Shown: positions 1 to 64,000 of the stretch, piece after piece
Layout: each line of letters starts with the position of its first letter
Position numbering within the stretch: position 1 is the first letter of the stretch
Source: Spirochaetota bacterium
GTDB lineage: Bacteria > Spirochaetota > UBA4802 > UBA5368
Length of the DNA: 64,000 bases
Assembly: GCA_004297825.1 (NCBI GenBank)
Contig: SCSX01000089.1
Coordinates: 1 to 64,000 of the forward strand
Direction: 5' to 3'
Notes under the pieces: generated by a model
Told to the model about the DNA's origin: nothing
Database searches by the model: none
Seen by the model: the letters and a program-made list of their open reading frames with translations, nothing else
Program-made: the position numbers and the translations under genes

Positions 1-1085
1 TGCGCCACCTCCAGGAGGTAGGCCGTGATCGCCGCGGAGACGCTGGGATCGGTGTATTTTTCGGCAAGCTTCGCCCAGCCGGGGAGCTTCGTCACGCCCT
101 TGATATTGGGAAACGCGTAGAACGCGCCCTCGGGGCTTATGCAGTGCATGCCGGGCGCCTCGTTCAGCATCCGGACAATCACCTGCCTGCGCCTGTCGAA
201 GGCCTCGACCATGTCGCGAATCACCCCCTGGTCGCCCAGGAGCGCCTCCACCGAGGCCCACTGGGAGATCGAGGTGGGGTTCGATGTCGACTGGCTCTGT
301 AGTATCTCTACCTTGCAGATGATCTCCCTGTCCCCCGCCATATAGCCGATACGCCAACCGGTCATTGAATAGGCCTTCGAGACGCCGTTCAGCACGATGG
401 TCTGCTTTTTAAGATTCTCCGAAAGATTGGCGAAATTGCTGAACGTGCGCCCGCTGTAGAGAATGGACTCGTAGATGTCGTCGCTGATTATCAGGATACC
501 GCGCTTTTCGAGTATCGCCGCGAGCCAGCCGAGCTCTTCCCGGGAATAGGTCGCGCCCGTAGGGTTGGAAGGCGAATTGAACACGATCGCACGGGTCCTC
601 GGGGTGATGGCCTTTTCGAGCGCCTCCGGGGTGAGTTTGAAGCCGTTCTCCTCCCTTGTGGGGATGATCACCGGGACGCCCCCCGCAAGGAGAACGATGG
701 GAGGGTAGGACACCCAGTACGGGGCCGGGATGATCACCTCGTCGCCGTTGTCGATGAGGACCTGGATCAGGTTGTAGAACGAGTGCTTGCCGCCGCAATT
801 CACCGTGACCTGCGAGGGCTCGTAGTCCAGGGCGTTGTCGCGCCTGAATTTTTCGCAAATCGCTTTCTTGAGCTCCGGAATGCCCCCCGCCGGGGTATAC
901 TTGGTCTTCCCGGATTCGATGGCCCGGATGGCCGCCGCCTTGATGAAGTTGGGCGTGTCGAAGTCGGGCTCCCCCGTGCCGAACCCTATCACGTCGATAC
1001 CCTTCGCCTTGAGCGAATTCGCGAGCGCCGTAATGGCGAGCGTCGCCGAGGGCTTCACCCTGAGTATGCGTTCCGAGAATTGCAT
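1..1085 (-). CDS. PLP-dependent aminotransferase, aspartate aminotransferase family (C-terminus cut by window edge)
   Basis: A fold-type I aminotransferase that probably interconverts aspartate and oxaloacetate with a 2-oxoacid partner; substrate is inferred from family resemblance only. About 361 residues are visible, starting MQFSERILRVKPSAT, and the gene runs off the window, so the last few dozen residues are missing. The pyridoxal-phosphate lysine lies in GVSKAYSMTGWR (about K237). Upstream are the cofactor-binding GGKHSFYNL segment and NSPSNPTGATY. The ATG follows GGAGGTACTCC, a good ribosome site. It is divergent from the hydrolase gene at 1381. A related class I aminotransferase of other specificity (alanine or aromatic) is possible. 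Confidence 0.9.
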   Translation of the reverse strand, partial: MQFSERILRVKPSATLAITALANSLKAKGIDVIGFGTGEPDFDTPNFIKAAAIRAIESGKTKYTPAGGIPELKKAICEKFRRDNALDYEPSQVTVNCGGKHSFYNLIQVLIDNGDEVIIPAPYWVSYPPIVLLAGGVPVIIPTREENGFKLTPEALEKAITPRTRAIVFNSPSNPTGATYSREELGWLAAILEKRGILIISDDIYESILYSGRTFSNFANLSENLKKQTIVLNGVSKAYSMTGWRIGYMAGDREIICKVEILQSQSTSNPTSISQWASVEALLGDQGVIRDMVEAFDRRRQVIVRMLNEAPGMHCISPEGAFYAFPNIKGVTKLPGWAKLAEKYTDPSVSAAITAYLLEVA

Positions 1086-1211
1086 GGAGTACCTCCCCTT
1101 CATCCCGAGGGCATGCGTACGGGACCGGTGCCGTGTCGTGCAAATGTGGATCCGTGTGGGGAGTATGAGTAGTGAGGCGCTGCGGGGTATTCCCTCTACG
1201 AGACCCATCCG

Positions 1212-1239
1212 AAAGTACATACCGCACTTGGCGTGTCAA
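1212..1239 (-). promoter_or_regulatory. Sigma-70-type promoter for the aminotransferase
   Basis: On the minus strand TTGACA (1239-1234) is followed after 16 bases by TACTTT (1217-1212), about 125 bases before the start codon. The -35 is perfect and the -10 matches four of six. Nothing else recognisable lies in the 295-base divergent region 1086-1380. Confidence 0.5.
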
Positions 1240-1380
1240 GTTATTTGCGGGAAAATTTCCGCTAAAATCCGGCGCGCCCCAGAAAAAATATTGCGTAATA
1301 TACGCCCCGGCGCTAACGTCTCATACTGATGCCGCGTCGAGTCGTAAAAAGATAAACAGGCCCATGGCCGGGAAATAATT

Positions 1381-2337
1381 ATGAAAGTAAGCTTCTGGGG
1401 CGTGAGGGGCTCCATTCCGACCCCCTCCACGGGGGAGATAATTCGCGATAAGCTCAAGCACGCGCTGCGGCTGGCCACGCCCGGCGATCTCTCCTCCGAC
1501 GAAGGCATCGACCGCTACATCGATTCGCTCCCCCACTCGGTAAAGGGCACCTACGGCGGCAACACCACCTGCCTGGAGGTCCGCACGGAGGACGGGGATA
1601 TCGTGATTATCGACTGCGGAACGGGCATCAAGAATCTGGGTGCAGGCCTCATGAAGACCGAGTTCGGAAAGGGGAAGGGGGTGGGCACCATCCTCATGAC
1701 GCACACCCACTGGGACCACGTCCAGGGCATTCCCTTTTTCGTGCCGTTTTACATCAAGGGGAACCGTTTCAACATCTATTCCCCGTTCAACGATATCAAG
1801 GAACGCATCGAGTACCAGCAGGTGTTCTCGCACTTCCCGGTGAACCTCGACTACATGTTCGCGACCAAGGAATTCTTCATACTCGAGAAAGAGGCCGCGT
1901 TTCATCTCAACAATATCAAGATCATCAACAAGCGCATGCACCACCCGGGCGGCGCGTTCGGTTACCGGATCGAGGAGAACGGAAAATCGTTCGTCTTTAC
2001 GAGCGACTGCGAATTCAACATCGACGAGATCGACCGCATCGAGTCCTACAAGGAGTTTTTCTGGGGGGCCGACGTCTGCGTCTTCGATACCCAGTACACC
2101 TTCGAGGAGGCGATCGACAAGGTCGACTGGGGCCATTCCTCGGCGTCGATCGCGATCGACATCGCGCTCAAGTTCAACGTCAAGAAGCTCTTCCTCTTCC
2201 ACCACGAGCCCGACTACAGCGACGAGAAGCTCGAGCTGGTGCTTTCCAACGCGAAGACCTACATGAGCATGAACGCGAAGCGCAAGGGCTCCCTCGAGAT
2301 CGACATCGCCCGCGAGGGCGTCACCCTGGACATCTAG
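1381..2337 (+). CDS. MBL-fold metallo-hydrolase (PhnP/phosphodiesterase-like)
   Basis: A 318-residue cytoplasmic metallo-beta-lactamase-fold protein. The metal-binding HTHWDH is at residues 108-113, further histidines follow in MHHPGG and the FTSDCE region, and FHHEPDY near the C-terminus would supply the last ligands. The N-terminus MKVSFWGVRGSIPTPS is typical of the branch related to cyclic-phosphate phosphodiesterases and PhnP-like enzymes. The substrate cannot be told from sequence. The start is the ATG directly after an AT-rich stretch, with no strong ribosome site. The RNA methyltransferase follows 111 bases downstream on the same strand. Confidence 0.8.
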   Translation: MKVSFWGVRGSIPTPSTGEIIRDKLKHALRLATPGDLSSDEGIDRYIDSLPHSVKGTYGGNTTCLEVRTEDGDIVIIDCGTGIKNLGAGLMKTEFGKGKGVGTILMTHTHWDHVQGIPFFVPFYIKGNRFNIYSPFNDIKERIEYQQVFSHFPVNLDYMFATKEFFILEKEAAFHLNNIKIINKRMHHPGGAFGYRIEENGKSFVFTSDCEFNIDEIDRIESYKEFFWGADVCVFDTQYTFEEAIDKVDWGHSSASIAIDIALKFNVKKLFLFHHEPDYSDEKLELVLSNAKTYMSMNAKRKGSLEIDIAREGVTLDI

Positions 2338-2448
2338 ATGCGCATCGGCACCCCCCGTCTCCAAACGATTCCCGCGCGCGCTTCCCTGCCGCCCCTCATG
2401 CCGGTTCCGGAAATGTTCCGCGACGGCGTTCGGGTCTGATACTCCCCC

Positions 2449-3630
2449 ATGCCATTCAGGACGCTTATCGCCACGTCAGCCTTCGGGATCGAATCGATCG
2501 TCGCGGGCGAGCTCACCGCGCTTGGATACCAGGGCCTTGCGGTGGAAAACGGGCGCGTCGCCTTCCAGGGCGACGACCGCGATATCGCGCGCTGCAACCT
2601 GTGGCTGCGCACCGCCGACAGGCTTCTCCTGCGCATGGCCGAATTCCGCGCCATGGACTTCGAGGAGCTCTTCCAGGGGGTGAAGGCCATCCCCTGGGAA
2701 ACTATAATCCCCGAGAACGGGAAGATGCACGTCACGGGAAAATCCGTGCGCTCGAAGCTTTTCAGCGTCCCCGACTGCCAGGCCATCGTGAAGAAGGCGG
2801 TCGTCGAGCGCATGAAGACGAAGTACCGGCGTGAATACTTCCGGGAGGACGGGCCCGTGTACAAGATCGAGGTGGGCCTGCTCAAAGACATCGCGACCAT
2901 CACCGTGGACACGAGCGGGCCGGGCCTGCACAAGCGCGGCTACCGGGAGGAGCGGGGCGAGGCGCCGCTGCGTGAGACGCTCGCCGCCGCGATCGTGCTC
3001 ATGAGCCGGTGGGAGCCTTCGCGCATATTCGCCGATCCCCTGTGCGGCTCCGGGACCATACCCATCGAGGCCGCGCTCATAGGCAGGAACCGGGCGCCCG
3101 GGATCAAGCGCTCCTTCGTCGCCGAGACCTGGCCGCACATTCCCGGGAAAATATGGAAGGAGGCGCGGGAGGAGGCGCGCGACCTGGAGCGCGAGAGTGA
3201 GATGAACATCCTCGCCTCGGACAGCGACTGGGGGGTGTTCAAGAGCGCCCGCGCCAACGCCGCGCACGCGGGCGTGGACGACGCGATCACCTTCCAGCAC
3301 AAGCCCCTCGCCGAGTTTGGCTCGAAGAAAAAATTCGGGTGCATCGTCACGAATCCCCCCTACGGGGAGCGCATGGGCGATCGCGAGGCCGCCGAAAAGC
3401 TGTACCGTGAAATGGGCGAGGTGTTCGCGCGCCTGGATTCATGGTCCTATTTCATACTTTCGTCGCACGACGAGTTCCAGAAGCACTTCGGGAAGCATTC
3501 CCACAAGAACCGGAAGCTCTATAATGGAAGAATACTGTGCTACCTCTACCAGTATTTCGGACCCCTGCCTCCCAGAAAGAGGGAGCCCGGGGGAGGCGAT
3601 CAGGGGAACATGGCGGAAGGGAATGAATAA
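2449..3630 (+). CDS. THUMP-domain class I SAM-dependent RNA methyltransferase (RlmL N-half/YpsC-like)
   Basis: Predicted to methylate guanine N2 in RNA, most likely 23S rRNA, by analogy with E. coli RlmL and Bacillus YpsC. At 393 residues it corresponds to the THUMP plus first methyltransferase part of the larger RlmKL fusion. The N-terminal ferredoxin-like/THUMP region spans roughly residues 1-160. The methyltransferase has the SAM loop FADPLCGSGTIPIEAAL near residue 196 and the catalytic NPPYGERMGD near residue 302. The C-terminal tail is charged and low-complexity. Its stop is 15 bases before the next start. The exact target base is not shown by the sequence. Confidence 0.88.
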   Translation: MPFRTLIATSAFGIESIVAGELTALGYQGLAVENGRVAFQGDDRDIARCNLWLRTADRLLLRMAEFRAMDFEELFQGVKAIPWETIIPENGKMHVTGKSVRSKLFSVPDCQAIVKKAVVERMKTKYRREYFREDGPVYKIEVGLLKDIATITVDTSGPGLHKRGYREERGEAPLRETLAAAIVLMSRWEPSRIFADPLCGSGTIPIEAALIGRNRAPGIKRSFVAETWPHIPGKIWKEAREEARDLERESEMNILASDSDWGVFKSARANAAHAGVDDAITFQHKPLAEFGSKKKFGCIVTNPPYGERMGDREAAEKLYREMGEVFARLDSWSYFILSSHDEFQKHFGKHSHKNRKLYNGRILCYLYQYFGPLPPRKREPGGGDQGNMAEGNE

Positions 3631-3645
3631 TAAAGGGGACGATTT

Positions 3646-4266
3646 ATGCGCACAATAATGACTTTTTTCGTCTTGGCACTTCTGTTCGCGGGATGTTCCA
3701 GCAGCAATTTCCGTTATTATATCGATGAGAAAAGCGGTTCGAAGTGCACAGTCCTGAATAATCGGTGGTGCCCGTCCAGGGAGCGCCAGCCCGGCTTGCT
3801 GGCAGGGCCGTATTCCGGGAATATGGTTTTCCTTCGCGAGGAAACCAGAGGGGGCGAAGAATCGATTACGTTGTCATTGAGTATTAGAATGGAAAAGTAT
3901 CATGGGGTGCTCGCTGAAGAAGCGGTGATAGAGATCAATGGGAGGCCCTATGAGGTTGTCATCGCCGACAGGGACCATGAGAAGGTGAAGCATACCGACA
4001 CCGTGTACACCGGTTCTGCATGGCGTGACTTACCAGGGAAACAGAAGACGGAACAAGTCACTTCAACATATCACTCGACCGTGGGGGTTATCGGAATTAC
4101 GCCGGAGATGAAGCAGGCAATGACCATGCTTAATACGCTTGTCGTGCGGGTCCATGTCGGCAAACACCCGCTTACATTTGCATGCAGCCCTACGGATGTC
4201 TATCTGGTTAAAAGATTCCTGACGGTAGATGGCGCCGAGCTTGCGAAGGGTTCCGGTTGCATTTAA
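3646..4266 (+). CDS. Predicted lipoprotein of unknown function
   Basis: A 206-residue protein with a lipoprotein signal peptide: a short basic start, hydrophobic TFFVLALLF, then the lipobox AGC with the acceptor cysteine at about residue 17. The mature part is hydrophilic, with mixed beta-strand-like segments and two further cysteines near the C-terminus (FACSPTD and GSGCI). No domain is recognised. The ATG is preceded by AAAGGGGACG. Base composition is less GC-rich than in the methyltransferase upstream, so it may have a different history. Anchoring in the inner or outer membrane cannot be decided. Confidence 0.75.
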   Translation: MRTIMTFFVLALLFAGCSSSNFRYYIDEKSGSKCTVLNNRWCPSRERQPGLLAGPYSGNMVFLREETRGGEESITLSLSIRMEKYHGVLAEEAVIEINGRPYEVVIADRDHEKVKHTDTVYTGSAWRDLPGKQKTEQVTSTYHSTVGVIGITPEMKQAMTMLNTLVVRVHVGKHPLTFACSPTDVYLVKRFLTVDGAELAKGSGCI

Positions 4267-4346
4267 GTGAAGCGTGTGTACGATTGTGTGCATTTCTCCT
4301 CCTTCTGAATCCGGGTATCGCTCCACCGCGATGATGCGCACCGCGC

Positions 4347-4376
4347 TTGAAAAAGACACCCTTAAACCCGTACATT
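4347..4376 (+). promoter_or_regulatory. Possible promoter for the DUF2721 gene
   Basis: TTGAAA (4347-4352), an 18-base spacer and TACATT (4371-4376) lie 20 bases before the ATG at 4396. Both boxes are imperfect, so this is a candidate only. Confidence 0.3.
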
Positions 4377-4395
4377 GTGTATAGCAGGAGGCGTC

Positions 4396-4818
4396 ATGGA
4401 ATTGACTCTCACCACGCCGGCGGTTTTATTCTCGGCGATATCGTTGCTGCTGCTGGCCTACACCAACAGGTTTCTCGCGATCGCCCAGCTCGTCCGCACC
4501 CTGCATGACAAGTACATGGCCCAGAAGGACGCGAGAACCCTGGGCCAGATACGAAACCTGCGAAAAAGGGTCTACCTTATCCGGACCATGCAGATCACGG
4601 GAATGGGAAGCCTGCTCCTGTGCGTGGTTACGATGTTCCTGATCTACATACGGCAGATGACGGCCGCGGAGCTTCTGTTCGGCCTGGCGCTGGTCCTGCT
4701 CATCCTGTCGCTCGCGGGGTCAATCTGGGAGATACAGATTTCAGTGCGGGCGCTGGACCTCCACCTGTGTGATATGGAAGACAGTTGTGAAGACGAACAA
4801 AAGACCGGGAGAGCCTGA
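4396..4818 (+). CDS. DUF2721-type integral membrane protein
   Basis: A 140-residue membrane protein resembling the DUF2721 family, whose function is unknown. Three hydrophobic segments are visible: residues about 7-23 (TPAVLFSAISLLLLAY), about 66-86 and about 95-112. A basic cytoplasmic-type linker (DARTLGQIRNLRKRVYLIR) separates the first two. The start is the ATG after GCAGGAGGCGTC, an excellent ribosome site; a longer upstream reading frame lacks one. The gene converges on arginase, with only 12 bases between the two stop codons. Confidence 0.75.
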   Translation: MELTLTTPAVLFSAISLLLLAYTNRFLAIAQLVRTLHDKYMAQKDARTLGQIRNLRKRVYLIRTMQITGMGSLLLCVVTMFLIYIRQMTAAELLFGLALVLLILSLAGSIWEIQISVRALDLHLCDMEDSCEDEQKTGRA

Positions 4819-4830
4819 AAGGCCGTTCTG

Positions 4831-5727
4831 TTACCTGTTTGAGTCGATTCTTTTCCCAAAGAGCGATGCAGCCAGTTCGACCGCCAGTGTCGCGGTCTGG
4901 TTGCGATGGTCCAGTATCGGGTTTATCTCCACGATGTCCAGGGAGCCCACCATGTTTGTGTCGGCGAGGATTTCCATAAGGAGATGGGCTTCCCTGTAGG
5001 TCGTCCCTCCCCTGGCCTTGGTTCCGACACCGGGCGCGTCGGCGGGATCGAGGACGTCCATGTCCAGGCTCACGTGAAGCCGCCGGTGCCGCCCAAGAAG
5101 CTTTAATGCGTCCATGGCCGTATGGGCGATCCCCTTTTCGTCGATATCCCTCATCGTGAAAATTTTTATCCCGCTCTCTTTCAGCAGGGTCTTCTCGTCG
5201 TAGTCCAGGTCCCTGATGCCGAAAAGGACTATGTCCCGGGGCGTAATCTTGGGCCCGGGTCTCCCAAGGTTGACAAGTTGGGGAATGCCGTAACCGGTAA
5301 GCACGGCGACCGGCATGCCGTGGATGTTACCGTTGGGCGAGGTTTCGGGTACGTTGAAATCCCCGTGCGCATCGACCCACAGGACGCCGCATTCGGAGTC
5401 GTGGGTCACGCCCCCCACCGATCCGATGGCGATGGAATGGTCGCCCCCCAGGAAGACGGGGATATACCCCTCCGCTACCGCCTTCCTGGCCGCGTCGTAC
5501 GTCAGGGCGCAGGCGCGGCCTATTGGATCGGCGTACTCTATGTTGCCGCGTATGTGGAGCGAGTCACGATCGTCCACGCGGATGTTGCCGATATCCTCCA
5601 CCTCGTAGCCCAGGGAGGAGAGTTTATCGGATAGACACGCATACCTCATGGCGCTCGGTCCCATGTCCACCCCGCGCCGTGACTGTCCAAGGTCCATGGG
5701 AATGCCGATAATGCGTATTTTTTTCAT
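4831..5727 (-). CDS. rocF: Arginase
   Basis: Hydrolyses L-arginine to ornithine and urea using two manganese ions. The 298-residue length is normal for arginase. Metal ligands are all present: GGDHS (H97), DAHGDFN (D119, H121, D123) and SLDMDVLDP (D221, D223). The APGVGTKARGGTTYRE segment and the DIVEINP glutamate favour arginase over agmatinase or formimidoylglutamase. The gene is monocistronic, divergent from the glycyl radical enzyme and convergent with the DUF2721 gene. Agmatinase-type specificity is the main alternative but less likely. Confidence 0.92.
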   Translation of the reverse strand: MKKIRIIGIPMDLGQSRRGVDMGPSAMRYACLSDKLSSLGYEVEDIGNIRVDDRDSLHIRGNIEYADPIGRACALTYDAARKAVAEGYIPVFLGGDHSIAIGSVGGVTHDSECGVLWVDAHGDFNVPETSPNGNIHGMPVAVLTGYGIPQLVNLGRPGPKITPRDIVLFGIRDLDYDEKTLLKESGIKIFTMRDIDEKGIAHTAMDALKLLGRHRRLHVSLDMDVLDPADAPGVGTKARGGTTYREAHLLMEILADTNMVGSLDIVEINPILDHRNQTATLAVELAASLFGKRIDSNR

Positions 5728-5849
5728 GATCCCCCTTCCGGCCCTTAGAAAAATTTAAGGGAATAATGGACAAATATCAACCCCGTCGCTGCCGTCGGGG
5801 CTTGCCCCGCTGTTAAACGGAAAATTTATCTTCTCTATCTAAATAAGGC

Positions 5850-5880
5850 TTGACAACCGGCTGGAAGGTAGTAGTAGGAT
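5850..5880 (+). promoter_or_regulatory. Candidate promoter of the fused glycyl radical enzyme
   Basis: A perfect TTGACA (5850-5855) is followed after a long 19-base spacer by TAGGAT (5875-5880). The long spacer suggests a weak promoter that needs an activator or is tightly controlled. It sits directly upstream of the palindromes at 5885-5919. Confidence 0.45.
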
Positions 5881-5884
5881 GTAA

Positions 5885-5919
5885 TATATACTTGAAGTAT
5901 ATACAAATTAAAGTATACT
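5885..5919. promoter_or_regulatory. AT-rich palindromic operator-like sites
   Basis: TATATACTTGAAGTATATA (5885-5903) is a perfect 9-bp inverted repeat with one central base. A second palindrome, AGTATACT (5912-5919), follows and repeats the half-site AAGTATA 16 bases after the first. They lie between the promoter and the ribosome site AAGGAG (5934-5939), where a repressor or redox regulator could act. The stretch is strikingly AT-rich for this genome. The binding protein is unknown. Confidence 0.5.
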
Positions 5920-5945
5920 ATCATACATGTGGCAAGGAGCTCGAT

Positions 5946-8900
5946 GTGCAGATAACACAGACCCAGGAACCCTTGAATCACAGCGATATCGATCTGTCGT
6001 TTGAAGAGGGCCGGAACACGGCTTTCGACAGGCTCCGTGTCTTGAAAATACAGCGAACCTGCGTCCATGACGGCCCGGGGATTCGCACGACGATATTCTT
6101 CCAGGGCTGTAACCTTCGATGCGCATGGTGCCAGAACCCGGAGGCGCTGTCTTTCAAGGGCGAATCGGCGCCCGGGCGCGCGTACTCGATTTCCGATATA
6201 ATGGAAGTTGTTTCGAGGGATAAAGAGTATTATTACAAAACCGGCGGCGGCGTGACCCTGAGCGGCGGCGAGCCCCTCCTCCAGGAGCCGGACAGCATGG
6301 TGCGCCTGTTGAAATTATTGAAAGAGGAACGGGTGAATGTTTCCGCGGAAACGACGCTTCACGCGCCCTGGAAAAATATTGGCGCGGTCGCCCCGTACAT
6401 CGACCTGTTTCTCGTCGACCTCAAGGTCGTGGGCGACGACGACCTCCATGTGAAATTCACCGGTCACGACAGCGCCCTGATACGCGGCAATATCCGGAAA
6501 CTCGTCGCTCTCAACGCCACCGTGAAGTTCCGCATGGTCATGGTCCCCGGTTACAATGACGGCGAGGGCCAGGTAAAAGCGGCCGCGGATTTTCTGAAGT
6601 CGATAGGGCATGGATCGCTGGAATTGCTGAAATACCACAACATGTATGAAGATAAGGAACGGCGCATGGGGCTTGTGCGTACATCGCTGAATATTTCCCC
6701 GGAACAGAGCCGTACGGCGGTCGAAAATGCGGCCGGGTTATTTAAATCCCTTGGTATCAATGCCGTGTGCCATGAGTTGGATGATTCCAGGGGGAAGGCC
6801 GTTTTTACCGATCGCGTCGGGCAGATACGGAACGAAATCCGGGAAAGCGACTATCATCTCTGCTTCGAGGCCTCCGGACTGAAAACGGATTATTACAGGA
6901 AGAATGGTTTCAAAAAGCCGACCCCCATCCACCGGTCGGAACGTCTTGCATATGTATTGAATCACAAGGAAATAATCGTGTATCCCCGCGAGCTGCTTGT
7001 CGGAAATTTTACCGCGAAAAGGGTCGGGGGCCAGGTGTGGGAGGAACATTTCGGCGTTCTGCTTATTTCGATTCTTCACCAGATCAACCGGCAGACGCCG
7101 GTTTCATTCAAATGCTCTTTCAGGGACAAGCTTAAATTCTATTTCAAAATATTCCCCTTCTGGAAGAAGCACAGCATCCTGGCGAAGGTTAATCCCGCCC
7201 TCTCCGATTTTATGCTGACCGTCGCGCGGTGTTCCGAGATGAATGTCGGTTTCAACAATAACATAGCGTCGATCGCGCATTTCGTCGTCAACTTCGAACG
7301 AATCCTCGAACTGGGAACCACCGGCATCGCGGATGAGATCAGGGAGAAGCAAAAGGAAAACCCGGAGAGCAGCAAGGATTTTTACGCCGGCGCGCTTATC
7401 GCCCTCCAGGCGCTGGAGGATTTCGCGCAACGGTATTCCGACAGCCTGATAAGCCTGGGCAGGAAGGAAGCCGATCCCGTGCGCCGGAGGGAACTTGAAG
7501 AAATGGCCGCGATCTGCAGGCATGTTCCCAAACACCCCGCACGTACCTACCATGAGGCCCTCCAGGGCATGTTGTTTCTTCAGATCGCGCTTTGCATCGA
7601 GTCCTATGAGAATGCGGTCTCTTTTGGAAGGCTGGACCAGATATTGTATCCGTACTATAAAAGGGATATGGAAGCGGGGATCGTCACGTACGAGAAGGCG
7701 AAAGAGCTGCTGGCCCTGTTCATGCTCAAGATGGACGAATGCATTTTAATCAGCGACGGCGATACCTATTTGAGGATCGGAAGGCTGTTCGAGACCCAGT
7801 CCACGGACCAGACGGTGACGTTGGGCGGTATGGGCAGGGACGGCCGGGACGCGACGAATGACGTCACATACATGCTCCTGGATATCTGCGAGCTGCAGCC
7901 GCTCGCTGTCAACATGACGGCGCGCATTCACGAGGACAGCCCCGCCGCATACCTGGACCGGATTGCCGAGGTGTATATCAACGGGGCGCCCATGCCGGCG
8001 TTGTACAATGATCATATCTACATCGATTCCCTGCGGGGCCACTACGCCACTACCGAGAGCGACGCGAGAAATTACGCGATCGTGGGGTGCGTGGAACCCA
8101 ACGCCTCCGACGATCATTTCGGCAACACCGACTGCGCCAACATGAACGTGGTGCTGCCATTTCTGCAGGCCTTGAAGGGCGAGGAGCACGATTTATGGAA
8201 CTTCGGCAGAATTGATCAGCTGGAAAAGATACTCACCAAGTTCGTCGAATACAACTTTCGCGGCGATAATAAATTCTCGAGATTTGTCGTCACGCGGTAC
8301 CACAAAGCCCGCGGCAGGTTCAAAAAGCGAAGAGGGCTTGCCGCGTATGCACCGCCCTCGGGCATGGATGAATTGCTTTCGCGCTACCAGGAGCGTTTGA
8401 ATCGCCTGGCGGCGTCGATACTGGCCGACCACCAGAAGATCGAAAAGGTTCTCCGCCAGGACTTTACGACGCCGCTCGCCTCCACCCTCTTCAAGGGATG
8501 CGTCGAGAGCGGAAAGGACGTCTACGACGGCGGCGCGACGTTCAACAGCAGCGGCATCCAGGCGGTGGGCATCACGGATGTCGCCGATTCGCTGTTCGCC
8601 CTGGACGAGATCGTTTTTCGAAAGCGGATGTACTCGATCGAGGAGGTCATCGATGCCCTCGACCACGATTTCGAGGGGGAATATTTTCAGCGGATCAGAT
8701 CGGCATTGCTCGATGTGCCGAAATTCGGAAATGACGCGTCACGCGAAGCCCGCGAATGGGTGAACAGGGCCTCCGAAATTTACGTGAACGCGCTGAATTC
8801 GGTGGAAAATTGTCCGCGCAACGGCATATACACCGCCGGCTACTATGCCCTGAACGTCAATATCATCTATGGATTGAAAACGCCTTCGCTGCCCTCGGGC

Positions 8901-9290
8901 AGATTGAGAGGCGTTCCGCTCGCCAACAGCGTCACCCCGCACTACGGAATGGAGTTCGCCGATCTCCTGTCGTCGCTCAATTCCGTGGCCGGCGTCGACT
9001 TCGCACAGTATGCGCCTAACGGCACCACGGTGACGTTTACCATAGATTCGGCGCTGTTCCAGGGTCGGGACGGGGTGCGGAACCTGGCGGGCATTATCGG
9101 GACGTATTTTAACAAGGGCGGCATGCAATTCCAGCCCAACGTCATCAACCGGGAAATACTTCTGGGGGCGTACGAGAACCCCGAAAAGCACAAGTATCTC
9201 CTGGTCAGGGTCGCGGGGTACTGCGCCTACTTCAACGACCTTTCCGATGAATTGAAAAAGGTCATCATTAACAGGACTTGTTATTCATGA
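5946..9290 (+). CDS. Fused glycyl-radical-enzyme activase and glycyl radical enzyme (GDH/CutC-type superfamily)
   Basis: One continuous 1114-residue frame encodes two proteins that are normally separate. Residues about 25-290 are a radical-SAM activase: HDGPGIRTT, the CX3CX2C iron-sulfur motif CNLRCAWC (C55, C59, C62) and TLSGGEPLLQ. There is no ferredoxin insert after the motif. Residues about 300-1114 are a glycyl radical enzyme with the thiyl cysteine and general-base glutamate in VGCVEPN (C715, E717) and the radical glycine in RVAGYCAYF (G1091). The GCVEP motif places it with dehydratases and lyases such as glycerol dehydratase or choline lyase, not pyruvate formate-lyase. The substrate is unknown and no transporter or microcompartment gene is nearby. 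The GTG start is chosen for AAGGAG six bases upstream; an in-frame start at 5850 would lie inside the promoter. Oxygen-sensitive anaerobic function is inferred. Confidence 0.88.
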   Translation: MQITQTQEPLNHSDIDLSFEEGRNTAFDRLRVLKIQRTCVHDGPGIRTTIFFQGCNLRCAWCQNPEALSFKGESAPGRAYSISDIMEVVSRDKEYYYKTGGGVTLSGGEPLLQEPDSMVRLLKLLKEERVNVSAETTLHAPWKNIGAVAPYIDLFLVDLKVVGDDDLHVKFTGHDSALIRGNIRKLVALNATVKFRMVMVPGYNDGEGQVKAAADFLKSIGHGSLELLKYHNMYEDKERRMGLVRTSLNISPEQSRTAVENAAGLFKSLGINAVCHELDDSRGKAVFTDRVGQIRNEIRESDYHLCFEASGLKTDYYRKNGFKKPTPIHRSERLAYVLNHKEIIVYPRELLVGNFTAKRVGGQVWEEHFGVLLISILHQINRQTPVSFKCSFRDKLKFYFKIFPFWKKHSILAKVNPALSDFMLTVARCSEMNVGFNNNIASIAHFVVNFERILELGTTGIADEIREKQKENPESSKDFYAGALIALQALEDFAQRYSDSLISLGRKEADPVRRRELEEMAAICRHVPKHPARTYHEALQGMLFLQIALCIESYENAVSFGRLDQILYPYYKRDMEAGIVTYEKAKELLALFMLKMDECILISDGDTYLRIGRLFETQSTDQTVTLGGMGRDGRDATNDVTYMLLDICELQPLAVNMTARIHEDSPAAYLDRIAEVYINGAPMPALYNDHIYIDSLRGHYATTESDARNYAIVGCVEPNASDDHFGNTDCANMNVVLPFLQALKGEEHDLWNFGRIDQLEKILTKFVEYNFRGDNKFSRFVVTRYHKARGRFKKRRGLAAYAPPSGMDELLSRYQERLNRLAASILADHQKIEKVLRQDFTTPLASTLFKGCVESGKDVYDGGATFNSSGIQAVGITDVADSLFALDEIVFRKRMYSIEEVIDALDHDFEGEYFQRIRSALLDVPKFGNDASREAREWVNRASEIYVNALNSVENCPRNGIYTAGYYALNVNIIYGLKTPSLPSGRLRGVPLANSVTPHYGMEFADLLSSLNSVAGVDFAQYAPNGTTVTFTIDSALFQGRDGVRNLAGIIGTYFNKGGMQFQPNVINREILLGAYENPEKHKYLLVRVAGYCAYFNDLSDELKKVIINRTCYS

Positions 9291-9318
9291 GCATGGAGTA
9301 AGCGGTATGCAGGTGAAT

Positions 9319-9352
9319 AAAAAAGGCGAGGTTGAAGAACCCCGCCTTTTTT
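9319..9352. terminator. Bidirectional intrinsic terminator
   Basis: AAAAAAGGCGAGGTT, a GAA loop and AACCCCGCCTTTTTT form a stem with one mismatch, with A and T tracts on both sides. It lies between the convergent glycyl radical enzyme and acyltransferase genes and can end transcripts from either side. Confidence 0.85.
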
Positions 9353-9382
9353 CCATCCGGATAACTCCGCGTTTTCCCGGAA

Positions 9383-9916
9383 TTATTCCCGCGTCTTCAT
9401 CTCTGCCATATATCGTTCATAGTTTTCCATGAGCCCCTTGCGGTTGCGCTCACCCACCTTCCGGTTCCCTATGTACACCGCCCATGGGGCGAGGTCCCGC
9501 GTGACCACGGAATTCGCCCCCACGGTGGCCCCTTCGCCTATCGAAACGCCCGGCAGGACGACCGAGTTCGCCCCGATGGTTGCGAACCTGCCGATGCGTA
9601 CGGGGGCGCGCTTGGCGTTACGAAACTTGTCGGGAATGGTGGGATTTCCGAACCCCCAGTCCTTGAGGTCCTCGGCCCCGGCGTAGATCCTGCACCCCTG
9701 GAACAGTCCCGCGTAGTCCCCAATCTCGACCTCGACCGCGCCGCTGATGAACGAGAAGCTGGCCACGTACACGTTCCTCCCGATGCTCATGGGCGCGTTC
9801 GCGTAGATGATGGAGTAATGGTCCACGTAGGTGTCGGCGCCGAATCGAATCTTTTCGATGCCGAAAATCTTCGCCGAGTCGCAGATCGTCACCCCCGGAA
9901 TCTTGTACCTGGCCAT
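9383..9916 (-). CDS. Left-handed beta-helix (hexapeptide) acyltransferase
   Basis: A 177-residue protein of the hexapeptide-repeat acyltransferase superfamily, probably transferring an acetyl group to a sugar or amino-sugar. Isoleucine- and valine-led hexapeptides run through most of the length, for example IGRNVYVASFSFIS, VRIGRFATIGANSVVLPG and IGEGATVGANSVV. The last pair with APWAVYIGNRKV is typical of sugar O- and N-acetyltransferases such as those of lipopolysaccharide synthesis. The acceptor is not identifiable. It ends against the shared terminator; the MORN lipoprotein gene lies just downstream of its start on the same strand but is read separately. Confidence 0.82.
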   Translation of the reverse strand: MARYKIPGVTICDSAKIFGIEKIRFGADTYVDHYSIIYANAPMSIGRNVYVASFSFISGAVEVEIGDYAGLFQGCRIYAGAEDLKDWGFGNPTIPDKFRNAKRAPVRIGRFATIGANSVVLPGVSIGEGATVGANSVVTRDLAPWAVYIGNRKVGERNRKGLMENYERYMAEMKTRE

Positions 9917-9940
9917 GCCGGTGCCGCCTCGCCTGGATTG

Positions 9941-10537
9941 TTATTTTTTGCCCTTATACTTCCCGTTTTCGAAAATGCCCACAGTCTTGATCCCGTATTT
10001 GCTCAGGTAGGTACCCTCGCCGTGGGCCTTGCCGTCCGCCCAGCCGCCTTCGTACTTCGCGCCGTTTTTCCAGGCATAGGTCCCCGCACCCTGCATCTTG
10101 CCGTTCACCCAGTCGCCCTCGTAGCGGTCCCCGGTGGGCCAGGTATACACGCCCTTGCCGTTGCGCTTATTGTCCTTGTATTCCCCTTCGTATTTGGCGC
10201 CGCTCTCGAACACGTATGCGCCCTTGCCCTCGCGCTTGTCGTTCCTGAACTCGCCTTCGTATTTCTCGCCGCTCTTCCAGTTGTAAACCCCCGGACCGTC
10301 CATCTTGTTGTCCTTGAATGCGCCCTTATAGACCGCGCCGCTGGGATACATGAGCGCGCCCTTGCCCTCGCGCTTCCCTTCCTTGAATTCCCCCTCGTAC
10401 TCGAGCCCGCCGGTGATCTGGATCTTGCCGGGGCCGTTCGTGCAGTCGCCCTGCACGCATCCCTGCGGCTTGGATGCGCAGCCCAGGGTCATTCCCGCAA
10501 AAATGCATATAATGAGTATAGTGAGTGCTTTTTTCAT
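9941..10537 (-). CDS. MORN-repeat lipoprotein
   Basis: A 198-residue exported protein. The signal peptide MKKALTILIICIFAGMT ends in the lipobox LGC, giving a lipidated cysteine near residue 20. Six consecutive MORN repeats follow, each about 23 residues on the pattern YEGEFKxGKxxGKGxYxxxxG, then a final partial repeat (KTVGIFENGKYKGKK). MORN repeats form elongated beta-hairpin arrays used in protein or lipid contact; the partner here is unknown. The start is the ATG after AAGGAGCTAACG. An open frame continues far upstream on this strand but has no coding character and overlaps the lactonase-like gene. Confidence 0.88.
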   Translation of the reverse strand: MKKALTILIICIFAGMTLGCASKPQGCVQGDCTNGPGKIQITGGLEYEGEFKEGKREGKGALMYPSGAVYKGAFKDNKMDGPGVYNWKSGEKYEGEFRNDKREGKGAYVFESGAKYEGEYKDNKRNGKGVYTWPTGDRYEGDWVNGKMQGAGTYAWKNGAKYEGGWADGKAHGEGTYLSKYGIKTVGIFENGKYKGKK

Positions 10538-10570
10538 CGTTAGCTCCTTGGAGATTTGATAGTATCCTGT

Positions 10571-10599
10571 TTTGTACACGCCGATTCCCGCCCTGTCAA
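10571..10599 (-). promoter_or_regulatory. Promoter of the MORN lipoprotein
   Basis: On the minus strand a perfect TTGACA (10599-10594) is followed after 17 bases by TACAAA (10576-10571), 33 bases before the ATG at 10537. Spacing is ideal. Confidence 0.55.
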
Positions 10600-10681
10600 T
10601 AATTTTTCCCCCGGGGAAGGGCGCGCCTCCCAGGGCAATTCGCCCTTGACACGGGCCGTCCTTACCTATGAAGTACCGGCA

Positions 10682-11515
10682 ATGAGAAAGCACGGCTTCT
10701 ATGTCGTCGCACTCCTGTGCGTGCTTGCCCTCGCGGTCCAGGGATCGTGCCTCGCGTTCGGCAAAAAGCTGAGCAGCGGGTGCGAGATTTACGCCCTCCA
10801 GTACGGGACCAGCGTCTACCCGGCCAGGAGCGTGTACGCGGACGATCGCTCGGGTGAGGGCGTCGATTTCGCCTGGCTGCTGTACCTCGTGAAGCTCGAT
10901 TCCCGCATCGTCCTCGTCGACACCGGCTTCGACGACGCCCGGCTGGTGAAGCGGTTCCGTCTGCAAAATTTCACGGATCCCGTTGCGCTCCTCGCGGAGC
11001 TCGATATCCGTCCCGAGCAGATCACGGACATTATCATTACCCACGGGCACTTCGATCACGTGTTGCTGGTCCATAAGTTTACACGGGCAAGGATCCATAT
11101 CCAGGAGCGTGATTATAATTATATGGAAGCGAACGGCGACGTCCCCTCGTTCGCGCCCGCCGTCGGGTACATGAAGAAATATCCGGCCATGCTCGACCTC
11201 CTGGACGGGGACGCCTCCCTGGGCGACGATATCGAGCTCCGGCTCTCGGGGGGGCACACCTTCGGTTCGCAGGTGGCGGTGCTGTTCACCCGGGGAAAGA
11301 CCTACTATTTTATCGGCGACGAGAGCTATCTCCTCGAAGGACTGCGTCAGGGGAAGACGAACGCGCTCTATGACAGCCGCGCGAGGAACGAAAAGATCGT
11401 GCGCGAGATGGCCGAAAAGCTCACCGACCCGCGCAACGAGATACTGCCCATGCATGACCCCGAGATCATGAAGCGCTATCCGCGCGTTACCCCGCACATC
11501 GTGAAAATACTGTAG
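10682..11515 (+). CDS. Exported MBL-fold hydrolase, N-acyl homoserine lactonase-like
   Basis: A 277-residue metallo-beta-lactamase-fold protein with a signal peptide (MRKHGFYVVALLCVLALAVQGSCLA). The metal motif is HGHFDH in IITHGHFDHVLLVHK, with later ligands in SGGHTFGSQ, GDES and PMHDPE. The VDTGFDD segment and layout resemble the AHL-lactonase (AttM/AiiA) branch, but the substrate could be another lactone or ester. Export to the periplasm is unusual for AHL lactonases, which are normally cytoplasmic. The ATG at 10682 is preferred over a longer frame because the signal peptide begins there. Confidence 0.78.
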   Translation: MRKHGFYVVALLCVLALAVQGSCLAFGKKLSSGCEIYALQYGTSVYPARSVYADDRSGEGVDFAWLLYLVKLDSRIVLVDTGFDDARLVKRFRLQNFTDPVALLAELDIRPEQITDIIITHGHFDHVLLVHKFTRARIHIQERDYNYMEANGDVPSFAPAVGYMKKYPAMLDLLDGDASLGDDIELRLSGGHTFGSQVAVLFTRGKTYYFIGDESYLLEGLRQGKTNALYDSRARNEKIVREMAEKLTDPRNEILPMHDPEIMKRYPRVTPHIVKIL

Positions 11516-11993
11516 CGACCCCGCCTGCCGGTTGGGTATATTGCCGCGCAGCGCGTCATGGACGTGACGATTCCGGATTGCGGGAAATCGGCTCGTCTCC
11601 GCGCGGGGAGCTGTGCGATTCCCTTCATTTTTCTCACCCTGAAGGGCGGGGTTCGAAATGACAGCATCAGTAAAATGCGAGGCTCAAAATGTACCGGCAT
11701 TATCCGGGGACAGGCGTATCGGACCCCGGAAATGGAGGGAAGTGATTAAACGCGAGGCGCGGGTTGGGGGCCGATTCGCGATGTCGCTGGAATTTGAAAT
11801 TATTGTCGATATTTACTTGATTTTTACCAGCGGTAAAATAAAATTGTACCGCAATTGATCGAGCGCTCGGCCGGAATTCTCCTGTGAAATTAGTTCACTG
11901 CACATAATCAGCTCCGGAACCGGCGGTATCAGGCTTTTTCTGACATAAAATGCAAAAAATCCGATCGACCGCTCGATCAGTTTTGCAAGGGGA
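11516..11993. other. Intergenic region upstream of the TetR-icmF operon
   Basis: No convincing gene is seen in this 478-base stretch. The first 250 bases are GC-rich without clear structure. The last 175 bases turn AT-rich and hold the palindromes described at 11822-11979. Confidence 0.5.
11822..11979. promoter_or_regulatory. Palindrome cluster, probable TetR operators
   Basis: TTTTACC-AGC-GGTAAAA (11822-11838) is a perfect inverted repeat. GCGGTA (11830-11835) also pairs with TACCGC (11847-11852). CGAGCGCTCG (11860-11869) is a perfect palindrome, and GATCGA-CCGC-TCGATC (11963-11978) another. The half-site TGATCGAGCG occurs at 11856-11865 and, inverted, at 11979-11970. The last site ends 15 bases before the TetR start, so autoregulation is likely. 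Confidence 0.6.
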
Positions 11994-12641
11994 ATGGACA
12001 TGGATGAAAAGCTCAACAGCGTCAACCTGGGGGTCCCGACCCAGATCAAGAACCAGGGCCTCATCGAGCGCCGCAGGCGGCAGATCATCGAGGCGGCGGT
12101 CGAGCTTTTCGTCGACAGGGGTTTCCATAAGACCACCACGCGGCAGATAGCGGCAAGGGCGGGACTGGCGAGCGGGTCCATGTACGAATACGTCGCGTCC
12201 AAGGAGGACATCCTCTACCTTGTCTGCAACGCCATCCATGAGGAGATGGAAAGAAGCATAGGCGAGGTGATGGTGCGCGCGGGGCAGGACCGGCAGGTGC
12301 TGGAGGACATTATCAGGGAATATTTCATGGTGTGCCACCGGATGCGCGACCATATCCTGCTCATCTACCAGGAGGCAAAATCGCTTCCGGCCCAGTGGCG
12401 GGAGCGCGTGCTCCAGAACGACATTAGAATTGCGGGGATTTTCGCCGACTACATCCGGGGGCTCATGGAATCGGGCGCGCTGCAGAAAAGGGATGAGGCG
12501 GTGATCGAGATGATCGCGCACAACGTGACGGTGCTTGGGCACATGTGGACGTTCAGGCGGTGGTTCTTCGGGAAGAGATTCTCAATAGAAGAATACACGT
12601 CGGTGCAGACTGAGTTCATTACCGGCATACTCCGGAAATGA
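11994..12641 (+). CDS. TetR-family transcriptional regulator
   Basis: A 215-residue repressor-type DNA-binding protein. The N-terminal helix-turn-helix (about residues 24-70) reads IIEAAVELFVDRGFHKTTT followed by IAARAGLASGSMYEYVASKE, a textbook TetR motif. The ligand domain is alpha-helical; its C-terminal part resembles acyl-CoA-responsive TetR proteins, so a CoA-thioester ligand is plausible given the neighbour. It lies 52 bases upstream of icmF on the same strand, probably as one operon. Palindromes just upstream of its start are the likely operators. MDMDEK gives two ATG choices two codons apart. Confidence 0.9.
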   Translation: MDMDEKLNSVNLGVPTQIKNQGLIERRRRQIIEAAVELFVDRGFHKTTTRQIAARAGLASGSMYEYVASKEDILYLVCNAIHEEMERSIGEVMVRAGQDRQVLEDIIREYFMVCHRMRDHILLIYQEAKSLPAQWRERVLQNDIRIAGIFADYIRGLMESGALQKRDEAVIEMIAHNVTVLGHMWTFRRWFFGKRFSIEEYTSVQTEFITGILRK

Positions 12642-12693
12642 GTTCCGGCGTGCGGCAGGAATATATCATAACTAGAACGATGGGGAAGACGAG

Positions 12694-15600
12694 ATGAAAA
12701 CCGAGACCGAAATCTACACGCCCGCCAACCATGTCAGGGTGGTGACCGCAACGTCGCTTTTCGACGGCCATGACGCCGCAATAAATATCATCCGGCGCAT
12801 CTTGCAGGATACCGGCGTCGAGGTGATCCACCTTGGGCATAACCGCTCCGTAAACGAGATCGTGCAGGCCGCGATCGACGAGGACGTCCAGGGGATCGCG
12901 GTGTCCTGCTACCAGGGCGGGCACGTGGAATTCTTCAAGTATATCGTCGACCTGTTGAAAGAGAGGGGCGCGCCGCATATCAAGGTATTCGGGGGCGGCG
13001 GGGGCGTGATCGTTCCCGAGGAGATCAAGGAGCTCGAGGCATATGGGGTCACCAGGATTTACTCCCCCGACGACGGCGTCCGTATGGGGCTCCAGGGCAT
13101 GATCAACGACCTGGTCGCCAGGATCGACACACCCGCATCGCGCGACGGGGAGCCGGATTTCGACAAACTCGCCTCCGGGGACCACGCGGTGATCGCCGGC
13201 TTCATCACCCACGCCGAAAGCGCGCGCACCGACGATCCCGTGCGTCACACGAAGCTCATGGAGGGCATACGCGCGAGGATACCGGAGCGGGCCATTCCGG
13301 TTATCGGCTTCACCGGAACCGGAGGGGCGGGAAAATCATCGCTCATAGACGAGCTCGTCGTGCGCCTTCTGCGGGACAACGAATCGCTCCGCATCGCGGT
13401 GCTTTGCAGCGATCCCTCGAGACGCAAGACCGGCGGCGCGCTCCTGGGGGACCGCATCCGGATGAACGCCATTACCGAGACGCGCGTGTACATGCGCTCC
13501 TTCGCCACCCGCTCGTCCGGCCGGGAAGTATCGGACGCGATCGCCGACGCGATCGAGATCGCGAAGGCCGCGAGGTTCGACCTGGTGATCGCGGAGACGG
13601 CCGGGGCGGGGCAGGCGGACGCGGGCATATCGGAGCTGGTGGACATTCCCGTGTACGTGATGACGAGCGAGTACGGCGCCGCCTCGCAGCTCGAGAAAAT
13701 CGCGATGCTGGACTACGCGGACGTGATTGTCATCAACAAGTTCGAGAAGCAGGGAAGCGAGGACGCCCACCGGGACGTGCAGAAGCAGGTCCAGCGGAAT
13801 CGGCGCGCATTCGAAAAGGACGCGGGGGAGATGCCGGTATTCGGGACGATCGCCTCGCGTTTCAACGACGAGGGCGTGACGGCGCTCTACCATCATGTGC
13901 TCGAGCTTATCAGGGAAAAGAAGGGCGTTGCCCTGGAGAGCAAGTACCCGCGCACCGCGATCAAGGCGCCCGCATCCAAGACCATCATCGTGCCCCCGGA
14001 GCGCGTGCGCTACCTCGCCGAGATCGCCGATACCGTGCGTGGCTACCATGCGCACACGAGCGCGCAGGCGGAGGCGGTGCGCATGCTCTGGCACGTCCGC
14101 GAGACGGGCAGGGCGCTCGCGGACGACGAGCGCGAGGAGGATGAGGCCCTGGTTGCGCGGATCCGGATTGAGGAGCAGAAGCGCGAGGAGGCGCTCACCC
14201 CCGAGACGGCGCGGTTGCTCACGGACTGGGAGACAATTAAGGAAGATTATCATAAAGACGAGCTGGTGTACCAGGTACGCGGGAGGGACATACGCGTTCC
14301 CCTGTACTCGAAATCGCTGGCGGGGAAAAAGATCCCCAAGGTCGCGCTCCCCGATTTCACCGATCCCGGGGAGACCTACCGGTGGATGCGCGAGGAGAAC
14401 GTGCCGGGATGGTTCCCCTTCACCGCGGGCGTGTTCCCGATCAAGCGCATGGACGAGGACCCCACCCGGATGTTCGCGGGCGAGGGGGACCCGGCGCGGA
14501 CGAACCGGCGCTTCAAGCTGCTTTCAGGCAACTACGAGGCGAAGCGCCTCTCGACCGCGTTCGACTCGGTCACGCTGTACGGTTGGGACCCGGATATCCG
14601 CCCCGACATCTACGGGAAGGTGGGTACCTCCGGCGTGAGCGTCTGCACCCTGGACGACGTGAAGGTCCTGTACGGCGGCTTCGACCTGTGCGCCCCCTCG
14701 ACCTCCGTCTCGATGACGATCAACGGGCCCGCGCCCATCATGCTGGCGATGTTCCTGAACACCGCGATCGACCAGAAGGTCGACCGCGTCACGGCCGAAA
14801 CCGGGAGGAAGCCCGACGCCGCCGAATACGAAGCTATAAAGAGCGACGTCCTGAGAAGCGTGCGCGGCACCGTGCAGGCCGACATCCTGAAAGAGGACCA
14901 GGGCCAGAACACCTGCATCTTTTCCATCGACTTCGCGCTCAAGATGATGGGCGACATCCAGGAATACCTGATCAAGAACGACGTGCGGAACCTCTACTCC
15001 GTATCGATCTCCGGCTACCATATCGCGGAGGCGGGGGCGAACCCCATCACCCAGCTCGCCTTCACGCTCGCGAACGGTTTCACCTACGTGGAATACTATC
15101 TGTCCAGGGGCATGGAGCTGGACAGCTTCGCGCCGAACCTCTCGTTTTTCTTTTCCAACGGCATGGATCCCGAGTACACGGTTATCGGCAGGGTTGCGCG
15201 GCGCATCTGGGCGATCGTCATGCGTGAAAAATACAAAGGCTCGGAGCGGGCGCAGATGCTCAAGTACCACATACAGACGTCGGGAAGGTCATTGCACTGC
15301 CAGGAAATCCAGTTCAACGATATCCGCACCACGCTGCAGGCGCTGTGCGCCGTGTATGACAACTGCAACAGCCTGCACACGAACGCCTACGACGAGGCGA
15401 TCACCACGCCCAGCGAGGAGTCGGTGCGCAGGGCGCTCGCGATCCAGCAGATCATCAACCGCGAGTGGGGCCTCGCGAAGAATGAGAACCCCGAGCAGGG
15501 AAGCTTTATCGTGGAGGAGCTTACGAGCCTTGTCGAGGAGGCGGTGCTCTGCGAGTTCGAGCGCATCACCGAGCGGGGTGGCGTGCTGGGCGCGATGGAG

Positions 15601-15966
15601 AAGGGATACCAGAGGAGCGCGATCCAGGACGAGTCGCTCACCTACGAGAAATTGAAGCACTCGGGGGAGCTTCCCATTATCGGCGTGAACACGTTTTTAA
15701 GCGGAAGCGAGGCGTCGTGCGTCCAGTCCTCGGTTACGCTCGCGCGCGCGACCGAGGACGAGAAACAGTCCCAGCTCGCGCGCCTTAGCGCGTTCCACGA
15801 GCGTAACGCGGCAGAGGCGCCGGGCGCGCTCGCGCGCCTGCAGGCGGTCGCGGTCGCGGGCGGGAACGTCTTCGAGGAGATGATGTCCACGGTGCGCTGC
15901 TGCAGCCTGGGCCAGATCACGAAGGCGCTCTACCTGGTAGGGGGGCAGTATAGGAGGAGTATGTAG
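12694..15966 (+). CDS. icmF: Fused isobutyryl-CoA mutase IcmF
   Basis: A coenzyme B12-dependent carbon-skeleton mutase interconverting isobutyryl-CoA and n-butyryl-CoA, with its own G-protein chaperone. The 1090 residues hold the IcmF order: B12-binding domain (about 1-140, DGHD motif with H26 as the lower cobalt ligand), MeaI-type GTPase (P-loop GTGGAGKSS near residue 207) and the mutase TIM barrel (from about 560). [12 protein letters not shown] takes the place of the tyrosine-containing TMY segment of methylmalonyl-CoA mutase, favouring isobutyryl-CoA or a related branched substrate such as isovaleryl-CoA. The C-terminal segment [17 protein letters not shown] is strongly conserved. Control by the upstream TetR is inferred. 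Confidence 0.95.
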
Positions 15967-16089
15967 AGGGGGGGAAGCGGCAGTATGCCGGAGTCGCCAT
16001 CCCGAAATCGATGATGGGGATGTATATGGGGATATCTATTATTAACAAAGTCGGCCACGCCTTTGATGACTCGCCCGAGCGTTGCATAT

Positions 16090-16971
16090 TTATATGTTTG
16101 GACGATCAAATGTCAATTTTTCTTTTGTGACTGCACTAAAGAATTCTTTGGACCAAAGGTCAGTGGAATCCGGGTTTTTAATAAAAGGACGGATGTCTGT
16201 TTTAGCCTGTTGGAAATCGACACTATCAAAACGCCTGTCGAGTCGCTCTCGAACGTCCGCCTCGTCAAGGACCTCTTCCGATTTCAGGTGGCCAGTTTGC
16301 CTCATCCTGCTGGTGAGATGTGCGATATTTAAGGGAATTCCTTTTGATAAATACCAGATATAATCATAAAAATCTCTCCCTTTCACTCGAGTCCGCCATC
16401 CACGGCAAAGAAGGGCATGGACCTTGCCGGCAAAGAGCGAGGATGGTGCGTAAATCCTTACGTAATACGGAACAGGCAATAGTTGATACTTAACTTCATA
16501 CAGCGCCCCGTCTGGCGGATCGGTATCCACTTCCAGTTTAATTTGCAGATATTCATCCGGATGGACGCCGCTTACCAGCGGCATAATCGGCGCTATCTTG
16601 AGAAGATGCATATGGGTCCCGCCTTTGATAAACGCTGATTTTACCGCTGAATCGTTTCGCTTGATCTTTTCCGTTACCGTCATCTCCATCCCGTATGCGC
16701 CGAGTTCATCTTGTACGACCTTGGTATACGCGGATAAGTCAAATTGAGGGTTCGGGGCTATAAGACTGAAATCGAGATCCTCTGAAAAACGATCCAGGCC
16801 GTAAAAAAGGCGCAGGGAGGTACCTCCGTAAAAAGCCGCTTCATTAAAAAATCCGCCCCGATAAAGTCCCAGAAGTGCGATCTCCTGGATGATTTCCTTC
16901 AAGGCGTTCTTATAATCCGTAATTGTCTTACAGTGATAGGATTCGATCATACTCTGGATTGCGCTATGCAT
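16090..16971 (-). CDS. abiEii: AbiEii/AbiGii-type nucleotidyltransferase toxin
   Basis: The toxin of an AbiE-type system, from a family shown or proposed to be nucleotidyltransferases that stop growth, for example during phage infection. At 293 residues it has the polymerase-beta-like motif GGTSLRLFY (49-57) with DLDF (65-68), then KLEVD and the later lysine- and aspartate-rich KGRDFYDYIWYL. All AbiEii motifs appear intact, so it is probably active. The ATG at 16971 overlaps the antitoxin stop codon by eight bases, which implies translational coupling. A longer in-frame extension upstream overlaps the antitoxin and lacks a ribosome site. Confidence 0.88.
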   Translation of the reverse strand: MHSAIQSMIESYHCKTITDYKNALKEIIQEIALLGLYRGGFFNEAAFYGGTSLRLFYGLDRFSEDLDFSLIAPNPQFDLSAYTKVVQDELGAYGMEMTVTEKIKRNDSAVKSAFIKGGTHMHLLKIAPIMPLVSGVHPDEYLQIKLEVDTDPPDGALYEVKYQLLPVPYYVRIYAPSSLFAGKVHALLCRGWRTRVKGRDFYDYIWYLSKGIPLNIAHLTSRMRQTGHLKSEEVLDEADVRERLDRRFDSVDFQQAKTDIRPFIKNPDSTDLWSKEFFSAVTKEKLTFDRPNI

Positions 16972-17563
16972 TGAGCGCCTCCCTTTTAAACCATTCGAAA
17001 AACAGCGTGGTTGCTTTCTTTCTATATCGTGGCGCCATGAATGCGATGCCTTCTGAATCCATCGAAGCAATCCTTTCGTATTCCATCCGCCAGTCGTCAA
17101 AGAGCAGCGATGTGAGCGACTTCACGCTTGATATTCCTTTGGCTTTGTAGAGGGTATCAAGCAATGCTTTCTCCGGAGTCGCCAGGAGATAACCCTGGGT
17201 TTGTTCTTCCTTGCGCAGGATCCCATAGGGATATATGGAAGCAGGAAGGTAATAATAATGAAAGTTCCCTAAAGGAGTCTGGAATGTGCGATTTTTGTTT
17301 TTACAATAGGTCGCGGATGTGAGCGCTTCCACCCTCTCGGGAACCAAACCATAATATCCCAGGGCGTATTCAAAAGAAATGTAGGAGGGACCGTAAATGA
17401 CGGCAGCTAGGCTCATTATTGAATAGTCGTGATTACCCGCGTCAAGGAAAACGCCGCGACGGACCTGAATTAAATCACCAGCATTCAGCATTCGGGTTAT
17501 TCGGGCCTTTGGCGAGGCATAACTTCTCAATTCATGCATGAGAAGCATATGATCCTTATACAT
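16964..17563 (-). CDS. abiEi: AbiEi-type antitoxin and autoregulator
   Basis: The cognate antitoxin: about 199 residues with an N-terminal winged-helix region (ELRSYASPKARITRMLNAGDLIQVRRGVF) and the AbiEi core (YISFEYALGYYGLVPERV, ATPEKALLDTLY). Family members bind inverted repeats in their own promoter through the winged helix. The start chosen is the ATG at 17563, six bases after GGAG; a TTG seven codons upstream lies in the middle of the operator. The pair is AT-richer than its surroundings, consistent with horizontal acquisition. A terminator separates it from tRNA-Val. Confidence 0.87.
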   Translation of the reverse strand: MYKDHMLLMHELRSYASPKARITRMLNAGDLIQVRRGVFLDAGNHDYSIMSLAAVIYGPSYISFEYALGYYGLVPERVEALTSATYCKNKNRTFQTPLGNFHYYYLPASIYPYGILRKEEQTQGYLLATPEKALLDTLYKAKGISSVKSLTSLLFDDWRMEYERIASMDSEGIAFMAPRYRKKATTLFFEWFKREALNA

Positions 17564-17566
17564 TAT

Positions 17567-17607
17567 TTTCTCCAGTAAGTACAATAATACTGTACTTACT
17601 GGAGAAA
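17567..17607. promoter_or_regulatory. Long inverted-repeat operator of abiE
   Basis: TTTCTCCAGTAAGTACA (17567-17583), a 7-base spacer ATAATAC, and its exact complement (17591-17607) form a 41-bp palindrome with 17-bp arms. The near arm contains the GGAG ribosome site of abiEi. Binding by AbiEi would block both transcription and translation initiation. Confidence 0.75.
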
Positions 17608-17641
17608 GTCAATATAATTCTGGGAGGAGAAGGCATTAATA

Positions 17642-17671
17642 AAAAGAGACACCCTGATGGGCATCTCTTTT
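17642..17671 (-). terminator. Terminator after tRNA-Val
   Basis: AAAAGAGA pairs with TCTCTTTT and CCC with GGG around a TGAT loop, with two mismatches between. The T/A tracts on both sides let it stop the rpsT-hup-tRNA transcript. Confidence 0.75.
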
Positions 17672-17679
17672 ATGCGATT

Positions 17680-17752
17680 TGGGCGCTGACGGGATCGAAC
17701 CGCCGACCCTCTGCTTGTAAGGCAGATGCTCTCCCAGCTGAGCTAAGCGCCC
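17680..17752 (-). tRNA. tRNA-Val (anticodon TAC)
   Basis: A 73-nt cloverleaf on the minus strand. The acceptor GGGCGCT pairs with AGCGCCC, the D arm begins GCTCAGCTGGGAGAGC, the anticodon arm is TCTGC-CTTACAA-GCAGA, and the T arm has GGTTCGATCC-type bases. Anticodon UAC reads valine codons. The discriminator is A, and CCA is not encoded. Its first base directly follows the HU stop codon, so it must be released from an HU mRNA by RNase P. Confidence 0.95.
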
Positions 17753-18025
17753 TTATTGAATCTCACGTTCCGTCGATTTGCTTGCCTTGAACAGCACCAC
17801 CGATCGGGCAGGAATGTCCAGGCTCCTCTTCGCGATGGGGGAGTAGAGCGTCCGGCTCTTTCTCACCGTGCGGTAAAAAACGCCGAATCCCCGTATCTCC
17901 ACCTTGTCATCGCCGTCGAGGCTGTTCAGGACGCCCCCCAGGAAGCTGTCGACTATGTAGCTGATCTCCCGGCGCTTGAGTCCGCTCTGCCGGGTGATCT
18001 GGTCGATAATCTCGTGCTTGGTCAA
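17753..18025 (-). CDS. hup: HU/IHF-family DNA-binding protein
   Basis: A 90-residue nucleoid protein that bends DNA as a dimer. It starts MTKHEIIDQITRQSGLKRRE with the usual HU dimerisation helices, then VEIRGFGVFYRTVRKSRTLY, the conserved GFG turn leading into the DNA-clasping arm. The arm is atypical: instead of the classic RNPxTG motif it has LYSPIAKRSLDIPA, so intercalation may differ. It lies 25 bases downstream of rpsT in the same orientation, with tRNA-Val directly following its stop codon. Confidence 0.88.
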   Translation of the reverse strand: MTKHEIIDQITRQSGLKRREISYIVDSFLGGVLNSLDGDDKVEIRGFGVFYRTVRKSRTLYSPIAKRSLDIPARSVVLFKASKSTEREIQ

Positions 18026-18050
18026 TAAATCCTCGGGGGGCGGAAATGAG

Positions 18051-18332
18051 CTACTTCGCCGCGACGGTCTTGTTCACCTTCTTCGCGAGCCTTGATTTTT
18101 TGCGCGCCGCGGTCTTCCAGTGAACGGTGCTCTTGCTTGCGGCCTTATCGATCTTCGATACGAAGTCGGTGAAGACGGCGGTGAGCGCCGCGGGCTCCAT
18201 GGAGCCGGGGGTTTCGACGGCCTTGATCACTTTTTTCGCGGACGAACGGATGGCCGTCTTTATGCTCACGTTCTTCTGGCGCCTTTTCTCGCTGGTCTTG
18301 ATGCGCTTCTGTGCAGACTTGATGTTTGCCAA
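18051..18332 (-). CDS. rpsT: 30S ribosomal protein S20
   Basis: S20 binds 16S rRNA early in small-subunit assembly. The 93-residue protein begins (M)ANIKSAQKRIKTSEKRRQKN, the conserved S20 N-terminus, and is rich in lysine and arginine with a helical centre. The start is a TTG preceded by AAGGTGATGAA; this matches the family N-terminus exactly, whereas the upstream ATG would add 13 foreign residues. Rare start codons are known for S20 genes and can limit translation. It heads an operon with hup and tRNA-Val. Confidence 0.93.
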   Translation of the reverse strand: MANIKSAQKRIKTSEKRRQKNVSIKTAIRSSAKKVIKAVETPGSMEPAALTAVFTDFVSKIDKAASKSTVHWKTAARKKSRLAKKVNKTVAAK

Positions 18333-18370
18333 TTCATCACCTTCATAGACATGGAATGATATGAACCGCA

Positions 18371-18399
18371 ACTATCGGAGGCGGTCCGCTTTGTGTCAA
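18371..18399 (-). promoter_or_regulatory. Promoter of the rpsT-hup-tRNA-Val operon
   Basis: On the minus strand TTGACA (18399-18394), 17 bases, then GATAGT (18376-18371), 39 bases before the TTG start. The spacing is ideal and the -10 matches four of six. Confidence 0.65.
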
Positions 18400-18418
18400 G
18401 AATAAATATTAAAAAACT

Positions 18419-18964
18419 CTACTCGCTCATGAGCATCTTGAAGAGGGAGGCGCTGTAGAAATACACCCTGCAGTCGACCGCCTGGGGCCTGGGGTACGCG
18501 TAGACGATCACCTTTGTGGCGCTTGTGGTAAAGGTATAGGTGGTGAGCGCGGGATCCGCCTGCACGACGGGGGAGCCGTAGTCCGACGAGAGCCTGCGCA
18601 GCTGCGCGTCCAACGCATCGCGCGCGATGGCGCCGAAGTTTTCGGTTACGGAGTAGAGTTTGCCGTTTATGAACAGGAGGTCCTTTTCGGGCCGGGTTGC
18701 GACGCGGACGACGGCGATGCTCTCCGAGAGGTCCTTGTTGATCATCAGGATATAATTCATGATGATATTCTGGTAGGAGGGCTCGGCCGAGGGGGTGAAT
18801 TCACGGTATCGGGCGCCCGCGGCCAGGGCGCCCAGGGCGTCCGTTTTCTGCGTTCCCCAAATGTCGTAGTCGCCGGCGCGCGCGGGGCCGGGCGTGACGA
18901 GCATTGCCCCTGCCAGGAACGATCCCGCCAGTGCGATGGCTATAATCGTGATATAGTGCCGCAC
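18419..18964 (-). CDS. Exported protein of unknown function
   Basis: A 181-residue protein with a cleavable signal peptide (hydrophobic IIAIALAGSFLAGAMLV, probable cleavage after ARA near residue 30). The mature part begins GDYDIWGTQ and has no recognised domain. Alternating hydrophobic segments suggest a small alpha/beta periplasmic protein. A single cysteine occurs in AVDCRVYFY. It is transcribed on the minus strand just upstream of the rpsT promoter, with 20 bases from its stop to that promoter. Confidence 0.7.
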   Translation of the reverse strand: MRHYITIIAIALAGSFLAGAMLVTPGPARAGDYDIWGTQKTDALGALAAGARYREFTPSAEPSYQNIIMNYILMINKDLSESIAVVRVATRPEKDLLFINGKLYSVTENFGAIARDALDAQLRRLSSDYGSPVVQADPALTTYTFTTSATKVIVYAYPRPQAVDCRVYFYSASLFKMLMSE

Positions 18965-19191
18965 GTTTCAGCTTCCATTGCCCGAAGTTTATCAGTATAT
19001 TACCGGTGAAGACGGGGATGTCAATCGTTTTACGAAACCGGCGGACGATGCGGGCGGGTACATTCCGGTCCGGACGGCGCCGGGGAAAGCGCGGGGGGCG
19101 CGTGTAAAAGCCTTGAAAATCCCCGATCCGGGATTATTCTGATATCGATACGCCTCGCTACAACGGGGTGAACGCGTGTGCGGAGGAAATT

Positions 19192-19509
19192 ATGAAACGG
19201 GCGATTCTCGGCGTGGTGGTATGCGTACTGATAGCGGCGCCGTCCATGCTGGGCGGCCAGGAGGCCGCGACCAGGGTTTCCGGGCTCGTGATAGACCCGG
19301 GAGCGGATCATGTACAGATTAAGTCGGGCTGGAACGAGATCACGCTCTTCTACGGTGACGCCTCGCAATTCCTGAAAAAGGACGGCACGGCCGCGGACAA
19401 AACGATCGTCGAGATTTGCCAGATTGCGGATGCGAGCTTTGTGATGAAGGAGAGCAGGTTTTTACTCGTCAAGTATCAGGTCCTCACCGAATCGTATTGC
19501 AGAAAATAG
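19192..19509 (+). CDS. Small exported protein of unknown function
   Basis: A 105-residue protein with a signal peptide (MKRAILGVVVCVLIAAPSMLGG). The mature domain of about 80 residues contains two cysteines (VEICQIA and TESYCRK), which could form a disulfide in the periplasm. No family is recognised. The ATG follows GGAGGAAATT, a strong ribosome site, so the slightly longer upstream start is rejected. The 250 bases to mpl hold no gene. Confidence 0.65.
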   Translation: MKRAILGVVVCVLIAAPSMLGGQEAATRVSGLVIDPGADHVQIKSGWNEITLFYGDASQFLKKDGTAADKTIVEICQIADASFVMKESRFLLVKYQVLTESYCRK

Positions 19510-19762
19510 GCCGGGGCGCGAACTTCGCGGGCTTTTCCCATGGTCCGGGGCCTTCACGGTGAATGTTTCCTTTAAGGTGCGGGCGCCGATTCGCCCTGAC
19601 AGCATCGGGGCCGTTTGGCCCCCGTCAAACCCAAGGGCGATCCCGTGGAATGACCCGTGCATTCATCGCGTGCGGTGGGAATTTTTCACCGGGGGGCGCC
19701 CTTATTTCACTTGATAATATCGGCGCAGCGGACTAACTATCCCCCACCCCCGGACGGTACCC

Positions 19763-21214
19763 ATGACCACAGAAGAAATATCGGCGCAGCGAATACACCA
19801 TATCCATATGACCGGGGTGTGCGGGGTGGCCATGGGCAGCCTCGCGGGAATGCTCAGGGCGCGCGGGTTCCGCGTCACGGGATCGGACGAGCACGTGTAC
19901 CCACCCATGAGCGACATGCTCGCCGGGTGGGGGATCGAGGTGATGCAGGGGTACGATCCCGCGCACGTGGGAAGGCCCGACCTCGCGGTGATCGGGAACG
20001 CGATAAGCCGGGGAAACCCGGAGGCCGAGTACATCCTGGACGAACGCATTCCCTACCGCTCGATGGCGCAGGCGCTCCACGAGTTTTTCCTCGAGGGGAA
20101 AGAGGTGATCGCGGTGGCGGGTACGCACGGCAAGACCACCACGACCGCGCTCCTCGCGTACATCCTGGACAGCGCCGGGCTCTCGCCCTCCTTTTTCGTG
20201 GGCGGGGTCCCCGCGAACTACAATTCGAACTTCGGCCTAGGCATGGGCAGGCACTTCGTGATCGAGGGCGATGAGTACGATTCCGCCTTCTTCGAGAAGA
20301 TCCCCAAGTTCATGGTGTATCGGCCCACCCACCTGGTGCTCACCTCGCTCGAGTTCGACCACGCGGACATCTACAACAACCTGGACGAGATCATGCTCTG
20401 GTTCAGGAGGCTCGTCAACATAGTGCCCGCGGCGGGGAAGATCGTGCGCGCCGCGTCGTACGGGACGCTCGCGCGTGTGACGGAGCGGTCGTGGGCGCCG
20501 GTGGCGACATATGGAACCGGGGGAAGTGATTTCTCCTGGCGGCTGATACGCTTCGAGGGCGACACGGCGCGCCTGGCGCTCAAGTCCCCTACCCACGGCG
20601 AGTTCGAGCTCACGACGCTCCTCTTCGGGGATTTCAATTTCCAGAACATCGCGGCCGCCGCCTCCATGGCGCTTTTATTGGGCGTGAGCGTCGAGGACGT
20701 ACAGTGCGGCGTCCAGGGATTCCTGGGTGTCCGGCGCAGGCAGGAGCTCATCTATTCCCGGGAGAACATCCGCGTATTCGAGGACTTCGCGCACCATCCC
20801 ACGGCGATCGCGGGGATGCTCGCCATGCTGCGGGGCCGCTACCCGGGCGCGAAAGTTCACGCCGTCTACGAGCCCCGTTCCGCAACGAGCCGGAGGAACG
20901 TGTTCCAGGATAAGCTCCCCGGCGCGTTCGCGGCGGCCGATACGGTGCTCGTGAAGTCCCCCTTCAGGCTGGAAGGCATCCCCGAGAAGGAGCGCATCGA
21001 TATCGGGCGGGTGGTCGCGTCGCTGCGCGCGTGCGGGACGGACGCCGCGGAGTTCGGTTCCGTGGAGGACATCCTGGATTCGCTCTTCAAGGCGATGGAC
21101 GGCGCGCGCGAGCACGTGGTCGTGATCATGTCCAACGGGGGCTTCGACGGGATCTACGCGAAGCTCGTCGCGCGGGCTCAGGCGCGCTTTGGCGGAAGGG
21201 CCGCGGATAACTGA
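19763..21214 (+). CDS. mpl: UDP-N-acetylmuramate:L-Ala-gamma-D-Glu-meso-DAP ligase Mpl
   Basis: Recycles cell-wall peptide by joining the tripeptide L-Ala-D-Glu-meso-diaminopimelate to UDP-MurNAc in the cytoplasm. The 483 residues have Mur-ligase order: N-terminal UDP domain (HIHMTGVCGVAMGSLAGML), central ATPase with the P-loop AGTHGKTTT near residue 120 and GDEYDSAFF, and a C-terminal domain with DFAHHPTAI. The HMTGVCGVAMG and VIEGDEYDSAFFEK signatures separate Mpl from MurC. It implies diaminopimelate-type peptidoglycan. It stands alone before the barrel protein gene. Confidence 0.92.
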   Translation: MTTEEISAQRIHHIHMTGVCGVAMGSLAGMLRARGFRVTGSDEHVYPPMSDMLAGWGIEVMQGYDPAHVGRPDLAVIGNAISRGNPEAEYILDERIPYRSMAQALHEFFLEGKEVIAVAGTHGKTTTTALLAYILDSAGLSPSFFVGGVPANYNSNFGLGMGRHFVIEGDEYDSAFFEKIPKFMVYRPTHLVLTSLEFDHADIYNNLDEIMLWFRRLVNIVPAAGKIVRAASYGTLARVTERSWAPVATYGTGGSDFSWRLIRFEGDTARLALKSPTHGEFELTTLLFGDFNFQNIAAAASMALLLGVSVEDVQCGVQGFLGVRRRQELIYSRENIRVFEDFAHHPTAIAGMLAMLRGRYPGAKVHAVYEPRSATSRRNVFQDKLPGAFAAADTVLVKSPFRLEGIPEKERIDIGRVVASLRACGTDAAEFGSVEDILDSLFKAMDGAREHVVVIMSNGGFDGIYAKLVARAQARFGGRAADN

Positions 21215-21290
21215 AAAGGTAACGGATTCGCAGGGGAGGGACATACCCTGCCGATACGTACGACATAAGATTAAACGCTGGAGGTCGCGT

Positions 21291-22193
21291 ATGAAATCAT
21301 CGAGTCGCGGAATCGCGGTAATCATGCTCTTCTGCATTGCGTTAGTATCCGCCCCTGCGCAGGCGCTCGATATGAGCGTGGGCGCGATAGGATGGATAAG
21401 CGAATGGCGCCCGTTTTTCTTCCCGGAATTCAACAAGCCGGGCTTCGCGACTTACGACACGCTTGACGCATCCGATGGGAAAACCATGGGGGGACCCAAA
21501 CCGCTCGTGGGACCAGTGATCGGCATAAACTTCTCCCCCCGCTGGGGAATTACCGCCACGGGAACGGTTGGGAAATATGATACCGTGGAAAAAAAATATT
21601 CCGGATTGAGCGCGGGGACGGCTTTCTCGGGAAAAAATGAGATCAAGGCGACCAAGTTCGATCTGGACAGCACTGTTAATTTCAATATTAACCAGACATT
21701 CAAGATTTTCGCCGGGATCAAGGTTTTCAACTATGGATTCGAGGAAACCAGGGTCATCGATGTGGGCCCTGACCGCGTAACGTACGGGGTGGAAGGCGAA
21801 ATGAATGGTGGTGCGCTGGGGCTGGGAATCGGCGTATCGTTCAGGCTGGTGGGAAACTTATTTGTCCTTGCAAATGCTTCGGCAAACCTTATTGGAGGGG
21901 ATTTTGTATACAAGGAAAAGAATTATTCGGCAATACCGGCCGAACCGGTTATCCAAATCGTACGCCCCGAAAAGGATTTAACGACCGGCACCTCGGGAAG
22001 CTGGGGGGGCAACGGGACCCTGGCGTTTGCCTATTACGTGGAATCCTGGTCCACTACCTTCAGCCTGGGGGCGCGGGGGCAGTTCATCAAGTACAAGTTT
22101 TCGGATGACAGCTTTTCAAAACTGGGATTTACCAATACGATGGACGCGTTCTACGGGATAACCTTCTCCGCGGTGTACTCATTCGAGATATAG
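21291..22193 (+). CDS. Predicted outer-membrane beta-barrel protein
   Basis: A 300-residue exported protein. The signal peptide MKSSSRGIAVIMLFCIALVSAPAQA ends in AQA. The mature part alternates short amphipathic strands rich in glycine and aromatic residues (GPVIGINFSPRWGITATGTVGKY, and so on) and ends YSFEI, with an aromatic near the C-terminus as expected for a Bam substrate. No specific porin family is recognised. The ATG follows GGAGGTCGCGT; the open frame starts earlier but overlaps mpl. It converges on the RuBisCO-like gene. Confidence 0.78.
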   Translation: MKSSSRGIAVIMLFCIALVSAPAQALDMSVGAIGWISEWRPFFFPEFNKPGFATYDTLDASDGKTMGGPKPLVGPVIGINFSPRWGITATGTVGKYDTVEKKYSGLSAGTAFSGKNEIKATKFDLDSTVNFNINQTFKIFAGIKVFNYGFEETRVIDVGPDRVTYGVEGEMNGGALGLGIGVSFRLVGNLFVLANASANLIGGDFVYKEKNYSAIPAEPVIQIVRPEKDLTTGTSGSWGGNGTLAFAYYVESWSTTFSLGARGQFIKYKFSDDSFSKLGFTNTMDAFYGITFSAVYSFEI

Positions 22194-22257
22194 CGGCGAA
22201 GCGCATTTCCCGGGGGCGACATTGTAGTGCGGATATCTCCGTCCATGTGAGCGCGGC

Positions 22258-23412
22258 TCAGCCCCCGACGAGCTTCCTGAAATGCCGGCAGTTTTCGGCC
22301 AGGTCGTCGGAATGGCGGAAAAGTCCGCCCCCCATGAGGTAGACCACGTCGTTCCCGTAGAATTCCCGCATCTCGGGGACGTTTTCGAGCGTCATGCCGC
22401 CGCCGGGGGAGGGGAAGATGGGGGCAAGGGGACCCATGGGCTCCCTGCAGCCGCGGGCGATCGAGCCGCATTCGTCACGGCTGAAGGAAAACCGTCCCCC
22501 GAAGTTGGGGAAGATCGAGGCGTCGGCACCGGCGAGGCGCGCGAGTTGGCCGAAAATGCAGTAATGCGAAATGCCGTTCCCCCCCATGACGAAGCTCCCC
22601 TGGAGGGCGGGATGGGCGAGGATGGGGAGTCCGATATCATTCTCCGCCGCGAGGAGCCTCATGGCGTCCGGTCCCGTGATGCCGGGCGCGACGAGCAGGG
22701 CGCCCGCGCCCGCTTCTTTCGCATAACGGGCGCGCGCGACGACCAGGTGGGCGGGGGCGGTGACGTTGGGGGCGTAGAGGCAGCGCATCCCCGTTTCGCG
22801 GTTCGCGTCCATGACGGCCTGCGCGCACCGCGCGACGCGCTCCTCGAAGGGCGCGAAGGGCTGGTCGGTGAGGCCGTGATCGTCCTTGATGAGATCGATG
22901 CCGCCCAGGGCGAACCGCCCGGCGAGCGAGGCAAGCCCCCGCGCGGTGAGGCCCATGGGCTTGAGCGCCGTCGAGAGCAGGGGCCGATTCTCCGCTCCCA
23001 GGACCCGGCGCAGGCCGGCGATTCCGAACCGCGGACCCGTGAAGCGCGCGTAGAGCGACGCGGAGAGGTCCAGAGCCTGGACGAAAATGCCCGGCTTGAT
23101 GCTGATATTCCCGAAGACGACGTTCAGGAGCTGGGTGAGCTCGCCCGCGGCCGTTTCCACGGGGAAGCCTATGACCGCCTCGAACGAGCCGTGCGCCCCC
23201 TTCCCGAACGATTCTATCCGCCCGAGCACCGAATCGCGTATGAAGCCCTCCGGGATGAGATCGTCGGGGAATTCCACGGTCTGCTCCAGGCAGATGTCCC
23301 TCGCGCGCGCGAGGGCCTCGTCCTCACTGCCTTCCAGCCGGTAGATCACCCGGAAGCGCTCCCCGGAGGAGAGTCCGGGCGGCGACTGGAACTCCACAAG
23401 CTCGCGTATCAT
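22258..23412 (-). CDS. RuBisCO-like protein (form IV)
   Basis: A 384-residue member of the RuBisCO superfamily not expected to fix CO2. The barrel segments align with RuBisCO large subunit: STALKPMGLT (K151 equals catalytic K175), GGIDLIKDDHG (K176 equals carbamylated K201, D178 equals D203) and YLMGGGLFRH (phosphate site). Several catalytic residues differ: KPK becomes KPM, E204 becomes H179, R295 becomes P268, H298 becomes Q271, and loop-6 K334 becomes R307. Known RLPs enolise or isomerise methylthio-sugar phosphates, or split 3-oxo-isoapionate phosphate. It follows two transketolase subunits in one operon, 10 bases after the second stop. The substrate is unknown. Confidence 0.88.
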   Translation of the reverse strand: MIRELVEFQSPPGLSSGERFRVIYRLEGSEDEALARARDICLEQTVEFPDDLIPEGFIRDSVLGRIESFGKGAHGSFEAVIGFPVETAAGELTQLLNVVFGNISIKPGIFVQALDLSASLYARFTGPRFGIAGLRRVLGAENRPLLSTALKPMGLTARGLASLAGRFALGGIDLIKDDHGLTDQPFAPFEERVARCAQAVMDANRETGMRCLYAPNVTAPAHLVVARARYAKEAGAGALLVAPGITGPDAMRLLAAENDIGLPILAHPALQGSFVMGGNGISHYCIFGQLARLAGADASIFPNFGGRFSFSRDECGSIARGCREPMGPLAPIFPSPGGGMTLENVPEMREFYGNDVVYLMGGGLFRHSDDLAENCRHFRKLVGG

Positions 23413-23422
23413 CGCGCGCCGC

Positions 23423-24430
23423 CTAGAGGGCCTCGGCCTTGGCCGCGCTGTGCACGGGGGCCAGGTAAATTCCGGCGAGGTCGGACTCGGTGACGGCGAA
23501 GCGCGCGTCCAGTAGCGTTTCCACGGCGCGCACCAGGCTCATCGCGTCCAGCCCGTATTCCTTCTTTAAATAGGGGAGGCTCGCGCCGTGCGCGAAGGTG
23601 TCCTTGAGGCCCAGTTTCACGAGCCTCTTCGCGAGACCGTGCGCGGCGATGAGCTCGGCGACGGCGGTGCCCAGGCCCCCGATCACGGTGTGGTTTTCCA
23701 TGGTGATGACCCCGCGACCGGCTTTGGCTATTGAGTCGAGCACGCGCGGATCGTCGAAGGGCTTCAGGGTGGTGACGTGCAGGTGCTCGATCGAGGCGCC
23801 CTTCGCGGCGAGCGCTTTTGCCGCGCGCATCGCCTCCTCGGTGCAGATTCCAGACGAGAGAAGGGTGATATCGGTCCCCCGGCTTATGACGCGCGCCTCG
23901 CCCACGCGCAGCGGGTTGGTCTCGTCGAAGAGCCGGGGGATTTCCCCGCGGAGCATGCGCACATAGACCGGGCCGGGCACCCCGTACGCGGCGTCGAGCA
24001 CGCTCTTCACGTCCGTCGCGTCGCCCGCTTCAAGCACCGTCATGTTAGGAAGGGCGCGCATCACGGCGATGTCCTCGATCGCCTGGTGCGTCGCGCCGCC
24101 GGGGGTGGTGATGCCCGGGAGGAAGCCGAACATTTTCACCGGGAGGTTCGGGTAGGCGACCGACATCGCGATCTGGTCCAGGGCGCGGCGGTAAATGAAG
24201 ACCGCGAAGGTGTGGATCAGGGGCGTGAATCCCTGGCGCGCGAGCCCCCCCGCGAAGGAGAGCATGTTCTGCTCCGCGATTCCCATGGAGAGGAAGCGGT
24301 CCGGGTACGCGTCGCGGAAGAGGTCTATCTCCGTGGAGCTCGTGAGATCGGCCGAGAGGACGAGCACATCCGGCCTGTCCTTGGCCCACTCGACCAGGTG
24401 ACGCGCGTGCACGCGGGAAAGAATTTCCAT
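23423..24430 (-). CDS. Transketolase C-terminal subunit
   Basis: The pyrimidine-binding half of a two-gene transketolase, 335 residues. The catalytic glutamate lies in MGIAEQNMLSFAGG, followed by GGATHQAIEDIAVMRALPNM, typical of transketolase and DXS C-terminal halves. The C-terminal domain (from about residue 190) has the SSGICTEEAM and TLKPFDD segments. It pairs with the N-terminal subunit encoded three bases upstream. Split transketolases occur in archaea, in anaerobic bacteria and in branched-pentose (apiose) pathways. The downstream RuBisCO-like protein suggests a dedicated ketose-phosphate pathway. Confidence 0.9.
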   Translation of the reverse strand: MEILSRVHARHLVEWAKDRPDVLVLSADLTSSTEIDLFRDAYPDRFLSMGIAEQNMLSFAGGLARQGFTPLIHTFAVFIYRRALDQIAMSVAYPNLPVKMFGFLPGITTPGGATHQAIEDIAVMRALPNMTVLEAGDATDVKSVLDAAYGVPGPVYVRMLRGEIPRLFDETNPLRVGEARVISRGTDITLLSSGICTEEAMRAAKALAAKGASIEHLHVTTLKPFDDPRVLDSIAKAGRGVITMENHTVIGGLGTAVAELIAAHGLAKRLVKLGLKDTFAHGASLPYLKKEYGLDAMSLVRAVETLLDARFAVTESDLAGIYLAPVHSAAKAEAL

Positions 24431-24433
24431 GGC

Positions 24434-25378
24434 CTAGTGTCCCTCCCCGAAAAGCTCTTCGAGCGCGTGCGCATAACGCTCCCGCTCATCGTCGCCCGTG
24501 AAGCGGAGGTAGTGGAACTTTGGATACCGGGAGCGCAGGAGCTCGATCCCCCGGCAGGGATCGGTGTCGGCGAGGACGAACAGGGGGCGGCCGTCGGGCG
24601 GGAGGGAGCTGGCGCGCGCGATCCCCTCGATGTCGTGCCCGTCGATGCGCAGGACGCGCGCCCCGAACGACGCGAGTCTCCCCTCCAGCGGTTCGATGTT
24701 CATGACCGAGTCCATCTTCCCGTCGCACTGGTAGCCGTTGATATCGGCGAATACGAGCATGGAGCCCAGGCCGTGGAAAGACATCGCCTGCACGGCCTCC
24801 CAGGTCTGGCCTATCTGGAACTCGCCGTCGGACATGAAGACCACGGTGCGCCCGGTCTCGCCCGCGCGGGCGCGGCCCATCGCGATCCCGGCCGCCTGGC
24901 TGAGTCCCTGTCCCAGGGAACCGGTCATGATCTCCATCCCCGGGGAATGCTCGGCGCCGATCATCTCGACGACGCCGCCGTCCTTGTTGAACTCGTCAAG
25001 TCCGCATTCGTCCATGCGCCCCGCCTCGATGAGCGCGGCGTAGAGGACGAGCGAGTACTGCGAAGGGGACAGGTAGAAGCGGTCGCGTTCCGGCGCCCGC
25101 GCGCCGTGGAAGGCGGCCCCGGTCCGGTAGTCCGGATTGCCCGGTCCCGGCACGCCCGGGAAGCGCGGCGGCACGATGGGTTTCGCGACCGGTCCCAGGT
25201 TGAGCACCCTGAGATACAGGGTCGCGAAGAGCTCCGCTGAGGAGCATGCCTGGCTCAGGTAGCCCCCGTTGTTCTTCACGGTGTGCGCGAGCACGCGCCT
25301 GCGGATGCCGCGCGCGGCACGGGCGGCGTGTACGGTCCAGTCGTGTGCGGGAGCGCTCTCTTTACGGTGTTTCGGCAT
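24434..25378 (-). CDS. Transketolase N-terminal subunit
   Basis: The thiamine-diphosphate-binding half, 314 residues, transferring two-carbon units together with the C-terminal subunit. The ThDP motif begins at FMSDGEFQIGQTWEA and ends at ADINGYQ, with serine in place of the usual first glycine of GDG. GSLGQGLSQAAGIAMG and NGGYLSQACSSAELFATLY are normal family features. The ATG at 25378 gives MPKHRKESA; longer frames upstream have no ribosome site. It is the first gene of the three-gene operon. A full-length transketolase is not present in this window. Confidence 0.9.
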   Translation of the reverse strand: MPKHRKESAPAHDWTVHAARAARGIRRRVLAHTVKNNGGYLSQACSSAELFATLYLRVLNLGPVAKPIVPPRFPGVPGPGNPDYRTGAAFHGARAPERDRFYLSPSQYSLVLYAALIEAGRMDECGLDEFNKDGGVVEMIGAEHSPGMEIMTGSLGQGLSQAAGIAMGRARAGETGRTVVFMSDGEFQIGQTWEAVQAMSFHGLGSMLVFADINGYQCDGKMDSVMNIEPLEGRLASFGARVLRIDGHDIEGIARASSLPPDGRPLFVLADTDPCRGIELLRSRYPKFHYLRFTGDDERERYAHALEELFGEGH

Positions 25379-25610
25379 GGGGACAGGATAGCGGGGTAAA
25401 GTCTGAATGCAATCGAAAAACGACCGGAATCGCACCGGTGGTTCACATAGGGAGGGGAATATCGGTGTCGACGCTACCATTGAACGGCCAATTAAATCGG
25501 GTGTGAATTATTTTTCGGGCGCCAGGATCCCCGCCGGGAAAACAGTTCATATTTTTCATTCCCCGTTCGTATTCACTCCGGACGCTCAGTTTTGTCCCGG
25601 AGGATACGGA

Positions 25611-26090
25611 ATGCTTCGCACTTCTATAAACATGAGCCACATCGTCTTCGTGAATATCGCCCTTGCCGCGGCAAAGCTCAAAACAAGCCGCCAGGCTGTC
25701 GTCATTATGCTCCTGAAGCGCGTTTTGCGCGATATAGATCGGTTTCAGGGAGGGTTTACTCTGGTGAGGTATCAGCCCCGTGATCCCTGGAAACGATGGC
25801 ATTGTTTTCCGATTCGCTTCAGGAAGAATGAGAATGAGTTCGCTTCGGATTTCCGTAAGTTGAGCCGGTTCTCGGTCTCGTATCTGGTTGCCATCGCGAC
25901 GAAGCGCTACTTGCACGAGCTGCTGCGCGATTCGGCCGGAAGGCATAATTATGTTCGGTTCCCCCATTATGCCATCGGCCAAAGGAGCACAGGGGGAATT
26001 CTGTGCTGGGAATTCTACTGGGGGGACACCGAAAACCCCCCTACAAGAGCCTCACCCACAAAAATACTCCGCCGCACCGCCTCGCATTAG
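25611..26090 (+). CDS. Small paralogous protein, ribbon-helix-helix-like (copy 1)
   Basis: A 159-residue protein of unknown function with a clear paralogue at 40424-40882. Both begin MLRTSINM, contain FQGGFTLVxYQPRDPxKxWHCFPI, then DFRKLSRFSVSYLVAIAT, and end CWExYWGD. The N-terminal 40 residues (a short strand then two helices) resemble a ribbon-helix-helix DNA-binding fold; the second helical block could be another. This is inference only. The start is the ATG after GGAGGATACGG. An identical 12-base upstream element, GGGTGTGAATTA, lies at 25499-25510. An open frame extends further upstream but without conservation with copy 2. Confidence 0.72.
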   Translation: MLRTSINMSHIVFVNIALAAAKLKTSRQAVVIMLLKRVLRDIDRFQGGFTLVRYQPRDPWKRWHCFPIRFRKNENEFASDFRKLSRFSVSYLVAIATKRYLHELLRDSAGRHNYVRFPHYAIGQRSTGGILCWEFYWGDTENPPTRASPTKILRRTASH

Positions 26091-26551
26091 GCATCTATCA
26101 TCCGCGCGCACACCAAACCAGGGGCGAGGTATGCCCATTTACGCCTATCTCCCCGTAAAATGTCACACTCATTAAATAATTTTGAAAAAATTGCTTTTCC
26201 ACTTGCAAAAAAAGCCCGGTTGGATTATTTTGGTACAGGATGTTATGGAAAGGAAATTATCACCTTAAAAAATAGCGTACGGAGGACTCAACGAGAGCAA
26301 AAAGTGTCATGGTCCCTCCCTTTGTCTCCGTCTTACCCCGCCCGATTACGGCGCATTTTCACTTTGCCGCAGTCAAATGGTATAAACATAGCGAACATAA
26401 AGTAACAAATACAAACCATCGCTGTTCGGGGAATGGAGCAAACGCGCTATTGAAGCCTGTCGCAACCTGGATAATCCTCTTCTAAAGGGGCTTTCCAGAA
26501 CGATCTCCGCTCGAAATGCGGACGGTTGCGTGATAGCCGTGGAGGTGCTTC
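26091..26551. other. AT-rich intergenic stretch without a convincing gene
   Basis: Bases about 26160-26410 are markedly AT-rich for this genome and could encode an 81-residue peptide (26160-26405, plus), but it has no ribosome site, family or coding character. The stretch separates copy 1 of the small protein family from the surface lipoprotein. It may hold the lipoprotein promoter; no clear -35/-10 pair stands out. Confidence 0.4.
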
Positions 26552-28852
26552 ATGAAAGCGAAATACCTGGCCCTTTACCTGTGTTCGCTCGCAGCGATAT
26601 CGTCCTTATCCACATCGTGCGGGTATGTACATGAGACCAATCCGATTATTCTTGCCGATACGACCCCTGGGGGTCCGGGCACCCTCTCCCCGGTTCACGT
26701 TGATTCGATCACACCGGATGACACACAGATAATAATCAATTGGACCGATCCGGCCGATGCCGGCTTCGATCATGTAAAGATAAGCTGGGTGCCCGATGGA
26801 ACGTCGGTGCAGACCGTACCTAAGGGCACGGAAACCTTCATCGCGTCGGCTCTGACCAACGGAACCGATTATACCTTTACCCTGACCGGCGTATACGATT
26901 CCGGGAACGAAGCGGCCCCCGTCGCGGTAACGGCAAGACCCCGGGACCTTGTACCCCCGCTTGCGCTTGACTTCCGCGGCACGGTGTCGAGCCCGGACCA
27001 GATCACCATCAATTGGACCGACCCGCCAACCGGCGATTTCGATCACGTGATAATCAGCTGGGAGCCCGGGGGAGAGACAGGGGTGACGGTCGCCGGGGGC
27101 CAGGAGACGTACACGGCGGACGGCATGAGTATCTATGATACCGATTATACGTTCACCCTAACGGCCGTCGACGATGACGGAAACGAGACCGCCATCTCGA
27201 TCCTCGTTCCCCATATCGATATAGTGTCTCCGTCCGAGATCATGATCGATTCCGTGGCCACGAGCGACGGAAGCATAATCCTTAACTGGACCGATCCCGC
27301 CGATGCCGACCTTGATCATATCAAGATCACCTGGTCGCCCGACGGCGCGACCGAACGGATAGTCGCGGCCGGTGTCCGGACCTTCAGCGCAACCGGATTG
27401 AATAACATCATTAATTATACGTTTACGCTCATCGCCGTCGATGAGGCCGGAAATGAATCCGCGCCCGTCACCGTAACGCAAAGAATCGATGAGACCCCCC
27501 CCGGGCCGGTGGAGATCACCGGTATCATTGAAGACAACCAGCAGATTACCCTGAATTGGGATGATCCGTCCGATCCGGACCTCGATCATATCGAGATAAG
27601 CTGGACGCCCGACGGGGCGGCGGTAAATTCCATCGATCCGGGAGTGCGGACTTTCACCGCGACCGGTCTCGTCAATCCGTACGTGCAGACGAATGGTAAT
27701 ATATATATAATTACTGAGTATGCTTTTTCAATAATCTGTGTTGATACCGCCGGCAACCGCTCCTCAGCTCTCGTTGTCAAAGCGATACCAAGTGTCGTTG
27801 GCTCCATCGAAAATTTTCTGATTTATACGGCGGACGACCTTAATGCGGTTCGGGGAGGAAGCGCCGATCCGAAATATAACGGATGGGATAAAACAAAATC
27901 ATATAGTATGATGGCCGATATCGATCTTTCGGGATATTCTCCATGGATTCCGATCGGCGCATCGGACACTGATTTTTTCAGCGGTAACTTCAATGGTAAC
28001 GGGCATACAATTTCAGGATTGAGGATAAACACCGCCGCAAATTATCAGGGTCTTTTCGGATTTATCAAGGGAACCAGTGTCATTAGAAATCTTACCATCT
28101 CGAATTGCGCTATAACAGGCGGCGCGTATATTGGCGCTCTTGCCGGGCAGTTTAATCAGGATGGCACAGGAAAGGCAATGCTCAGTAATTGCCATGTTTC
28201 CGGAACGATAATTTCGACCTCCAGCGTAGCTGTATTTACGGGAGGCCTGGTAGGATGGCTTGGTCCTAATACGACTCCTACTACCCATAGTAATGTCGTT
28301 AAGTGCAGTGTAAAAGCCTCCGTAAGCAATACTTCAGCAACCTTGGCATATTATTTAGGTGGAATCACAGGCCGCGCAGAGATTCAATGGTCGGTTTTTT
28401 ATTGTTATGTTGAAGGTGATATTTCCGCCACACGAGGATATTATGTCGGCGGCATTGCAGGCTCCTCGAATAGCCCGTTTGAGAATTGTTATTCAAAAGC
28501 AAATATTAAAAGCATCGCAAATGGCGGTGGAATTACAGGAGGTACTACCAATTATACCCGCTATTGTTATGCAACGGGTGATATTACCAGAACCAGCGGC
28601 ACCTCTGCCAATATTGGAGGACTTCTTGGCTCTGTGAACAATTCCGATAGAATTATTGCAAGCTATTACAGCGGCACACTCCTCGATGCCGCCACTGGAC
28701 TGGGATTGACAGATAACGCCCTCGGCACGCGAAAAACGCCGGCGGAGATGAAAGAGTGGACGACGTATTCGGGATGGGACCCGGCAATCTGGGCGGTCGA
28801 TCCCGACGTCAATAACGGGTTTCCGTATCTCATCAATAACCCGCCCAGGTAG
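26552..28852 (+). CDS. Surface lipoprotein with fibronectin-III-like and GLUG repeats
   Basis: A 766-residue predicted lipoprotein; the signal peptide ends at SLSTSC, with the acceptor cysteine near residue 23. Residues about 45-440 hold four fibronectin-III-like repeats marked by near-copies of INWTDPADAGFDHVKISW. Residues about 450-740 have GLUG-type repeats (IGALAGQF, TGGLVGWL, YLGGITGR, YVGGIAGS, IGGLLGSV), which form a right-handed beta-helix in adhesins. The combination suggests a surface binding or adhesion role. The repeat half is GC-rich; the GLUG half is AT-richer, so the two may have joined by recombination. No partner gene is adjacent. Confidence 0.83.
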   Translation: MKAKYLALYLCSLAAISSLSTSCGYVHETNPIILADTTPGGPGTLSPVHVDSITPDDTQIIINWTDPADAGFDHVKISWVPDGTSVQTVPKGTETFIASALTNGTDYTFTLTGVYDSGNEAAPVAVTARPRDLVPPLALDFRGTVSSPDQITINWTDPPTGDFDHVIISWEPGGETGVTVAGGQETYTADGMSIYDTDYTFTLTAVDDDGNETAISILVPHIDIVSPSEIMIDSVATSDGSIILNWTDPADADLDHIKITWSPDGATERIVAAGVRTFSATGLNNIINYTFTLIAVDEAGNESAPVTVTQRIDETPPGPVEITGIIEDNQQITLNWDDPSDPDLDHIEISWTPDGAAVNSIDPGVRTFTATGLVNPYVQTNGNIYIITEYAFSIICVDTAGNRSSALVVKAIPSVVGSIENFLIYTADDLNAVRGGSADPKYNGWDKTKSYSMMADIDLSGYSPWIPIGASDTDFFSGNFNGNGHTISGLRINTAANYQGLFGFIKGTSVIRNLTISNCAITGGAYIGALAGQFNQDGTGKAMLSNCHVSGTIISTSSVAVFTGGLVGWLGPNTTPTTHSNVVKCSVKASVSNTSATLAYYLGGITGRAEIQWSVFYCYVEGDISATRGYYVGGIAGSSNSPFENCYSKANIKSIANGGGITGGTTNYTRYCYATGDITRTSGTSANIGGLLGSVNNSDRIIASYYSGTLLDAATGLGLTDNALGTRKTPAEMKEWTTYSGWDPAIWAVDPDVNNGFPYLINNPPR

Positions 28853-28973
28853 ATGAAGGGTTCGGATGCGTGATTGAGGTAGTGAGCGCCTTTTTTGGAA
28901 TTCAAGGGGGAGAATTACGGTCTGCAAATTCGCGTACAGATAGAATCGGGATTCAATGCGGGGAGGTTGTTTC

Positions 28974-30347
28974 ATGAAAGGGGGATTGTTGCGGTGGGCT
29001 ATGGGGGGCGTTTTCGTCATTGCGACGGCATGCGCCCTTTTCGCCGCGAGTGGCCATGAAAAGGTGGATGACGCGATATTTCAGGAAGGGCTGCGAAAAT
29101 ATATCCAGTCCGATTACCGCGCGGCCATCGAGGATTTCGAAAAGTCGTACGCTCACGATAAGAACAATAAAAAGCTGAAAAAGGTTTTTTACAACGCGCT
29201 GCTGCGCCAGGGGGATATCGAATACGAGCGCGACGACCTGCCGGAGGCGCGAAGGCTCTATGCCCGGGCGCTGACCGTTGGGGGGGAGGATGAGGCCCTG
29301 CTCCGGAAGCTCAGGACGATCGACGAAATCAACGCGCACGTGCGCGGTGAGGCGCAAAGAAGCGAAGCGAGGCTGGACGGATTTTTGCGGACGGCGTTGA
29401 TCACGGGGGGCGCGGTCGCGTTCCTCTTTATGGGAATCGTTGCATTCGTCTCCTATCGCGGAAAGAGGAGGCGTTTATTCAAGGAGCTTCTCGCCGACAT
29501 GCCCCTGATCGATGAGGACCGGAACATGGACAAGGATTTTTATCCGGAAATTGTGCGCGCCAACAGGCTGCGGGAGCTCCTGGGCGCTATCGCCAGGGGC
29601 TCCCTGACCGCGGAGATTCTCGAAGGCTATATCGGCTACCTGAATGAAGAGATTAAAACGAACATCGAGGCCGCGATCAGGAAAGGAACCGGAAAAGGGA
29701 AATTCGACGTTGAAAAACGTACCGGTGAATTCGACCTTCCACTGCTAACGCATGCGGACGGGCTGCCCGCGGAAGTGAGAGGCGCGTCCGGGATGATAAT
29801 GGAGCACAAGGGCGGGGGCGATCCCGACGGCATCTTCCTTATATTGGCGAAAATCATCGATGTGAAGACAGGAAGAAAAGGCCATTCATTTCGGGTGGCG
29901 GACAACGCGTATCGCATGGCCTCGATTATCGGCGAGAGCGATCCCGTATTTGTGAAAAGAGCGGCTCTCGTACACGATATAGGGTTCTTTCTCGTAAAGG
30001 GCCGGATCGACATGGAGGGGAGCTGCGGCCTCATCGATGATCACGCGGAGGCGTCTGGAATCATCAAGACGCATCCGGCGCACGGCGCAAAAATTCTGCG
30101 CGACGCGGGTTTGCCGGAGGATATTTCGGAGTGTGCGCTCTATCATCATGAGCGTTACGACGGAAGCGGTTACCCGGGCAAATTACGCGGCGAAAGGATT
30201 CCGCCCATCGCGATGATAGTCGGCGCCGCGGAGTACCTTGAGGAATGCCGGCAGGCCGGCATGAATCAATCCGACATCCTGATCCCGATCATGGAAGGCT
30301 TGTTCGGCAAAAGGGTCGGCGCGGCGCTTTTTTCATTGGTAAGGTGA
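28974..30347 (+). CDS. TPR-transmembrane-HD-GYP-like protein
   Basis: A 457-residue membrane protein. A signal-anchor or signal peptide (residues 1-25) is followed by a periplasmic TPR-like helical region (FQEGLRKYIQSDYRAAIEDFEKSY), a transmembrane helix near residues 125-148 (ALITGGAVAFLFMGIVAFV) and a cytoplasmic region ending in an HD-GYP-like domain. The latter shows HSFRVA, HDIGF, HPAHGAKIL, HHERYDGSGYP and ERIPPIAMI. HD-GYP domains hydrolyse cyclic-di-GMP. The usual lysine after HDIG and the spacing to the next motif are altered, so activity is uncertain. The ATG follows GGGAGG. It is 67 bases upstream of the barrel gene. Confidence 0.8.
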   Translation: MKGGLLRWAMGGVFVIATACALFAASGHEKVDDAIFQEGLRKYIQSDYRAAIEDFEKSYAHDKNNKKLKKVFYNALLRQGDIEYERDDLPEARRLYARALTVGGEDEALLRKLRTIDEINAHVRGEAQRSEARLDGFLRTALITGGAVAFLFMGIVAFVSYRGKRRRLFKELLADMPLIDEDRNMDKDFYPEIVRANRLRELLGAIARGSLTAEILEGYIGYLNEEIKTNIEAAIRKGTGKGKFDVEKRTGEFDLPLLTHADGLPAEVRGASGMIMEHKGGGDPDGIFLILAKIIDVKTGRKGHSFRVADNAYRMASIIGESDPVFVKRAALVHDIGFFLVKGRIDMEGSCGLIDDHAEASGIIKTHPAHGAKILRDAGLPEDISECALYHHERYDGSGYPGKLRGERIPPIAMIVGAAEYLEECRQAGMNQSDILIPIMEGLFGKRVGAALFSLVR

Positions 30348-30414
30348 TCGCGGTAATGCCGGCGCAGCACACGCGGGAAAAAATTTTCACGTGACAGCAG
30401 GGAGCGGATGAGAA

Positions 30415-31422
30415 TTGAAAAGCTGGACGGCGCGCGTCATAGGGGTTTTGATATGCTTTAGCGCGATAGGCGGGATATCGCCGGCCGGGGCGGATGAGAC
30501 CGTGGAATTGTCACACCGTTTGACCCTTCAGGCGCAGGAGGAATTGAGCCGGCATCGTTTCGCAGACGCTTACCGCCTGGTACAGCGGGCCGTAATGCTC
30601 GATCCGGCCAACAGTGAGGCAAAAGACCTCTACATGAGCCTGTACGAGCTGATCGACGATCCGGAGAACAGGGTGATTCAAACGCCCGAACCGCGAAGAG
30701 CGGAACATTCGGCGATCGTTGCTCAACCGAAAATCGAATCCCCGGGGGTTAGAACCGTCACCGTTCCGGCGGTTGACGTACGGGCCCCCGCATCCGGCGA
30801 CCGGTATGTGAAGCTGGGATTTTTATACGCACAAGGCGAAAGCGATTATCTCGATTACGTCGACAGCACGGTGAGGCTTCTCGGGGGACGGGCGGAGGCG
30901 GGGTATTATTTTCAAAACGCCGGCCCGAGTTTCGGATTGTCGGCCGATTACACCGGATACCTCTTTAAAACTCGTGGGGATCCCAGAATCGATATCCTGG
31001 TGCACAGATTAAACGTGACCGTGGCCCGAAGGGAGGATTTTTTCGGCGGATACGGCCGCCCGCTCGTGGTAGGGGTGCGCGCCGGGTATCATCTGTTTTT
31101 ACTCCAAAATAGAAACACGGAAGGGGCGTATTATTTCAGGGAGTTGAATGGTCCGCTGGTCGGATTCTTCTTTTCCGAACCCTTGTTTCATCGATTCTGG
31201 AAGAACGATCTCCTGAAGCCGATGGGGGTGGAGGGCGGAATTAATTTCGTTCCGGTGATGAAAAGGAGCGATTTCGCGCGGGCGTTCGAGTACAACGCCT
31301 TGCTCACCTGCGACATGACTACGGTCCGCGTTTCGTTTGGCTGGAGATCGTATCAAATCGATAATGGCGAAACGCGTGAGCGCTTTTCCGGCGTGGAAAC
31401 GGGCTTCTCCGTGCATTATTAG
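30415..31422 (+). CDS. Predicted outer-membrane protein with TPR-like N-terminus
   Basis: A 335-residue exported protein. A signal peptide (MKSWTARVIGVLICFSAIGGISPAGA) precedes a short helical TPR-like segment (LSRHRFADAYRLVQRAVMLDPANSEA), a proline-rich linker, and from about residue 128 an amphipathic beta-strand pattern ending GFSVHY, an outer-membrane barrel signature. The start is TTG; a nearby ATG at 30408 is out of frame. It probably shares an operon with the HD-GYP-like gene. No named family is recognised. Confidence 0.68.
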   Translation: MKSWTARVIGVLICFSAIGGISPAGADETVELSHRLTLQAQEELSRHRFADAYRLVQRAVMLDPANSEAKDLYMSLYELIDDPENRVIQTPEPRRAEHSAIVAQPKIESPGVRTVTVPAVDVRAPASGDRYVKLGFLYAQGESDYLDYVDSTVRLLGGRAEAGYYFQNAGPSFGLSADYTGYLFKTRGDPRIDILVHRLNVTVARREDFFGGYGRPLVVGVRAGYHLFLLQNRNTEGAYYFRELNGPLVGFFFSEPLFHRFWKNDLLKPMGVEGGINFVPVMKRSDFARAFEYNALLTCDMTTVRVSFGWRSYQIDNGETRERFSGVETGFSVHY

Positions 31423-31438
31423 CGCACGATCGCGCCCC

Positions 31439-32386
31439 CTAATGGCTCCACTGCGAGGCCATGCGCGCGCCGCGGTTGAGGTATTGTTCCGCGGCGAGCG
31501 CGGCGAGGCAGCCCTCCGCGGAGGCGAGCACGACCTGCCGCACCCTCTTGCAGGTGACGTCCCCGATCGCGTAGACGCCCGGTACGGATGTCGCCATGGT
31601 CTCGCGGTCCACGCGAATGCATCCCTCCGGGGTGGTCTCGATCGCGCCATAGAGAAAATCGGTGATGGGCTTGTTGCCGTGCAGGAAGAGGAAGACCCCG
31701 TCCACGGCGATGTCCTCGCGTTTTCCCTCCGGGAGCACGACGGAAATTTCGCGGACCGATTCGTTCCCGCGGATATCCTCGATGCGCGCGCCCGCGAGGA
31801 CCCGCACGTCCCCCGCGCGCCCGAGCTCTTCGCGTAATTCCGCCGGGAGTTCCCTCTCGCGCGTGATGAAGTGTATGGGCCGGGCGAATTTCGCGAGCGC
31901 GTCGATCTCGTCCATGACCTCGCTGGAGGCGCCCGCTACCGCGACGGGCCGGTCCTTGTAGAACGCGGCGTCGCAGGCCGCGCAGTAGCTCACGCCCTTG
32001 CCGGTGAACTCGGCCTCGCCCTTGAGGGACGCGGCGCGCCCCATGGACCCGGTCGCGATGACGAGCGCGCGCGCGGTGAGCGTCGCCCCGGAGGTAAAGA
32101 CCGATATGGGCTGCGCCGATACATCCACACCGTATACCTGGTCTTTTTCTATCCGGGCGCCAAAGGACTCCGCCTGGGCGCGCATGATCCCGAGCAGCTC
32201 GTCCCCGCGGACGGGACCGCGGATGCCCGGATAGTTCTCGATCCTGTCCGCGGAGCCGAGCGCCCCCGCGGCCGGGTTCCGGTCGAGCACCAGGGTTTTC
32301 AGGCGCGCCCGCGCCGCGTACAGCGCCGCCGAGAGCCCCGCCGGGCCCCCGCCGATGATGATGAGATCGTACGAGGTATCTTCCAT
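31439..32386 (-). CDS. Thioredoxin-reductase-like flavoprotein lacking NADPH-binding motifs
   Basis: A 315-residue low-molecular-weight thioredoxin reductase homologue. The FAD-binding GGGPAGLSAALYAARA (12-27), the redox-active CAACD (C135, C138) and the FAD-linked YAIGDV are intact. The second Rossmann motif, normally GGGN/DSA, reads AGASSEVMDE, and the HRR motif that holds the NADPH phosphate reads ITREREL. That pattern is known from ferredoxin-dependent flavin thioredoxin reductases and the related DFTR/DDOR enzymes. It may therefore draw electrons from ferredoxin; this is inference. It is divergent from the histidine kinase. Ordinary TrxB with a diverged site is the alternative. Confidence 0.85.
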   Translation of the reverse strand: MEDTSYDLIIIGGGPAGLSAALYAARARLKTLVLDRNPAAGALGSADRIENYPGIRGPVRGDELLGIMRAQAESFGARIEKDQVYGVDVSAQPISVFTSGATLTARALVIATGSMGRAASLKGEAEFTGKGVSYCAACDAAFYKDRPVAVAGASSEVMDEIDALAKFARPIHFITRERELPAELREELGRAGDVRVLAGARIEDIRGNESVREISVVLPEGKREDIAVDGVFLFLHGNKPITDFLYGAIETTPEGCIRVDRETMATSVPGVYAIGDVTCKRVRQVVLASAEGCLAALAAEQYLNRGARMASQWSH

Positions 32387-32468
32387 GTCAGCCGTCCTTT
32401 CGTGATCGTATGTTCAATATATAGCTTTTCCGCCCGGCCCGCAAGCATTATCCGCGCCGCGCCCCTGC

Positions 32469-32496
32469 TTGACATTTCCGGGTTCTGCGATACACT
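32469..32496 (+). promoter_or_regulatory. Promoter of the PAS-repeat histidine kinase
   Basis: TTGACA (32469-32474), a 16-base spacer and TACACT (32491-32496), 53 bases before the ATG at 32549. Confidence 0.5.
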
Positions 32497-32548
32497 TTAT
32501 ATAAGACTGCCGGGGGTGATATCTGCGCCCTGGCGCCTCCAATTGAAC

Positions 32549-35500
32549 ATGGATCCCGCAAAGATTCTCATTGTCGAGGATGAGCTCATCATCTCCTCCG
32601 AAATCCGAATGATGCTCGAGCATTTCGGGTACCGCGTGGCGCCGCCCGTCACGACCGGTGAGGCCGCCATAACCGCAGCCCGCGCCGAGCGCCCCGACCT
32701 CATACTCATGGACATCCAGCTCGCGGGCCGCATGGACGGCATCGAAGCCGTCGAGCGTATACGTGCCGAACAGGATGTGCCGGTGATCTACCTCACCGCG
32801 AACGCCGACGACGCGACCGTCGGGAGGGCGCGCGACACCAGGCCGCACTCCTATGTCTGCAAGCCCGTGAGCGAGCGCGAGCTCTACTCCAACATCGACT
32901 CGGCGCTCTTCCGCCACTCCATGGAATCGCGCCTCAGGGAGAGCGAGCGCAGGTACCGCCTGCTCGCGGAAAATTCGAGCGACGTCATCTGGACCATGAC
33001 GCTGGACGGGCGCTTCACCTACGTGAGCCCCTCAGTCACCGCGCTCACGGGCTGGACCCCGGAGGAGGTGCTCGACATTCCCCTGGATCGCTACATCCCG
33101 CCCGAACAGGCGAAGGAAATGGGTGAGGAGATACTGAAAGAGCTCGCGCTCCCGCCGGAGGCGCGGGCGCTCCACCGCACGGTGCGGGTGAAGCAGTTTA
33201 CGAAGAACGGCGCGCTCATAGACGTCGAGGTGATCACTTCCTGGCTCACGGACGCGCGGGGGAACATAATAGGCCTCCAGGGGGCCACGCGCGATATCGG
33301 CGCGCGCCTGCGCGCGGAAAAAGAGCTGGAGGAGCGCGCGCGGCAGGTCCGGCACATCGTCGAGCATAGCATCGATCTCTTCTACCTGCACGACACGGAC
33401 AACCGCTTTCAGTACGTGAGCCCGCAAAGTCTTCCCATCCTCGGCTGGACACCGGCGGAGATGATGCGGCAATGGACGGAGATACTTACCGATAACCCGG
33501 TGAACGCGGAGGGGGTCACGCTCACCGCGGAGGCGATCCGTACCGGGAACCGGCAGCGGCCCTACGAGCTCGAGGTTTACCATAAAAACGGCGGCAGGCT
33601 GTGGCTCGAAATAAACGAGTCCCCGGTGAGGGACGAAAAGGGGGCAGTGACCGGGATCGTGGGCGCCGCGCGGGACATCACCGCGCAGAAGGCCGCGATC
33701 GAAAAGGAACGGCGCATCACCGTCGAGCGCGACGCGCTGCTCGGGCGGCTGATGCTCATTATGGAGCGGATGCCGCTGGCCTGCGTGCTTCACGACGTCA
33801 ATTTCAACGTGAGCTTCTGGAACAATACCGCGGAGCGCATTTTCGGGTTTTCCCGCGAGGAGGTGATGGGGAAGAGCCCCATCGATCTCTTCGTGCCGCC
33901 GCGGGTGCACGACCGGGTCAGGGAAATACAGCGGCGGATGCGCCAGGGGGACATGTCCGCCCACAACACGAACGAAAACGTGACGAAGGACGGACGCACC
34001 ATCTGCTGCGAGTGGCACAATACGCCGCTTATGGATGAGGGGGGCGTCTTCCTGGGCTACCTGTCCATGGCGCAGGATATTTCCGAGCGCCGGCGCGCGG
34101 AGGAGGCGCTGGCGTGGAGCCTGGAGCGCTACCGCCGGGTGGTCGAGACAAGCCAGGAGGGCATCTGGATGATAGACGCCGGCCAGCTGACCACCTTCGT
34201 GAACCCGCGCATGGCCGGGATGCTGGGTTATTCCATCGAAGAAATGATAGGGAAGAAGGTGACCGCGTTCATGCACCCCGACGATCTGGGCGATCATGCC
34301 GCGAAGATGGATCGCCGGGAAAAGGGTATGCACGATGTATACGAGCGCCGGTTCCTCCACAGGAACGGGGGCGTGGTGCACCTGAGCGTTTCGGGCCGCG
34401 CGCTGAAGAGCAAGAATGGCGAGTTCATGGGCTCCTTCGGCATGTTCACGGATATTACGGGGCAAAAGCACGCGGAGTCCCAGAGGGAGGCCGCGCTCAC
34501 GGTGCTCAGGGAGAGCGAGGAACGGTACAGGACCTACCTGGAAAACGCGCCCCTGGGGGTGTTCGTGATAGATACCACGGGACGGTTCATCGAGGCGAAT
34601 CCCGCGTCGTGCGCGACCACCGGCTACACAAGGGACGAAATGCTCTCCATGTCGTTCACGGAGCTGCTTGCCCCCGAGTCGCGCGAGGCGGGCGTCATGA
34701 GCTTCGTAGAGCTTGGGTCGAAGGGAACGGGGTCCGGTTCTTTCACCGTCGCGCGCAGGGACGGCACCCACATCTACGTGGCGGTCGAGGCGGTGCGTTT
34801 GAACGGGGATTCCTATATCGGTTTCAGCGTGGACATCACCGCGCGCAGGAAGGCCCAGGAGGACCTGGCCAAGCTCTCCCGCGCTGTCGAGCAGAGCCCC
34901 ACGGCTATCATCATAACCGACGCATCGGGAAGCATCGAATACGTCAACCCGCAATTCACGAAGATTACCGGGTACCTCCCCGACGAGGTCGTCGGGAAAA
35001 CCCCCCGCATCCTGAAATCGGGATTTACCTCCCCGAACGAGTACAGGACCCTGTGGATGACCATCCTTTCCGGGGCGACCTGGCAGGGGATATTCCGGAA
35101 CAGGAAAAAGAATGGGGAGCTTTACTGGGAATCCGCCCTCATCTCGCCGGTGCGGGGTCCGTCCGGGGACATCACCCACATGGTCGCGGTCAAGGAGGAC
35201 ATCACCGGGCGCAAGGACGCGGAGGAGAGGCTCGTCGCCTCCCTGCGCGAAAAGGAGATCATGCTGAAAGAGATCCATCACCGGGTGAAGAACAATTTCC
35301 AGGTCATCATCAGCATGCTGAACCTCCAGGAGCGCACGATCAACAGCCCGGAGGTCAGGGAGCACTTCAACGACAGCCGCAACCGCATACGGTCGATGGC
35401 GCTCATACACGAAAAGCTTTATCAGTCCCGGGACCTTTCGCGCATCGATTTCAGCTCGTACATCAACTCCCTCACGGGGGAGCTTTTCAGGAGCGCGGCG

Positions 35501-35857
35501 CGCGGCGACGTCCCGCCGCCCAGCGTCGATTGCGAACAGGTGAACCTCACGATCGAGCAGGCCATACCCTGCGGGCTCATTGTCAACGAGCTCCTTTCAA
35601 ACGCCTTCAAGTACGCCTTTCCCCGCGGTCTCACCCGCAGGGGGTTCGTCAGGGTGAGTTTCCACAACCTGCCGGACGACACCCTGGAGCTCGTCGTGTC
35701 CGACAATGGGATCGGTCTTCCTGTGGATGTGGATTTATCGAAGACGAAATCGCTCGGCCTGTCGCTCGCGCCGCTGCTCGTGCAGCAGATAGACGGGACC
35801 ATCGAGCTTTCGCGCGAGGGCGGCACGACCTACACGATACGGTTCAGAAAAAAGTGA
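32549..35857 (+). CDS. Receiver-six-PAS hybrid sensor histidine kinase (HisKA_2 type)
   Basis: A cytoplasmic sensor kinase of 1102 residues without membrane segments. Domains in order: receiver (about 5-118, phosphoacceptor D55 in LILMDIQ), six PAS/PAC modules (about 135-895, each with its ERYR-type entry and DITxxK exit), a HisKA_2 dimerisation domain with HHRVKNNFQVI (H910 or H911 as phosphate site), and an HATPase domain (NELLSNAFKYAF, DNGIGLP). The HisKA_2 type often lacks a partner on the same operon. The long PAS array implies integration of several signals, possibly flavin or redox. An open frame continues far upstream of the ATG but overlaps the flavoprotein and promoter. No response regulator is adjacent. 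Confidence 0.9.
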   Translation: MDPAKILIVEDELIISSEIRMMLEHFGYRVAPPVTTGEAAITAARAERPDLILMDIQLAGRMDGIEAVERIRAEQDVPVIYLTANADDATVGRARDTRPHSYVCKPVSERELYSNIDSALFRHSMESRLRESERRYRLLAENSSDVIWTMTLDGRFTYVSPSVTALTGWTPEEVLDIPLDRYIPPEQAKEMGEEILKELALPPEARALHRTVRVKQFTKNGALIDVEVITSWLTDARGNIIGLQGATRDIGARLRAEKELEERARQVRHIVEHSIDLFYLHDTDNRFQYVSPQSLPILGWTPAEMMRQWTEILTDNPVNAEGVTLTAEAIRTGNRQRPYELEVYHKNGGRLWLEINESPVRDEKGAVTGIVGAARDITAQKAAIEKERRITVERDALLGRLMLIMERMPLACVLHDVNFNVSFWNNTAERIFGFSREEVMGKSPIDLFVPPRVHDRVREIQRRMRQGDMSAHNTNENVTKDGRTICCEWHNTPLMDEGGVFLGYLSMAQDISERRRAEEALAWSLERYRRVVETSQEGIWMIDAGQLTTFVNPRMAGMLGYSIEEMIGKKVTAFMHPDDLGDHAAKMDRREKGMHDVYERRFLHRNGGVVHLSVSGRALKSKNGEFMGSFGMFTDITGQKHAESQREAALTVLRESEERYRTYLENAPLGVFVIDTTGRFIEANPASCATTGYTRDEMLSMSFTELLAPESREAGVMSFVELGSKGTGSGSFTVARRDGTHIYVAVEAVRLNGDSYIGFSVDITARRKAQEDLAKLSRAVEQSPTAIIITDASGSIEYVNPQFTKITGYLPDEVVGKTPRILKSGFTSPNEYRTLWMTILSGATWQGIFRNRKKNGELYWESALISPVRGPSGDITHMVAVKEDITGRKDAEERLVASLREKEIMLKEIHHRVKNNFQVIISMLNLQERTINSPEVREHFNDSRNRIRSMALIHEKLYQSRDLSRIDFSSYINSLTGELFRSAARGDVPPPSVDCEQVNLTIEQAIPCGLIVNELLSNAFKYAFPRGLTRRGFVRVSFHNLPDDTLELVVSDNGIGLPVDVDLSKTKSLGLSLAPLLVQQIDGTIELSREGGTTYTIRFRKK

Positions 35858-35908
35858 CCATGCGCGGCTTCGCCGATACGAATCCATGATTTTCAGGATT
35901 GCCATACC

Positions 35909-38900
35909 ATGACGAAATCCGCCGGACAGAAAAATTCACTCTCCCGCTTCCACCCGCTCGTTGCAGAATGGTTCGCGGAAACCCTTGGCAAACCCACCGC
36001 GGCGCAGACGCTCGCCTGGCGCGAAATTGCGGCGGGCGGCCATGTGCTCGTCACCGCGCCCACGGGGACGGGAAAGACCCTGGCCGCGTTCCTGTGGGCG
36101 ATCGACCGCCTGGTTACGGGCGCCTGGCCCGTCGGGGAGACCAGGGTGCTCTACATCTCCCCCCTCAAGGCGCTCAACAACGACATAAGGCGAAACCTCG
36201 AGGCCCCGCTGGCGCAGATACGCTCACGTTTCGAACGGGGCGGCCTTCCCGTTCCGGATATCCGCGCCCTGACGCGCAGCGGCGACACCCCGGCCGACGC
36301 GCGCCGCGCCATGTTGCGGAAGCCCCCCGAGATACTCATCACCACGCCCGAGAGCCTGAACATACTCCTTACCTCGCCCAACAGCAGGAGGATCCTCGCG
36401 GGGGTGCGCACGGTGATCATGGACGAGGTGCACGCTGTCGCGGGGTCCAAGCGCGGGACGCACATGGTGACCGCGGTTGAGCGCCTGGCCGCGCTCGCCG
36501 GGGAGTTCCAGCGCATCGCCCTCTCCGCGACCGTGAGACCGGTCGAAACGGTCGCCGCCTTCGTGGGGGGATTCGGGGAGGGGGGAGCGCCGCGCCGCGT
36601 GGCCGTCGCGGGCGCGGGGGACGACAAGAAGTATCGCATAACGGTGCACGACGCCCGGGGCGGCGACGCCCCCGGGGACGAGGGGCTCTGGCCCCGTTTC
36701 GCGGAGGAGCTGTGCGGGATCGCGCGCGCCCACCGCTCGACGCTCGTATTCACCAACAGCCGCCGCCACGCCGAGAAGGCCGCGCGCCTCATGAACGAGG
36801 CCGCGGGGGAGGACCTCGCCTACGCGCACCACGGCTCCCTCTCCCGGGAGATACGCCTCGCGGTGGAGGAGCGCCTCAAGGCGGGGGAGCTGCGCGCGAT
36901 CGTCGCGACGAGCTCGCTCGAGCTCGGGATCGATATCGGCGCGCTCGACAGGGTCGTGCTCGCGGGCACGCCCTACTCGGTGGCCTCGGCACTGCAGCGG
37001 GTGGGGCGCGCGGGGCACCGGGTGGGGGAGGAGAGCGCGGGCGATATCTACGCGCTGCATGGCATGGACCTGGTCGCCGCGGCGGTCACCGCGCGCGCGA
37101 TCGCCGCGCGCGACATCGAGCCGGTCCGCCCCGTGGAATGCCCGCTGGACGTGCTCGCCCAGGTGCTGCTCTCCATGACCTCGGTCGAGCCCTGGGACGT
37201 GGACGCCCTGTTCGCCTTCATCACGCGCGCGTACCCGTACCGGAAGCTCCCGCGCCGCCAGTTCGACCTCGTGCTTGAGATGCTCGCGGGGCGTTATGCG
37301 GGAACGCGCCTCCCGGACCTCGCACCCCGCGTCCACATCGACCGCGTCGACAATACGGTGCGTGCGCGGGAGGGGTCCCAGCGCCTCATCTATTCGTCGG
37401 GCGGCACCATTCCGGACCGGGGCTATTTCGACCTGCGCACACAGGACACGCGCGCGAAGATCGGCGAACTGGACGAAGAGTTCGTGTGGGAGCGCAAGCC
37501 CGGAGACACCTTCGCCCTGGGCACGCAGGTCTGGCGCATCATGAAGATCTCGCACAGCGACGTGGAGGTGGCGCCCGCCGCCGTCCAGCCCGGCATCATG
37601 CCCTTCTGGAAGGCCGAGGAGGCGAACCGTGACTTTCACGCGTCCGAGCGCATCGGGACATTCCTCGAGCGTGCCGACTCCGCGCTCGAAGACCCGATGT
37701 TCGCCCGCGAGCTTGAATCGGAATACGCGATGGACCCTGGCGCGGCCGAAACCCTCGTCTCGTTCCTGAAACGCCAGCGGGAGGCCACGGGGACACCGCT
37801 GCCGCACCGGAGGCACATCGTGGCCGAGCACCTGGACGATACGATGGGATCGCTCCAGCGGAGACAGGTCGTCCTTCACCTGCCCTGGGGCGGAAGGCTC
37901 ACGCGCCCCTTCGCCCTCGCGCTCGCGGCCGCGTGGGAGGAGCGCTTCGGCTACGCGCTCGAGACCTTTCCCGGAAACGAGTGCATCCTGGTAATACTGC
38001 CGCATAAGACCACGGCTGCCGATATGCTTTCCCTCGTCACCCCCGAGAACCTTGAACGGCTGCTGCGCGCGAAGCTCGAGCACACGGGCTTCTTCGGGGC
38101 GCAGTTCAGGGAAAACGCGGGACGCGCCCTCGTGCTGCCGCGTGCGGGCTTCGGGAAAAGGGTGCCCTTGTGGCTCACAAGGCTGCGCGCGAAGCGGGTG
38201 CTGGACGCGACCATGCGCTTCGAGGATTTTCCCGTTCTCATCGAAACCTGGCGCTCCTGTATGGGGGACGAGTTCGACCTGGAGCATCTCAAAGAGCTGC
38301 TCGCAGAGGTGCAGAATGGCACGATCCGCGTGAGTGAGGCGTTCACGAAAAGCGCCTCCCCCTTCGCCTCGGGGGTGATATGGCGCGAGACGAACCATTA
38401 CATGTACCAGGACGACGCCCCCGCGGGCGGAAAAACCTCGAGCCTCAGGGGAGATCTCATCCGTGAGATACTGTACTCGTCCTCCCTGCGCCCCAGGATT
38501 CCCAATGAGATCATCGCGCTGCTTTCAAGAAGGCTCGCGCGCACGGAGGAGGGGTACGCGCCGCGTTCCGCCGACGAGGCGCTGGACTGGGTGAAGGAGC
38601 GCACCCTCATTCCCGAAGACGAGTGGGAGGCGCTCGACGCGGCCGTTGCGCGCGATTCCGGGATTGCGCTCCCCGCGATGCTCGAAGGACAGGAACACAA
38701 GCTCGCGTGGATTACGCCGCCCGGCGCGCCGATGCGGTCCGTAATCTCGGTGGAGTCGGCGGCGCGCGTCGCCGGTGCATTGCGCATAACGGACTTTGCC
38801 GCGTGCCTCACGGCCTTTGGCGGCATGGAAACCGATTCGCGCATGCGGGAGGCGCTCTCCCTCGTGGAGTCGCGCGCGTCCCGGGGCGAAGCGGCCCCCG

Positions 38901-40369
38901 AGCCCACCGGGCCCGATGAGCTCATCGCGCAATGGCTCGCGTATTGCGGGCCGGTCGGGCCGGGGCGCCTGGGCGCGATATTCGGGCTTCCGTCCGGCGA
39001 GCTCGATGCGCTGCTCGCGTCCCTCGCGGAACGGGGCGAGGTCGTGATCGATTCGTTCAGCGAGGAGTCCGGGGAAACGGAGGTATGCGTATCGGACAAT
39101 CTCGAAATATTGCTGCGCATGGCACGACGCGCGCGCGAGCCCCGCATCGAGGCGCGGCCGATCGACCAGCTTCCCCTTTTTCTCGCTTCCTGGCAGGGCC
39201 TCGCCTCGCCCGGCGGGCGCATCGAGGATTTACAGGATGATATCGAGACGCTCTTCGGGTTTCCCGCGCCCGCCGCGGCGTGGGAGGAGCACATCCTTCC
39301 CGCGCGGCTCTCCGTGTACCACCAGGCCTGGCTCGACAGCCTGTGCGCCTCGAGCGGGCTCGTCTGGTTCGGGTGCGGGAACAGGCGCGCCTCGTTCGCG
39401 TTCACGGAGGACCTCGACCTGTTTATGGAAGATGTCCCGCGAAGCGAAGGAGTCGAGGCACGGGCTCCGATACTGCCCCCGGGCGGGGGGCGCCACGGGT
39501 TTTTCGACGTTGTGCGAAATATGGGACTTCCCACCGCGCGGGCCGCGGCGGAGCTCTGGGACGCGGCGTGGCGCGGGGAGGTCACCAACGACGCCTTCGC
39601 GACCCTGCGCCGCGGCATCCTCACCGAGTTCACCCCCGAGGACGCCGCGACCGCACACGGGCGGCGGCCGGGGAGAAGGGCGGGCCTGGGGCGCTGGTCG
39701 TCCACGAGGCCCGTGACCGGAAGCTGGTACGCGCTTCCCGCGCGCCGCGACCGCGATGCCCTGGAGGAGCACGAGCTCGCGCGGGACCGCGCGCGGACGC
39801 TCCTGGCGCGCTACGGGGTGATATTCCGCGAGCTCCTCGCGCACGAGCTTCCCTGCATGCAATGGGGGCGCGTCTTCCGGGCGCTGCGCCTCATGGAGCT
39901 TTCGGGCGAGATCGTGTCGGGAAGGTTTTTCGAGGGCGTTCCCGGCCTGCAGTTCGCCTCGCCGGAGGCCGTGCGGGAGATCGCATCCGGGCTTCCCGAC
40001 GACGCGGTTTACTGGATGAGCGCCGCTGATCCCGCATCCCCCTGCGGACTGCGCCTGGACGCGCTGAAGGGGAATCTGCCCCCGCGCCTGGCCTCCACGT
40101 TTCTCGTGTTTCACGGCGCGCGCCTGGTCCTCACCGCGCGCAAGAACGGCAGCGACTGCGAGATTGACGCGCCGCCGGATTCCCCGGCCATCCCCCGGTA
40201 CCTGGGCCTGTTCCGCGCGCTCCTCTCGCGCGATTTCAACCCGGTGCGCACAGTCCTGGTGACGACCATCAATTCCCTCCCTTCGCAGGAGAGCGGTTAC
40301 GCACGGGCTTTCATCGATTACGGTTTCGTGCGGCGCTCGGGAGGCCTGGAGCTTTCACGGGCGTATTGA
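35909..40369 (+). CDS. lhr: Large DEAD/DEAH-box helicase Lhr
   Basis: A 1486-residue ATP-dependent 3'-5' DNA helicase thought to act in DNA repair. The N-terminal core has the Q-type entry PTAAQTLAWREI, Walker A TAPTGTGKT, MDEVHAV (motif II), LSATV (III), NSRRHAEK (IV) and QRVGRAGHR (VI). The Lhr-specific winged-helix and beta-barrel region follows (about 430-870), and a long C-terminal domain (about 890-1486) matches the full-length bacterial form (E. coli Lhr about 1538). The start is ATG after a gap of 51 bases from the kinase. No nuclease or phosphatase partner (as in actinobacterial Lhr operons) is adjacent. Confidence 0.93.
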   Translation: MTKSAGQKNSLSRFHPLVAEWFAETLGKPTAAQTLAWREIAAGGHVLVTAPTGTGKTLAAFLWAIDRLVTGAWPVGETRVLYISPLKALNNDIRRNLEAPLAQIRSRFERGGLPVPDIRALTRSGDTPADARRAMLRKPPEILITTPESLNILLTSPNSRRILAGVRTVIMDEVHAVAGSKRGTHMVTAVERLAALAGEFQRIALSATVRPVETVAAFVGGFGEGGAPRRVAVAGAGDDKKYRITVHDARGGDAPGDEGLWPRFAEELCGIARAHRSTLVFTNSRRHAEKAARLMNEAAGEDLAYAHHGSLSREIRLAVEERLKAGELRAIVATSSLELGIDIGALDRVVLAGTPYSVASALQRVGRAGHRVGEESAGDIYALHGMDLVAAAVTARAIAARDIEPVRPVECPLDVLAQVLLSMTSVEPWDVDALFAFITRAYPYRKLPRRQFDLVLEMLAGRYAGTRLPDLAPRVHIDRVDNTVRAREGSQRLIYSSGGTIPDRGYFDLRTQDTRAKIGELDEEFVWERKPGDTFALGTQVWRIMKISHSDVEVAPAAVQPGIMPFWKAEEANRDFHASERIGTFLERADSALEDPMFARELESEYAMDPGAAETLVSFLKRQREATGTPLPHRRHIVAEHLDDTMGSLQRRQVVLHLPWGGRLTRPFALALAAAWEERFGYALETFPGNECILVILPHKTTAADMLSLVTPENLERLLRAKLEHTGFFGAQFRENAGRALVLPRAGFGKRVPLWLTRLRAKRVLDATMRFEDFPVLIETWRSCMGDEFDLEHLKELLAEVQNGTIRVSEAFTKSASPFASGVIWRETNHYMYQDDAPAGGKTSSLRGDLIREILYSSSLRPRIPNEIIALLSRRLARTEEGYAPRSADEALDWVKERTLIPEDEWEALDAAVARDSGIALPAMLEGQEHKLAWITPPGAPMRSVISVESAARVAGALRITDFAACLTAFGGMETDSRMREALSLVESRASRGEAAPEPTGPDELIAQWLAYCGPVGPGRLGAIFGLPSGELDALLASLAERGEVVIDSFSEESGETEVCVSDNLEILLRMARRAREPRIEARPIDQLPLFLASWQGLASPGGRIEDLQDDIETLFGFPAPAAAWEEHILPARLSVYHQAWLDSLCASSGLVWFGCGNRRASFAFTEDLDLFMEDVPRSEGVEARAPILPPGGGRHGFFDVVRNMGLPTARAAAELWDAAWRGEVTNDAFATLRRGILTEFTPEDAATAHGRRPGRRAGLGRWSSTRPVTGSWYALPARRDRDALEEHELARDRARTLLARYGVIFRELLAHELPCMQWGRVFRALRLMELSGEIVSGRFFEGVPGLQFASPEAVREIASGLPDDAVYWMSAADPASPCGLRLDALKGNLPPRLASTFLVFHGARLVLTARKNGSDCEIDAPPDSPAIPRYLGLFRALLSRDFNPVRTVLVTTINSLPSQESGYARAFIDYGFVRRSGGLELSRAY

Positions 40370-40391
40370 CCGAGATCGCACGTCACGGACG

Positions 40392-40997
40392 GGGTGTGAA
40401 TTTTGTATTTGAGAAAATGAGTACTATGTGCGGCGGTGTATTTTCCCCTTCGGCGTGTCGCCGGGGTCTCCCCAGTACAATTCCCAGCAAATGATGCCAT
40501 TTTCGATCCTCCGGCCGATGGCATAGTGAGAAAAATTTACATAGTTATGTCTGCTTTTCTTTCCCTGCAACATCTCTTCCATATATCTATCCGTGGCGAT
40601 CGCCACCAGATAGGAGACAGAAAACCTACTGAGCTTACGAAAATCCGCAACAAGCTCACTCTCCGCCTCCCTGAAGCAAATCGGAAAGCAGTGCCAGAGC
40701 TTCCGGGGATCGCGCGGCTGGTACTTCACTAGGGTAAAGCCACCCTGGAAGTGATCGATATCGCCCCGTATGCGGCTAAGAAGCATAATCACGACCTCGC
40801 GTTGGGATATTCCGAGCCGGACAGCAGCGATGCCAATCTTAAAGAAGATGTCGTTTCTCATGTTGATGCTCGTTCGCAGCATTCAATATTCCTCCAGGAA
40901 AAACGTGGAGCGTATGAAATAGATACGAAGGAGGGGATGAAAATATGAGCATTTTCATGGATTATCAATGCGAAACATCCGAAATTAATTCACACCC
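40392..40997. repeat. Cassette bounded by an 11-bp inverted repeat
   Basis: GGGTGTGAATT lies at 40392-40402, and its exact complement AATTCACACCC at 40987-40997. The 606-base interval contains copy 2 of the small protein family and little else. Whether these are terminal repeats of a mobile element or promoter and end elements is not settled. No target-site duplication is obvious. Confidence 0.5.
40424..40882 (-). CDS. Small paralogous protein, ribbon-helix-helix-like (copy 2)
   Basis: A 152-residue protein, paralogue of 25611-26090. It shares MLRTSINM, DIDHFQGGFTLVKYQPRDP, WHCFPI, DFRKLSRFSVSYLVAIATDRY and CWELYWGD, about half of all positions by eye. The N-terminal block (strand plus two helices) resembles a ribbon-helix-helix domain. 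The start follows GGAGGAATATTGA. Upstream on its own strand, 105-115 bases before the ATG, lies the same GGGTGTGAATTA element found before copy 1. Transcription is opposite to lhr and divergent from serS. Function is unknown; DNA binding is inferred only from the fold impression. Confidence 0.72.
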   Translation of the reverse strand: MLRTSINMRNDIFFKIGIAAVRLGISQREVVIMLLSRIRGDIDHFQGGFTLVKYQPRDPRKLWHCFPICFREAESELVADFRKLSRFSVSYLVAIATDRYMEEMLQGKKSRHNYVNFSHYAIGRRIENGIICWELYWGDPGDTPKGKIHRRT

Positions 40998-41092
40998 TCC
41001 CGGACGGCGAAAATAATTTCCGTTCATTTCTTGACAAAACGGTCCGCGCGGATAGCGTGGGCGTGCCCAAAAACGCACCGGGGGTAAGGACC

Positions 41093-42352
41093 ATGATAGA
41101 CGCCAGGCTCATCCGAGAGAACATCGATTACATCCGCGCGATTCTAAAAAAGCGCAACATGGAAGGGGTCGTCGACCTCGCATCGTTCACACAGGTGGAC
41201 GAGGAGCGCCGGTCGGTCATCCAGAAGATCGACGAGCTTCGCGAGAAGCGCAACCGCGTCTCGAAAGAGATAGGCAGGCTCAAGGGCAAGGGGGAGGACG
41301 CCTCGGCGCTCATGAAGGAGATAGGCGGCGCGGGCGACGAGATCAAGGGACTGGAATCCAGGGTCGAGGAGATCGAGGCGCGGTTTACCGATATGCTCCT
41401 CTCGCTTCCCAACGTGCTGCACGAATCGGTGCCGGAGGGGAAGGGCGAGGACGACAACGTCGTGGTGCGCACCTGGGGGGAAAAGCCGAGGTTCGATTTT
41501 GTCCCGAAGCCGCATTACGACCTGGGCACTACCCTGGGCATTCTCGACTTCGAGCGCGGCGTGAAGCTCGCGGGGGCGCGCTTCTATGTGTACCGGGGAC
41601 TGGCCGCGCGCATGGAGCGTGCGATCATCAGCTTCATGCTCGACCTCCATACGAAAGAGCACGGCTACACGGAGATATTCGGCCCGTTCATCGTCAATGA
41701 CGAGAGCATGATAGGGACGGGCCAGTTCCCCAAGTTCAAGGACGAGTACTACCGCATCGAGCGGGACGGGCTCTCCCTCATTCCCACCGCCGAGGTGCCG
41801 CTCACGAACCTCTACCGCGACGAAATCCTGGACAAGGAGGAGTTGCCCAAATATGTAACCATGCAGTCATCCTGTTTCCGGAGGGAGGCGGGCTCGGCCG
41901 GCAAGGATACCCGCGGACTCATCCGCGTGCACCAGTTCCAGAAGGTCGAGCTCGTGAAGTTCGTGGAGCCCGAAACCTCGTACGACGAGCTTGAGAGCCT
42001 CGTCGCCGCGGCCGAGGAGGTCCTCAGGCGGCTCAAGCTCCACTACCGCGTCTCCCTCCTTTGCAGCGCCGATACCTCCGCGTCATCGGCGAAGACGTAC
42101 GACCTGGAGGTGTGGATGCCGGGACTGGACCGCTACGTCGAAATATCCTCCTGTTCCAATTTCATCGACTACCAGGCGCGCCGCGCGCGCATCCGCTACC
42201 GGAAGGCCAAGGGCGAGAAGGCCGCCTTCCTGCATACCCTGAACGGCTCCGGTCTCGCTGCCGGGAGAACGCTTGCCGCCGTAATGGAAAACTACCAGAC
42301 CGCCGACGGGAACATCGACATCCCCGAGGCGCTCAAGCCGTACTTCCGGTGA
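41093..42352 (+). CDS. serS: Serine-tRNA ligase
   Basis: Charges tRNA-Ser with serine in a two-step ATP-dependent reaction. The 419-residue class II synthetase has the N-terminal coiled-coil arm (residues about 25-100) that grips the long variable arm of the tRNA. Catalytic motifs are present: TAEVPLTNLY, motif 2 FRREAGSAGKDTRGLIR, and motif 3 GSGLAAGRTLAAVMENY. The ATG at 41093 matches the family N-terminus MIDARLIREN. A candidate promoter, TTGACA (41031-41036) with a poor -10, lies upstream. No T-box leader is seen. The RtcA-fold gene follows after one base. Confidence 0.95.
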   Translation: MIDARLIRENIDYIRAILKKRNMEGVVDLASFTQVDEERRSVIQKIDELREKRNRVSKEIGRLKGKGEDASALMKEIGGAGDEIKGLESRVEEIEARFTDMLLSLPNVLHESVPEGKGEDDNVVVRTWGEKPRFDFVPKPHYDLGTTLGILDFERGVKLAGARFYVYRGLAARMERAIISFMLDLHTKEHGYTEIFGPFIVNDESMIGTGQFPKFKDEYYRIERDGLSLIPTAEVPLTNLYRDEILDKEELPKYVTMQSSCFRREAGSAGKDTRGLIRVHQFQKVELVKFVEPETSYDELESLVAAAEEVLRRLKLHYRVSLLCSADTSASSAKTYDLEVWMPGLDRYVEISSCSNFIDYQARRARIRYRKAKGEKAAFLHTLNGSGLAAGRTLAAVMENYQTADGNIDIPEALKPYFR

Positions 42353-42353
42353 C

Positions 42354-43328
42354 ATGGTAGAGATAGCACCCCGGCGCTGCGATCATGTCCTGCTCCGCCA
42401 GGTCCTGGCCGCTGCGCTCCTCGCGGAGCGCGAGGTCCTGGTCCGGGGGGGCGCCGCCTTCATCGACTCCACGCCCGAGGTCCAGCCCCTGGTTTCCGAC
42501 TGGGAGAAATTCATAGACTCCTTCCGGCTGGGGGCGTTCGACATAAACGGGGACGATCTCGTGTTCACACCCGGGCAGGTGCGCCACGGGATATATTCAT
42601 TCGAAACCAATCCCTACAGCTCGGCGGTCGAGCTTGCGCTCCTCATGGCGCCGGCCCTCTCCGCGCGCCCGTACCGCAGCGCGCTCGATCTGCGCGGGGT
42701 CACGCATGCCGCGCATTCCTACGCCACCGACTTCGTCAGGGAAACGCTTTTTGCGCTCTTCGAGCCCATGGGCTTTTATACGAGCCTGTCGCTCAGGCGC
42801 TTCGGCTTTTACGGTACGGGGAAGGGAGAGATGGAGGTGAAGGTCTTCCCGTCCCGATCAAGGCAGGCCGGGTCGATCATTCCCGCCTGCGTACCACGGG
42901 TTACGGGAGCCCGGGTGTATATTTCGCGTTACCCGTCGACGCTTGCATACGAACAGAAGGACATACTCTCCGGGGATCTGGGACTGGACCCCGCGACCGT
43001 GGGCATTATGGAGATCATGAACGCCGCGGGGTCGGGGAACGCACTGCACGCGCACCTGGATTGGGGCGGCATCGACGTGCTCCTGCCGCACGTGATCGAC
43101 GCGTATTCATTTGACGGATCAAGGGTTGCGGATGAGGCGGCGCTGTGCGACGCCGTGCGGGTGTTCGCGAATTTCGTGCGCGGCGTGGTAGCGGATGGGG
43201 TTCTTCCCGCGGTAGTGGTGAGGGAACTGGTGCCTTACGCGGTCATGACCGGCTCCCGCCTCCCGGATTCGGGGGACCCGGACGCCGTGGAGGAGAGCCT
43301 GGCGGTCATGCGCGCCCTGTTGGGCTGA
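42354..43328 (+). CDS. RtcA-fold (RNA 3'-phosphate cyclase-like) protein, probably non-cyclase
   Basis: A 324-residue protein whose middle follows the RNA 3'-terminal phosphate cyclase family: LVFTPGQVRHGIYSF, ELALLMAPAL, LDLRGVTHAAHSYATDFVRE and FGFYGTGKGEMEV match E. coli RtcA in order. Two hallmarks are lost. The N-terminal GEGGGQILR motif is absent, and the catalytic histidine of HPSCHLLTN is replaced, with ALCDAVRV at that place. Eukaryotic Rcl1 is a comparable inactive relative with a role in ribosome assembly. It sits one base after serS, so the two are co-transcribed. A role in RNA handling is inferred. Confidence 0.6.
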   Translation: MVEIAPRRCDHVLLRQVLAAALLAEREVLVRGGAAFIDSTPEVQPLVSDWEKFIDSFRLGAFDINGDDLVFTPGQVRHGIYSFETNPYSSAVELALLMAPALSARPYRSALDLRGVTHAAHSYATDFVRETLFALFEPMGFYTSLSLRRFGFYGTGKGEMEVKVFPSRSRQAGSIIPACVPRVTGARVYISRYPSTLAYEQKDILSGDLGLDPATVGIMEIMNAAGSGNALHAHLDWGGIDVLLPHVIDAYSFDGSRVADEAALCDAVRVFANFVRGVVADGVLPAVVVRELVPYAVMTGSRLPDSGDPDAVEESLAVMRALLG

Positions 43329-43335
43329 GCACGAG

Positions 43336-43467
43336 TCACACCAGGGTGATTATGCGTTCTTCCCGGGCGCACGTGATGCAGTAGCGCCGCCCGTCCTTCC
43401 CGTTCGGGGACGGAACGAAATAGTGGTTGAGCTTGTTGAGCGAAGTCCCGCATTTAGAGCATTTCAT
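43336..43467 (-). CDS. Small zinc-ribbon protein
   Basis: A 43-residue protein, too short for most gene finders. It begins MKCSKCGTSLNKLNHYFVP and continues to YCITCAREERIITLV. The two CxxC knuckles (C3/C6 and C30/C33) would bind one zinc ion, as in regulators and ribosome-associated ribbons. The ribosome site GAGGT precedes the ATG by five bases. It converges on the RtcA-fold gene, seven bases from its stop. Function is unknown. Confidence 0.7.
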   Translation of the reverse strand: MKCSKCGTSLNKLNHYFVPSPNGKDGRRYCITCAREERIITLV

Positions 43468-43685
43468 GATGATACCTCGTACCTGTACCGGATGTGTCTA
43501 TTACAGTGTCGGCAGGACCATGAAGGCCCGAAAGAAAAAAATGGCTCACTTTCACGGACCATGCGTCCGGCGCAGGGCCCGCGGGGACCCCGAAGGGGAG
43601 GCAGTTGCCGCGAAAAATTGTTGTTTACAACTCGGGGGCGGGTAACTATTCTCTCCGATTATTTCGGTTTGAGGTATAACACGTA

Positions 43686-44042
43686 ATGGCTGAAAAGAAA
43701 AAGATTGATGCAAAGGCTTCACGGAGCGCGAAACCCGCGAAACCCGCGAAGAGCGCGAAGCCCGCGAAAAGCGCGAAGCCTGTGAGCAAGAAAAAGAACA
43801 AGCGGAAAACGAATCTCTACAAGCTCTATTCCGACATGAACAAGCGCGTGCACGACGCCGTCGACAAGGAAGTGGTGAAGCGCTTCAAGACCCTCATAGA
43901 TACCAGCGCCGAGGAAATCACGAAATCGTCGCTCGACGCGGTGCTCCATTATCCCCTTGAAATAGACATAGCGGACTACGAAGAGGGAATCCAGCCCTAT
44001 ATAAAGCACTACATCTTCATGGTGAAGCGCGGCGCGAAGTGA
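43686..44042 (+). CDS. Hypothetical basic protein with AKP repeats
   Basis: A 118-residue protein. The N-terminus (residues about 10-45) is a low-complexity, lysine- and alanine-rich tail with repeated AKPAK/SAKPAK units, followed by KKKNKRKTN. The C-terminal 75 residues are a predicted compact domain (LYKLYSDMNKRVHDAVDKEVVKRFKTLID... and so on) of unknown family. The tail resembles histone-H1-like or nucleic-acid-binding extensions, so RNA or DNA contact is possible. The stop overlaps by proximity with the next gene's GTG two bases later, suggesting coupling. Confidence 0.6.
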   Translation: MAEKKKIDAKASRSAKPAKPAKSAKPAKSAKPVSKKKNKRKTNLYKLYSDMNKRVHDAVDKEVVKRFKTLIDTSAEEITKSSLDAVLHYPLEIDIADYEEGIQPYIKHYIFMVKRGAK

Positions 44043-44043
44043 G

Positions 44044-45822
44044 GTGACGCTCATTTCCCGGCTGCGTTCATTCAAACCCGAAGTCTATCTGAGAAACCCG
44101 CTGGTCCTCCCGGCGGGGCTTGTCGTTTTCATGCTCGTTCCCCTCGTGGGATGGGATCGGCTCCCGGAATTCGACGGCCCCAGGCTGCTCGCGGCCGGGG
44201 TGATGTTCGCGGCGGGCGCGTGGTGGTGCGCCCGGGGGCTGTACCGCGGCTCAAGGATTTATCTGCGCCCCGCGCTTCTGGACGTTCTCGTTCTCCTGTT
44301 CTATTCGCTCTACCTGGTTTCCTGGATCGTGTCGTCCAACCGCGCGGTCTCATCGACCGCGGTCCTCCTGGAGGCAGCGTTCCCCGCGCTCTATGTCTTC
44401 TGCCGCGTAGTGATGCGTGACGGGGAAGGGGATGCACGCGAGCCAATCGTCGCGCTCTCGGGGGCGGTGACCGCGGCGGCGCTCGTGCTCGCCGGCTGGG
44501 GGCTGCTCCAGTATTTTTTCGAGTTCGACGTTCCCCGGGGAGTAAGGGAGCTCTTCAAGACGTACCATTATCCTGTCGTCGCGTCCATGGACAATCCGAA
44601 CTACCTCTCGGAATTCCTGGTGCTCGCGCTTCCTTTCTCCGTTTCCTTCTTCACCGCGCTCCGGCGCTACCGGCTCATGCTCGTCTCCCTCGTGATCATG
44701 GGGCTCGCGGTGTACTTTACCTATTCCCGGCTCGCCTGGTTCGTGCTTGCGTGCGCCATGCTGCTCATGATTCCATTTTCCCCGAAACGGGCCCGCGCAT
44801 GGCTCCTTGGATCCCTGGGCGCTATCGTGCTCATCACGGGCGCATTCTTTGCGTTTCATTTCATGAGCGGTTCGACGCAATCGGACCGTGTGCTCAACAG
44901 TTTTACGCTCTCCCGCACGACACCCCTGTTCGAGCGCAGGGTCCTCTACGCGACCGGCTTTTCCATGCTTGGGGACGCGGGCGTCGCGGGGAAGGGGCCG
45001 GGCATGTTCGGGTACCGGTACCTGGAATACCAGGGCCGCTACATCAACAGCGTCCCCCTGGACCGCTTCCAGCTTTCTCATCTGGTCGACATCGACCACG
45101 CCCATTCGGACCTCATCGAGATAGCCTTCGACTCGGGAATGCCGGCCGCGGCGGCGTTTCTCTCGATGCTGGGGGCCGCGATTTACGCGGGTGTCGCGCG
45201 TGCGCGCAGGCGTGACCACGCCTCCTTCATCGCGCTGGTGCCGCTTATTTACCTGCCGTTTTGCCTCTGGTCGTTTCCCTTTTACATTCCCTTCAGCAAG
45301 ATCCTTTTTATCGCCGCGCTCGCGCTCGTCGCGTCATCCGCGCGGCCGGTTTTAGGCGTGTGCGTCCCGTCCCGGGTTCCGGCCGCCGCGCTCGCGGCGG
45401 TGCTCGCGGCCTGGGGGTGGTGGGGATATCGTTATGCGGCATCTGATTACTGGAGCGCGCGCGCGGCCGCGGCGTCCGAGGCCGGCGGGATGGCGGCCGG
45501 GGACCTGTACTCCCGCGCGCTCGGGTACTACCCGTGGAACGGGCGCGCGTACCTCGGGAGGGGGGTGCTCCTGGCCGCGCGCGGGGATCCCCGGGGTGTC
45601 CGGGACCTTGCCGACTCGATGGAATATATCAGCGACCCCGGTTCGTACCTCGCGCTCGCGCGCTCGCTCAGGGAACAGGGCCGGACGGCAGAGGCGCGGA
45701 AATGGTATAAGAAACTCATTTACCTGCGGCCTGATATTCGCAAGGCCGTGCAGGAATACCGCGAGCTCGGGCCGGGCCCCGGCGACGCGGGAGGGGGAAA
45801 GCCGGATGAAAATAACGATTAA
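44044..45822 (+). CDS. O-antigen ligase/Wzy-like polytopic membrane protein with TPR tail
   Basis: A 592-residue inner-membrane protein predicted to ligate or polymerise surface polysaccharide. Around ten to twelve hydrophobic segments run from residue 20 to about 480. The large periplasmic loop carries the Wzy_C-type signature DIDHAHSDLIEIAFDSGMP, where the histidines are catalytic in WaaL. The C-terminal 130 residues form TPR-like helices (AAGDLYSRALGYYPWNGRAYLGRG). The GTG start comes two bases after the upstream stop. Its end overlaps the moaD start by 17 bases. The exact glycan is unknown. Confidence 0.8.
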   Translation: MTLISRLRSFKPEVYLRNPLVLPAGLVVFMLVPLVGWDRLPEFDGPRLLAAGVMFAAGAWWCARGLYRGSRIYLRPALLDVLVLLFYSLYLVSWIVSSNRAVSSTAVLLEAAFPALYVFCRVVMRDGEGDAREPIVALSGAVTAAALVLAGWGLLQYFFEFDVPRGVRELFKTYHYPVVASMDNPNYLSEFLVLALPFSVSFFTALRRYRLMLVSLVIMGLAVYFTYSRLAWFVLACAMLLMIPFSPKRARAWLLGSLGAIVLITGAFFAFHFMSGSTQSDRVLNSFTLSRTTPLFERRVLYATGFSMLGDAGVAGKGPGMFGYRYLEYQGRYINSVPLDRFQLSHLVDIDHAHSDLIEIAFDSGMPAAAAFLSMLGAAIYAGVARARRRDHASFIALVPLIYLPFCLWSFPFYIPFSKILFIAALALVASSARPVLGVCVPSRVPAAALAAVLAAWGWWGYRYAASDYWSARAAAASEAGGMAAGDLYSRALGYYPWNGRAYLGRGVLLAARGDPRGVRDLADSMEYISDPGSYLALARSLREQGRTAEARKWYKKLIYLRPDIRKAVQEYRELGPGPGDAGGGKPDENND

Positions 45823-46051
45823 AACATTTGCCTCCCTGCGGGACGCAGCCGGGTTCGATGAAAAGGAAATCATCGTCCCGGAGGGAATCACGATCGACGA
45901 GGTTGTGCGCAGGCTGTCGGTAAGTTTTGAGGGCCTCGCGGCCCGGAAGGGCTCGCTCCTGTACGCCGTGAACGAGGAGTACGCCCGCCCCGACACCGTG
46001 CTCGCGGAAGGCGACATTCTCGCCATGTTCCCGCCCGTGAGCGGCGGGTGA
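45806..46051 (+). CDS. moaD: Molybdopterin synthase sulfur carrier subunit MoaD
   Basis: An 81-residue ubiquitin-fold protein. As a C-terminal thiocarboxylate it donates sulfur to precursor Z in molybdopterin synthesis. It begins MKITIKTFASLRDAAG and ends in the required Gly-Gly (FPPVSGG). ThiS would be about 66 residues and lack LAEGDILAMFPPVSGG. The ATG overlaps the upstream ligase gene by 17 bases. moaE follows after 13 bases. Confidence 0.92.
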   Translation: MKITIKTFASLRDAAGFDEKEIIVPEGITIDEVVRRLSVSFEGLAARKGSLLYAVNEEYARPDTVLAEGDILAMFPPVSGG

Positions 46052-46064
46052 GAGGGGGTGCACC

Positions 46065-46481
46065 GTGAAAAAGATACTCATCCAGGAAAATCCCCTCGAT
46101 ACCGCGGCGCTCATCCGGACCGTGGGGACGAAGGAAGACGGCGCGGTGCTTTCGTTCATTGGCACGGCGCGCCGGGGGTCCATGGGGAAATCGGTGTTAT
46201 ACCTGCATTACGAAGCCTACGAGACCATGGCCATGAAAGAGCTCGGTAGGATCGCGGACGAAGCCTGTTCCCGGTGGCCGCTCTCCGACTGCGTCATCGT
46301 GCATCGCACCGGGGAGGTGGGCCTGGGAGAGCCGAGCGTCTTCATAGGCGTATCGACCCCCCATCGCGCCGAGGGATTTCAGGCGCTCCAGTTCATAATC
46401 GACACGATCAAGAAGACGGTGCCCATCTGGAAAAAGGAATTCTTCGAAGACGGGTCGATGTGGGTTTCCGAGAGGCCGTAG
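46065..46481 (+). CDS. moaE: Molybdopterin synthase catalytic subunit MoaE
   Basis: The large subunit of molybdopterin synthase, 138 residues; with MoaD it inserts the dithiolene sulfurs. FIGTARRGSMGKSVLYLHYEAYE and VHRTGEVGLGEPSVFIGVSTPHR are the conserved blocks, and the IKKTVPIWKKEFFEDGSMWV active-site lysines are present. Start is GTG preceded by GAGGGGG. Together with MoaD it supplies cofactor to the formate dehydrogenase just downstream on the other strand. Its end converges on fdhE; the gap holds a GTGGCGA-TGG-TCGCCAC hairpin (46499-46515) without a T-tract. Confidence 0.93.
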   Translation: MKKILIQENPLDTAALIRTVGTKEDGAVLSFIGTARRGSMGKSVLYLHYEAYETMAMKELGRIADEACSRWPLSDCVIVHRTGEVGLGEPSVFIGVSTPHRAEGFQALQFIIDTIKKTVPIWKKEFFEDGSMWVSERP

Positions 46482-46541
46482 GGGAAACAGGGCAGCGCGT
46501 GGCGATGGTCGCCACGGTGCCCGCCGTCGATGCGGGACCCC

Positions 46542-47423
46542 TTATGGAACGAGAGTCGCGAGGCCGGGCTTGTAGCCCATCTCCTCGAATTTGATATTCA
46601 TATAGGGCGTGGATACTATCTCCAATGGAAGGTATACGGTCCTTGACACAGAGCGAAGGTCGATAGTTTTAATGTAGGTCTTGCATTTATTGCACACGTC
46701 AACCCTGTATTCTTCCTCATCTTCAATAGTATAGTAACGCAGGGTCTCATGGTCGGTATTCTCGCAATACGGGCAATATACCCTCCTGGAAGTCCAGGTG
46801 TGTCCGCAAAAACCGCATTGCAACGAACGCTTTCCATCCTTCTCGAAAATCGACATCTCGGGCATTGAGCCGCAGACGGGACAATAACCCTTTTCCCACG
46901 GTACTTCGCCGTCGCGATACACCGAAATCTTCATCGAGAAAAGTGAAAGGGAGGGCTTCGCGCTATTATACAATAAAAAGCCGAGCATTTTTTTATCTAC
47001 CTGGAATTCATCCTCAAGACGGTCAAACAGGGACTCGTTACCCGCGAGCAGTGCCGCTAAAAGTTCGCTCATTCCCTCTTGCCCGGTCTCGATCATCGCC
47101 AGAATTTTTTTCACGTACTCCGACAGTTCGCCCCCGGCCTGCAACAGGATGCCGCTTATCTCGTGAAAGAGCGCCCCGAACGCCCGTCCATCCACCCTGA
47201 ATTGCGACACCTCGACAAGCGGAAAGTTTCCCCTTTTCTTCACCGATAGGATTTCTTCAGGTATGCGGAATTCATCCAGGCGGAGGGAGGGTTTCGATTC
47301 TTCCTGGGCGATGAAAATCCGCCCGTACAGGTCGAGCAGTGGACGGTAATCGGCTTTTTTCTTCGTTATCTCTTCGACCGCGTTCCTGATCTCGTCGGAC
47401 GGAAAACTGGGACTGCTATTCAT
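46542..47423 (-). CDS. fdhE: Formate dehydrogenase accessory protein FdhE
   Basis: A 293-residue cytoplasmic assembly factor for respiratory formate dehydrogenases. The C-terminal half carries four rubredoxin-like CxxC knuckles: CPVCGSMP, CGFCGHTW, CPYCENTD and CNKCKTYI. Family members bind iron and check the catalytic subunit before Tat export. The N-terminus is helical. It is the last of the three minus-strand genes, 88 bases after the iron-sulfur subunit stop. Confidence 0.9.
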   Translation of the reverse strand: MNSSPSFPSDEIRNAVEEITKKKADYRPLLDLYGRIFIAQEESKPSLRLDEFRIPEEILSVKKRGNFPLVEVSQFRVDGRAFGALFHEISGILLQAGGELSEYVKKILAMIETGQEGMSELLAALLAGNESLFDRLEDEFQVDKKMLGFLLYNSAKPSLSLFSMKISVYRDGEVPWEKGYCPVCGSMPEMSIFEKDGKRSLQCGFCGHTWTSRRVYCPYCENTDHETLRYYTIEDEEEYRVDVCNKCKTYIKTIDLRSVSRTVYLPLEIVSTPYMNIKFEEMGYKPGLATLVP

Positions 47424-47511
47424 GGCGATGCCTTTCCTGGGGTTGGATACAGTGCGATCGACGCGCTGCGCGAGGGACGATGCCCCCGCGCAGCGGTGAA
47501 CATGATTGCCG

Positions 47512-48204
47512 TTATGCGGTGGGGGTGCCTTTTTGCCTGACGTCCGTCGCCGATGCCGTTTTATGATAGAGGGTGCGCTTGTGGGTAATCAGGTAAACTA
47601 CCCTCACGCTGTCTTCATCAAGTAATGAGGCATCGGGAAACTCGCTGCGTACAACGCTGAGCCTGGCGTTTGCCATTACAAGCATTTTTTGCCGGTCGCC
47701 GAAATTCATGGCGCCCGTCGGGCATGTTTTAACGCACATGGGCAGAAGCCCGGTCTCAACCCTTTCGAAGCACATGTCGCATTTGTTAATTACCCCGGTC
47801 GTTTCATTTCTCCGCGGAACCTCGTAGGGACAATACTCGCGCATCATGGTAAATCCGTCTTTGGAAATTTTTTTCGTACGCGAGGTAAAAATGACGGCTC
47901 CCGAGTCCGGGTGAATCACCACGGCCTCCTTGACGTGGGCGTCCGCCGCGGCCTTGCACGGGGGTTCCGTGCAATGGCGGCACTGGTCGGGGAAAAAGTT
48001 CCATATGACGCGGTTTTTTATTTTATGCTCGCTGAAACGGACGATTTTATAATTGAAATGGTTCAGATCCGGCGGATTCTGGTGGCTTCCCCAGCCGAGC
48101 TGTTTTGTATAATTGGCGGGAAAATCCTGCCATTCCTTGCACGCAACCTGGCATCCCCTGCACGCGGTGCATCGCGACGTATCTATGAAAAATGTCTTAG
48201 ACAT
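47512..48204 (-). CDS. fdnH: Formate dehydrogenase iron-sulfur subunit
   Basis: A 230-residue ferredoxin-type subunit passing electrons from the catalytic subunit. Four cysteine clusters are visible: CTACRGCQVACKEW, CRHCTEPPC, CPYEVP preceded by REY, and KCDMCFERV...CVKTCPTGA, giving about four [4Fe-4S] clusters. Unlike E. coli FdnH it has no C-terminal transmembrane helix, and no cytochrome b subunit follows, so its electron partner is unknown. The ATG follows AGGAGG and overlaps the catalytic subunit's 3' end by eight bases. Confidence 0.88.
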   Translation of the reverse strand: MSKTFFIDTSRCTACRGCQVACKEWQDFPANYTKQLGWGSHQNPPDLNHFNYKIVRFSEHKIKNRVIWNFFPDQCRHCTEPPCKAAADAHVKEAVVIHPDSGAVIFTSRTKKISKDGFTMMREYCPYEVPRRNETTGVINKCDMCFERVETGLLPMCVKTCPTGAMNFGDRQKMLVMANARLSVVRSEFPDASLLDEDSVRVVYLITHKRTLYHKTASATDVRQKGTPTA

Positions 48205-51200
48205 GTTTTCCTCCTGCAACGTTTGCGTCTTCGTAAGTTAATTCAGTCAGCTCTTTTGGATCCGCTTTTCGAATGTTTACGCAGCATGCTTTAGTTTCAG
48301 GTGTTGAAGTATTTGCGTCACCCGCCGAAACGGTCAGCCTGTTTGTAGAGTCGCCAATACCTTTTTTCGTCCATCCGAATGCGAATGGCATCCCTATTAA
48401 ATGGACTGTCCTCCCTTGAATATTGAATGGCGTTATTCGTACCGTTACCATAGCTACTGCTTCAACCCTGCCGCGCAGGTTTGCAACAATAACCGGGTCT
48501 CCGTTTTTAATCCCCTTTTCCGCCGCAAGTTCATGGCTCATCTCGACATATAACTGCGGTTCAGCTTCAAGAAGGGAGGGAACATTTCTTGTCTCGCTCC
48601 CTCCGCACCAGTGTTCAGTCATGCTGTATGTCGTAAGAACTATCGGAAAATTAGGATCGCCTGCGGCGGATAGTATATCCATATCGCTCACAACAATTTT
48701 TGCGCATGGATTCCTGAGCTGTCCCGAGAAACCGTGATTTGTCACCGGGGTCTCAACCGGCTCGTAGTGCTCCGGGAACGGACCATCATTCAGGCCGGGG
48801 CCGTAAAGCTGTCCAAAACCGTCCTTGGTCATAATAAAAGGATTTTTACCGCCCGATTTTGATAAGGGAGGCTGGGCACCGTCGGCAACATCTCCTTCCC
48901 ATTTTGTGCCGTCCCACCTGATAACTGTACGGCCCGGATCCCATGGTTGTCCGTCTTTGTCAACACCGGCCCTATTGTATATGATCCTTCTGTTCATCGG
49001 CCATGACCATGAGAAATTCGGATAGAGCCCAATCTGTTTTTGCAGGGGAGTCTGCTCCAAACTGCGGGCTTTCATTTTGTTTCCAAACTCGTCGGTATAA
49101 ACTCCGGCCATCATCCAGCATAGGGATGCCGTTGACCCGTCTTCTGCGAAATCGGCAAGCCCTGTGAGCTGTTGGCCTTTTTTGGGACCGTCTGTAAAAT
49201 AACCGTTTATACGTTTTGCCACCTTGTCGGCATCGTATTTTTTATACCAGTTCAGGTTTACAATCGGTTCTTTACATACACCGCCCTCATCTTCATAGAG
49301 ATCTTTCACTTCATTCATGATCTCTACCATTATCTGTCCCATGGATTTGGATTTTCCTTTCGGCTTGACAGCCTGGTGATGCCACAGCATCCATCGTCCG
49401 CTATTGCTGATGCTTCCTTCCTTCTCAACACGGTGGCATGACGGGAAGAGAAACATTTCTGTTTTGACTTTTTTAGGATCCACCCCCGGCCCATGCCAGA
49501 ATTCGGTTGTTTCATTCAGATGTATTTCCGCCATGAAGAGAAAGTCGAGATTCGCCAGGGCTTTCCTGACCTTGTTGCTGTTGGTGAATCCCTGGGCGGG
49601 ATTTGTAGCCCATATTGACCCACCTATCAGCTCTCCTTTATACATTCTATCAAATGTATAAAGAAATGAGTGGTCACCTATTTCTTCACTTTTTGACACG
49701 TCTGCCTTGGGAATCCAGCTATAACCGAAATCGTTTTCTTCTCTTGCTTTTGCCCCGAAATATGCTTTAAGAAGGCTTGTTATATACTTAGGTTTGTTTC
49801 CCGCCCAGTTTAGACTTGCGGGTTCTTTTGAGACAGGCGTTGTCATTTTCTTGTAATCCGCCAGGGTAGGCATATTCGCCCTGGGAATTGCCAGGTAGCC
49901 GGGAAGTATATCGTAGAGAATCGCATGGTCGGAGGTTCCCTGAACATTAGGCTCTCCCCTTAATGCATTAATACCGCCGCCTGCGATACCGACATTGCCG
50001 AGAAGCAACTGGACAATACCGCTTGTACGGATATTCTGAACCCCCACTGTGTGCTGTGTCCAGCCCAGGGCGTAGAGAATTGTACCGGCTTTATCGCGTG
50101 TTCCCGTTGCGGCAAAAGCCTCATACGTTTTGAGAAGATTTTCCTGCGACACCCCTGTTATCGACGAAACCTTATTTAAATCATATCTTGAGTAGTGATT
50201 CTGTAACAGCTGCATTACACATCTGGGGTGTTTTAGCGTGGGATCTTTTTTTATCTTGCCGTCGGCATCCGCCTCAAACTGCCAGTTTAATTTATCATAC
50301 TTCTTTGTTTGAGGATTATAGCCTGAAAAAAGTCCATTATTGAAAGAATACTTTTCACTGACAATAAACGAAGCGTTTGTATACAGATCGACATATTCTT
50401 TGAAATACTTATTTTTTGTCAGTATGTAGTTGATCATGCCGCCCATGAAAGCAATATCCGTTCCTGAGCGGAGCGGTACATGGAAGTCTGATCGTGCGGA
50501 GGTCCGTGAGAATTTAGGGTCAATGTGGATGATCTTTGCCCCTCTCTCCTCTTTGGCTTTCAGAACCCATTTAAAGCAGATGGGATGGTGTTCCGCGGCA
50601 TTGCTGCCGATTATGATACAACAGTCGGTATTCTTGATATCGATCCAATGATTAGTCATTGCTCCACGGCCAAACGATTCCGCCAAACTGGCGACAGAGG
50701 GACCGTGTCAAACTCGAGCCTGATGATCGATACTCATGATTCCCATTGCGCGCATAGCCTGCACAACAACGGATGCCTCTTCATTACTCATCTGGGAAGA
50801 ACCCATGTGAAACATCCTGTCGTTGCGGTTAACAACCTGCCCCTCGGCATTTTTTTCCAAAAAATTCTTATCGCGTGTGTCTTTTATTCGCCTCGCAACA
50901 GTATCGATCATCCAGCCCCAGCTTTTTTCCTCCCACTTTTCGCTGTACGGCGCACGGTACATCGGCTTAAGTACCCTGTGATCGCTGTTGATCATTGAAA
51001 GCATCGTCGATCCCTTTGCGCACAAAGCGCCTTCGCTGACGGGGTAGCCGGGATCGCCTTCGGTACTGATGACTTCACCGCCTTTGACGTGTGCAATGAA
51101 GTGGCAGCTTACCGCGCAGAAGGGACATATGGATATGACCTCTTTGGCGCCGCTTATTTTCAGGTCCTTCGCGTACGCTTTCGAAGTCAGGTAGTTAACG

Positions 51201-51274
51201 CCAATGCCGCCAAGGGCTATTGCCCCGGCCCCGGCCCCGGCAATTTTCAGCAAATCCCGGCGTGATATTTGCAT
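48197..51274 (-). CDS. fdnG: Selenocysteine-containing formate dehydrogenase catalytic subunit (Tat-exported)
   Basis: Oxidises formate to CO2 at a molybdenum or tungsten bis-molybdopterin site in the periplasm. The gene reads through an in-frame TGA at 50710-50708 (residue 189) inside NHQARV-U-HGPSVASLAESF-like sequence, exactly where FdnG has selenocysteine; translated length is 1025 residues. The N-terminus carries the Tat signal SRRDLLKIAGAGAGA. The [4Fe-4S] cysteines are C50, C53, C57 and C85. A start at 51274 follows AGGAGG. The usual annotation would split it into two genes at the TGA. Molybdenum cofactor genes moaD, moaE, fdhD and fdhE surround it. Confidence 0.92.
50670..50710 (-). 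promoter_or_regulatory. Selenocysteine TGA with candidate SECIS hairpin
   Basis: The TGA occupies 50710-50708. On the transcript 14 bases later, CGCC-AGTTT-GGCG (50693-50681) can form the apical stem-loop expected for a bacterial SECIS element. The SelB-binding details cannot be confirmed by eye. Confidence 0.65.
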
Positions 51275-51321
51275 CCTTTTCCTCCTGGAGATCATCGTGA
51301 CGTTATTAAGGAATTAACTAC

Positions 51322-51349
51322 AAAATAAAAACAGAATAGCCGATGTCAA
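51322..51349 (-). promoter_or_regulatory. Promoter of the formate dehydrogenase operon
   Basis: On the minus strand TTGACA (51349-51344), 16 bases, then TATTTT (51327-51322), 48 bases before the ATG. The surrounding 51300-51430 is very AT-rich. No sigma-54 (GG-N10-GC) site was noticed. Confidence 0.5.
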
Positions 51350-51472
51350 TAGTTTTTATTTTAATATACATTTCTTTTTATGTGTTATTATTAGCATAAT
51401 ATTTTATAATATCTATATTTGGATAAATGTTGATAAATACCCGCTATTGGCCTGCACGCCGGCGCGGACAGG

Positions 51473-51615
51473 GCGGGGACGGTATTTGAACTACCTGCCG
51501 GTATGGGCTGGGTAGGCTGCGTCCGTTCGGCCGGCAGATTAGTCCTTGACTTGAGTCTCCCCGCAGGAAAAAAGTCTTGCCGGAGGGAAGCATGCGCAGC
51601 CCGGGTTCCCCGGCA
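51473..51615. other. GC-rich structured element upstream of the ModE gene
   Basis: In the 502-base gap 51275-51776, after the AT-rich promoter zone, lies a GC-rich, highly foldable stretch. GCGGGGA (51473-51479) pairs with TCCCCGC (51558-51564), CTGCCGG (51495-51501) with CCGGCAG (51531-51537), and GGTA with TACC around a 7-base loop at 51481-51495. A further hairpin, TGCCGG/CCGGCA, spans about 51578-51615. It has no gene or known RNA match by eye. Confidence 0.45.
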
Positions 51616-51776
51616 TGGTGCTTGTGCATACAACCCGCGCCGGGCATGATGGCATCGGTCCGGACGCATATTATTCTTTACTTGTCCAGCATCGGGTAAT
51701 CTAGTAGTCGCAGAGAGGCGACCCTTGCCCGAAGCGATATCGGAACAACACTATTTGAAGAGTACCGAACAGGAAT

Positions 51777-52148
51777 ATGGCGGATAAATCCACAAAGGGA
51801 AAAGGCACACCACAGGTACGACTTCACCTCTGGATCGAGGACGAAAAGGGCGTGTTTTTCGGACCGGGAAGGTTTGAGCTGCTTCGTCTCATTGATTCGC
51901 TCGGTTCTCTGAAGCTTGCGGCGGAAAAAATGGGCATTTCGTACAGGGCCGCCTGGGGGAAAATCAAGAAGACCGAGGAGGTTGTAGGGAAGGAGCTCCT
52001 TCACAAGGAGAACAACAAGGAAGGATATAAGCTTACCGAATCCGGAATTCTATTCATGAAAGAATTTAAAAAATTTTATGACGATGTCGCCGATTACGCA
52101 TCGAAAAGGGCCGTGACGATGGTTGAAAGGCTGAAACGCCCCGTGTAG
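51777..52148 (+). CDS. ModE-type winged-helix regulator
   Basis: A 123-residue DNA-binding protein matching the N-terminal winged helix of the molybdate regulator ModE. The helix-turn-helix is FELLRLIDSLGSLKLAAEKMGISYRAAW, followed by KIKKTEEVVGKELL. It lacks the C-terminal molybdate-binding (TOBE) domains, like the small LysR-type/ModE-N proteins found beside molybdoenzyme genes. It lies divergently upstream of the formate dehydrogenase operon and probably controls it, possibly with another sensor. The palindrome at 52271-52288 is a candidate target. No promoter was identified. Confidence 0.82.
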   Translation: MADKSTKGKGTPQVRLHLWIEDEKGVFFGPGRFELLRLIDSLGSLKLAAEKMGISYRAAWGKIKKTEEVVGKELLHKENNKEGYKLTESGILFMKEFKKFYDDVADYASKRAVTMVERLKRPV

Positions 52149-52460
52149 CGATTGTGTTGACTGGTTCACGAACCCCACCGTTCATTATACCGGAGGCGAA
52201 TGCATCGGCACCCCCGCCCGAATATGAAAAATTATCTTCACGGCGATAAGAGATTGACACGAGCATTTACTATGTCATTTCTGACATAATAGATGGTATG
52301 CTTTTTTTAACCGGAGCCGTCGCATGAGAAACCATTCGCGTCCGCCGCGGCCCTGGATGCGGTGTTCGGTCTTGCGGGGTATGCCTTCGGGGCGCTCAAC
52401 CAGGGCAGCGCGTGAACCGCGGCTCGCCCCGGCATATCAGGCACGCTGAGGTGATTGTGT
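52149..52460. other. Intergenic region with a palindrome and a possible gene remnant
   Basis: This 312-base gap holds TATGTCA-TTTC-TGACATA (52271-52288), a perfect inverted repeat 11 bases after a TTGACA (52254-52259). Bases about 52312-52413 can be read as PEPSHEKPFASAAALDAVFG and onward, a protein-like tail without a start codon, possibly a degraded gene end. No complete gene is seen. Confidence 0.4.
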
Positions 52461-53060
52461 ATGAATATCGGTACCTATTCGTACGAGGAATATGTCCACT
52501 TGGTTACATCGTTTCACGGCAGCCCGGCGCCCGGATTGCTTATAGGTGGATTTATCGTCGACCTGGCTTTGAAAAATCTCCCGGAAGGAGAGTTCTTTGA
52601 CGCGATCTGTGAAACGCCCGTGTGTCTCCCGGATTCCGTCCAGCTGCTCACGCCGTGCACTATCGGCAACGGCTGGCTCAAGATACTCGATTTCGGGAGA
52701 TTTGCCGTAACGCTCTACGAGAAAAAGAGCGGCGCAGGAATTCGCGTATTTCTCGATGTGGAAAAGCTGAAAAACTGGCCGGAGGTATACACCTGGTTCA
52801 TGAAGCTTAAGTCGAAGCGGGAACAGGATTACGACCTTCTCGTAAGCCAGATAAAACAGGCCGGACACGACCTTCTCGGCATGCAAAAAGTCAAGGTTGA
52901 ACCGGCGAAACTTCAGCGCGACAGAATGGGGCCTGTGTCTGTGTGCCCTGCATGCGGAGAGGCGTATCCCGTGAATCACGGCGCTGTCTGCAAGAACTGT
53001 GCCGGTGAGTCTCCCTACATCCGCCATGCTGCACTGAAACCCGGAGGCGCTGCTTTATGA
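52461..53060 (+). CDS. FmdE-family protein with C-terminal zinc ribbon
   Basis: A 199-residue protein of the FmdE family, named for subunit E of molybdenum formylmethanofuran dehydrogenase but widespread beside bacterial molybdoenzymes. The N-terminal domain begins MNIGTYSYEEYVHLVTSFHG with the conserved SFHGSPAPGLLIGG motif, where methanogen members read FHGH. The conserved second histidine is replaced by serine. The zinc ribbon CPACGEAYPVNHGAVCKNC is near the C-terminus. It probably assists cofactor delivery to the dehydrogenase. The ATG follows GAGGTGATTGTGT; fdhD follows after 25 bases. Confidence 0.8.
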   Translation: MNIGTYSYEEYVHLVTSFHGSPAPGLLIGGFIVDLALKNLPEGEFFDAICETPVCLPDSVQLLTPCTIGNGWLKILDFGRFAVTLYEKKSGAGIRVFLDVEKLKNWPEVYTWFMKLKSKREQDYDLLVSQIKQAGHDLLGMQKVKVEPAKLQRDRMGPVSVCPACGEAYPVNHGAVCKNCAGESPYIRHAALKPGGAAL

Positions 53061-53085
53061 GAAGCGTTGAGCGGATAAAGGTGGT

Positions 53086-53880
53086 ATGAAAACGGGCTCG
53101 ATCGGCATGTACGAGAGGCGTGTGCGGTCCGTGTGCGGGCCGGACATCCGGAGAATCGAAGAGGATCCGGTCGTCAATGAAATGCCCGTCACCATAATGC
53201 TCAACGGCGAGGAACTGGTGACCCTCGTCTGCTCCCCCTACGAATTCGAGCTGCTTGCAACAGGATTCCTTGTGAGCGAGGGACTTCTCCGGGAGCCGGG
53301 AGATTTGCTGGAGATAACCAGCCGTCCCGAGCAGGGCGTGGTATGGGTAACGACCCGGGGCGTCCGGAATCTTGACGGCTTTCTTAAAAGGAATTTCGCC
53401 AGTTGTTGCGGAAAGGGCAGGCCCGCCCTTCATTTTCTCAACGATTACGAGCAGCTTTGTCCGATCGAACATGAGGTGCGGTTCACCGTGAGGGAGGTGC
53501 TGCAGTTTGCGAGCCTCCTTAACGAAGCGTCGGAGGCGTTCAGACTGACGGGAGGTGTCCATGAAGCGGCCCTGGCCCGCCACGGCGGCCTTGTCGCGTG
53601 TTTCGAGGACATCGGCCGGCACAACGCGCTGGACCGCATTCTCGGGTACGCGTTCAGGAATGCGGTGGATACATCCGGGATGGCCGTTGTGCTTAGCGGC
53701 CGCATCGCGTCCGAGATGCTGACGAAGGCGGCGCGGATAGGCGTGCCGGTGATAGTTTCGCGCTCCGCGCCGACGGCGCTTGCGATCGATCTCGCCGACC
53801 AGCTGGGCATGACGCTGGTGGGCTTCGCGCGAAACGACCGCATGAGTGTCTATACGCATGTCCGGAGAATCACTGATTGA
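53086..53880 (+). CDS. fdhD: Formate dehydrogenase sulfurtransferase FdhD
   Basis: Transfers sulfur from a cysteine desulfurase to the molybdenum cofactor, which formate dehydrogenase needs for activity. At 264 residues it has NEMPVTIMLNGEELVTLVCSP, the signature GGVHEAALA and FEDIGRHNALDRILG, and SGRIASEMLTKAA. The sulfur-carrying motif, CxxC in E. coli (C121, C124), is altered to SCCGKG (C107, C108), so the two cysteines are adjacent. It is probably in one operon with the FmdE-like gene. Confidence 0.93.
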   Translation: MKTGSIGMYERRVRSVCGPDIRRIEEDPVVNEMPVTIMLNGEELVTLVCSPYEFELLATGFLVSEGLLREPGDLLEITSRPEQGVVWVTTRGVRNLDGFLKRNFASCCGKGRPALHFLNDYEQLCPIEHEVRFTVREVLQFASLLNEASEAFRLTGGVHEAALARHGGLVACFEDIGRHNALDRILGYAFRNAVDTSGMAVVLSGRIASEMLTKAARIGVPVIVSRSAPTALAIDLADQLGMTLVGFARNDRMSVYTHVRRITD

Positions 53881-53962
53881 TCGGCGGGAAATAAATGGGC
53901 GGGGAAAACAATTCCGAAAAACGCCCCGGGGGTGTTCGTGATTCCGAACCGGGCGCGGTGCG

Positions 53963-54358
53963 TCAGGACTTGATCTTCAAATGCTGCAACACCTCGTTCA
54001 TAACCGTCATCGCGTTGCTGTAGAATTTCTCGGCGTCGTCCTCGCTCACCCGGTGGCCGGGGGATTTTGAGATCGAGTCGCGAAACGATTTGGTATCTTT
54101 TAAAAGCGCCATGATGTCGATGCCGGTCCATCCGCAGGGTTCGTAATAGCGTTTTTCCAGCTCAAGGATTTTATCGTGATCGTCCGAGTCGTCGTCGTGC
54201 TCGATAAGCAGCAGGCGTACCGAGTAGAACATGGAAAGGTATGAATAGATGACCGCCTCGTTATAGCGATGCTGCGCCATCATGAGCGCCGCGAGCTGCA
54301 GCTTGTCCCTGCACTGCGAAAGCCTGAACTGCCGTCTCTGTTCGATTTCCGTGATCAT
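53963..54358 (-). CDS. HEPN-domain protein
   Basis: A 131-residue all-helical protein resembling HEPN domains, which often are RNases or partners of nucleotidyltransferases. Helical segments RDKLQLAALMMAQHRYNEAVIYSYLSMFYSVRLLLIEHD fit the family's first helices. The RNase motif RX4-6H is not evident, so activity is doubtful. No minimal nucleotidyltransferase gene is adjacent. The ATG at 54358 is used because the longer open frame overlaps the divergent ApgM promoter region. A role in toxin-antitoxin or metabolic contexts cannot be decided. Confidence 0.6.
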   Translation of the reverse strand: MITEIEQRRQFRLSQCRDKLQLAALMMAQHRYNEAVIYSYLSMFYSVRLLLIEHDDDSDDHDKILELEKRYYEPCGWTGIDIMALLKDTKSFRDSISKSPGHRVSEDDAEKFYSNAMTVMNEVLQHLKIKS

Positions 54359-54525
54359 AGGTGGAATGGGGAAGAATCCGTTCCCTTGCAAAAAAGGTAA
54401 TCCCGCGGGGCGGCCCGCGCAAGCATTTTTTGATATGTCCCATAAAAATTGGTTTACGGTCCGCGGATACAATGCTATCCATGCGCCGGGTCGAATCGGG
54501 ACAATGGAGGCGGGGAGCCGGCACG

Positions 54526-55749
54526 ATGCACAAGAAAATAGCGATACTGGTGGGAGACGGCATGGCCGATTTCCCCATCGATTCCCTGGGCGGCAGGACC
54601 CCGCTGGGGTATGCGCGCACACCCGCAATGGATTACCTCGCCTCGCGCGGCGTGCTCGGTCTCGCCCGCACGGTCCCGGCGGGGATGGCGCCCGGCAGCG
54701 ACACCGCGAACCTCTCCATATTCGGCTGCGATCCCCGCACGTACTACACCGGGCGCGCGCCGCTCGAGGCGCTCAACATGGGAATACCCATGACGCCGCG
54801 CGACGTCGCGTTCCGCTGCAACCTGGTGAATATCGGCACGGACGGGATCATGCGCGACTTCAGCGCGGACCACGTGGAATCCGCGTACTCGGCGCTCGTG
54901 CTCGGGGAGGTTGGAAAGGAGATCGGGGGGGCCGATATACAATTTTTCCCGGGGGTCTCGTACCGCAACATCATGCTCTGGAGGAACTACCCGTTCAGGG
55001 ACATCGCCTCCACCACACCGCCGCACGATATCCACGGGAAGCGTATCGACGCCCATCTCCCTCGCGGCGAGGGCGCCGATACGCTCAATGAAATAATGAA
55101 CAAGGCCCGGAACATCATCGCGCGTTCAGCCCCGATCAGGGACGCACGCGCCACACTCAAGGGAGACCCCACCGATATCTGGCTCTGGGGGGCGGGCCGC
55201 AGTCCCTCCATGCCCACGCTGCGCGAGCGCTACGGGCTGGAGGGCCGCACCATCTCGGCGGTTGACCTTATACACGGAATCGGCCGCGCGCTCGGGCTAG
55301 AGCCAATGCGCGTTCAGGGCGCGACCGGCTACCTGGACACGAATTACCAGGGGAAGGTGGACGCGCTTTTCGAAACGCTCGGGTCCCACAATTTCGTGTT
55401 CCTGCATATCGAAGCCCCGGATGAATCGGGACACGAGGGAAACCTCGAGCACAAGCTCAAGGCGATAGAGGATTTCGACGCGCGGGTGGTCGCGCCCGTG
55501 ATGGAGGGGCTCGCGCGTTTCCCGGACTACGCGCTGCTCGTAATGCCCGATCATCCCACCCCGGTGTCGTTGCGCACGCATACCGCGGACCCTGTTCCCT
55601 TTTGCATATGCGGCAGGGACGGGTTCGCCGGCGGGGCATATGGCTCGCCCGCCGCGACCGCCTTCAGCGAGGAGCGCGCGGCGGCCACGGGAATTTTCAT
55701 CGAAGAAGGACACCGATTACTAGAGGTCATGCTGCATGGGCGGATTTAA
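54526..55749 (+). CDS. apgM: Cofactor-independent phosphoglycerate mutase (ApgM type)
   Basis: Interconverts 3- and 2-phosphoglycerate in glycolysis using two metal ions and a phosphoserine intermediate. The 407-residue alkaline-phosphatase-superfamily protein has LVGDGMADFP at its N-terminus, the nucleophile serine in APGSDTANLS, and metal ligands in EAPDESGHEG and MPDHPTPVSLRTHTADPVPF. This is the archaeal-type (aPGAM) enzyme, common in spirochaetes and deltaproteobacteria. The ATG follows GGGGAGCCGGCACG. Its end overlaps the SH3 protein start by 14 bases. Confidence 0.9.
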   Translation: MHKKIAILVGDGMADFPIDSLGGRTPLGYARTPAMDYLASRGVLGLARTVPAGMAPGSDTANLSIFGCDPRTYYTGRAPLEALNMGIPMTPRDVAFRCNLVNIGTDGIMRDFSADHVESAYSALVLGEVGKEIGGADIQFFPGVSYRNIMLWRNYPFRDIASTTPPHDIHGKRIDAHLPRGEGADTLNEIMNKARNIIARSAPIRDARATLKGDPTDIWLWGAGRSPSMPTLRERYGLEGRTISAVDLIHGIGRALGLEPMRVQGATGYLDTNYQGKVDALFETLGSHNFVFLHIEAPDESGHEGNLEHKLKAIEDFDARVVAPVMEGLARFPDYALLVMPDHPTPVSLRTHTADPVPFCICGRDGFAGGAYGSPAATAFSEERAAATGIFIEEGHRLLEVMLHGRI

Positions 55750-57247
55750 CGACGAGAGAAGGGGCGGCTTTTTATTGTATCTCAAGATAGCCGGCGGCGT
55801 ACTAGGCGGACTTGCGCTCATAGTCTTCCTGGTTTCGCTCGTTATGCGAAAGGGCGACATCGAAAACGCCATCGACCGGTACGACGGGGGAGACTACCGC
55901 GGGGCCCTGGTGCTCCTGAACAAGCTCCAGAAAACGGCCGACTATGACGGCGGCGAGAAGATTTGCTATTACAAGGCGCGCGCCATCAACGCCCTCGCCG
56001 CGCAGCTCGAGCGCAAGTACGCCGACGAGCTGGGCGAGATCGGGACCGAGAACGAAAACGCGCACGCGCGCGAGAAGGAAACACGGTACCTGGAAAAAAA
56101 GCTGGCATCCATAAACGAGGAAATCGAAGGCGACCTCCAGCTCATGGCCGATAAAAAAGCCGGGCGCATCGTCTCGCGGGGGCGGTTTTACGACGAGTTC
56201 ATCGCGCGCTACAAGGGGAGCCGCTTCATCGAGGACCTGGATTTCGAGGAGCTCCAGAAGATCGAGCGCACCGAGCACGACAAGCTGCTGGCGGCGGTCG
56301 CGAACTTCTATGCAAAATACCCGAACACCTATTACCTTTCCCACATCGTGAAGATGATATTCCGCGCCCTGAACGACGGGAACGTGAGCGTGAAGGGCCG
56401 CGAGGACCTCGTGAAGGGGCTCGTGCTCGAATTCGCGCGCCGCTACCCGACGAGCGCGGAAATCCAGAAGATATATACCTGCGCCGGAAACGACGTTAAC
56501 CTGCGCAACTCCCCGGCGACGAGCGGCGGCGTGGTGGGGAAGGTGAAGAAGGATGAGCTGCTCATCCAGATAGAAAAATCCATGGACACGGCGCAGGTTG
56601 GCGACGTGCGCGATCACTGGTATCGCGTCTCGAGCCTTGCCGGACTGCGCGGCTGGATTTTTGGAAAGTTCCTGGCGCCGGTGGACGTCGCCCAGATAGA
56701 GCCCGCGGCGCGCAAGGAGACCTGGGCGATCGAGGACTACTTCAAGGACTGGGAAGATTCCAACACGCCCAAAAACTGGATGCACGTTCCGGGCGGCGAG
56801 AAGGGAGCGCTTTCATTCGCGGTCAAGGGAGATTCGAAGATCATGAAAATCGACTGCCCGGCGGACAAACTGGCGGGCCTCTACCGCCGCTTCGACTCCG
56901 GGGGCGCTTTCACCCTGCGCGCCCGGGCGAGGCTGAAAGCGGGGGAGTCCGTCGTCGTTTTCGCATACGCGCTCAGAAACGGGAAGGCGTATTATCTGCG
57001 CCTGCGCGACGGTGAGCTCGACCTCTCGGGGAGGCGTGTGCCGGTTAAATCCTCCGACTGGAACGAGTTCACGCTTGAGAGCGAGGACGGCCGGCACGCG
57101 AAGCTCCTCGTGAACGGCGACGTGGTCCTCAACAGGATTCCCCCCGCCGAAACGAAACTCTTCCCGGAGCGCGGCGTGTACTGCCTCTTCGCCGCGGGGG
57201 AAAGCGACGCCGTCGCCGAAATGGAATACATCAAGGTGCGCAACTGA
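55736..57247 (+). CDS. Membrane-anchored TPR/SH3-domain protein
   Basis: A 503-residue protein of unknown function. A transmembrane helix at residues about 15-38 (YLKIAGGVLGGLALIVFLVSLVM) anchors a long helical region (residues 40-235, TPR-like and with a charged coiled coil). A bacterial SH3 domain follows (VNLRNSPATSGGVVGKV, about 255-325), then a beta-rich jelly-roll-like domain (about 340-503) resembling LamG-type carbohydrate- or peptide-binding folds. SH3b domains often bind peptidoglycan. It overlaps apgM and converges on flaA with three bases between. Confidence 0.68.
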   Translation: MGGFNDERRGGFLLYLKIAGGVLGGLALIVFLVSLVMRKGDIENAIDRYDGGDYRGALVLLNKLQKTADYDGGEKICYYKARAINALAAQLERKYADELGEIGTENENAHAREKETRYLEKKLASINEEIEGDLQLMADKKAGRIVSRGRFYDEFIARYKGSRFIEDLDFEELQKIERTEHDKLLAAVANFYAKYPNTYYLSHIVKMIFRALNDGNVSVKGREDLVKGLVLEFARRYPTSAEIQKIYTCAGNDVNLRNSPATSGGVVGKVKKDELLIQIEKSMDTAQVGDVRDHWYRVSSLAGLRGWIFGKFLAPVDVAQIEPAARKETWAIEDYFKDWEDSNTPKNWMHVPGGEKGALSFAVKGDSKIMKIDCPADKLAGLYRRFDSGGAFTLRARARLKAGESVVVFAYALRNGKAYYLRLRDGELDLSGRRVPVKSSDWNEFTLESEDGRHAKLLVNGDVVLNRIPPAETKLFPERGVYCLFAAGESDAVAEMEYIKVRN

Positions 57248-57250
57248 CGG

Positions 57251-57958
57251 CTACCACTCCTTGCGCTTGAGGTCCTTGTATTCCTCGCGCACCAGGGCGG
57301 TGATCTCGTCCAGGAAGAAGCCGATAATCTCGTCCCGCTGCACGCCGGAGCCTCTCTGGTAGTTGATTCGCTCGATCTCGATTTCGTGAGACTGGCCGAG
57401 CGCGTCGCTGGTCTGGCGGGTCTCGTCGGGGATCGCCGCCGTGAGCTCTTTCCATCCGAGAAAATTCAGGGTTCCGAAAGAAATCCTGTGGCGCGCGTCC
57501 CGGTTGTCGCGCACGATCATGGAGAGAACGCCGCCCGTGTTCATGCCGTACACCCACACGCTGATAGAACGGCACAGGGAGGGAATCCTGAGTTTTTGCG
57601 AGGGTGCCAGCGAGAGCATGTCGCTGAGCTCTCCCCTGGATCGGACGACCAGGTATTTCACCGATCCCCGCACGGGTGCGGCAAACTGTTCCTCGATTGA
57701 AACCTCGATCTCCGCGCGCGCATTGGTTCCGGCGACCAGGTTGGCTTTTCCCCAGGGGGAATTTTCGAAGCCCTCGACCCGAATCCTATGGTAAAGAGGG
57801 CTCGTGTCACCGGTGGTGTATCTTTTTTTTCCCGGGAGCTGGGCGCGGGCGGGAGGCGGATCGATGAAGAGCAGCGCCCCGCATAGCGCCGGGCCGACCG
57901 CCCACGCCGCGCAGGCGCGGGTGAGCGCCCCGGACCGGCGAGGTTTCGCCGGGCGCAC
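57251..57958 (-). CDS. flaA: FlaA-like flagellar filament outer layer protein
   Basis: A homologue of the spirochaete periplasmic flagellar sheath protein FlaA. The 235-residue protein has a signal peptide ending PPPARA and a conserved core, SVWVYGMNTGGVLSMIVRD and FGTLNFLGWKELTAAIPD, matching the FlaA pattern WVYGxN...LRDY...LNFxGWKxLxV. The N-terminus is chosen at GTG 57958 because the signal peptide begins there; the open frame runs further but overlaps the gene upstream. FlaA forms the sheath around FlaB filaments. It is a strong taxonomic marker for spirochaetes. A structural relative used for another function cannot be excluded. Confidence 0.85.
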   Translation of the reverse strand: MRPAKPRRSGALTRACAAWAVGPALCGALLFIDPPPARAQLPGKKRYTTGDTSPLYHRIRVEGFENSPWGKANLVAGTNARAEIEVSIEEQFAAPVRGSVKYLVVRSRGELSDMLSLAPSQKLRIPSLCRSISVWVYGMNTGGVLSMIVRDNRDARHRISFGTLNFLGWKELTAAIPDETRQTSDALGQSHEIEIERINYQRGSGVQRDEIIGFFLDEITALVREEYKDLKRKEW

Positions 57959-57966
57959 GGGAAGCG

Positions 57967-58179
57967 CTACTGCTCCAGGTCGGCCAGTGCGGTGATCGCC
58001 TGCGCCCATTTCACGAATTTGAGGTTGGCGAGGTCCTTGATCGTCTTCACGCTGAAGGCGTCGGCGAGAAGCTTTGCATCGTTTTCGCTCACGCCCTGAA
58101 GCGCGTTGACGGGCGCATCGGCGAGCTGCTTGAATCCCATGCCTTCGAAACCCTTGTCGACCGCTTTGTTGATGTTCAT
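57967..58179 (-). CDS. Small helix-hairpin-helix-like protein
   Basis: A 70-residue protein. Its core LQGVSENDAKLLADAFSVKTIKDL resembles a helix-hairpin-helix pair as found in DUF4332 proteins (compare GIGPKYAEKLKEAGIKTVEDL). Such modules contact DNA or proteins. The ATG follows AAGGAGCCGAACCA, a good site. The stop is eight bases before the flaA-like start, so the two are probably co-translated. Why a HhH-like protein precedes a flagellar protein is unclear. Confidence 0.68.
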   Translation of the reverse strand: MNINKAVDKGFEGMGFKQLADAPVNALQGVSENDAKLLADAFSVKTIKDLANLKFVKWAQAITALADLEQ

Positions 58180-58349
58180 TGGTTCGGCTCCTTAAATGCG
58201 TGTTTGATGGATCCCGGCGGCACAACCATGGATGGACCGCAGTTTAAAAATTGTTAAGCATTTCTTGATATTTTATTTGCCATGGTATAGCTTTTATAAT
58301 AGGTAAAGGACGGGTTTGTCAAATAAAAAAGGATTCGGGATTGTCTTCA

Positions 58350-58730
58350 ATGCAGAACAGGGCGGCGCAGCGATATAACATGGCTGAGTTTTTGAGGGAT
58401 CGTGCCGACCGGGAAGAGGTGGCGATAGAGCTTTCACTCGAATCCGGGCCCGTGCGCGCGGGCGTCAAGGACCTGAGCGTCCGGGGTGTCGGGTTGACCG
58501 TCGAAAACCCGGGTGCGGACCTGGTCCGGGAACTCGAGGGCCTCACGGAATTATTCATCAAGATCATCGCGGGCGGCACAATGCTTGTCGCCAACGCGCG
58601 CGTCGCGTGGAAGGCGCTCCTGACCGCGGGGAGCGGTGAGAGGGTGGAGATGGGCCTCGAGATCACCATGATCGCGCCCGAGGATTCCCTGGCGCTGGCG
58701 GGGATTATCGAACGGATCAGGAAAGCCTAG
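58350..58730 (+). CDS. PilZ-domain protein
   Basis: A 126-residue predicted cyclic-di-GMP receptor. The first motif, an arginine-rich stretch (LRDRADREEV), and the second, DLSVRGVGL (D/NxSxxG), match PilZ, and the beta-barrel core continues to MGLEITMI. Neither motif is perfect; the first lacks the usual RxxxR spacing. It lies 21 bases upstream of a large exported protein. The ATG at 58350 is preferred to a TTG three codons earlier. Confidence 0.75.
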   Translation: MQNRAAQRYNMAEFLRDRADREEVAIELSLESGPVRAGVKDLSVRGVGLTVENPGADLVRELEGLTELFIKIIAGGTMLVANARVAWKALLTAGSGERVEMGLEITMIAPEDSLALAGIIERIRKA

Positions 58731-58751
58731 GGAGCGGACGGGGAGCGCGCA

Positions 58752-60425
58752 ATGGGATACGCAATCATACGAAAGGGGATACTCTCCCCCGCGCGCGCGT
58801 GGTGTGCGGTAATGCTCACGTGCGTGTTCGCCATTTTAGTTCCCGACCGGGCCCTGGCCGGGAACGCACGCTCCCAGGATTGGTTCTGGATGATTTACGA
58901 AACGGATAACCTGGACCACTACCGCACCACGGTGGTCCGCCCCTTCTACATGAAAAACCACTATGCCGGCGGGAAGACGTTCGACGCTTCGCTTATGCCT
59001 TTAGGGTTCTGGCGTTATGCGAAAGATGGAAGCTCTGACCTGAAATCCCTGTTCGGCCTGGTCGAATCGGTCGATTATACCCATACAGACGGAATCGAGG
59101 ACTACGATCTCGGGATATTCCCCCTGCTGTTTTACGGCGACTCGGCCGTGGAACGGGACCGTTACCTCATGGTGCTTCCCGTGGGCGGAACGGTGAAGGG
59201 CAAGCTCGCACAGGACCGCATATCGGCGTACGCTTTCCCGGGCTTCATGCTGTTCTTTATCTACCCCCCCGCCACCCTCTGGTCGGCCGCCCTCCTCACG
59301 GTGGCCTCCCTTATCCCGGCGTATGCGGATTATGAAACGCGGGATTTCCACGCCAGGGCGATATTCTGGCCGCTTATACAATGGGGATCGGGTCCCGGGC
59401 GCGATGAATTCAGGATTCTCCCTCTCTATGCGCATAACTACAAGAAGGGCGTCTATGATAACTATTCATATCTATTCATTTTTAACGAGCAAAACGTCCG
59501 CGTGGGGAACGATACGCAGCGAACCCTGTTCGCCATGCCGTTTTACGGAAGGCGCTGGAACGATTCGGGCGAGGGCGAAGGCTCCACGCTTCTCTGGCCG
59601 CTCTTCTCCTGGGGGTTCAACCGCAAATCAGGGGACTTCGAGCTTAATTTCCCGTGGCCGCTGGTCATGATCCAGGATTCCACGAATCCGAGCATCTACA
59701 AGAGGATATTCTTCCCGTTCTACGGGAAATACCTTTACGGGTCCAAGGAGACCTTTTTCGTATCGCCGTTGTATTTCACGCTCAAACACACCACCGAAAG
59801 CTTCAGCTCCGAGTATTATATCAACGCCCTCGTTGTCTGGTATTTTAAGAGGGATTACCCGAAGTCGCCGGACAAGCACCACGGCTCCGCGTGGCGGTAT
59901 TTCAAGGTGTGGCCGCTCTTCCACTACGAGTACGACAGCGCCGGAAATTCGTGTTTCAATATGCTTTCGCTGCTGCCCTTCCGTGATCCCGACGGGTACG
60001 AGCTCATGTACCAGCCGTTCTGGACCCTGTTCGAATACCGGAAGCTTACCTCGGGAGAGAAACGCCTTGGGCTCCTGCTAAGGACGTATTACCAGCGGTG
60101 GGGCGAGGATTTCATGCATATTAAGGTACCGATCCTTTTTACGTTCCGCACGGAGGGTGACGTCGTAACCCAGTTCTCAGTGCTCGCCTCGATGTTCGGA
60201 TACGAGCGGGACCGGAAGGGCACGTCGATCAACCTGTTCTGGATTCCCGTCCGCATAAACCAGGACGGCGTGGCGCTCCGGGACGAAACGCGGGACACGG
60301 ATGAAACGGACGACCTGCTGATCGCGCGCATCGACGGCCGGAATCACGCGTACACCGGCGATTTCGCCCGCCCCGCCATGCTCACCACGGACGATCGTAT
60401 ACATTACTCCGCGAGGCTTTTTTGA
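58752..60425 (+). CDS. Large exported protein with WPLF/FPFYG repeats
   Basis: A 557-residue protein of unknown function. After a signal peptide (residues 1-36, ending ALA) come many aromatic-rich strands with recurrent motifs such as FWPLIQWG, LWPLFSWGF, MPFYGRRW, FFPFYGKY and FKVWPLFHYEY. The pattern suggests a repetitive beta structure, perhaps an outer-membrane barrel, though a hydrophobic segment lies at about 165-195. It is 22 bases upstream of mlaE, so it may be an unrecognised part of a lipid transport system. No family name is known to me. Confidence 0.65.
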   Translation: MGYAIIRKGILSPARAWCAVMLTCVFAILVPDRALAGNARSQDWFWMIYETDNLDHYRTTVVRPFYMKNHYAGGKTFDASLMPLGFWRYAKDGSSDLKSLFGLVESVDYTHTDGIEDYDLGIFPLLFYGDSAVERDRYLMVLPVGGTVKGKLAQDRISAYAFPGFMLFFIYPPATLWSAALLTVASLIPAYADYETRDFHARAIFWPLIQWGSGPGRDEFRILPLYAHNYKKGVYDNYSYLFIFNEQNVRVGNDTQRTLFAMPFYGRRWNDSGEGEGSTLLWPLFSWGFNRKSGDFELNFPWPLVMIQDSTNPSIYKRIFFPFYGKYLYGSKETFFVSPLYFTLKHTTESFSSEYYINALVVWYFKRDYPKSPDKHHGSAWRYFKVWPLFHYEYDSAGNSCFNMLSLLPFRDPDGYELMYQPFWTLFEYRKLTSGEKRLGLLLRTYYQRWGEDFMHIKVPILFTFRTEGDVVTQFSVLASMFGYERDRKGTSINLFWIPVRINQDGVALRDETRDTDETDDLLIARIDGRNHAYTGDFARPAMLTTDDRIHYSARLF

Positions 60426-60447
60426 GCTCAGGGCGGATCGAGGCGAA

Positions 60448-61260
60448 ATGAACATACTGCGCAGGGCGACATTAAGATTAATCGGGGTCTTCGGGTTCAT
60501 GGGTGCCCGGGTAATCGAATTCTTCGAACAGACCGGGTTTACCGTGCTCCTGCTTTTCGACGTGACCTATCACCTGAAAGATTTGCTCGAAAAGCGCCGG
60601 GAGATCGTGAAGCAGATGTATATCGCCGGCATAAAGACTTTTTTCGTATGCTCCCTCGTGGGCGTATTCACCGGCATGACGCTCGCCCTGCAGACGGGCA
60701 TCGAGCTCAAGGCGTTCGGGCAGCAGTCCATGATCGGGCGGCTCATTATCGCGACCATGACGCGCGAGATGGGGCCGTTCATGTCGGCGATTATACTCAC
60801 GGCGTCCGTGGGGTCGGCCATGGCGGCGGAGCTCGGCACCATGAAGGTGTACGACGAGATCGACGCGCTTGAGATGATGTCGATAAGCCCCGTGCGCCTG
60901 CTCGTCATGCCCAGGGTCGTGTCGCTTGCCGCGATGCTCCCTATCGTATCCGTCTACATGACGGTGCTCGCCTGCATCGGCGGCGCGTTGGTCGCGAGCA
61001 CCGTGCTCCAGATTTCGCCCAACGTCTATTTCAAGCACCTTTTCAAGGGGATCCACTTCAAGGCGATGTACGTGGGACTCCTCAAGGCGCACATATTCGG
61101 ACTCCTCATCGCGCTCATCAGTTGCGCGTACGGGCTCAGGGCCACCTCGGGCGTGATCGGGGTAGGGAACGCGACGCGGCAGTCGGTGGTCGCCTCGTTC
61201 CTCATGGTCATCATTGTGGGCTATATCATCACCGCGATTTTCTATGGGGGCGGATCGTGA
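60448..61260 (+). CDS. mlaE: MlaE-type ABC transporter permease
   Basis: The membrane subunit of a phospholipid transporter between the inner and outer membranes. The 270-residue protein has about six hydrophobic segments and the MlaE blocks FFVCSLVGVFTGMTLALQTG, TREMGPFMSAIILTASVGSAMAAELGTMKVYDEIDAL and MPRVVSLAAMLPIV. It overlaps mlaF by three bases. In the classical order mlaF precedes mlaE and mlaD follows; here mlaE comes first and mlaD is absent from the window. Confidence 0.92.
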   Translation: MNILRRATLRLIGVFGFMGARVIEFFEQTGFTVLLLFDVTYHLKDLLEKRREIVKQMYIAGIKTFFVCSLVGVFTGMTLALQTGIELKAFGQQSMIGRLIIATMTREMGPFMSAIILTASVGSAMAAELGTMKVYDEIDALEMMSISPVRLLVMPRVVSLAAMLPIVSVYMTVLACIGGALVASTVLQISPNVYFKHLFKGIHFKAMYVGLLKAHIFGLLIALISCAYGLRATSGVIGVGNATRQSVVASFLMVIIVGYIITAIFYGGGS

Positions 61261-62003
61261 TCGAGCTTAAAAAAATACATAAATCATTCGGTCCCAAGAT
61301 GGTCCTGAACGGGATCGATTTCACCATAGGCAAGGGTGAGACCTTCGTCATCATAGGCCAGTCGGGTATCGGGAAGACCGTGGCGCTGCGCCACATCGCG
61401 GGCCTTCTCGAGCCGGACGCGGGCGACGTGCTCATCGACAATGTGAAAATGAACGGCGCGCCGATCGAGATCAGGAAAAAGCTCCGGGAGCGCATGGGGG
61501 TCCTCTTCCAGTCGGGGGCGCTCCTGAACTGGCTCACGGTGAAAGAGAACATCGCGCTCCCCCTCACCGAGCTCAAGCGCTTTCCCCCGGACGAGATCGA
61601 GCGAATTGTGAATGAAAAGATACATCTCCTGCAACTGGATGACGCGGTCAACAAACTGCCCGGCGATATTTCGGGCGGGATGAAGAAGCGCGTCGCCCTC
61701 GCGCGCGTTCTTGTGACGAACCCGGATATCATACTCTACGACGAGCCCACCTCGGGACTCGATCCCGTCATGTCGAGCATTATAAGCGACCTCATCCGGC
61801 AGATGCAGGCGGAGTTCGGGGTGACCTCGCTCGTGGTGACGCACGACATGAACAGCGCCTTCCACGTGGGGGACAGGATCGGCATGCTTTTTGGCGGCGA
61901 CCTCGTGCAGGTGGGAACCGCGGACGAAATCAAGAACACGAAAAATCCCTTCGTCCGGCAATTCATTAACGGTTCGCTCGAAGGTCCCATCCAGGCCGAG
62001 TGA
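61257..62003 (+). CDS. mlaF: MlaF-type ABC transporter ATPase
   Basis: Powers the MlaE permease. The 248-residue protein has Walker A GQSGIGKT, the signature SGGMKKRVALARV (with MKKR, typical of the Mla family), Walker B IILYDEPTSGLD and the switch histidine in VVTHDMNSAF. The GTG start at 61257 overlaps the mlaE stop (GTGA), giving tight translational coupling; an ATG further upstream would sit inside mlaE. It ends before the EAL gene without an MlaD-type substrate-binding protein. Confidence 0.93.
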   Translation: MIELKKIHKSFGPKMVLNGIDFTIGKGETFVIIGQSGIGKTVALRHIAGLLEPDAGDVLIDNVKMNGAPIEIRKKLRERMGVLFQSGALLNWLTVKENIALPLTELKRFPPDEIERIVNEKIHLLQLDDAVNKLPGDISGGMKKRVALARVLVTNPDIILYDEPTSGLDPVMSSIISDLIRQMQAEFGVTSLVVTHDMNSAFHVGDRIGMLFGGDLVQVGTADEIKNTKNPFVRQFINGSLEGPIQAE

Positions 62004-62091
62004 GCGGCGCGATCATGACGATCGGAAAAAAATCCTTTCCGTCCGGGCGGGGCGCGGATATACTCGCGGCACGATCGGCCCCGAGGTGGAG

Positions 62092-63477
62092 ATGAACCCG
62101 AAAGAGATCACCCTTGCACTCATCGACTTGACGTCCGGGAAGGGGGGCAGGCTCCGCGGCGTGCTGGCGGGATCGGGCTACGGCGTACGCGAGGAAAGCG
62201 TAGAGAGCGCCGGGGAGCGTGTGAAGACAGGGGGAATAGACGCGCTCATCGTGAGATCCGACGCGAAGGATTCCCTCGCGCAGCAGGTCAAAAGCCTCGG
62301 GGAGGCGATGGCGGGCGCCGATATACCCCTCATCGTCATGATGCCCCGTTTCACCCTGGAGCTCGCCCTCTACGAGGTTTCGCGCAACCTGCATCATATC
62401 ACCACCCCCTGCCGGGCGGAACACCTGCTCGACCGCATCCGCGGCATTCTCGAAGGACGAACGCAATCGCGCGCGCGGTCCGATACGCATGAGACCCCGG
62501 TCGAGGTGCAGTACAGGGGCGCGCGTTACGTCACGCCGGGGAACGCACGGGCGCTTCTTGGCGGGCTGTTAAGGAACGCGGACGATTCCATCCACAACAG
62601 CGCCGTGCTCAGGGAGATGCTCTCCACATATTCGAAAATCGACGCCGATTCAATGCTCGTGCCCGAGCTGGACTGGAAGGTGGCGCTTACCCCCGAGGAG
62701 AACGCGCTCTGCGAGGACATGCTCGCCTCGATCGGGCAGGGCCGTTTCGAGCTTTACTATCAGCCGATAATACATCTCGCCTCGGGCCGGATTTCCGGTT
62801 TCGAGGCGCTCATACGCTGGAATCACCCGGTGAAGGGATTTCTCCCGCCCGGGGATTTTATCGGACTCGCGGAACGAACCGATATCGTCATTCCCCTGGG
62901 TTACTGGATCATGGGGGAGGCGAGCCGGCAGCTTGCGGAGCTTCATGCGCTATTTCCCTCGGACCCGCCGCTTTACGTGAGCGTGAACGTATCGGCGCGA
63001 CAGTTCATACGGGAAGACCTCTGCGAGAGGATCGAGAAGACGGTCGACGCGAACGGCCTGCCCCACGAGAGCCTACGCCTCGAGCTGACCGAAAGCGCTT
63101 TCATGGAGAACAAGGACTCGGCCAACCTCATGCTCCTCACGCTCAAGTCAAAGAACTTCCTCTTGTACATGGACGATTTCGGGACGGGGTATTCTTCGCT
63201 TAGCTATCTCATGCATTTCCCCGTCGACGTGCTCAAGATCGACCAGTCCTTCGTCAAGTGGATGCACGTGGACGAGGAGAGCGAGGAAATCGTACGGTCG
63301 GTCGTCGCGCTCGCGCACAACCTCAAGCGCAGGGTCGTCGCGGAGGGCGTCGATAACGAGGGCCATATCGAGCTCCTGCGTTCGCTCTCCTGCGACTATG
63401 GCCAGGGATACTTTTTCTCGAAACCGCTCGCCTTCTCCACGCTCAAGGAATTGCTGACAAAAAATCCTTCGTGGTAG
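62092..63477 (+). CDS. EAL-domain cyclic-di-GMP phosphodiesterase
   Basis: A 461-residue protein with a C-terminal EAL domain (about 205-455) carrying the motifs expected for activity: EALIRWNHP, ELTESAF, YMDDFGTGYSSL, KIDQSF and AEGVDN. It probably hydrolyses cyclic-di-GMP. The N-terminal 125 residues form an alpha/beta domain resembling a degenerate response-regulator receiver (LIDLTSGKGGRLRGVLAGSG), without the phosphorylatable aspartate set. The ATG follows GAGGTGGAG. It lies 89 bases downstream of mlaF. Confidence 0.88.
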   Translation: MNPKEITLALIDLTSGKGGRLRGVLAGSGYGVREESVESAGERVKTGGIDALIVRSDAKDSLAQQVKSLGEAMAGADIPLIVMMPRFTLELALYEVSRNLHHITTPCRAEHLLDRIRGILEGRTQSRARSDTHETPVEVQYRGARYVTPGNARALLGGLLRNADDSIHNSAVLREMLSTYSKIDADSMLVPELDWKVALTPEENALCEDMLASIGQGRFELYYQPIIHLASGRISGFEALIRWNHPVKGFLPPGDFIGLAERTDIVIPLGYWIMGEASRQLAELHALFPSDPPLYVSVNVSARQFIREDLCERIEKTVDANGLPHESLRLELTESAFMENKDSANLMLLTLKSKNFLLYMDDFGTGYSSLSYLMHFPVDVLKIDQSFVKWMHVDEESEEIVRSVVALAHNLKRRVVAEGVDNEGHIELLRSLSCDYGQGYFFSKPLAFSTLKELLTKNPSW

Positions 63478-63593
63478 TACGCCTCAATTGTGATTGACAG
63501 CTTCCCCATGCGGCGGGAATGATGTTCCCCTTTGCGGGCCGGGTTGCGCGTCCCGTGAAGGCGCGCATTTCGCGCGGCGAGCGTATGATTAAA

Positions 63594-63702
63594 AGACTTG
63601 TTGTATAACTCAATTTTTTACAGGGATTAAGGGGCGAAGCCCCTTAAAGGCCCCCCGCAGGGGTTCCCTGCGGGCGCGAGACGGCAGTTTCGCAACAAGT
63701 CT
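63594..63702. repeat. Compound-hairpin repeat element
   Basis: A 109-base element with terminal arms AGACTTGTTG (63594-63603) and CAACAAGTCT (63693-63702). Inside are two perfect hairpins with 9-bp arms: TTAAGGGGC-GAA-GCCCCTTAA (63627-63647) and CCCGCAGGG-GTT-CCCTGCGGG (63654-63674). The rest of the 250-base gap between the EAL gene and folD has no gene. It may be a REP- or MITE-like repeat. Confidence 0.65.
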
Positions 63703-63727
63703 AAAGAAAATCGGAGATCGGAAAAAG

Positions 63728-64000
63728 ATGGCCATACTCATTGACGGGAAAGCGGTCGCGGCGGGGATCCGCGAGGAGATCGGGCGCGAGGTCGCGATCA
63801 TCAGGGAACGGCGGGGGATCGCGCCCGCGCTGGCGGTAGTGCTGGTGGGCGATAACCCGTCCTCCGCGACCTACGTACGCATGAAGGGGAAGGGATGCGA
63901 AGAGGCGGGCATCGGGTCGATTCAGCATTCCCTGCCGGCGGGCACGAGCCAGGAGGATCTCCTCGCGCTCGTTGACCGGCTGAACGAGGACCGCGGGGTG
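63728..64000 (+). CDS. folD: Methylenetetrahydrofolate dehydrogenase/cyclohydrolase FolD (partial)
   Basis: Only the N-terminal 91 residues are in the window. FolD oxidises 5,10-methylene-tetrahydrofolate to the methenyl form and hydrolyses that to 10-formyl-tetrahydrofolate. The conserved N-terminus MAILIDGKAVAAGIREE, PALAVVLVGDNPSSATYVRMKGKGCEEAGI is unmistakable; the tyrosine and lysine of YVRMKGK are the active-site pair (YVxxKxK). The ATG starts 25 bases after the compound hairpin. Formate-derived one-carbon units connect it loosely with the formate dehydrogenase island. Confidence 0.92.
   Translation, partial: MAILIDGKAVAAGIREEIGREVAIIRERRGIAPALAVVLVGDNPSSATYVRMKGKGCEEAGIGSIQHSLPAGTSQEDLLALVDRLNEDRGV

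Follow-up and report, generated by a model that had tools for sequence, protein, structure and literature searches.

A three-gene cassette of a Spirochaetota bacterium, which encodes the two halves of a split transketolase (TktN and TktC) and a RuBisCO-like protein (RLP), probably forms the characteristic part of a salvage of SAM-derived 5'-deoxynucleosides, chiefly MTA, that does not depend on oxygen, as judged from sequence and gene context. It appears to be a version of methionine recycling that occurs in many bacterial phyla and in which a dedicated transketolase apparently replaces the usual last-step enzyme. The recycling of MTA and 5'-deoxyadenosine in anaerobes is only partly known, and we found no published description of a transketolase in methylthio-sugar salvage in the open-access literature.

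The window analyzed in the present study is a 64,000-nucleotide stretch of contig SCSX01000089.1, on the minus strand of which the cassette and all motifs described below are located. The three genes are intact and follow the order tktN (24434-25378), tktC (23423-24430), and the RLP gene (22258-23412), with gaps of 3 bases (24431-24433) and 10 bases (23413-23422). The tktN reading frame (24434-25480) is open to 25480, and its start was inferred to be the ATG at 25378 because this fits the lengths of orthologs (about 302-320 aa). TktN is the N-terminal (ThDP-diphosphate/Mg binding) half of a specialized split transketolase (Transketolase_N, 59 bits vs a cut-off of 22), and TktC (335 aa) is the pyrimidine-binding and C-terminal half (Transket_pyr, 107 bits; Transketolase_C, 80 bits), in which the catalytic Glu equivalent to E411 is retained. 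The closest solved structures to TktC and TktN were 6yaj and 6yak, the two chains of the split transketolase from Carboxydothermus, and the RLP (384 aa) matched RuBisCO_large (PF00016, 108 bits vs a cut-off of 30.1). Coordinates, domain matches, and conserved linkage agree with the initial annotation, which had described RLP and split transketolase genes in one tightly packed operon.

The RLP is a member of the DeepYkr clade and a predicted 5-methylthioribulose-1-phosphate 1,3-isomerase, and its sequence marks it as neither MtnW nor OiaX. In the phylogenetic tree, it grouped with 3qfw at 100 SH-aLRT in a clade of 85 rows that includes 3qfw itself, the branch of which is long, while MtnW and the OiaX-containing group were each separate (99 SH-aLRT in both cases). 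We take 3qfw to be R. palustris RLP1, the backing for which is here the cupin linkage of a 3qfw relative; the plasmid-borne relative nearest 3qfw has the gene run RLP-cupin-cysE. K175, the KDDH and HP motifs, and an Arg at the K334 position are common to the RLP and 3qfw, and the RLP also keeps N123 in the comparison of active-site signatures. In the KDDH motif (22876-22887), E204 of RuBisCO is replaced by His, whereas the MtnW, OiaX, form I, and form III sequences used for comparison read KDDE at this site; KDDH was partly built into the scan pattern used for the loci, whereas 3qfw and the plasmid relatives are independent of that pattern. A classical MtnW identity was rejected on the scores of curated NCBIfam models (221 bits vs a cut-off of 409 and 177 vs 513.6), on the lack of the KDDE and K123 residues of MtnW, and on the tree, in which the placement proposed by the initial annotation as a check put the RLP outside the classical MtnW clade. 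R. palustris RLP1 converts methylthioribulose-1-phosphate into 1-methylthioxylulose-5-phosphate with a kcat of 1.3 per s, and the neighboring cupin releases methanethiol (PMC5893883).

In 63 of 85 RLP loci from more than ten phyla, the RLP was preceded by a TktC and/or TktN sequence in the same orientation, and pairwise distances of the RLP and TktC co-varied (Mantel r = 0.77, p = 0.001, 58 loci); therefore, the arrangement is not due to chance. The hosts belong to the Firmicutes (including acetogens and heliobacteria), Spirochaetes, Nitrospirota, Chloroflexi, Planctomycetes, Myxococcota, and Acidobacteria, and further include alphaproteobacterial plasmids and a Lokiarchaeota MAG. Many of these hosts are anaerobes, and C. 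ljungdahlii, Heliobacterium, and Rhizobium rosettiformans are culturable carriers. The gene run mtnK-mtnA-tktN-tktC-RLP was found in Clostridium ljungdahlii, C. drakei, Anaerosolibacter, the Lokiarchaeota MAG, and rhizobial plasmids, and mtnP-type genes were directly downstream of the RLP in loci L048 and L061. When 93 operon neighbors were counted by family, mtnA came first (6/93), followed by the phosphorylase superfamily (3), and no recurring dehydrogenase, kinase, or phosphotransacetylase that could decide what becomes of the two-carbon unit was present among them. Thiol-using PLP genes adjoin both cupin and transketolase cassettes.

This context also bears on apiose or isoapionate-type catabolism, which the initial annotation had brought up and which would combine an AplAB transketolase with an OiaX-type RLP. 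Both protein types do occur together in the literature on these sugars; however, the present RLP scored 87 bits in the curated NCBIfam model of OiaX against a cut-off of 700 and was away from OiaX in the tree, and the genes that recur near the cassette are mtnA, mtnK, and mtnP rather than the sugar-acid kinase that accompanies OiaX, a dehydrogenase, or an apionate gene. An OiaX identity was rejected on the same score and tree, and we consider such a pathway to be hardly probable at all.

The host genome encodes MtnP (312 bits vs a cut-off of 274.85), MtnA, and the O-acetylhomoserine sulfhydrylase MetY (668 bits). No match to acireductone dioxygenase (MtnD, PF03079) was detected in this genome, which is 95% complete, nor was a homolog of the cupin 1-methylthioxylulose-5-phosphate methylsulfurylase at E 1e-8. 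The earlier remark that the cassette stands alone, without a kinase, isomerase, or transporter, holds within the window, but not beyond it: mtnP and mtnA are located on other contigs of the same genome, unlinked to the cassette, and MtnK, MtnA, and a sugar ABC transporter are encoded in or beside the operon in other genomes, the transporter accompanying mtnK/mtnA-type cassettes.

The transketolase and the cupin tend to replace each other. Among the 85 RLP loci, tktNC was present in 63, the cupin in 7, and both in none, and loci without the transketolase often carry the cupin of the MTA-isoprenoid shunt instead. TktC orthologs (at least 65% identity) were absent from all 7 cupin genomes, and a cupin (at least 50% identity) was found in 1 of 22 TktNC-positive genomes vs 9 of 16 TktNC-negative genomes (Fisher p = 0.0005). 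Nine TktNC-negative genomes had not been picked for an adjacent cupin; three of them had a clear cupin elsewhere, three a weak one only, and three none, and with the TktNC-negative side restricted to these nine, Fisher p was 0.06. The complementarity is incomplete, and the genome of locus L060 has both the cupin and TktNC.

The cassette transketolases form their own clade (100 SH-aLRT) with 33-41% identity to ordinary split transketolases. The family alignment showed that ThDP/Mg-binding and catalytic residues are retained (D155, N185, E411, H473, and F434 in E. coli numbering), whereas substrate-binding residues are near-invariantly replaced in 50-58 orthologs (H26 to Y, H100 to M, H461 to F, and D469 to G). 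In the TktN motif NNGGYLSQ (25250-25273), the His of the SGHPG motif, corresponding to the substrate-binding H26 of E. coli (residue roles from PMC4601599), is Tyr in 50/50 aligned orthologs. The H100 position, in the motif VEMIGAEH (24947-24970), is Met in 48/50 and Leu in 2/50, with a slightly uncertain register due to a one-residue gap alongside. In the TktC motif FLPGITTPGGATHQ (24083-24124), H461 to F and D469 to G are found in 58/58 orthologs and H473 is retained in 58/58. These two TktC replacements could just as well be explained by a different donor or acceptor, and half of the family have His at the H66 position, so the remodeling does not reach every position. A conserved insertion precedes the DRF motif, and both subunits scored below all cut-offs of the transketolase equivalog models, of which each subunit covers only half.

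We rejected a role as a general pentose-phosphate transketolase or DXS because the genome has better candidates, namely, a full transketolase and DXS (both above cut-off) and two other split transketolases, and because the residues differ. The distant similarity to ordinary split transketolases is in keeping with a general enzyme that adjoins the RLP by chance; however, a separate clade, the loss of substrate-binding residues, and linkage retained across more than ten phyla make this very improbable.

In the proposed route, MTA would be converted into 5-methylthioribose-1-phosphate by MtnP (in the host genome) or by a nucleosidase and MtnK (in other genomes), MtnA would produce 5-methylthioribulose-1-phosphate, and the RLP would shift the carbonyl by 1,3-isomerization to give 1-methylthioxylulose-5-phosphate; homology to characterized enzymes and operon context suggest these three steps. 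A TktN/TktC heteromer would then act in place of the cupin methylsulfurylase, with ThDP adding to C2 of 1-methylthioxylulose-5-phosphate, the C2-C3 bond being cleaved, and glyceraldehyde-3-phosphate being released. Gene context, cupin complementarity, and the remodeled pocket point to 1-methylthioxylulose-5-phosphate as the substrate of this step, and a sulfur-containing pentose phosphate, as initially proposed, is thus likely to be what the cassette acts on. The two-carbon unit would most likely undergo beta-elimination of methanethiol to acetyl-ThDP, which would be hydrolyzed or phosphorolyzed, and methanethiol may be returned to methionine by O-acetylhomoserine sulfhydrylase. Sulfoacetaldehyde acetyltransferase, with sulfite as the leaving group, and phosphoketolase, with water, offer parallels. 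Taken alone, this elimination chemistry falls somewhat short of an even chance, and the designation of TktN/TktC as a new thiol-eliminating ThDP 1-methylthioxylulose-5-phosphate lyase, yielding glyceraldehyde-3-phosphate, methanethiol, and acetyl-phosphate or acetate, is tentative.

TktNC may instead only protonate the two-carbon unit to 2-(methylthio)acetaldehyde, which would be reduced to methylthioethanol. Both compounds are known from the DHAP shunt (PMC5893883, PMC10986504). ThDP enzymes ordinarily can release a free aldehyde; however, the 93 operon neighbors include no recurrent family of alcohol or aldehyde dehydrogenases, and the O-acetylhomoserine sulfhydrylase of the host, although a widespread enzyme, fits the direct release of methanethiol, and we regard simple protonation as unlikely.

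While 5-deoxyribulose-1-phosphate from 5'-deoxyadenosine may share the MTA route, giving DXP and then acetaldehyde, it is possible, if somewhat unlikely, that the cassette salvages 5'-deoxyadenosine or 5-deoxyribose and not MTA. The RLP would then produce DXP from 5-deoxyribulose-1-phosphate, and TktNC would split DXP into glyceraldehyde-3-phosphate and acetaldehyde or pass the two-carbon unit to an aldehyde. The many anaerobic hosts, in which radical SAM enzymes are expected to abound, are consistent with this, as are the loss of H26 and H100, which would match a donor lacking the hydroxyl at C1, and the use of MtnK/MtnA-like enzymes for 5-deoxyribose in known clusters (PMC6079011). On the other hand, next to the RLP, TktNC alternates with the cupin, an enzyme for the methylthio product (PMC5893883). 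Moreover, 5-deoxyribose is handled in its known route by a class II aldolase and not by an RLP, and some cassettes are accompanied by thiol-using PLP genes.

If MTA salvage by this cassette is correct, it will provide a function for a transketolase family that at present carries the label "transketolase" or "DXS N-terminal domain", correct the use of cassette transketolases in models of the pentose phosphate pathway, explain RLP-bearing genomes without the cupin, and add an undescribed biological source of methanethiol. The lyase reading, if true, would moreover mean a widespread anaerobic methionine salvage that recovers sulfur, carbon, and possibly energy.

Among known systems, the MTA-isoprenoid shunt of Rhodospirillum rubrum and Rhodopseudomonas palustris (DeepYkr RLP Rru_A1998/RPA2169 and cupin Rru_A2000/RPA2170) is similarly fed by MtnP and MtnA, shares the RLP clade and active-site motifs, is oxygen-independent, and may be closed into a cycle by O-acetylhomoserine sulfhydrylase. 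The cassette differs in its dedicated split transketolase in place of the cupin methylsulfurylase and in its predicted products, glyceraldehyde-3-phosphate, a two-carbon unit, and methanethiol instead of DXP. The DHAP(-ethylene) shunt and 5-deoxyribose disposal, which employ MtnP or MtnK, MtnA, and the class II aldolase Ald2/DrdA, share the first two enzymes and a C-C cleavage into triose phosphate and a two-carbon piece; however, the aldolase of the DHAP shunt cuts methylthioribulose-1-phosphate straight to DHAP without an RLP, whereas in the cassette, the RLP would isomerize before a ThDP enzyme cuts, with glyceraldehyde-3-phosphate as the predicted product. Canonical methionine salvage with MtnW (Bacillus) likewise begins with MTA and involves an RLP, but requires acireductone dioxygenase and O2, and its MtnW belongs to another clade (N123 to K, KDDE). 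The cassette transketolase shares its two-subunit ThDP architecture and its catalytic residues with the Carboxydothermus split transketolase, at no more than about 41% identity, but differs from it in having Tyr, Met, Phe, and Gly in place of the substrate-binding His/Asp and in the insertion conserved in the cassette family. The AplAB/OiaX pathways for apiose and isoapionate likewise combine transketolase halves with an RLP, which is of another clade, and the kinase and dehydrogenase partners of those pathways set them apart from the cassette.

The three genes of the cassette, all on the minus strand, were found intact and co-directional at the positions assigned in the initial annotation, namely tktN (24434-25378), tktC (23423-24430) and the gene for the RuBisCO-like protein (RLP; 22258-23412), with gaps of 3 and 10 bases. 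Pfam returned the transketolase N-terminal domain, two C-terminal transketolase domains and the RuBisCO large-subunit catalytic domain; the closest solved structures were both chains of the Carboxydothermus split transketolase for TktN/TktC and 3qfw for RLP. The tktN ORF is open from 25480, but the ATG at 25378, the end point given in the initial annotation, is the more likely start given the lengths of its orthologs.

Regarding RLP, the initial annotation called for phylogenetic placement, and the tree that we ran, a quick one with long branches, put 84 family members and 3qfw in one clade with full SH-aLRT support, outside the MtnW clade. As candidates, MtnW and OiaX were both rejected: RLP scored below the curated cut-offs and lay apart from MtnW and from the group holding OiaX. 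The active site reads KDDH in RLP and 3qfw versus KDDE in MtnW, OiaX, form I and form III, the conservation of KDDH within our set being partly built in because one of the two scan patterns includes it. We take 3qfw to be R. palustris RLP1, an identification independently supported by the cupin gene and cysE lying 3' of its nearest plasmid-borne relative. For R. palustris RLP1, methylthioribulose-1-P 1,3-isomerase activity is proven (kcat 1.3 per s), and the adjoining cupin is a 1-methylthioxylulose-5-P methylsulfurylase (PMC5893883). Related spirochaetes of the same order as the window (loci L012, L013 and L014) carry a second RLP type (34-36% identity), which branches separately from both MtnW and the DeepYkr clade of the cassette RLP and has KDDE and HM as active-site residues.

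The tktN-tktC-RLP order was seen in six further loci from several families among 148 relatives from the RLP search. A species-genome scan with two patterns gave more than 500 RLP relatives, and the tblastn census covered 85 loci, the best 80 of these and five others. In 63 of the 85, tktN/tktC lie upstream of RLP on the same strand, a count that is not an unbiased survey since 80 loci are top-scoring and one pattern contains KDDH; most of the remainder have the cupin or reach a contig end first. The hosts, many of them MAGs, include Firmicutes, Spirochaetota, Nitrospirota, Chloroflexota, Planctomycetota, Myxococcota, Acidobacteriota, Calditrichota, a Thioploca MAG, a Lokiarchaeota MAG and alphaproteobacterial plasmids. 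The distances between RLPs co-vary with those between TktC proteins (Mantel r 0.77, p 0.001). In some spirochaetes and one Nitrospirota genome, tktN and tktC are fused in a single ORF (approximately 640-700 aa at L099 and L109, also in G155 and G161).

Neighbours, assessed by clustering of adjacent ORFs and curated models, place the cassette in methionine (5'-deoxynucleoside) salvage rather than in apiose metabolism; they include MtnA, MtnK and phosphorylases. In C. ljungdahlii, MtnA (427 bits, cut-off 279) and MtnK (432 bits, cut-off 275) are encoded directly upstream of tktN, with a ribose-type ABC transporter farther upstream. The order mtnK-mtnA-tktN-tktC-RLP recurs in C. drakei, Anaerosolibacter, an Anaerolineae MAG and the Lokiarchaeota MAG (contig L101), the last case reflecting transfer into Asgard archaea unless the contig was binned wrongly. 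On the annotated plasmids of Rhizobium rosettiformans and Pararhizobium qamdonense, mtnK, mtnA, a "DXS N-terminal domain" gene, a "transketolase C-terminal domain" gene and RLP follow one another tightly, and a sugar ABC transporter is encoded divergently. An MTA/MTI-phosphorylase-type gene directly follows RLP at L048 and L061, and among 93 scanned operon neighbours, MtnA was the commonest family (6), followed by the phosphorylase superfamily (3). In an Anaerolineae MAG (L091, 11100-12833), RLP is followed, with overlap, by a ribulose-phosphate 3-epimerase and an LsrF-like thiolase. Recycling of 1-methylthioribulose-5-P, a side product of RLP, could be the role of the epimerase.

The cupin adjoins RLP in seven census loci, none of which has tktNC, and a genome-level search found TktC orthologs (at least 65% identity) in none of these seven genomes. 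The cupin (at least 50% identity) was present in 1 of 22 genomes with TktNC versus 9 of 16 without (Fisher p 0.0005, or 0.06 without cupin-selected genomes), and cupin-linked RLPs are scattered among tkt-linked ones in the RLP tree. On the simplest reading, the cupin and TktNC are alternative solutions for one intermediate, 1-methylthioxylulose-5-phosphate. Thiol-using PLP genes (OAH sulfhydrylase/cystathionine gamma-synthase-like, cysteine synthase) adjoin both kinds of cassette, in the window's own genus 7 bases downstream of RLP, a hint that thiol release is common to the two routes.

Besides TktNC, the window's genome encodes one full transketolase (748 bits, cut-off 682) and two split ones of the ordinary kind, as well as DXS (740 bits). 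The 58 aligned TktC sequences of the cassette family form a single clade (100 SH-aLRT), with identities of at least 51% within it and at most 41% to the other transketolases tested. In E. coli numbering, the ThDP/Mg residues D155, N185, E411, F434 and H473 are kept, as is R520. H100, which binds the C1 hydroxyl, is Met in 48 of 50 TktN orthologs. H26 is Tyr in all 50, while H461 is Phe and D469 Gly in 58 of 58 TktC orthologs, three residues assigned to substrate binding (PMC4601599). The rhizobial orthologs carry the identical signature, and newly conserved family marks are TktC H73, H216 and H281 and a TktN insertion. This pattern is as expected of an enzyme that retained its reaction type and changed to a substrate lacking a C1 hydroxyl.

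MtnP (312 bits, cut-off 274.85), MtnA and O-acetylhomoserine sulfhydrylase (668 bits, cut-off 495) are encoded in this genome on contigs other than the window's, and searches of it for acireductone dioxygenase and the cupin found neither; thus, among the routes tested, a full path from methylthioadenosine (MTA) through methanethiol to methionine can be drawn only via RLP and TktNC. The MtnP, MtnA and RLP steps would proceed as in characterised relatives, and context suggests that TktNC acts on the RLP product. Speculatively, TktNC would cleave C2-C3 and the enamine would then expel methanethiol to leave acetyl-ThDP; sulfoacetaldehyde acetyltransferase loses sulfite and phosphoketolase loses water in analogous fashion. 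Alternatively, TktNC may release 2-(methylthio)acetaldehyde after cleavage, or the cassette may mainly use 5-deoxyribulose-1-P/1-deoxyxylulose-5-P; confidence in these two and in the leading MTA salvage reading overlaps because they have most steps in common. What the sequences themselves establish is gene order, family placement, residue replacements and co-occurrence.

Elsewhere in the window, a single ORF at 5850-9290 (+), 1146 aa long, joins a radical-SAM activase (PF04055, residues 82-239) to a glycyl radical enzyme with PFL-like (321-778) and Gly_radical (1025-1129) regions. It seems unusual for an activase and its target to share one chain. An IcmF-like B12-binding/MeaB GTPase/methylmalonyl-CoA mutase fusion of 1090 aa lies at 12694-15966 (+). 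At 16090-17584 (-), next to tRNA-Val, an AbiEii-type nucleotidyltransferase toxin gene (PF08843) and the ORF that overlaps it upstream, which has no Pfam match and takes the place of the antitoxin, probably form a type IV toxin-antitoxin pair.

Transketolase-linked RLP salvage was not found in a search of open-access literature, and we provisionally regard it as undescribed; in our view the cassette represents a form of methionine salvage, possibly with a new enzyme activity. Genomes lacking Dxs are on record without explanation (PMC10663253). Among known systems, the related routes are the MTA-isoprenoid shunt and the DHAP shunts, and a promiscuous transketolase forms 7-deoxysedoheptulose (PMC8102628).
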